The notes beneath the pieces are model-generated. The model worked only from the letters and a program-made list of their open reading frames with translations. It was not told the origin of the DNA and ran no database searches. From a virus, in IMG/VR virus record IMGVR_UViG_3300011126_000095, positions 1 through 22,140 of that record: a DNA stretch of 22,140 bases; one strand, 5' to 3'. This document shows, piece after piece, positions 1 to 22,140 of the stretch. Each line of letters starts with the position of its first letter. Position 1 is the first letter of the stretch. A program made the position numbers and the translations under genes.

Positions 1-39
1 CACTAATTTATAGTTAACCATAATTAAGGGTTTGAGGAA

Positions 40-426
40 ATGGCCAGACACGCACAAGCCAGAGCGGTAGCAGAGCTCAAAGGCACAACCAAGACGCACC
101 CGGACCGCTATCGCGGAGAGGTTGCTGATTCGGGTGAGCCTATTGGCCAGCCGTTCGACATGATGAGCGACGAGGCGAAATCTCTATGGCATGAAATTCT
201 TCGTGGAGCCCCTGATGGTATTTTCACTTCATCAGACCGGCATATGTTCAAGGTTCTCTGTAACCTGATGTCTGAATATGATGAATCCCCAAAGGAATTT
301 CCAGTCGGTAAGTATACCCATTTGATCGGGCTGTCTGCCAGGTTCGGCATGACGACAGCTGATCGACAAAAGTTCATTACTGAAAAACCAAAGAAGGCCA
401 ACCCCTTTGCCGAACTGGAGCATTGA
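40..426 (+). CDS. terS: phage terminase small subunit, P27-like
   Basis: Predicted DNA-recognition subunit of the packaging motor. The 128-residue protein opens with a basic stretch containing LKGTTKTHPDRYR, similar to the start of P27-family small terminases. A helical region follows (LWHEILRGAPDGIFTSSDR) and then LIGLSARFGMTTADR, a typical small-terminase segment just before the C-terminus. The ATG at 40 is preceded by GAGGA at 34-38. The last 20 bases overlap the large terminase gene, the usual terS-terL order. Family assignment is from motif resemblance and position; the length is slightly short for P27 but the gene looks complete. Confidence 0.82.
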   Translation: MARHAQARAVAELKGTTKTHPDRYRGEVADSGEPIGQPFDMMSDEAKSLWHEILRGAPDGIFTSSDRHMFKVLCNLMSEYDESPKEFPVGKYTHLIGLSARFGMTTADRQKFITEKPKKANPFAELEH

Positions 427-2080
427 ACAAAAGCATTCGGCTGATGCTGTAAGGTATGCGCAAAGCGCTGTCAACGGGGAGATTGTTGCTGGCCACCTGG
501 TAATACAGGCTTGCAAGCGCTTCTTAAGCGACCTAGATAGAGATGATATTTTTTATGATGAAAAGGCTGCTGAGAAGGCTTGTAATTTCATCGAGCTGCT
601 GCCTCATACGAAAGGAAAGTGGGCGGCAAAGAAAGAGACGCTAATACTCCAGGCTTGGCAGAGATTTATCATATGCAATCTATTTGGCTGGAAGTTGTCA
701 GAAGGCGGTCCAAGACGATTTAGGACTGCGTTTAATTTGATAGCAAGAAAGAATGGTAAATCTGCGCTTGGTGCTGGCATTGGTAATTTCTGTTTTTGCG
801 CCGACAACGAATTTGGCGCTGAAATTTATTCCGGCGCGACAACTGAGAAGCAAGCATGGGAAGTATTCAGGCCAGCTAAGTTGATGGTTGAGAGAACGCC
901 TGAGCTTAAGCAGTTTTATGACATTGACGTCAACGCTAAGAACATGTGCATACTTTCCAATGGATCTCGCTTTGAGCCTTTGATTGGGAAGCCTGGTGAT
1001 GGGTCCAGTCCTTCATTAGCTATTGTTGATGAGTATCACGAGCATGATAGTGATGAACTCTATCAGACAATGGAAACAGGTATGGGGGCAAGAGAACAGC
1101 CCTTAATGCTTGTGATATCAACGGCTGGGTCCAACCTATCCGGCCCGTGCCATGAGATGCAGCGCGACGTTGAACGCTTGCTGAATGGTGAGTTTGAGGA
1201 TGATTCCTTATTTGGGATTATCTTTTCTGCTGATGAAGATGATGAATGGGACTCTGACGATGCATTGTTAAAAGCTAATCCGAATATTGACATCTCGGTA
1301 TCGGGTGATTTTTTAAGAGCGCAGCGCGATCAGGCTAGACGGTCCGCTAGCAAACAGAACCATTTTAGAACCAAGCATCTCAATCAGTGGGTTGGTGCCA
1401 AGACAGCATGGATGAACATGTTAGCCTGGCAGCGGCAAAGCAAGCCCAATAAGTTTGAGCAGTTCAAGTCAGCCCCGTGTCACATGGCTATCGATCTTGC
1501 ATCCAGGAAGGATGTGGCTGTTATCAACTTATTGTTCAAGCAGGGATCTGAGTTTTATACCAAGAGTTGGTTCTATGCACCTGAGTCTGCGGCGGAAGAG
1601 AACGACAAGTATCAGAATTTTGCGTTATCTGGCGAGCTTATCCTGACGGATGGCAATAAGACAGATCAAGCGTTGATTGAAGAGCAGATTAAAATACTTT
1701 GCTCAGATTTTGACGTAAGGTCTATTGCATTCGATGACTGGCAGGCTGATTACATGATGACCAGGCTAATGGATTGCGGTCTACCAGTGGTCAATTACAA
1801 CCAGACTATCAAAAATATGTCTACGCCGATGAAGGAAGTGGAAGCCGTCATATTGGACGGCAATTTATACCACGACGGCAATCGGTGCATGACATGGATG
1901 ATGGGTAATGTTGTGTCGCGCGTTGACGCTAAAGACAATATCTATCCGAGAAAGGAAAATGATAATGATAAGCGCTGTAAAATTGACGGTCCGGTTGCAT
2001 TGATTATGGCAAAAGGCAGGTGGCTATCTGAAGAGACAGGCGGCTTTGACGATTTCTTGAGTAACCCGGTAGCGTTATGA
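407..2080 (+). CDS. terL: phage terminase large subunit, HK97-like (Terminase_1)
   Basis: ATPase/nuclease that packages DNA into the prohead. The 557-residue protein has a Walker A-like ARKNGKSA at residues 113-120 and a Walker B IVDEYHE around 206-212 with D208/E209. These are followed by a coupling-type VISTAGSN. The C-terminal nuclease half shows acidic residues in conserved positions: D363 in AIDLASRKD, D443/D444 in AFDDWQAD and D527 in KIDGPVAL. The start is a TTG at 407, because no ATG or GTG precedes the conserved N-terminus in frame; AAGAAGG at about 390-396 can serve as the ribosome site. The gene overlaps terS by 20 bases and the portal gene by ATGA. Confidence 0.95.
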   Translation: MPNWSIEQKHSADAVRYAQSAVNGEIVAGHLVIQACKRFLSDLDRDDIFYDEKAAEKACNFIELLPHTKGKWAAKKETLILQAWQRFIICNLFGWKLSEGGPRRFRTAFNLIARKNGKSALGAGIGNFCFCADNEFGAEIYSGATTEKQAWEVFRPAKLMVERTPELKQFYDIDVNAKNMCILSNGSRFEPLIGKPGDGSSPSLAIVDEYHEHDSDELYQTMETGMGAREQPLMLVISTAGSNLSGPCHEMQRDVERLLNGEFEDDSLFGIIFSADEDDEWDSDDALLKANPNIDISVSGDFLRAQRDQARRSASKQNHFRTKHLNQWVGAKTAWMNMLAWQRQSKPNKFEQFKSAPCHMAIDLASRKDVAVINLLFKQGSEFYTKSWFYAPESAAEENDKYQNFALSGELILTDGNKTDQALIEEQIKILCSDFDVRSIAFDDWQADYMMTRLMDCGLPVVNYNQTIKNMSTPMKEVEAVILDGNLYHDGNRCMTWMMGNVVSRVDAKDNIYPRKENDNDKRCKIDGPVALIMAKGRWLSEETGGFDDFLSNPVAL

Positions 2081-3312
2081 GATTATTTACAAGGCTTTTT
2101 AGCTTTTTCGGCAAAGATATGTCCAACCCTGAAGAGGGTGAGCAGTCTACAGGGCCGGGTACATACAGAACTGACTCCGGGATCGCTGTTGCTGATGAAG
2201 ATGCAATGAAGCTATCGGCTGTTTGGGCCTGCGTTCAGATTATTACTGATTCAGTTTCATCGCTTCCGTTAAACTGGTACAGGCTTAGCGGAGAAGACAG
2301 GAAAAATCTAGAAGACAACCACTTTCTGTCAAGAATTTGGCGCAATAAGCCGAATGTTTATATGAAACACCGTGATTTTCGTAGAGCTTTGACAATGCAG
2401 CTTGCTTTATGGAATAACGCATACGCAAAGATTGATTATGGATCGGGTGGCGATGTTGTTGCTATTACTCCGCTTCATCCCGCGCGAATGGTTGTTTATC
2501 GCGACCAGTTTGGATTGACATATCACTATCATGGCGACCGAGGCGTACATGTCTGGTCTGATAAATCTATTTTACATCTAAAGGGTATGGGTGTTGAGGG
2601 TAATGTCGGACTTAATCGGTCGGACTTTGCGAGAGATACATACGGCGTTGCGGTATCTGCGAATAAATACGCGGCCAAGCAGTTTGCCAATGGCGGTAAT
2701 CCTGGCGGCGTTCTGACTGTTGATAAATTTCTAACGCCACAGCAGCGGGATCAGCTAAGAGAGATTTATGAGGGTATTTCAGCCACTGCGGAGAATGCGA
2801 ATAGATTATGGGTTCTGGAGGGCGGGACTAGCTACCAGAAGATCCTCCACGACCCCAATACAATGCAAATGCTGGAGTCAAGAGAGTTTCAGCAATCAGA
2901 CATAGCCAGGTTTTTCGGTGTCCCTGCCGTTTTAATCGGTGCTGGAAGTAGCGCAAGCAGTGCATGGCCAGCATCATTCGAACAGCAACAGCTGTCTTTC
3001 CTGACGTTCACACTGAACTCTTATTTAGAAGAATGGGAGCAATCCTTAATGGATGCTCTTGTACCAATCGGTCAGAGAGGCAAAGTTATTGTTGATCATG
3101 ATGAGGACGATTTCATTCGGATGGACTCAATGGCCAAAGCTTCCTTCTTGTCTCAAATGTCTCAGAACGGCTTGATGACGCGCAATGAAGGCCGCAAAAA
3201 ACTAAGATTACCCAGGGTTGATGGTGGCGATGAACTAACCGTTCAAGTCAATCTTACAGAGTTAGACGATTTGGAGAAAGTAGATGATAAGCCAACTGAT
3301 AACCCCCTCTGA
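2077..3312 (+). CDS. HK97-family portal protein
   Basis: Dodecameric ring at the capsid vertex through which DNA enters and leaves. The 411 residues contain the family hallmark near the N-terminus (AVWACVQIITDSVSSLP). Further on is the conserved region FFGVPAVLIG, followed by SSAWPASFEQQQLSF and the helical LEEWEQSLMDALV, as in HK97 gp3-type portals. The start ATG lies in the ATGA overlap with the terminase stop, so it is probably translationally coupled. The C-terminal tail is acidic and overlaps the protease gene by 29 bases. Length is normal for the family. Confidence 0.95.
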   Translation: MRLFTRLFSFFGKDMSNPEEGEQSTGPGTYRTDSGIAVADEDAMKLSAVWACVQIITDSVSSLPLNWYRLSGEDRKNLEDNHFLSRIWRNKPNVYMKHRDFRRALTMQLALWNNAYAKIDYGSGGDVVAITPLHPARMVVYRDQFGLTYHYHGDRGVHVWSDKSILHLKGMGVEGNVGLNRSDFARDTYGVAVSANKYAAKQFANGGNPGGVLTVDKFLTPQQRDQLREIYEGISATAENANRLWVLEGGTSYQKILHDPNTMQMLESREFQQSDIARFFGVPAVLIGAGSSASSAWPASFEQQQLSFLTFTLNSYLEEWEQSLMDALVPIGQRGKVIVDHDEDDFIRMDSMAKASFLSQMSQNGLMTRNEGRKKLRLPRVDGGDELTVQVNLTELDDLEKVDDKPTDNPL

Positions 3313-3976
3313 TCTGTGCGAATTCAAATTCGCTGAAGGAAAAGACAACTGGTCATTCGAGGGTTATGCCTCGGTTTTTAATTCCGAAGATCAAATCGGG
3401 GACACTGTTCTACCGGGCGCATTTAAGTCTTGTATTGAGCAGAAAGGCGCTGGCGGTATATTTATGCGCTATGAGCATCTTAGGCATACCACTCCCGGCA
3501 AGTGGACTCATGTAGAAGAGGATTCCAGGGGCTTTGTAGTTGCTGGAGAGCTAACAAAGGGTCATAGCATTGCCTCCGATATCAGAGCTTCATTTAAGCA
3601 CGAAACAATCAAAGGGCTGTCTATCGGCTGGGTTCCATCGAACTCTGTCATTGAAAGAAAGCCTGGCGGAAGAATATTAAAGTCTGTTGATGTATTTGAA
3701 ATCAGTATCACGGCTAATCCGATGGAAGTCGGGGCGGAGGTTACGTCATTCAAATCAGAAATAGAGACGATTTCATCAATGAAAGACGCCGAAGCATTCC
3801 TGAGAGAGTCAGGGATACTATCGAAGTCAATGGCTACCCTGTTCGTTGGCCATCTTAAATCGCTTGTTCGGAGTGAGTCTGAAAAAGTATTTGAGGAAGA
3901 GTTAAACGAGCTAAAAACCCGTATAGAAGTAGACCATTCAACTGACAAATTATTGTCGATCATATCTAATTTATAG
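3284..3976 (+). CDS. prohead protease, HK97-type serine protease
   Basis: Cleaves the capsid protein delta domain during prohead maturation and then itself. The 230-residue protein carries FEGYASVFN near the N-terminus. The expected catalytic residues are visible as H65 (RYEHL), S113 (GLSIGW) and an acidic E139 (VFEIS) followed by ITANPM. The region after residue 160 is charged and helical, and may bind scaffold or capsid. ATG 3284 is preceded by GGAG at 3272-3275 inside the portal gene. It sits directly upstream of the major capsid gene, its substrate. Confidence 0.93.
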   Translation: MISQLITPSDLCEFKFAEGKDNWSFEGYASVFNSEDQIGDTVLPGAFKSCIEQKGAGGIFMRYEHLRHTTPGKWTHVEEDSRGFVVAGELTKGHSIASDIRASFKHETIKGLSIGWVPSNSVIERKPGGRILKSVDVFEISITANPMEVGAEVTSFKSEIETISSMKDAEAFLRESGILSKSMATLFVGHLKSLVRSESEKVFEEELNELKTRIEVDHSTDKLLSIISNL

Positions 3977-3986
3977 GAGCCTAGCC

Positions 3987-5180
3987 ATGAGCGAAGCACT
4001 GGATTTTGCAAAAATTGAAGCGGCCTTGGCCGAAAAACACAACGAACTCAAAGGATACATTGAGGAAGTAAACCATAAAACTTCTGAAAGCACCAAAGGC
4101 CTGGCAGAAGAGCACAAAAACGCGATTAATACGCTGAGTGCGCAATGTACAGAGCTTGGCGACAAGCTTCACGAAATTGAACAGAAGGGTTTTGCACGAG
4201 CTGAAGAAGTCGAGCACAAATCAATTGGCGAAATGTTCTCTGAGCACAAGTCAATCGAGGCGTTCAAAAATGGTGAAGTACCCAAGGCATCGATGGAACT
4301 GAAAGCGATTATTAACGCCGCACCTGGCACAGGTAATCCTCTAGTTCCTGAAATGCGCACTCCTGGCATTGTCCACGAGCCAAACCGCGTGCTCAGGATA
4401 CGTGATGTTTTGAGTGTTGGCCGCACCAACAGCAATACGATCTACATTGCTAAAGAAAATGTTTTCACTAACAACGCAGGACCGCAAATTGGCGGGTCTC
4501 CTGAAGCGCGTGAAAATGTGGTCAAGCCTACGTCTGACATCACGTTCACCAGCTCAACAGTAGCTGTTGAAACCCTGGCGCATTTGTTTAACGTGTCAAA
4601 GCAGGTTCTTGATGACGCGCCTATGCTTGCCGGTTATATCAATAACCGTGGTATGTACGGGCTTCGTCTTGAAGAAGATGATCAGCTGCTGAACGGTACG
4701 GGTGCGAATGGTAATTTGAATGGTTTGTGGACGGCAAAAACGGCTTATGCTGCTACGCAATCCCCGACCGTTGTTACTAACAACCTTGACCTGATTCGTG
4801 ATGCGGTAACACAGCTGCAAGTTGCTAACTACCTGCCGACAGCTATTATTCTTAGCCCTATTGACTGGGCTGCGATTGAATTGCTGAAAGTGAACGCTGG
4901 TACTGATGACCGTTACATTTATGGTGATCCAGGCTCTCGTTTGGGTGCATCTTTGTGGGGTCTTCCTGTTGTTGTTACCAATACCATGACCGCCGGTCGG
5001 TTCCTGGTTATTGATCAGTATCAACTGGGTATGTTGTGGGATCGCGCAGATGCCACGATTGCAATGTCAGAGCATCACGATACCAACTTTGCAAAAAACA
5101 TGGTCACTGTTCGTATTGAGGAGCGGCTGGCGCTTGCGATTGAGCGTTCAAGCGCGATTGTAGGTGGTGCTCTTCTTTAA
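3987..5180 (+). CDS. major capsid protein, HK97 gp5 fold with predicted delta domain
   Basis: Main shell protein of 397 residues. Residues 1 to about 105 are charged and coiled-coil-like, matching the scaffolding delta domain. Aligned by eye with HK97 gp5, cleavage would fall after K106 (MELK then AIINAAPG), with the same 14-residue spacing to the PxMxxPGI motif. The E-loop lysine (K180, NVVKPTSD) and the acceptor side (N371 in NFAKNMVTV and E378 in RIEERLAL) correspond to HK97 K169, N356 and E363. GGAG lies upstream of ATG 3987. A strong hairpin terminator follows the stop codon. The HK97 comparison is from memory, not a computed alignment. Confidence 0.96.
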   Translation: MSEALDFAKIEAALAEKHNELKGYIEEVNHKTSESTKGLAEEHKNAINTLSAQCTELGDKLHEIEQKGFARAEEVEHKSIGEMFSEHKSIEAFKNGEVPKASMELKAIINAAPGTGNPLVPEMRTPGIVHEPNRVLRIRDVLSVGRTNSNTIYIAKENVFTNNAGPQIGGSPEARENVVKPTSDITFTSSTVAVETLAHLFNVSKQVLDDAPMLAGYINNRGMYGLRLEEDDQLLNGTGANGNLNGLWTAKTAYAATQSPTVVTNNLDLIRDAVTQLQVANYLPTAIILSPIDWAAIELLKVNAGTDDRYIYGDPGSRLGASLWGLPVVVTNTMTAGRFLVIDQYQLGMLWDRADATIAMSEHHDTNFAKNMVTVRIEERLALAIERSSAIVGGALL

Positions 5181-5197
5181 GCTGCATTGAAATATGC

Positions 5198-5222
5198 GCC
5201 CCTTCTCGGAGGGGCTTTTTTT
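5198..5222 (+). terminator. rho-independent terminator after the capsid gene
   Basis: GCCCCT at 5198-5203 pairs with AGGGGC at 5210-5215, leaving a 6-base loop, followed by seven T residues (5216-5222). It starts 17 bases after the capsid stop. The next gene's GGAG (5223-5226) and ATG (5232) follow immediately, so transcripts must read through it to express the downstream late genes. It probably sets high capsid expression relative to downstream genes. Confidence 0.85.
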
Positions 5223-5231
5223 GGAGTAAAA

Positions 5232-5510
5232 ATGATTGTACGAATGACAGCAAGGGCAACAGGACCATTCGGTGAGCTGGAGCGAAATGCAAGAATTGGG
5301 ATTGATAAATATCCCGTTGAATACCTGGCTCATTTAGTCGATATCGGCGTTGCTGATGTTGTTGAGGGTCAAAGAATAGAGCACAGAGAGCCGGCAGCCA
5401 TCCTTGAGCCAGTAAAAAAAAAGCCGGAACAACAATCTTTTGTCTCGCGACAGGACCGAGCCTTACAAAAGAAGATTGCGAGAAAATCAAAGGCTATGGG
5501 CAAGTCATAG
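5232..5510 (+). CDS. small post-capsid protein, zero-frame product of a putative frameshift gene
   Basis: Function not recognised. The 92-residue product starts MIVRMTARATGPFGELE and continues with PVEYLAHLVDIGVADVVEG, resembling the small beta-rich proteins often encoded after phage capsid genes. ATG 5232 is chosen because GGAG lies at 5223-5226. A longer reading from TTG 5187 would run through the terminator and is unlikely. Around residues 62-64 the gene contains A_AAA_AAG (5417-5423). If the ribosome stays in frame, it adds a basic tail ending KSKAMGKS; a -1 slip joins it to the MptE-like protein. Both products may be made. Confidence 0.7.
   Translation: MIVRMTARATGPFGELERNARIGIDKYPVEYLAHLVDIGVADVVEGQRIEHREPAAILEPVKKKPEQQSFVSRQDRALQKKIARKSKAMGKS
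5417..5423 (+). other. putative -1 ribosomal frameshift site, A_AAA_AAG
   Basis: The run of nine A residues (5414-5422) followed by G places A AAA AAG exactly in the zero frame of the 5232 gene. This is the same heptamer used by E. coli dnaX. The -1 frame downstream encodes a conserved N-terminus (IFCLATGPSL) that has no ATG, GTG or TTG of its own after the in-frame stop at 5405-5407. A weak hairpin (TGTC 5441-5444 with GACA 5449-5452, extendable by wobble pairs) lies downstream, rather farther away than usual. No strong upstream internal SD was seen. RNA polymerase slippage on A9 or a homopolymer sequencing error are alternatives. Confidence 0.6.
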
Positions 5511-6061
5511 CGGTCAATAACGCGTACTTGTTAGTGCCTTGGGCTGATCACTTGTATGCTTGCGATGCAAAGTGGTGGGATCAGAATATTGCCGATGTCA
5601 GCGACAATTTCATTGGAAAAAAATGGATACAGAACTGCGAAAAGCAGAAAGAAAATGATAAGTTGCATTTTAATGCGGCCAAAAAGCATGAGCTAAATAT
5701 TGTATATGGGCGTGATAGCGTAGGGCTTGGTAGTGATGTTATTCACTATGCGAGCAATTCGGGTTATCAGGCTATTAATTTGGCTTATTTATGGGGTGCG
5801 AGTCTAATAGTCCTGCTAGGATATGACATGCAAAAGACAGGAGGTGAGGCCCATTTTTTTGGCGACCATCCTTCCGGTCTGGCCAACGGCCCTGATTTTA
5901 ATAGTATTATTCCTAAATTTGATCCTCTAGCCAAAGAGTTGGCGGCGGAAGGCGTCGAGGTGATTAATTGTACGCGTCAGACAGCTCTAAAATGTTTCAA
6001 GAGGCAAGATTTAGAGGCCGTACTGCAGTCATTATCGGCACAGGGCCGAGTCTCGACATAG
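5423..6061 (+). CDS. DUF115/MptE-like protein, -1 frame part of a fusion (first paralogue)
   Basis: Probably a nucleotide- or sugar-phosphate-handling protein of the DUF115/MptE-like type seen in phage and surface-sugar loci; the exact reaction is unknown. The open frame from 5408 encodes IFCLATGPSL, then VIAVNNAYLLVPWADH, CDAKWW, NSGYQAINLAYLWGAS, VLLGYDM and VINCTRQTALKCF, all family-like blocks. No canonical start lies before IFCLATGPSL; the first TTG (5528) would remove the glycine-rich motif and about 35 conserved residues. A -1 slip at 5417-5423 gives a 276-residue fusion with the upstream small protein. The 3' end overlaps the second paralogue. Confidence 0.78.
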   Translation, partial: AGTTIFCLATGPSLTKEDCEKIKGYGQVIAVNNAYLLVPWADHLYACDAKWWDQNIADVSDNFIGKKWIQNCEKQKENDKLHFNAAKKHELNIVYGRDSVGLGSDVIHYASNSGYQAINLAYLWGASLIVLLGYDMQKTGGEAHFFGDHPSGLANGPDFNSIIPKFDPLAKELAAEGVEVINCTRQTALKCFKRQDLEAVLQSLSAQGRVST

Positions 6062-6633
6062 AGGCGGTTACTGCAGCTAAAAATAGCGGTGCGGTACTTT
6101 TCGGCAGTAATAACACGTTCAACGATTTTGATTTAGATGTCTGGATTGCGTGCGATCCTTCCTGGCATGATGAGTACAGCCCGGTATTGCTTGATGCTGA
6201 TTGCTGGCACTGGGACAGATCTATTTGCGACAGGTATAATTATCATTACATAGAGGGCCGCTGGGGTGCCGGGTTATCGACTGACCCGTCATACATCCAT
6301 TATGGACATAGCAGCGGATTCCAAGCGTTAAATTTGGCCGCTCATTACGGTTGTGACCTTATTCTGTTAGTTGGTTACGATATGAACTATAATGGGCATC
6401 AGAGACATTATTTTAACGGCTTAAGCGCTAATAGAGGCGAATATCCCAAGCGGATACGGAAGTTTTCGAATTTCGATAAGCCAAGAGTTAAAACAGGGAA
6501 TCCGAAAGATTGGGGATTGTTTCAGTATTACGAATCAGTGGCCAAACAGAGCGGGTTACCACGGATTATAAATTGCACTCCAGGCAGTGCTTTGCAATGC
6601 TTCCCAGTGGGAGATTTATGCAAACTTTGTTAA
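5992..6633 (+). CDS. DUF115/MptE-like protein, second paralogue
   Basis: 213-residue relative of the preceding gene, with the same order of motifs: VIIGTGPSL near the N-terminus, CDPSWHDE, SSGFQALNLAAHYG, ILLVGYDMNYNG and IINCTPGSALQCFP at the end. ATG 5992 was chosen because it lies just before the first motif; an in-frame TTG at 5968 is also possible. It overlaps the upstream gene by 70 bases and the methyltransferase gene by 16. Tandem paralogues suggest successive or heteromeric steps on the same sugar or nucleotide substrate. Substrate not deducible from sequence. Confidence 0.82.
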   Translation: MFQEARFRGRTAVIIGTGPSLDIEAVTAAKNSGAVLFGSNNTFNDFDLDVWIACDPSWHDEYSPVLLDADCWHWDRSICDRYNYHYIEGRWGAGLSTDPSYIHYGHSSGFQALNLAAHYGCDLILLVGYDMNYNGHQRHYFNGLSANRGEYPKRIRKFSNFDKPRVKTGNPKDWGLFQYYESVAKQSGLPRIINCTPGSALQCFPVGDLCKLC

Positions 6634-7256
6634 ACCCGTTCGACTGGTATGCCGGTGATACGCTTCACTGGCCCATGGATGACATCAAGCTCCAGCAAGT
6701 TAATGACTGGATTGTTGATGTAGATCAAGCAATGTCACACGTAGAACATTTTGGCCTTGCGATTCAGGCGGGCGGTGCATGCGGCATATGGCCTGCTAGG
6801 TTGGCTGGCTTTTTTGATGAAGTTATCACTTTTGAGCCTGTTTTAGATAATTATGAGTGTTTATTGGCTAATTGTGAGAGATTTGACAATATAGAGGCTA
6901 ATTTTGGCGCATTAGGCAGAAAAACAAGTGCTGTAGATATGCGTAGAGATGACTTTGAAAAAGGAAATGCTGGAGCATGGTACACGGTTCCAGGCACTGA
7001 CATCCTTCAAGTGGCTATCGACGATATGAATTTATCCCGATGCGATTTAATCATGCTTGATGTTGAGGGTTCTGAACTAGAGGCTCTGGCGGGCGCGGTA
7101 GGTACGATAAGCAAGTTTAAGCCGGTTGTTGTGATCGAAAACAAGCAATTGCCGCACATGAAAGAGCTTGCGAAGAAGGCTGAGGAATTTGTCGTTTCCT
7201 TGGGATATCATCAGGTGGCAAAGTACCATAATGATCTTGTTTTAGTGCGTAATTAA
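6618..7256 (+). CDS. FkbM-type SAM-dependent methyltransferase
   Basis: Predicted O-methyltransferase of 212 residues, a group often acting on sugars. The SAM-binding loop is AIQAGGACGIWPARLA (residues 48-63), followed by ITFEP at 70-74. LIMLDVEGSELEALAGA (144-160) is the FkbM signature block, and VVVIENK follows. ATG 6618 has GGGAG at 6608-6612; longer readings from TTG 6510 overlap the upstream gene too far. It lies within a run of sugar-related genes between capsid and connector genes, so a virion or host glycan is a reasonable but unproven substrate. Confidence 0.85.
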   Translation: MQTLLNPFDWYAGDTLHWPMDDIKLQQVNDWIVDVDQAMSHVEHFGLAIQAGGACGIWPARLAGFFDEVITFEPVLDNYECLLANCERFDNIEANFGALGRKTSAVDMRRDDFEKGNAGAWYTVPGTDILQVAIDDMNLSRCDLIMLDVEGSELEALAGAVGTISKFKPVVVIENKQLPHMKELAKKAEEFVVSLGYHQVAKYHNDLVLVRN

Positions 7257-7269
7257 TTTTGGTGACATT

Positions 7270-7395
7270 ATGATTTTATTTCTAACCGTACTTTTTGTTT
7301 TATACCTTTTTTGGTCTGGCTTTATTTATATTGGATATGATGAGGAAAAGTACAAAGCCTCATTTTTTGGCGCTCTTTTGATGCGTAGGGAGTAG
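7270..7395 (+). CDS. 41-residue single-pass membrane peptide
   Basis: Short gene reading MILFLTVLFVLYLFWSGF and then IYIGYDEEKYKAS, with an RRE C-terminus and a TAG stop. Residues 2-23 form one strongly hydrophobic segment, followed by a polar, charged tail. GGTGA at 7261-7265 precedes ATG 7270, and the gene fills the only gap between the methyltransferase and glycosyltransferase genes. No family recognised. It could anchor or assist the neighbouring sugar enzymes at the membrane, or be an inner-membrane moron peptide; this is inference only. Confidence 0.6.
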   Translation: MILFLTVLFVLYLFWSGFIYIGYDEEKYKASFFGALLMRRE

Positions 7396-7403
7396 GGACC
7401 TAA

Positions 7404-8105
7404 ATGCTGACAGTCTGGTGTGTATGCGTTGGTGACAAGTACAGCGACGAAGATGTCTGGATATTGCAGAGAATGGTTGCTAACAACATTAAACAACCCT
7501 ATCAATTCAAATGTCTCGCAGACCGGATTATTCCCGGCGTATACAGCGTTCTAAGCAAGCATGACTGGCCTGGCTGGTGGTCAAAGCTGGAATTATTTGA
7601 AATTGCCACAGAAGGCCAGCACCTATATTTCGATTTAGACGTTGTTATCACTGGAAATATTGACGAACTAGTATCTAAAAAGCTTTCGATGCCAAAAAAC
7701 TGGGCTCAGTCAGGACATGGTGGCTGTCAGTCGTCGGTAATGGCCTGGGGTGATGATTACTCCGTATTAAGTGATGCCTTTCAGCCTGAGCTATTAAGTG
7801 ATCCGTCCGGTGGAAATTATGGATGGTACGGAGACTTAAGGTTGTGGGGTGATCAAGAATTCATTTCGTATTTTCTGGGGGCTCCTGGTGACGGTCTTGA
7901 TATCACCAACATTGATGACGATGAGCCTCGATACATTGTTCGCGTAGTGGAAATGAAGCATATCTACTCTTACAAGTATCACAGCCGTCAGTCGCTTCCA
8001 CATGATGCGAGGGTAGTATGCTTTCATGGTTTACCAAAACCTTCAGATGTTAATGATCAGTGGGTAAAAGATGCGCGCAGTCGTCCACGTCAATCCGTCG
8101 CTTAG
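7404..8105 (+). CDS. putative GT-A glycosyltransferase with DxD motif
   Basis: 233-residue protein with LYFDLDVVITGNIDEL around residues 74-89, where D77-L-D79 is a DxD metal/nucleotide-sugar motif as in GT8-like enzymes. Upstream, WPGWWSKLELFEIA (55-68) resembles the conserved segment before DxD in phage-encoded relatives. The C-terminal region contains VVCFHGLPKP, similar to the metal-binding histidine region of this fold. AGGGA precedes ATG 7404. It overlaps the next sugar-type gene by 35 bases. Likely transfers a sugar to a capsid or host surface acceptor; the acceptor is unknown. Confidence 0.75.
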   Translation: MLTVWCVCVGDKYSDEDVWILQRMVANNIKQPYQFKCLADRIIPGVYSVLSKHDWPGWWSKLELFEIATEGQHLYFDLDVVITGNIDELVSKKLSMPKNWAQSGHGGCQSSVMAWGDDYSVLSDAFQPELLSDPSGGNYGWYGDLRLWGDQEFISYFLGAPGDGLDITNIDDDEPRYIVRVVEMKHIYSYKYHSRQSLPHDARVVCFHGLPKPSDVNDQWVKDARSRPRQSVA

Positions 8106-8721
8106 CTGGCAGTTGCGATACGGGGCGGCCATTACAGGTAGCCTGTCCGATTTCGGCATTGATGCACGCATTACCAACAACCCTAAAGAGAGTGACGATT
8201 TAACAGTTGTTTTAGGCCCGCACTGGGCAAAGCAGCATCACGGGCACCATCGATGCCTGTATGTCGATAGAGCCTACTGGGGCGATCCTGGCGCGGTTTC
8301 ATTCCATTGGATTAGCCGTGGAGAGAAAGAGTTTAACTGGTCAGGCAAGGGTGGTAGATCGCATCCACCACTATCCCCGTTAAAGACGGGCAACAAAACG
8401 GTTGTTCTGTGTGATTACAACACGCTTTTCGAGCTTAGCGGCGCTACGGTCAGGCGGCATCCATCAGAAGTCAAGCAAAGCGAAACACTTTCTGAATGTC
8501 TTGCCCGGCATCAAATAGCAGTGGGCGGAAGATCTACAGCGCTTGTTGACGCGGCAATTGCTGGTTTACGCGTTGTCACTAACGATGATTATAGCCCGGT
8601 TAAGCCATTATCATTTTCTGTAAATCCAGATCGCGAACACTGGATAAAATCCTTGTCCTGGCACAATTGGACATTTGACGAAATAGAGCGCGGAGAGCTA
8701 TGGCCTCATTTCCTAAAGTAA
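8071..8721 (+). CDS. GT-B-like glycosyltransferase-related protein
   Basis: 216 residues of mixed alpha/beta character. The best clue is VGGRSTALVDAAIAGLRVV (151-169), resembling the nucleotide-sugar-binding segment of GT-B transferases, where a residue near the helix start holds the donor. The N-terminal half has VVLGPHWAKQHH and YVDRAYWGDPG blocks. It is shorter than a full GT-B enzyme, so it may be a reduced or single-domain form. It overlaps the preceding glycosyltransferase and the connector gene (22 bases). Family assignment is tentative. Confidence 0.55.
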   Translation: MRAVVHVNPSLSWQLRYGAAITGSLSDFGIDARITNNPKESDDLTVVLGPHWAKQHHGHHRCLYVDRAYWGDPGAVSFHWISRGEKEFNWSGKGGRSHPPLSPLKTGNKTVVLCDYNTLFELSGATVRRHPSEVKQSETLSECLARHQIAVGGRSTALVDAAIAGLRVVTNDDYSPVKPLSFSVNPDREHWIKSLSWHNWTFDEIERGELWPHFLK

Positions 8722-9299
8722 AAACACTGACAAAGCCCATTGAGCATCCAGTTTCTATTGAAGAAGCAAAGGCGCAAGCTGTTATTGAGTATTCAGATGA
8801 TGACGCTTTAATCGATCGGTTTATTGAGTCAGCAACAGATCATGTGCAGAGAGTCACAGGGTTGTCGCTTGTTAGACAAAAAAAGCGGCTCTATCTGGAC
8901 GGCTTTTACAGCACTACGTATCTACCTAATGGACCAGTTCAGGTCATCGATCAGGTTCAGTACATTGACGGTGATGGTGCAACACAGACACTGAGCTCAT
9001 CAATTTATACGTTTGATGCCGCAGAACCTTTTCTTCGTCTTGCATATGGGCAGGTGTGGCCAAGTCACAGGTCAGAAACCAATGCTGTTTGGATTGATTA
9101 TTGGACTGGGTACTACACGCAAGGATCCCCAGAAAGTAGCATTGATTTAACAGTTGATATCCCTGCATCTCTAAAGCAGGCCATTCTAATGCTGGTTGCA
9201 GAATATGACCGAGGGAGAGAATCGCAGGGGGATGTACAGGTCTATTCTAACCCTGCTTTTGATTGTGCCATTGCGCCGCACCGTGTGTATGTGCAATGA
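8700..9299 (+). CDS. head-tail connector protein, gp6-like
   Basis: 199-residue adaptor that docks below the portal. The N-terminal helical half has VSIEEAKAQAVIEYSDDD and LIDRFIESATDHVQRVTG, typical of gp6-like connectors. The middle has LPNGPVQVIDQVQYIDGDG, and the C-terminus ends with PASLKQAILMLVAEYDRGRE, where the family's terminal helix lies. The start ATG 8700 overlaps the sugar gene's 3' end. Its return here shows that the block 5232-8721 is an insertion in the standard capsid-connector order. Confidence 0.9.
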   Translation: MASFPKVKTLTKPIEHPVSIEEAKAQAVIEYSDDDALIDRFIESATDHVQRVTGLSLVRQKKRLYLDGFYSTTYLPNGPVQVIDQVQYIDGDGATQTLSSSIYTFDAAEPFLRLAYGQVWPSHRSETNAVWIDYWTGYYTQGSPESSIDLTVDIPASLKQAILMLVAEYDRGRESQGDVQVYSNPAFDCAIAPHRVYVQ

Positions 9300-9634
9300 G
9301 CGGGATAAGATCAGGAAGATTGCGCGACAAGGTTACCATCCAGTCACCTCCGGCCGTCGACAGCTACGGGCAGCAGGTAGGCACATGGAGCACTATCGCG
9401 GTGAGAAGATGCTCAATAGAGCCATTAAATGGAAGAGAGTATTTTTCACAAGCAGGAGAGCAGGCAAGCCAAAAAGTCAGAATTCGTTTTCGTTATGCGA
9501 AGGGAATTTTAAAGAACCAGTATCAATTAGTTGATAACAGAACGAGCCCTCAGACTATCTATGATATTGAAGACATTATAGACCCTAGCAATGAGCACAG
9601 AGAGTTGATCTGTATGTGTGTGGTGAGACAGTGA
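9296..9634 (+). CDS. head-tail adaptor / head closure protein
   Basis: 112-residue protein: GRLRDKVTIQSPP, then the expected DSYGQQVGTWSTIA and RIRFRYAKGI, and a C-terminal IYDIEDIIDPSNEHRELIC. This order is that of the phage head closure (head-tail adaptor) family. ATG 9296 sits in an ATGA overlap with the connector stop, so upstream in-frame starts are rejected. It normally seals the connector below the gp6-like ring. Confidence 0.88.
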   Translation: MSGIRSGRLRDKVTIQSPPAVDSYGQQVGTWSTIAVRRCSIEPLNGREYFSQAGEQASQKVRIRFRYAKGILKNQYQLVDNRTSPQTIYDIEDIIDPSNEHRELICMCVVRQ

Positions 9635-10053
9635 CCGGCGAAGTTGTTGGGGTTCGCGATCTTCAGCGCAGGCTAAAGGCTATTGATAAATCAATACAGC
9701 CTAAAATTGTTGCTCAGGCGGCAAGGGCTGCCATGATCCCTATGATGAAAGAGGCAAGAGCCAACGCCCCGCAAGGCAAAAAAACTCATAGGACGTATAA
9801 GGGCAGGTTGGTAGCGCCAGGCTTTTTGAAGAGAAATATAAAACTTCGCAAAATGAAACTCAGAAGCAAAGAACATATCGGCTACTCGCTCGCAGCAAGA
9901 AAAGAGGCTTGGTATGGAAAGCTGATTGAAACAGGATTTAAGGGCATACCCGGAAAGTCATGGCTAGGTCGCGCTGATCGCACGCATGGCAACCAGGTTT
10001 CAGCAAATTTCAGACGGAACATTCTGGCTAGAATTGAAAGGGCTAAACGATGA
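9631..10053 (+). CDS. HK97 gp10-like head-tail joining protein
   Basis: 140 residues from GTG 9631, which overlaps the upstream stop as GTGA. The protein begins MTGEVVGVRDLQRRLKAID, like gp10-type proteins, and is strongly basic in the middle (KLRKMKLRSKEH). It ends with the ANFRRNILARIERAKR helix. An ATG at 9616 would add five residues and is possible. The conserved glycine- and aromatic-rich block near the C-terminus (WYGKLIETGFKGIPGKSWL) fits the family. Confidence 0.85.
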   Translation: MTGEVVGVRDLQRRLKAIDKSIQPKIVAQAARAAMIPMMKEARANAPQGKKTHRTYKGRLVAPGFLKRNIKLRKMKLRSKEHIGYSLAARKEAWYGKLIETGFKGIPGKSWLGRADRTHGNQVSANFRRNILARIERAKR

Positions 10054-10457
10054 TTAATGATGCCCTTGCCAGTTTTTTGCGTAGCAATATATCGCTTTCG
10101 GTTTATATCGGGCAGGCTCCTTTAAATTCACAGCCCTGTATTGTGATAGATGATAACGGAGACTCCGGCGACAGATATTGGCGCAACGGAGCCATTCACA
10201 CTGGCTTAAAAGATCAGGAGTATGAAATATCCGTTTTCACTGATTTATCTGGTGGTGGCCCTAAGTATGCAGCCCAAGTTGCAAGCAGTTTAGTTGCGTT
10301 ACTGGATAACTTTTCAGGCCCTATGGTTGATACCGCCATCTCCCCTAATGCTGTTCACCGTGTCGCATACATTGAAGCAAATAATGGCGGCGGTGGCTTT
10401 GATGCTGGCCCAGAGCTTCACAGCCATTCCGTTTTTATCACCCTGAGTTATGAATAA
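10050..10457 (+). CDS. tail terminator/completion protein, DUF3168-like
   Basis: 135 residues. It starts with a short helix (DALASFLRSN) followed by VYIGQAPLNSQPCIVID; the middle has YEISVFTDLSG and then AAQVASSLVALLDNF. This matches the layout of DUF3168/gpU-like tail terminators that cap the tail tube at the head end. ATG overlaps the upstream stop by ATGA. Assigned mainly by gene order and fold-like pattern. Confidence 0.78.
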   Translation: MINDALASFLRSNISLSVYIGQAPLNSQPCIVIDDNGDSGDRYWRNGAIHTGLKDQEYEISVFTDLSGGGPKYAAQVASSLVALLDNFSGPMVDTAISPNAVHRVAYIEANNGGGGFDAGPELHSHSVFITLSYE

Positions 10458-10481
10458 AACTTGTAAATTTGGAGAAATACC

Positions 10482-10919
10482 ATGAGCACTAATGCTTTTT
10501 TATCAAACATTCTTGTTGAAATGAACTTGAATGCTTCTACCGTTTCACCCGAAGTATTTATCACTGTTCCTGAGCCTAATGATTTTCCGAATTTCGGTGA
10601 ATCAACGCCTCTTGAAGACGTTACCCATTTTCAAAGCACCAGCCGAGAGTATATCGGCGGCTTGGCAGATGGTGACGAGTTTACGCTGGCATGTAACAGG
10701 ATTCACGCATCACCCAATTACCACGATTCCATTATCGCGCTGAAAGGCTTGACTCGCACAATGCGCATCACGGAAACGGATACCAGCAAATCCCCAAACA
10801 CTGTCCGCACCTATCGTTGCGACGTGGTTATTCTTGGCTGGTCTATCTCCCCTGGGGTTGGATCGAAAGAATCCATAAACTTTAACTTCAAAATCACTGG
10901 TGGAGTTGCTATTAGCTAA
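10482..10919 (+). CDS. major tail tube protein
   Basis: 145-residue beta-rich protein with GGAG 9 bases before ATG 10482. This strong site and the 24-base gap suggest high expression, as expected for the tail tube subunit. FPNFGESTPLEDVTHFQST and YIGGLADGDEFTLAC are typical of short tail tube proteins, and the C-terminus SINFNFKITGGVAIS resembles their last strand. It is directly followed by the chaperone pair and tape measure gene, the standard order. Confidence 0.85.
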   Translation: MSTNAFLSNILVEMNLNASTVSPEVFITVPEPNDFPNFGESTPLEDVTHFQSTSREYIGGLADGDEFTLACNRIHASPNYHDSIIALKGLTRTMRITETDTSKSPNTVRTYRCDVVILGWSISPGVGSKESINFNFKITGGVAIS

Positions 10920-11245
10920 TGGCTGCCAACGCGAAAGATTTAATTAGTGCAGGCTTCAATACCGTCGAGATACAAATAGACGGTGTTGAGAAGCCGGTCG
11001 AAGTTATGAGTATGACTGTTGATCAGGCTATGAAGTTTGGAGAAATGGCAAAGAAAAGCAAGGATGAGATGCTGCTATATGCTTCTCTTATCAAGCTTTG
11101 CTGTCCTGCCTTTCATTCCATTTTTTGGCCTCCACGCCGAATCAAAAAACACATGTCATTTAAAATGATGGTAAAGCTTGGCGATAAGATTATGGAGGTG
11201 TCTGGCTATAAGCAGGACGCAGTTACTGACGCGGTAAAGGACTAA
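10919..11245 (+). CDS. tail assembly chaperone, G-type upstream product
   Basis: 108-residue protein produced without frameshifting, comparable in role to lambda gpG. It binds the tape measure during tail assembly. The ATG overlaps the tube gene stop by one base (TAATG). Sequence features include the helical DQAMKFGEMAKKSKDE and IKLCCPAFHSIFW, and the protein ends AVTDAVKD. Just before the stop, the -1 frame opens and carries a conserved chaperone sequence, so a longer fusion (10919-11550) is expected from a fraction of ribosomes. Confidence 0.85.
   Translation: MAANAKDLISAGFNTVEIQIDGVEKPVEVMSMTVDQAMKFGEMAKKSKDEMLLYASLIKLCCPAFHSIFWPPRRIKKHMSFKMMVKLGDKIMEVSGYKQDAVTDAVKD
11234..11242 (+). other. 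probable -1 frameshift site of the G/GT chaperone pair
   Basis: The -1 frame is open only after its stop at 11227-11229, and the zero frame stops at 11243-11245, so the slip must occur in between. The best position is GGTAAAG (11233-11239), where tRNA-Lys on AAG (11237-11239) can shift to AAA (11236-11238). Lambda uses GGGAAAG at the equivalent place. The P-site slip GTA to GGT is poor, so this is a nonstandard heptamer and the exact site is uncertain. Confidence 0.6.
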
Positions 11246-11550
11246 AGGCAAATCCATTCGAGCAATACATTATAAAGATTGCTGTAGAGCTTGGGTTTGC
11301 CCCGCATGAGGTAAGGACATGGCCGTATTCTGACATTATTTCAATAATGGCTTATGACCAGATAGAGCCGTTCGGAACTGTTCGGGATAACTGGCACATG
11401 GCAGTACAGTCTCAAATCTTCTGCTCGGCCCACACAAAGAAAGGAAGGCGTCCCCCTGAATTAAAAGCTTTTATGTACAAAAACCCAGAGCTGCAACGCG
11501 AAGATAACGCGAAGTCGTTCATTACCTTTTTGCGATCGAAAAAGAAGTGA
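11239..11550 (+). CDS. tail assembly chaperone T-type extension (-1 frame, fused to G product)
   Basis: The -1 frame after the G-like gene encodes GLKANPFEQYIIKIAVELGF, then APHEVRTWPYSDIISIM and the hallmark AYDQIEPFG, seen in T-type tail assembly chaperone domains (DUF4035-like). It ends in a basic FLRSKKK. No start codon precedes the conserved first half, and the only ATG (11347) would leave out about 36 residues, so expression by -1 frameshifting from the G gene is likely. The stop is three bases before the tape measure ATG. Confidence 0.82.
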   Translation, partial: GLKANPFEQYIIKIAVELGFAPHEVRTWPYSDIISIMAYDQIEPFGTVRDNWHMAVQSQIFCSAHTKKGRRPPELKAFMYKNPELQREDNAKSFITFLRSKKK

Positions 11551-11553
11551 TTT

Positions 11554-13497
11554 ATGGCTACTGATGAATCAAAAATTATTGTCAAGCTTGAAGCTGAGAT
11601 AAGCAAGCTAAGTACAAATCTTAATAGCGCGCAAAAGAAAATATCTCGATTTGAGAAAAATACGGCTTCATCTGTCAAGCTTGTAAGAAAGTCGTTTAAA
11701 AGTCTAGGAACTGGCATTCAGGCGGCTCTAGGTGGGCTTGCGCTGGCAAAGCTGACCAGATCGGTTGTTAGCGCGTCAATCAAGCAAGAGCAGGCGTTAG
11801 CGCAGCTTGAACAGGGTTACAGAACAACTGGCGGAGTTGTAGGGCAGACTGTTGAGCAAATGGTCGCGAAAGCTGAAGAGCTTCAGGGCGTCACAATATT
11901 TGGCGATGAGCAATTTATCGAGGCTCAGGCACAGCTATTAACATTTACCAACATTGCCGGTGAGCAGTTCAACAAAACAACTGAAGCTGCGGCCAATTTA
12001 TCTGTTCGAATGGGACAAGATTTAAAATCCTCTGTCGTGCAGCTCGGTAAAGCGCTAAATGATCCAGTTGCCAACCTTGGCGCGCTTTCAAGGTCAGGAA
12101 TACAGTTTTCAAAGGATCAAAAGGCCGTTATAAAATCATTGGCCGAGACTGGGAGACTGGCTGACGCTCAAAATATCATATTAAAAGAGCTGGAAACACA
12201 GTTTGGCGGATCAGCCAGGGCTGCTAGAGACACGTTCGGCGGAGCGCTGACATCTCTTAATAATGCGTTCGGCGATCTGCTGGAGGGCGAGTCAGGCTTA
12301 AATGAGGCAAAAAAATCGCTTGAGGAGTTTACAGCACTTCTCCAAGACCCTCAGACTATAAAGGCCGCTTCAGCGCTTACCAGCTCAATTATAGACGGGA
12401 TGGCTGGCGTCGCTAAAGTTATCAGGGAAGTCATCACATTAACAAGAACATTGGCCGAGGAGTTCGCAGCAAAAACTAATGGGCCGGCGGATGTCGGTAG
12501 AATCAATGACAGGATAGCTCAGCTTCAGGCCACTATCGATCAGCTGGACAAAGCTTCCGCTAAACTCTTAAATGAAGACGGCAAGGCATCTGCTCCAGAT
12601 GTTTATAACGCATACACAAAACAAATCGAAGACGCTGAAAAAGAACTTAATAAGCTCATTGATTTACGTGATAGCTACTTCAAAAAGCCATTGCTGGCCT
12701 CTGGCCCCTCCTCTGCACCAACCGCCACCACCCCTCTTATAGAGCCCAATAAAACAACATCAACGGCATCACCATCGATCCCTTTAGAGAGCGCTAAGTT
12801 TGAAATGATGGCAAAAGAGAGCAGTCTTGCAAGAGAGGTAGAGCAAATCCGCATAGACTCGCTGACGTCTGAGCAACAAGCCGTCGAAGAACTACAAGGG
12901 AAATACAGGACTCTAGCTGAAGCCGTTGAACTTGGGAATATAACACAAGGTGAGGCCGCAAAAGTTGCTGGCGAACTTGCTGCCCGCTTTGAAGAGGCTA
13001 ATGAAACAGTTGACGAGATGTCAGAGTACGCTAAGCAGGCCGCCAGAAATATGCAGGACGCATTTGCTGATTTTCTGTTTGATCCTTTTGAAGATGGACT
13101 TGACGGGATGCTACAAAACTTTGTTGGAATACTTCAAAGAATGGCAGCTGAGGCCGCAGCCGCGCAGATCTTTGATTATCTCGGAGGCTTAGCGTCCGCT
13201 TCTGGAAACTCAACAGTTGCCGCTGCTGGCGCTCTCTTCCAGGGTGGTGCCCGTGCATGGGGTGGGCCGGTATCGCCTGGCATGAAGTATCCGGTAGGTG
13301 AGAAGGGTCCTGAGATGTTTGTTCCAAATGTTGCAGGTAGTATAATCCCAGCCGACGAAATGGGTGGCGGAACTCAAATAGGAAATATTACGATGTCATT
13401 TCCAGGGATCAATAATGCTCAGGAAGCTAAGCGAGCGTCTGGCGTTGCTGGTAGAGAATTGGCAAGAAACATAGACGGCGCACGGAGATATAGCTAA
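11554..13497 (+). CDS. tail tape measure protein
   Basis: 647-residue protein that sets tail length and passes into the host at infection. The N-terminus is a predicted coiled coil (LEAEISKLSTNLNSAQKKI). Next comes a tape-measure segment with EAQAQLLTFTNIAGEQ, AANLSVRMGQDLKSS, LGALSRSGIQFSKDQ and LKELETQFGG. The middle is Ala/Thr/Ser/Pro-rich, and the C-terminus has the typical GGARAWGGPVSPGMKYPVGE and GPEMFVPNVAGSI. At about 1.5 angstrom per residue it predicts a tail near 95-100 nm. ATG 11554 follows the chaperone stop closely. Confidence 0.95.
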   Translation: MATDESKIIVKLEAEISKLSTNLNSAQKKISRFEKNTASSVKLVRKSFKSLGTGIQAALGGLALAKLTRSVVSASIKQEQALAQLEQGYRTTGGVVGQTVEQMVAKAEELQGVTIFGDEQFIEAQAQLLTFTNIAGEQFNKTTEAAANLSVRMGQDLKSSVVQLGKALNDPVANLGALSRSGIQFSKDQKAVIKSLAETGRLADAQNIILKELETQFGGSARAARDTFGGALTSLNNAFGDLLEGESGLNEAKKSLEEFTALLQDPQTIKAASALTSSIIDGMAGVAKVIREVITLTRTLAEEFAAKTNGPADVGRINDRIAQLQATIDQLDKASAKLLNEDGKASAPDVYNAYTKQIEDAEKELNKLIDLRDSYFKKPLLASGPSSAPTATTPLIEPNKTTSTASPSIPLESAKFEMMAKESSLAREVEQIRIDSLTSEQQAVEELQGKYRTLAEAVELGNITQGEAAKVAGELAARFEEANETVDEMSEYAKQAARNMQDAFADFLFDPFEDGLDGMLQNFVGILQRMAAEAAAAQIFDYLGGLASASGNSTVAAAGALFQGGARAWGGPVSPGMKYPVGEKGPEMFVPNVAGSIIPADEMGGGTQIGNITMSFPGINNAQEAKRASGVAGRELARNIDGARRYS

Positions 13498-14408
13498 TGT
13501 CATTTATTGAAGAGCGCCTAGACGAGGAGTGGAGTTTCGGCAGTTCGATTTCCGAGATGTTTTCTGTTGAGATTACTGAGACTTTTTCAGGTGATGAGTA
13601 CAGAAAATTAAATCATCCATACCCTAAGCTATCAATAGATCTTGATTTTAACAACAAGACAGAAACATACGTCCTCCAATATATCGAGGACTTGTACAAG
13701 AGGAGTGGCGGACGGTTTGGCGGTTTCAGGTTTAAGCATCCAAGCCATTTTTCTACAAATTCAAACACTGGAGTGCCACTGTTTAATGATCAACAGTGCA
13801 TCGAATTATCTACCGGCGTTTATCAGTCTGTGTTGTGGTACGGGGCCGAGGGAGTAACATCATCCACTCGACGCAGAATAAAAAAACCAACAACCGGATC
13901 AATGCTTGTCGGCATTACGGATGACGGCTTAAATGACAATCAAGTCCCCTCTGCTGGCGCGGTACCTAATGCATGGGCAGTTGATGAAACTACAGGTATT
14001 ATTACTTTTGCTGCAAATGTCAGCTATCCGATTGTCAGCATCTCCCAAGCGGCTAATGCTGTTATAGAGATTGGCACCCACACGCTAATAGCTGGAGGAT
14101 CTGTTCATATTTCCGGCGTCACAGGCATGACGGAAATAAACGGGCTTCGCGGGACAATTCAAAGCATCACTGCGTCAACCATTACTGTTGATATAAACTC
14201 TTCTGCATTCACCGCTTATACTTCTTCGCCAATTTCAGGCACTATTAACACCCGCCCACAAACAAACGAAACCGTTACATGTGGATGTTATTTTGATATC
14301 CCGGTCAGGTTTGAAACAGACTTGTCCGGCCTGTCTTATCGCTTTCGCAATTCAGCCGATGTTTATATGAGTGTTGGTATCCAGCTTTTGGAGATTTTAA
14401 ATCCATGA
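13497..14408 (+). CDS. distal tail protein, DUF2460, with inserted beta domain
   Basis: 303 residues. The DUF2460 core is visible as WSFGSSISEMFSVEIT, then GGRFGGFRFKHPSHF (71-85), RIKKPTTGSMLVGI (127-140), WAVDETTGIITFAA (160-173) and, after a gap, CGCYFDIPVRFETDLSG. Between the last two lies an insert of about 75 residues (178-252) containing HISGVTGMTEINGLRGTI and SAFTAYTSSP. This insert resembles FCCH-like beta domains repeated in some phage tail proteins. Family members are usually near 210 residues, so the insert explains the extra length. Starts at TAATG overlap with the tape measure. Confidence 0.88.
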   Translation: MSFIEERLDEEWSFGSSISEMFSVEITETFSGDEYRKLNHPYPKLSIDLDFNNKTETYVLQYIEDLYKRSGGRFGGFRFKHPSHFSTNSNTGVPLFNDQQCIELSTGVYQSVLWYGAEGVTSSTRRRIKKPTTGSMLVGITDDGLNDNQVPSAGAVPNAWAVDETTGIITFAANVSYPIVSISQAANAVIEIGTHTLIAGGSVHISGVTGMTEINGLRGTIQSITASTITVDINSSAFTAYTSSPISGTINTRPQTNETVTCGCYFDIPVRFETDLSGLSYRFRNSADVYMSVGIQLLEILNP

Positions 14409-15346
14409 AGTCAGTCGTCGCTGATTATCAAACCCGTATCTTTGCTGTTCGCATTGAGGCTATTGACGGGGTTAATATTTCTCGCTTTGTTCAGTACCCA
14501 CATCCATTGACGATGGTCAGCAATGATAGTCCGGTTTCTACAGTTGAATACTTAACTGCTACAGCAAATGAGTTTAGCAATATCTCAATGAATGCGACGA
14601 TGACGCCACCTGTTGTAGATTTTCAGGGTATCGTCTCAAGCGCTATCGGAGAGCTTTCAAGAACTGATGTAGCGGCAAGAGTGTGGGATAATGCGAAAGC
14701 ATATTTATTTGCCACTTCATGGGCTAACCCGGTTGAAGATGAGGAGCCGCTGGGTAAGTTTTTAATGGGCCGATCAAAGATTGAAGATGATCGCTATATC
14801 CTTGAATTTATGGGGTTGATTGACGCGGTTAATCAAAGCACCGGCTCTAATATCGAGCCTATTTGCCGGTGGACGCTATTTGACGAAACGCTTGATGGTG
14901 TAACTGTGCCATGGGTCCGCAGCCGGTGCACTGGGCCGAGGGCCTCCTCTGATGGTCCTGCACTGGCCTCTTATAAAGTTACGGGTACGGTAACGGGAGT
15001 TACTGATAAGTCTACGTTTAGGGATAGTGCTAGAACTGAGGTCGATGATTATTTTGGAGCGGGGTCCATTCGCTTTACCAGTGGTAATAATAGCGGCTTG
15101 CTCAGCGAAGAAATCAAAACCTATATCGGCATAACGTCACCTCTAACAGCAGCCGGAACTATCACCACATTCCAGCCATTTCCTTATGAGATCCAGGTTG
15201 GAGACACTTACGAAATGGTTCCGGGATGCAGAGGAAGAAGAACAGAAGATTGCATTGCAAAATTCAGCAACGGCATCAATCATGGCGGCTTTGATCGCGT
15301 TCCAACTCAGTCAGTCTATGGTAAATTTGGTACTGGCGATGCGTGA
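14405..15346 (+). CDS. tail hub protein, DUF2163/BR0599-like
   Basis: 313 residues. The N-terminal half has FAVRIEAIDGVNISRF and VEYLTATANEFSN, followed by a middle DRYILEFMGLIDAVNQ. The C-terminal BR0599-type end is visible as YEMVPGCRGRRTEDC and AKFSNGINHGGFDRVP, with the two conserved cysteines. An additional variable segment (about 178-222) lies between the two halves. It follows the DUF2460 gene by ATGA overlap, the same order as in gene-transfer-agent-like tail tips. Confidence 0.88.
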   Translation: MKSVVADYQTRIFAVRIEAIDGVNISRFVQYPHPLTMVSNDSPVSTVEYLTATANEFSNISMNATMTPPVVDFQGIVSSAIGELSRTDVAARVWDNAKAYLFATSWANPVEDEEPLGKFLMGRSKIEDDRYILEFMGLIDAVNQSTGSNIEPICRWTLFDETLDGVTVPWVRSRCTGPRASSDGPALASYKVTGTVTGVTDKSTFRDSARTEVDDYFGAGSIRFTSGNNSGLLSEEIKTYIGITSPLTAAGTITTFQPFPYEIQVGDTYEMVPGCRGRRTEDCIAKFSNGINHGGFDRVPTQSVYGKFGTGDA

Positions 15347-15746
15347 TTTAATTGTTCAAGCCGCAACTGAATGTATGGGTACACCATTTCACCATCAGGG
15401 GCGTGTTGTCGGTGTTGGTATTGATTGCGCTGGTGTTTTGGTTCACATACTTAAGTCTTTAGAACTTCCGTTCATAGACGAAAAGGGCTATCCGAGGCTT
15501 CCTTATCGCGGACTGATTAAATCTATTTTAGATAGCCAGCCCGCACTTGAAGAAATTGATAAAAAAACCATTCAGCGCGGGGATGTTTTGTTAATGCGTT
15601 TTTTAAGAGAGCCGCAACACGTAGCGATTTATACCGGCAGCACAATGATACATTCTTACTCCGAAATAGGTAGGGTGGTAGAGCATTCACTTGATAATCT
15701 ATGGTCAAAGCGAATCACGAACGCATACAGGATTATTAGCGTATGA
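15339..15746 (+). CDS. tail-associated NlpC/P60 peptidase
   Basis: 135-residue predicted cysteine peptidase likely to cut cell-wall peptides during entry or to help tip assembly. The catalytic elements are C30 in VGIDCAGVLVHIL, H94 in PQHVAIYTG and a polar third position near H105 in MIHSYSE. ATG 15339 overlaps the upstream stop region by eight bases; the in-frame ATG at 15186 is rejected because it would lie deep in the DUF2163 gene and give no family sequence. The 3' end overlaps the tip gene by ATGA. Confidence 0.9.
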   Translation: MRDLIVQAATECMGTPFHHQGRVVGVGIDCAGVLVHILKSLELPFIDEKGYPRLPYRGLIKSILDSQPALEEIDKKTIQRGDVLLMRFLREPQHVAIYTGSTMIHSYSEIGRVVEHSLDNLWSKRITNAYRIISV

Positions 15747-18700
15747 GTGGTGATAAAACAGCAGGTCAGTGGGTCGGGTCGATTGTTGGCGCTGTTGTTG
15801 GTTATGTTGCGAGCGGCTTTAATCCTGTTGGGGCGATTCAGGGCGCGGCGATTGGTGCGGGGCTTGGCGGAATTGTCGACCCCCCCAAAGGCCCATCTGT
15901 CCGAGGGCCAAGGCTTCAGGACTCTACTGTTCAGGGCGTTCAATACGGGACGCCACTACTCAGAGGGCACGGAAGATTTGCCTCTGTTGGTACAGTTATT
16001 TATCTTGAAAACAATAGGCTAAAAGAAACCATCTCAAAGAAAAAGCAGGGAGGTAAGGGCGGTGGAGGTGGATCATCAACAGTTACAACGTACACCTATT
16101 CAGCAACGTTTGGAATTGCGCTGGCTGACGTCCCGGCGGACGGAATAAAAGCTATAGGAAAGATCTGGATAGGCTCTGATTTAGTTTATAACGGAGAGTC
16201 GAGCAATCTCGAAACAATTGTTGCAAGCAATAAATCGACAGTAGGAACAGCGTTTGGTTTGGACCTCCCTATTTCTGGCGGCGGCTCTACAATATCTGGC
16301 AACAATGGGGTTAAATTCAAGATCTATCCAGGCACAGATGATCAGCTTCCTGACGCAAGGATTGAGGCAGAATTAGGCGTCGGCAATGCTCCAGCGTTTC
16401 GCGGAACATGTTATATCATGTTGTACGACCTGCCATTGAAAAAATACGGGAACTCACTGCTTGGCGCACAAGTAAAAGTTGAATTAATTGTTGGTGATAT
16501 TGTCCCTACTGGATTGGTACTACTGTCAACAAAGTATGCTGACGGGCCATCAACCTCATCTGTAGGAATAACGGGATGCACATCCCCGCTTAATAGCGAT
16601 GGGTCGTCATGGGTTCTTACAAAGAACCTCGAAGAACAAAAAATGGTTCTGAATAAAATACTCCCTTACGGAGCTATTATAAAGCCTAGAATCGGGCCTA
16701 TAAGCACCTACGGAGACGCTATAGACGGCTATACTGATATTAGTTCATGGGCCTCCACAAAATCCGGAAAGATTTTTTGTAATGGCCAAGAATTCTCATT
16801 CCCAATTGTCGGCAATGCTTTTCGATACATTAATAAAATAGACGATACCTTTGTTCTTTTTCATCAAGAATTTTCGGGCGGGCTTTCTGCAAGGATATAC
16901 AGTTACACGAGCGAGATATTAAGTTTTGCGGATCAGATCCCCGATTATTATGTTCTTGCGCTTTTTGATGAATCGACAATTGTCGGAATCGAGGACGACG
17001 GACTGACAGTAACTACATTTTCCACATCAAACTTAACTGTTTTAGATACCTTTTCTTTGCCTTCCGTCTGGCCTACAAGCGGGGATATTACCGTCTTAAC
17101 CTCACAGCGAACCTGGTGCTGTGTCGATAGCGGTGTTTTTTATGTGTATTCATCATCGTCAGCTGAATTATTGATCATTGATATTGAGTCGCAGACAGAG
17201 ATTAATAGAATAGATGTTGCTGGCATTTATTACAACGCGGCCAGGGGCGGCTGTATTAGTGTGCGCTATGGGATTTTGTCAATTTTTGAGAACGGCCTAA
17301 ATGCTGCTACCCCATCAAGGGTTTATCACCTTCATTTAAACGGCTTCAGTGAATCCGGCGTCCCTCTATCTTCAGTCGTTCAAGCTGAGCTAACCAGATC
17401 AGAATTGATCGACGCAAGCGATATCAACGTTACTGACCTTTCGTCCGATATTGTTCGCGGGTACAGGCTGGCTGGGGTTCAGCAAGTTCGTGGGTGCATA
17501 GGGCCATTACAAGCAGCTTGGCCATTTGATCTAATCGCTGATGGGTATCAGATAAAAGCTGTTAGGCGTGGCAATAGCTCGATCAGAACCATTACATCTG
17601 ACGATCTTGACGCGAAAAAACAAGGCGATCAATCAGGCGTACAACTTAAACAATCAAGAGAAATGGACTCGCAACTTCCAAGCAAAATACTGCTAAAATA
17701 TATCGATTCAAATCGAGAGCATGAGATTAATGAGCAGCCAAGTGTTGAGCGTAAAAGCTCAGGATCTGTCCAAGTGCAGGAAGTGGATCTACCAGTAGTT
17801 TTCTCTCCTAACGAGGCTGCTGCTGCGGCCAATGTCATGTTTAATATGGCATGGACAGAACGTTATGATTATCAGCATACACTAAGCCCTGCACATATCG
17901 ACTTACAGCCATCAGACGTTATTACCCTGACGACGGACTACGGGTCATTCGAGGTCATTTTGCGAGACATGAGCTATCTTGCAGATGGTCGAATCGAGTG
18001 CTTATCACGAGCGAATGCAGCAGCTGATTATGTTCAATCTGACTCGCTGGGGGATGCCGGGTCCGTTGCGTCTTCAACAATCCCGCTGTACGGGGACGCG
18101 ATAATTGCTCTTTTGGATATTCCTATGATCAGGAATACTGATAACGAAGCCGCTTATGCCGTGGCCATGTCTGGGTATGCCTCCAGTTGGCCAGGAGGGG
18201 CGCTTTATCAATCTAATGACAACGAACAAACATGGACCATACAGCAAGCATGGCCGTCAAGTGTGATAATGGGGTATGCGGCTAATTCATTGCCGGAACA
18301 TAGCGGTCTAGTCATTGATAGAGTCAATACTTTGACTATATTTTTGATATCGGGAGCACTTGACGGGATCACTGAGGCGCAAATGATGACTGGGTTAAAC
18401 TGGGCAGCATATGGTGCCGATGGAAGATGGGAAATAATCAGGTTCTCTGATGTCACTCTGAACTCTAATGGCAGTTACACGATAGGAAATATTATAAGAG
18501 GCTCCAGGGGGTCGGAAATATATACCGGAACTCATGTCCCTAACGATCTGTTTGTGTTTCTTGATGATTCTGACATATACGGACTGGGGGTCGATCTTCA
18601 GTATCTAAATGTAACAAGACAGTATCGAGGGCTAACACTTGGGCAGGAAATTGACGATGCAGTCTCGGTGGATTTTGCGTATAAAGGTGTTAATCTAAAG

Positions 18701-19048
18701 CCGCTTTCTGGAATCGATGGGACATTGGTTAACAATGCAGGAGTCTGGGAAATTAGGTGGAATTACAGAACGAGATTAATCGGGAGCCTTTGGACGACAG
18801 GAGTCCAAACAGGGACGGGAGAAGCTGTAGTTAATGGCGATTTTTTAACCTTTGAAATAGATGTCTATGATAACGCCAGCCCTGCCGTTGTCGTCCGAAC
18901 TATTACCACGACATCTCTTGTTGCTGGGTACACGGTACTTCAACAGGAAGAGGATTTTGGGTCGCCAATTCCGACCTCATTAACTGTTAAAATATACCAA
19001 ATCAGCGCCACGGTAGGGCGTGGATATCCATTGGAGATTAGTGCATGA
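15743..19048 (+). CDS. tail tip / host specificity protein, J-like, with large insert
   Basis: 1101-residue tip protein likely to contact the receptor. Residues 11-45 form a glycine-rich hydrophobic segment (VGSIVGAVVGYVASGF and AIQGAAIGAGLGGIV), followed by a glycine run near 103-110. A J-like region contains NAPAFRGTCYIMLYDLPL (215-232) and ends GAQVKVELIVG (241-251). The next roughly 295 residues (252-545) are unusual beta-rich sequence. The J-like frame resumes with INVTDLSSDIVRGYRLAG and GYQIKAVRRGNSS, then the AAAAANVMFNMAWTER and DLQPSDVITLTTDYG blocks. The C-terminal third is fibronectin-like or other beta structure. Confidence 0.88.
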   Translation: MSGDKTAGQWVGSIVGAVVGYVASGFNPVGAIQGAAIGAGLGGIVDPPKGPSVRGPRLQDSTVQGVQYGTPLLRGHGRFASVGTVIYLENNRLKETISKKKQGGKGGGGGSSTVTTYTYSATFGIALADVPADGIKAIGKIWIGSDLVYNGESSNLETIVASNKSTVGTAFGLDLPISGGGSTISGNNGVKFKIYPGTDDQLPDARIEAELGVGNAPAFRGTCYIMLYDLPLKKYGNSLLGAQVKVELIVGDIVPTGLVLLSTKYADGPSTSSVGITGCTSPLNSDGSSWVLTKNLEEQKMVLNKILPYGAIIKPRIGPISTYGDAIDGYTDISSWASTKSGKIFCNGQEFSFPIVGNAFRYINKIDDTFVLFHQEFSGGLSARIYSYTSEILSFADQIPDYYVLALFDESTIVGIEDDGLTVTTFSTSNLTVLDTFSLPSVWPTSGDITVLTSQRTWCCVDSGVFYVYSSSSAELLIIDIESQTEINRIDVAGIYYNAARGGCISVRYGILSIFENGLNAATPSRVYHLHLNGFSESGVPLSSVVQAELTRSELIDASDINVTDLSSDIVRGYRLAGVQQVRGCIGPLQAAWPFDLIADGYQIKAVRRGNSSIRTITSDDLDAKKQGDQSGVQLKQSREMDSQLPSKILLKYIDSNREHEINEQPSVERKSSGSVQVQEVDLPVVFSPNEAAAAANVMFNMAWTERYDYQHTLSPAHIDLQPSDVITLTTDYGSFEVILRDMSYLADGRIECLSRANAAADYVQSDSLGDAGSVASSTIPLYGDAIIALLDIPMIRNTDNEAAYAVAMSGYASSWPGGALYQSNDNEQTWTIQQAWPSSVIMGYAANSLPEHSGLVIDRVNTLTIFLISGALDGITEAQMMTGLNWAAYGADGRWEIIRFSDVTLNSNGSYTIGNIIRGSRGSEIYTGTHVPNDLFVFLDDSDIYGLGVDLQYLNVTRQYRGLTLGQEIDDAVSVDFAYKGVNLKPLSGIDGTLVNNAGVWEIRWNYRTRLIGSLWTTGVQTGTGEAVVNGDFLTFEIDVYDNASPAVVVRTITTTSLVAGYTVLQQEEDFGSPIPTSLTVKIYQISATVGRGYPLEISA

Positions 19049-19437
19049 CAACCCCAATTTTAGGTATTACAGAGCTTTCAAGTGGACAGATAGATCAATT
19101 TGCTACTGCTAACGAGGCATTCAGAGCCCTTGAATCAGCCGGAAATGGCGTGCTGGCTATAGTTTTTTCTGCTGTATCGCCGATTAATATCACAACATTA
19201 ACAAATGCTGAATTTGGAGGTTATGGTGCTTTCATATGCTCAGGGCAAACGGCTATAGCCACTGTCAACCTTCCCTCGTCAAGCCCGCAATACGGCAGAT
19301 TGTTCTCTGTAATTAATAGCGGGTCGTTTGATGTTGTTGTTGTGGGTGCTGGCGGCGGAAGTCCAGGGCTTTCAGTGTCCGCCGGACAGATGAGAGTAAT
19401 CTACACAGATGGGGTTAGTGTTTGGGCGGCATCATAA
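19045..19437 (+). CDS. small tail tip-associated protein, last gene of the late operon
   Basis: 130 residues. The N-terminus (LGITELSSGQIDQFATANEA, then FRALES) resembles the opening of DUF2793-like phage tail proteins, while the rest is Ser/Gly/Val-rich beta sequence ending with SVSAGQMRVIYTDGVSVWAAS. It overlaps the tip gene by ATGA and probably decorates or joins the tip. Its stop (19435-19437) overlaps the end of an opposite-strand gene (19432-19578). No terminator is seen between them. Function is inferred mainly from position. Confidence 0.6.
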   Translation: MTTPILGITELSSGQIDQFATANEAFRALESAGNGVLAIVFSAVSPINITTLTNAEFGGYGAFICSGQTAIATVNLPSSSPQYGRLFSVINSGSFDVVVVGAGGGSPGLSVSAGQMRVIYTDGVSVWAAS

Positions 19438-19578
19438 CGCATCCCATGATTTAAGGCGGCTTTTCAAAGCAACGGATGTAATCCCGAATACATATCTCGC
19501 AATAAACGAGAATTGTACGCCATCCGATATCATTTCCAGCGTAAAAACAACATCACTTTCCGTTAATTTTCTTTTCAT
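19432..19578 (-). CDS. 48-residue small protein, HTH-like
   Basis: Short minus-strand gene: it starts MKRKLTESDVVFTLEMI, and its second half is FIARYVFGITSVALKSRLK, which fits a helix-turn-helix-like pair (ARYVFGITSVALKSRL). No family is assigned. Its ATG (19578-19576) shares an ATGA overlap with the stop of the upstream 76-residue gene, strong support that it is translated by coupling. Its TGA (19434-19432) lies past the convergent late operon's stop, so the two strands' coding ends overlap by six bases. Confidence 0.6.
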   Translation of the reverse strand: MKRKLTESDVVFTLEMISDGVQFSFIARYVFGITSVALKSRLKSWDAL

Positions 19579-19805
19579 GCCTTGCACCGTATCCTTAATG
19601 GGTTTGTATGCCCGATCTTAAGACGATGACGCCAGTTTGATGCCGCTCTCTCACATTCATCCCTTGCACCCCTGTGCAGTAGTATATAGTCCCTGGCGTA
19701 GTCGCTAACCAGCGCATTGAGATTTGATTCAATAGCAGAGGCTTCTTTCTGAATATGAAAAGAATTCTGCTTCCTACTCCATTCTAAAACCCATGACTCT
19801 TTCAT
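19575..19805 (-). CDS. 76-residue conserved phage protein of unknown function
   Basis: Begins MKESWVLEWSRKQNSFHIQ, a pattern recalled from small proteins in lambda-like early and nin regions, and continues with LVSDYARDYILLHRGARDE and a basic tail. AAGGTG at 19814-19809 (minus strand) precedes the ATG, a strong ribosome site located immediately after the R box of the first attC-like repeat. The downstream 48-residue gene is coupled by ATGA. Function unknown. Confidence 0.7.
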   Translation of the reverse strand: MKESWVLEWSRKQNSFHIQKEASAIESNLNALVSDYARDYILLHRGARDECERAASNWRHRLKIGHTNPLRIRCKA

Positions 19806-19814
19806 AAATCACCT

Positions 19815-19865
19815 TTTTAACACTTTGATACAAAAGACCTTCGGCTTTTGATCGTTTCGTTATAA
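19815..19865. repeat. attC-like imperfect inverted repeat 1
   Basis: Plus-strand layout: R box TTTTAAC (19815-19821), spacer ACTTT, L box GATACAAAAG with one extra A, centre ACCTTCGG, L box CTTTTGATC, spacer GTTTC, R box GTTATAA (19859-19865). Arms are separated by two 5-base unpaired spacers, as in integron attC. A 45-base core is 44/45 identical to repeat 4. The stop TAA of the 55-residue gene lies in the right R box. It could also act as a transcription terminator hairpin. Confidence 0.6.
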
Positions 19866-20027
19866 ACCTGACCATTCGCGAACCACCTCTTTCAGTGACT
19901 CGTATTGGCTATCGCTAATTACAAGAGTTAGGCCGCCAATGCGAATAGAAAGCGAATCCAAATCAATTTCATCAATAGCGAAGTCGCTCGCAGAGTCGTC
20001 ACCAGATAAATCTATTTGTGTGTCCAT
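19860..20027 (-). CDS. 55-residue acidic protein, single-gene cassette
   Basis: Short gene reading MDTQIDLSGDDSASDFAID, then IDLDSLSIRIGGLTLVIS and a C-terminus EWSGL. It has 13 Asp/Glu against 3 Lys/Arg, so it is strongly acidic, but no family is recognised. It lies alone between attC-like repeats 2 and 1, and its TAA stop falls inside the R box of repeat 1, the arrangement of a one-gene integron cassette. The start ATG (20027) is weakly preceded by GAGAG. DNA mimicry or inhibitor activity is only a guess. Confidence 0.65.
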   Translation of the reverse strand: MDTQIDLSGDDSASDFAIDEIDLDSLSIRIGGLTLVISDSQYESLKEVVREWSGL

Positions 20028-20048
20028 GCTCGTACTCTCAAAATCGGT

Positions 20049-20114
20049 TTATAACAAAGCAGTGGAGTCACTGCGTTCGGACGGCTAACGCCGCCGCTCA
20101 CTTTGGTGTTATAA
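20049..20114. repeat. attC-like imperfect inverted repeat 2
   Basis: 66 bases: R box TTATAAC (20049-20055), spacer AAAGC, L box AGTGGAG with one extra G, a longer centre with inner hairpins (GACGGC/GCCGCC-type arms), L box CTCACT (20097-20102), spacer TTGGT, R box GTTATAA (20108-20114). The R boxes are perfect inverted copies. Best attC candidate of the four because of its length, 5-base spacers and extrahelical base. The TAA of the 169-residue gene lies in its right R box. Confidence 0.62.
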
Positions 20115-20618
20115 AACCCCGTTCCTCTTAAACTTATCTAGCCAATTATTCCGCATATAATCAATGTCATTCTTCCAGCAACAGCCGTTTGAGCGCTTGT
20201 TAAAGTAAGTCTTTTGAGATATCCCGATGTGCTGAGATATCTTTGAAGGAGCGTGTAGCGTGGAAGGGTAGATTACTTCGTCAACCATTATTTTCGCTAT
20301 TGCGCTAATCTTTCCACCAATGTCTGTGATTCTCCTTCTCGCTACGTATGGACCGATCAAATCCTGGCAGTGGCCCTCAAGCAGCAGCCTTGCCGCCCTT
20401 CTGTGCTCGTCCTGCTTGTGACATCTGGCATCTTCAACCAGTACCTCTTGCCAGCTTTGAGATGTATGTGTTGGCTTAAAAACTGGGATATCAGTACCGC
20501 CCTTATTGCTACGAGTCTCTTTCCCGTCAGCACTGTACAGATCATTAAAGCAGTATTGATTTCTGACGTTGCTATAACGTAAGCCTGGCTGTCTTTTGCT
20601 TTTAGTCGATGCGTTCAT
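20109..20618 (-). CDS. 169-residue protein with possible C-terminal HTH; candidate late regulator
   Basis: Not recognised with confidence. The N-terminal third is polar (KSKRQPGLRYSNVRNQY); the middle has QDEHRRAARLLLEGH and CQDLIGPYVARRRITDIGG. The last third, with SKISQHIGISQKTYFNKR and DIDYMRNNWLDKF, could be a helix-turn-helix followed by a terminal helix. In lambda-like phages the gene after ninG at this position is often an antiterminator (Q-like), so a late regulator is possible. AGGAAG lies upstream of ATG 20618, which overlaps the stop of the zinc-ribbon gene (ATGA). The stop is inside attC-like repeat 2. Confidence 0.55.
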   Translation of the reverse strand: MNASTKSKRQPGLRYSNVRNQYCFNDLYSADGKETRSNKGGTDIPVFKPTHTSQSWQEVLVEDARCHKQDEHRRAARLLLEGHCQDLIGPYVARRRITDIGGKISAIAKIMVDEVIYPSTLHAPSKISQHIGISQKTYFNKRSNGCCWKNDIDYMRNNWLDKFKRNGVL

Positions 20619-20767
20619 GTAATCTTCCTTTCTCGCCCTATAGCTTTATCGAAATATTTGCATGATAAGCAATACCAGCCTGCCAACCTTTTTTTTGCGC
20701 AGCTTCTAACTTTTAGAGTATCTTTGTTTCCGCAATTCTTGCAAGTTTTAGGCGTATCAGCATCCAT
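20615..20767 (-). CDS. 50-residue zinc-ribbon protein
   Basis: Short gene with cysteine pairs C9-x-x-C12 (TCKNCGN) and C33-x-x-C36 (WYCLSCKYF) and an additional C23; a typical four-cysteine zinc ribbon. The tail is basic (KAIGRERKIT). It starts one base after the ninG stop and overlaps the next gene by ATGA, so all three are probably co-translated. It may bind nucleic acid or a recombination partner; small zinc proteins are frequent in nin regions. Exact function unknown. Confidence 0.72.
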   Translation of the reverse strand: MDADTPKTCKNCGNKDTLKVRSCAKKRLAGWYCLSCKYFDKAIGRERKIT

Positions 20768-20768
20768 A

Positions 20769-21179
20769 TCACAGACCTATTCTTTTTTTGTGAAAATTAA
20801 TTTGATCGTTGAATTCACGCAAAAGGTCATCATAGTCAGCTTTGTATAGCTTTTTAACCCGCTTTTTACTCTCCTCCATAAGGTCTACAAAATCTTTGCC
20901 GTAATAATCTATCATCCAGATAGTATACCTTTGAGCGGCGGTCCCAAACTTCATACCAAAACTATTACAACTTTTACATTGTGGGTGAACATTTTCTTTT
21001 TCTAGTGACCAGTAGCTCGAATGCCCTTTAGGGATAAAGTGACCGCCATCCATTTCATTCCATTTAAAAATCCCATTACAAGATACGCACTGGCAGTACC
21101 CGTTATCATCAGCAGATTCTAATCTTGATAAAAGCTGAATAGCGTCTAAACATTTCGCTCGAATCGTTTTTTTAGGCAC
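20769..21179 (-). CDS. ninG: NinG/Rap-like HNH protein
   Basis: 136 residues. A C29/C31/C34 cluster (GYCQCVSCNG) is followed by GGHFIPKGH (H47) and NVHPQCKSCNS (C68, C71), the pattern of the NinG recombination protein HNH/zinc core. The C-terminus is a charged helix (REFNDQINFHKKRIGL). The start is a GTG at 21179 because GGAGG lies upstream at the right spacing and it overlaps the NinB-like stop; an earlier ATG at 21245 would overlap that gene in another frame. It lacks the N-terminal part of lambda NinG (about 204 residues). Likely acts in homologous recombination of phage DNA. Confidence 0.85.
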   Translation of the reverse strand: MPKKTIRAKCLDAIQLLSRLESADDNGYCQCVSCNGIFKWNEMDGGHFIPKGHSSYWSLEKENVHPQCKSCNSFGMKFGTAAQRYTIWMIDYYGKDFVDLMEESKKRVKKLYKADYDDLLREFNDQINFHKKRIGL

Positions 21180-21609
21180 TTCCAGCCTCCGGGTACTCAG
21201 CTCTTCCCTTTGTCTCCCTGTCAGGAAAAGGGACATAAACGTCAAGCTCTGAATTTTTACGATTTATCACGTCAAATATCCTTGATACCTGTTCTTTTTT
21301 TACCTTGGTAATACTGCGCGTATTAAACATCGCTTCCTATATGTACTTCCAGACGTTTTCCCGATAGCGCTCTTTCGTCCAAGGTATGTCTGTTCCTTCA
21401 TTGAAATATTCAAGAACTGTAATCCCTTTATTATTTAGTTCTTCTGCCATCATTTCACACCACAAAAATATAGCATTGTGCTGCGGTGTTGTTTTTTCAT
21501 CTGATATGATTTCAAATGTTATGGATTTATCTTCTTCAAATCCTCGCCTGGCTCTTGATATAAACTCACCAAGCTGCCATTCGTTTTTAATTGTGTATCG
21601 CTCTCCCAT
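21172..21609 (-). pseudogene. ninB: NinB-like recombination protein gene split by an in-frame TAG
   Basis: The full frame spans 145 sense codons plus one internal TAG (21339-21337). Before the stop, MGERYTIKNEWQLGEF, TTPQHNAIFLWCEMMAEEL and DIPWTKERYRENVWKYI match NinB-like phage proteins. After it, the same frame continues with EAMFNTRSITKVKKEQ, SRIFDVINRKNSEL and VYVPFPDRE, also as expected, and stops next to ninG. One C-to-T change of CAG would give the amber codon. Alternatively the two halves are made separately: ATG 21330 with AGGAAG just upstream could restart. Full length is close to lambda NinB (142). ATG 21609 begins two bases from attC-like repeat 3, whose GGAG could be the ribosome site. 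Confidence 0.75.
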
Positions 21610-21610
21610 T

Positions 21611-21662
21611 CTATAACACTCCAATGAACGAGACCTATCGGCTCGTTATCTGTTCGTTATAC
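21611..21662. repeat. attC-like imperfect inverted repeat 3
   Basis: Plus strand: R box CTATAAC (21611-21617), spacer ACTCC, L box AATGAACGAG with one extra G, centre ACCTATCGG, L box CTCGTTATC, spacer TGTTC, R box GTTATAC (21656-21662). It has the same spacer lengths, extra-base position and a centre similar to repeats 1 and 4. The TAA stop of the 63-residue gene is in the right R box. The NinB-like gene begins right beside the left R box. Confidence 0.6.
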
Positions 21663-21848
21663 CTCAACAACCCTTAGCGTAAGCTCTGCCCCTGCAATAC
21701 CGTCCCCAGTGCTATCTACCTCAATATTTGGGATCGATATAAATTCTGCCTCACAACCTGCACCAATATAAAAAGAAATCTCCCTACTTCTTCCGGACGC
21801 CCCTTTTTCTAGTCGTTGCAAAACATCAATAAGATCAGTTGTTGTCAT
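21657..21848 (-). CDS. 63-residue hypothetical protein
   Basis: Small gene starting MTTTDLIDVLQRLEKGASGR and ending LTLRVVEV. No known family; the N-terminus is helical, the rest beta-like. GGAGGGTGAT (minus strand, 21862-21853) is a very strong ribosome site before ATG 21848. The stop TAA lies in the R box of attC-like repeat 3, matching the end of a cassette gene. It follows the putative HTH gene by 18 bases and probably shares its transcript. Confidence 0.65.
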   Translation of the reverse strand: MTTTDLIDVLQRLEKGASGRSREISFYIGAGCEAEFISIPNIEVDSTGDGIAGAELTLRVVEV

Positions 21849-21866
21849 TTTATCACCCTCCAGATG

Positions 21867-22052
21867 CTACAATCCTTCACTTTCTATAATATCCGGCCTG
21901 TTTTTCCTAAGCCTCCACAGCCAGCCGTCTGGAATATCCTTGCTATCATCTCGATTACAGACGGCTGATAAGTGAGCGCCACAATCTTTCGCCAGGTCTG
22001 ACTTTGGCCTATTGCTTAACTTATAATACTTTAATAGCTTTTTTAGCTTCAT
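21867..22052 (-). CDS. 61-residue putative HTH regulator, Cro/YdaS-like
   Basis: Short protein: KKLLKYYKLSNRPKSDLAKD, then CGAHLSAVCNRDDSKDIPDG and WLWRLRKNRPDII. The pattern of a first helix, a turn with DLAKDCGAHLSAV and an IPDGWLWRLRKNRPDI end recalls small Cro/YdaS-like DNA-binding proteins of phages. AGGTG lies upstream of ATG 22052. It is the first gene downstream (minus strand) of attC-like repeat 4. The HTH match is weak and the protein may be something else. Confidence 0.55.
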   Translation of the reverse strand: MKLKKLLKYYKLSNRPKSDLAKDCGAHLSAVCNRDDSKDIPDGWLWRLRKNRPDIIESEGL

Positions 22053-22090
22053 TTAACACCTATTCTGTAAATTAATTAAACCAGTTTTTT

Positions 22091-22140
22091 ACATAACACT
22101 TTGATGCAAAAGACCTTCGGCTTTTGATCGTTTCGTTATG
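22091..22140. repeat. attC-like imperfect inverted repeat 4 (right end cut by window)
   Basis: Plus strand: R box ACATAAC (22091-22097), spacer ACTTT, L box GATGCAAAAG with one extra G, centre ACCTTCGG, L box CTTTTGATC, spacer GTTTC, R box GTTATG up to the last base of the window. The 45 bases 22095-22139 match 19819-19863 with one mismatch, 2276 bases apart in direct orientation. The outer CATAAC/GTTATG is a perfect inverted pair. Confidence 0.6.

Follow-up and report, generated by a model that had tools for sequence, protein, structure and literature searches.

The right end of a phage record carries four hairpins that resemble the attC sites of integrons, which raises the question of whether phage accessory genes can be held and exchanged as integron-like units. 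The stretch of DNA analysed here (the window) is the full IMG/VR record, which is linear and 22,140 bases long. Pseudomonas phage D3 (Detrevirus) has a terminase 57% identical to that of the record, encoded at a nearly equal distance from the left end; we therefore read the record as the left portion of the genome of a D3-like siphophage. The plus strand carries the head and tail genes, after which a minus-strand block begins at about 19.43 kb and continues to the right end. The window differs from D3 in that D3 carries ninG on the opposite strand near its right end and has no attC sites. Searches with tail protein J and with a 169-aa protein of the block found no close relative of the window phage, and neither did a NinG search of bacterial genomes. 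At the DNA level the window had no match in phages and no relevant match in plasmids, and the exact sequences of its L boxes occurred in none of the viral contigs or bacterial genomes searched.

A first-pass annotation of the sequence had described four attC-like repeats, and we recovered all of them, with the same positions and layout, by a layout scan and by a covariance model. Site attC1 (19815–19865, plus strand) consists of R'' TTTTAAC (19815–19821), a spacer (19822–19826) and L'' GAT-A-CAAAAG with the extra base A at 19830, followed on the right arm by L' CTTTTGATC (19845–19853), a spacer (19854–19858) and R' GTTATAA (19859–19865), so that the exchange point falls between G19859 and T19860. 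In attC2 (20049–20114, plus strand), R'' TTATAAC, spacer AAAGC and L'' AGT-G-GAG (extra base G at 20064) face L' CTCACT, spacer TTGGT and R' GTTATAA (20108–20114), with the exchange point between G20108 and T20109. The third site, attC3 (21611–21662, plus strand), has R'' CTATAAC, spacer ACTCC and L'' AAT-G-AACGAG (extra base at 21626) opposite L' CTCGTTATC, spacer TGTTC and R' GTTATAC (21656–21662); its outer L helix has a single A·C mismatch, and on the minus strand the ACTCC spacer contains the GGAG Shine–Dalgarno sequence of a ninB-like gene. Finally, attC4 (22091–22140, plus strand, extra base G at 22106) is 98% identical to attC1 over 46 nt, and its R' box GTTATG (22135–22140) is incomplete because the record stops 5 nt beyond the exchange point, which could be a matter of chance or a sign of differing neighbours in the population.

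All four repeats share one layout on the plus strand, i.e. AAC, 5 nt, 3 bp, the extra base, 3–6 bp and a loop, with matching arms that lack the extra base, 5 nt and GTT on the far side. The helix sequences vary (the attC1/attC4 pair excepted), whereas all four sites keep the spacing, the extra base and the core boxes. The inverted repeats are imperfect, with unpaired spacers of about 5 nt and one extrahelical base in L''. Compared with the consensus RYYYAAC ... GTTRRRY, the YAAC/GTTA core is present in four of four sites, and the window sites carry T in place of the second R of GTTRRRY (GTTATAA/C/G), which many of the bona fide training sites do as well. A strict layout scan of the window found three of the four sites on the plus strand and zero on the minus strand, against 0.27 strict matches per 22 kb in the shuffled window (both strands); allowing one mismatch recovered all four, together with weaker places at 15118 (plus) and 19222 (minus). 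In canonical attC sites the extra base lies in L'', adjoining R''. The extra bases in the window follow this rule on the plus strand, which we therefore take as the attC top strand. Their identity is A, G, G and G from attC1 to attC4; bona fide top strands have C or T in 26 of 28. In minimum-energy folds of the single-stranded DNA, the bulge is visible in attC1 and attC4 and absent in attC2 and attC3.

The covariance-model search, which the first-pass annotation had proposed as a check, was positive on the plus strand for all four sites. The model was built from 24 bona fide sites, with the window sites excluded, out of a collection from plasmid class 1 and 2 integrons, Shewanella and Vibrio integrons and two published phage CALINs. 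On the plus strand attC2 scored 27.6 bits (E 1.1e-4), attC3 21.2, attC1 18.0 and attC4 17.2, compared with 17.0–37.4 bits for bona fide sites under the same model, most of which are training members, and with 10.8 bits for the best non-site elsewhere in the window. The loci of 28 relatives with related ninG genes (L001–L028) and phage D3 reached at most 15.3 bits. The sites attC1 and attC4 thus lie close to the bottom of the bona fide range. The strand preference is clear for attC3 (9.9 bits on the minus strand) and slight for attC1, whose 18.0 bits come from an unfiltered search, the filtered search reporting it on the minus strand only (16.2 bits). The covariance model separated the sites better than a hand-made scoring matrix did, and we place no weight on the matrix for attC1. 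These data indicate that all four hairpins are genuine attC sites on the plus strand.

With four attC sites within 2.3 kb and no integron integrase in the 22-kb record, an absence that had already been noted and that concerns a genome fragment, the array is by known categories a CALIN rather than a complete integron, which has intI in cis. It resembles bacterial integron arrays (class 1/2, Vibrio and Shewanella) in attC architecture, in its array of short units and in exchange at G/TTRRRY. In contrast to those arrays, which have an integrase and sense polarity, the window array lacks the integrase and is antisense: all its genes lie on the minus strand, rather than in sense with a 3' attC as in a bacterial-type cassette.

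Measured from G/TT to G/TT, unit A (19860–20108, 249 bases) comprises attC2 and a 55-aa gene (19860–20027, minus strand) whose TAA stop is made by the attC1 R' box. Unit B (20109–21656, 1548 bases) comprises attC3 and five minus-strand genes, namely a 169-aa gene that stops inside the attC2 R' box (20109–20618), a 50-aa zinc ribbon (20615–20767), ninG (20769–21245; NinG Pfam match, E 1.2e-10), a 52-aa gene (21172–21330) and the ninB-like gene (21337–21609). Unit C (21657–22135, 479 bases) comprises attC4 and two minus-strand genes of 63 aa (21657–21848, stop inside the attC3 R' box) and 61 aa (21867–22052). Beyond the array, a 76-aa minus-strand gene (19575–19805; phrog_6104, function unassigned) begins 16 nt past attC1. 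In each complete unit the last gene (55, 169 and 63 aa) takes its TAA stop from the TTA of an R' box (at 19860, 20109 and 21657), and gene starts lie a short distance behind the opposite box of an attC. This arrangement suggests that the exchangeable unit is attC, leader, gene(s) and stop, which would make it the mirror image of the bacterial gene–attC cassette, and the units of the window itself may be mobile in this form.

The first-pass annotation had proposed a nin region assembled from integron-like cassettes, and this holds for the attC borders but not for a foreign origin of unit B. The order ninB-like gene, 52-aa gene, ninG recurs in viral contigs without attC (L001–L028). Because the same order is conserved in attC-free phages, unit B is a native phage nin-type operon, a native block with attC borders rather than foreign cargo. 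As in the lambdoid nin region (ninB–ninG), a NinG homologue and the ninB-like/ninG order occur together in one operon; classical nin regions, those of L001–L028 included, differ in lacking attC. The contents assigned to the units needed similar revision. The ninG gene, the zinc ribbon and the 55-residue gene stand, whereas the labels 'ninB' and 'HTH' found no support in Pfam, PHROGs or NCBIfam, where no product other than NinG had an informative family match. In what had been read as a ninB–ninG–zinc ribbon–regulator unit, the 169-aa gene has no family match and the 52-aa reading frame is an addition.

The position of the extra base on the plus strand while the genes read on the minus strand, raised earlier as a caveat, is real, and the same arrangement was found in 82 of 110 independent viral clusters. 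For this survey we searched viral contigs for two attC classes by exact L boxes including the extra base. The L-box patterns matched 150 stretches, most of which were confirmed by the covariance model, which also added neighbouring sites. Genes were called with a home-made codon model whose calls agree closely with the existing annotation of MW202573 and a Shewanella integron; loci were clustered by similarity, and arrays were classed as antisense when at least 80% of nearby coding bases were antisense to attC. Besides the 82 antisense clusters there were 16 sense and 12 mixed ones (82 of 98 clear clusters antisense, p 7e-12), and an additional 10 loci gave 9 antisense and 1 mixed, so that about 90 other viral fragments in total have the reversed polarity. 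The result was alike for both L-box patterns. In two contigs with one array on each strand (L042/L067 and L070/L096), the genes of both arrays are antisense to their attC sites.

In the same pipeline, bacterial and plasmid integrons and phage TJE1 were mainly sense; flanking genes made the call ambiguous for two plasmid stretches that have one or two sites. Sense polarity was found in TJE1 and some other viral arrays; members of the sense group include L084, an isolate record that carries a genuine integrase, and one AT-rich cluster whose matches are weak. L084 was the only one of 50 records with IntI above the family cut-off, whereas most antisense records, many of them fragments, had no IntI/Xer-like match at E 1e-10. 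IMG/VR contigs may contain misassigned bacterial DNA, the effect of which would be extra sense arrays. The survey indicates that lying antisense to the genes is the usual state of attC arrays in phages.

Phage CALINs as such were described in 2023 (Qi et al., PMC9892861), and those integrase-free attC clusters, e.g. in MW202573 and Pseudoalteromonas phage PH101, are like that of the window. The NinG of MW202573 is the best match to the window NinG in the phage collection, and this phage shares with the window multi-gene units and attC sites antisense to genes (four attC on the minus strand at 2069–3738, local genes on the plus strand). PH101 was called typical in that study (PMC9892861), whereas its annotated genes were antisense to the attC sites that we detected; we had considered it as a cultured antisense example and reclassified it as mixed because unannotated plus-strand reading frames lie behind its attC sites. 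Neither antisense polarity as a rule nor the exchange of units between phages is reported in PMC9892861. We found no earlier report of the polarity rule in the open-access literature, which does not imply its absence elsewhere. What is new here is the antisense rule and the exchange of units between phages.

This exchange is seen at R' boxes in other viral contigs. The close relatives L047 and L093 are 95–98% identical over several kb, and L093 has one extra unit, which holds a 115-aa gene and has the entry junction CTGGCG/TTAGGC and the exit junction CTAGCG/TTAGGC. Three other pairs have a single unit in common, of 286 bp in L057/L085 (99.7% identity, the contigs being otherwise unlike), 646 bp in L054/L062 (94%) and 562 bp in L104/L142 (98.9%), and L103 and L114 are 99.97% identical across 7.2 kb and diverge exactly at the R' core. 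The pair L053/L087 was dropped as an example, as the difference sits 114 nt from attC. Across all contig pairs, which are partly non-independent, shared segments have 193 internal ends; 26 of these fall no more than 12 nt from the cut in at least one partner, compared with 4.3 expected from position alone. The sequence beyond the junctions is unrelated, which argues against homologous recombination. The comparison of breakpoints with other phages that had been suggested along with the first-pass annotation therefore came out in its favour in other attC-bearing phages, where whole units were gained, lost or shared with breakpoints at R' G/TT. Phages therefore seem to draw on a common stock of reversed-polarity units, probably moved by the IntI of their hosts.

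We consider it probable that the window holds an attC CALIN of phage-type polarity in the minus-strand accessory/nin operon of a D3-like siphophage, with units exchanged by a host IntI. The mobile unit would be attC, leader and gene(s), terminated by a stop codon in the next R' box, and units would be swapped between phages inside infected cells. As the phages lack an integrase, an integron integrase of the host is the likeliest enzyme, and it would cut the folded bottom strand at R' G/TT. Given a constant gene–attC polarity, a swap between phage arrays would leave the gene aligned with phage transcription, and a bacterial cassette entering a phage array would be reversed and silent. In an antisense array, the phage operon has the recombinogenic bottom strand as its non-template strand, which transcription could expose and may help to fold. 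Cassette orientation is set by strand choice, and orientation has been shown, for replication, to alter bottom-strand folding and excision (PMC11023631). Furthermore, IntI1 recombines the attC sites of cultured phages at the level of a bacterial control and prefers their bottom strand (PMC9892861).

Several other origins have to be weighed. A phage-borne or other tyrosine recombinase might move the units instead of the host IntI, since IntI is missing from most antisense records and reversed polarity is atypical for IntI arrays; yet most of those records, many of them fragmentary, show no IntI/Xer-like match of any kind at E 1e-10, and the IntI1 rates of cultured-phage sites are normal, so that we regard this as unlikely. 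The array could also be a decayed remnant, a captured piece of a bacterial integron whose attC sites are now inert boundaries. Phages are known to capture integron pieces (PMC9892861), the record lacks an integrase and two sites are near the lower score edge. However, captured bacterial cassettes would be expected in sense, not antisense as in the window and most clear viral clusters, and unit B contains native phage genes. The spacers, extra base and R boxes are, moreover, intact in all four sites despite their differing helices. Decay is thus quite unlikely.

Lastly, the hairpins might act in the minus-strand mRNA, terminating, processing or insulating transcripts, and be attC-like by resemblance. 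Their intergenic position directly after stop codons would suit such a role, and attC hairpins are thought to be weak terminators (PMC9892861), but the stems have no U tract on the minus strand and an Rfam search of the window gave zero matches. An RNA function would also leave the 5-nt spacers, the single extra base and the AAC/GTT boxes of all four sites unaccounted for, together with the G/TT exchange of units in other phages, and we consider it very improbable.

Exchange by a host integrase, the reading that we prefer, can be extended to the idea of a cassette pool that belongs to phages, reversed in polarity, attC-first, swapped among unrelated phages by host integrases and largely separate from the bacterial pool, i.e. 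two economies with one chemistry. Such a pool would carry small genes of no known function and often DNA methyltransferases, and its units could be expressed in phages but would be silent inside a bacterial integron. We hold this extension to be equally likely to prove right or wrong. Polarity may help to explain the separation of bacterial and phage cassette pools, and its reversal is a rule that can be checked in any phage collection. Phage mosaicism is usually ascribed to illegitimate and homologous recombination; exact exchange of attC units would let phages swap accessory genes by a site-specific route.

The antisense arrays lie next to phage hallmark genes. Adjoining genes encode the terminase large subunit (TerL) at four loci, and elsewhere DNA polymerase, PhoH, a RecE-like exonuclease, a DnaC-like loader, phage integrase or a head–tail adaptor. 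The antisense units (n = 189) have a median length of 405 bp, and 146 contain a single gene. The stop codon of their genes is frequently inside the R' box, with 138 of 265 genes ending exactly at G/TTA; we withdrew this pattern as very strong evidence, as TTA yields a stop in one reading frame out of three, which sets the null at about one third. Most products are small and of no recognisable function. Among the recognisable cargo, DNA methyltransferases of several families are the commonest, followed by Mom-type modification, and it is plausible that such swapped genes counter host restriction.

The attC region of the Pseudoalteromonas phage PH101, a cultured phage whose attC is active with IntI1 (PMC9892861), lies at positions 75919–77987 of NC_029094 (25919–27987 in our locus L187). 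The annotated genes of this region run antisense to attC, but plus-strand ORFs that share a repeated leader begin directly behind two attC sites, one of these ORFs being broken by an in-frame TAG. Among the attC-borne units of the viral loci L042–L186, DNA methyltransferases of several families are frequent products, as are Mom-like proteins. Loci L042 and L067 belong to one 41.5-kb record with 11 attC sites. These sites form two arrays, one on either strand, and both arrays are antisense relative to their own operons. Part of the record of Vibrio phage Va_90-11-286_p16 (L031) looks like host chromosome, as genes for threonine-tRNA ligase, a translation initiation factor and ribosomal protein are present at 23843–27019.

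In the window, the exchange point of attC4, the last attC site, falls in the R' box at 22135–22140, 5 nt before the record end; if the population holds different cassettes beyond it, the assembly would branch here. The record start (1–40) matches the position of the left end of phage D3, suggesting that the window may begin at a cos end. Within the late operon, five genes that look non-structural (5528–8721) are flanked by the major capsid protein gene and head–tail connector genes.
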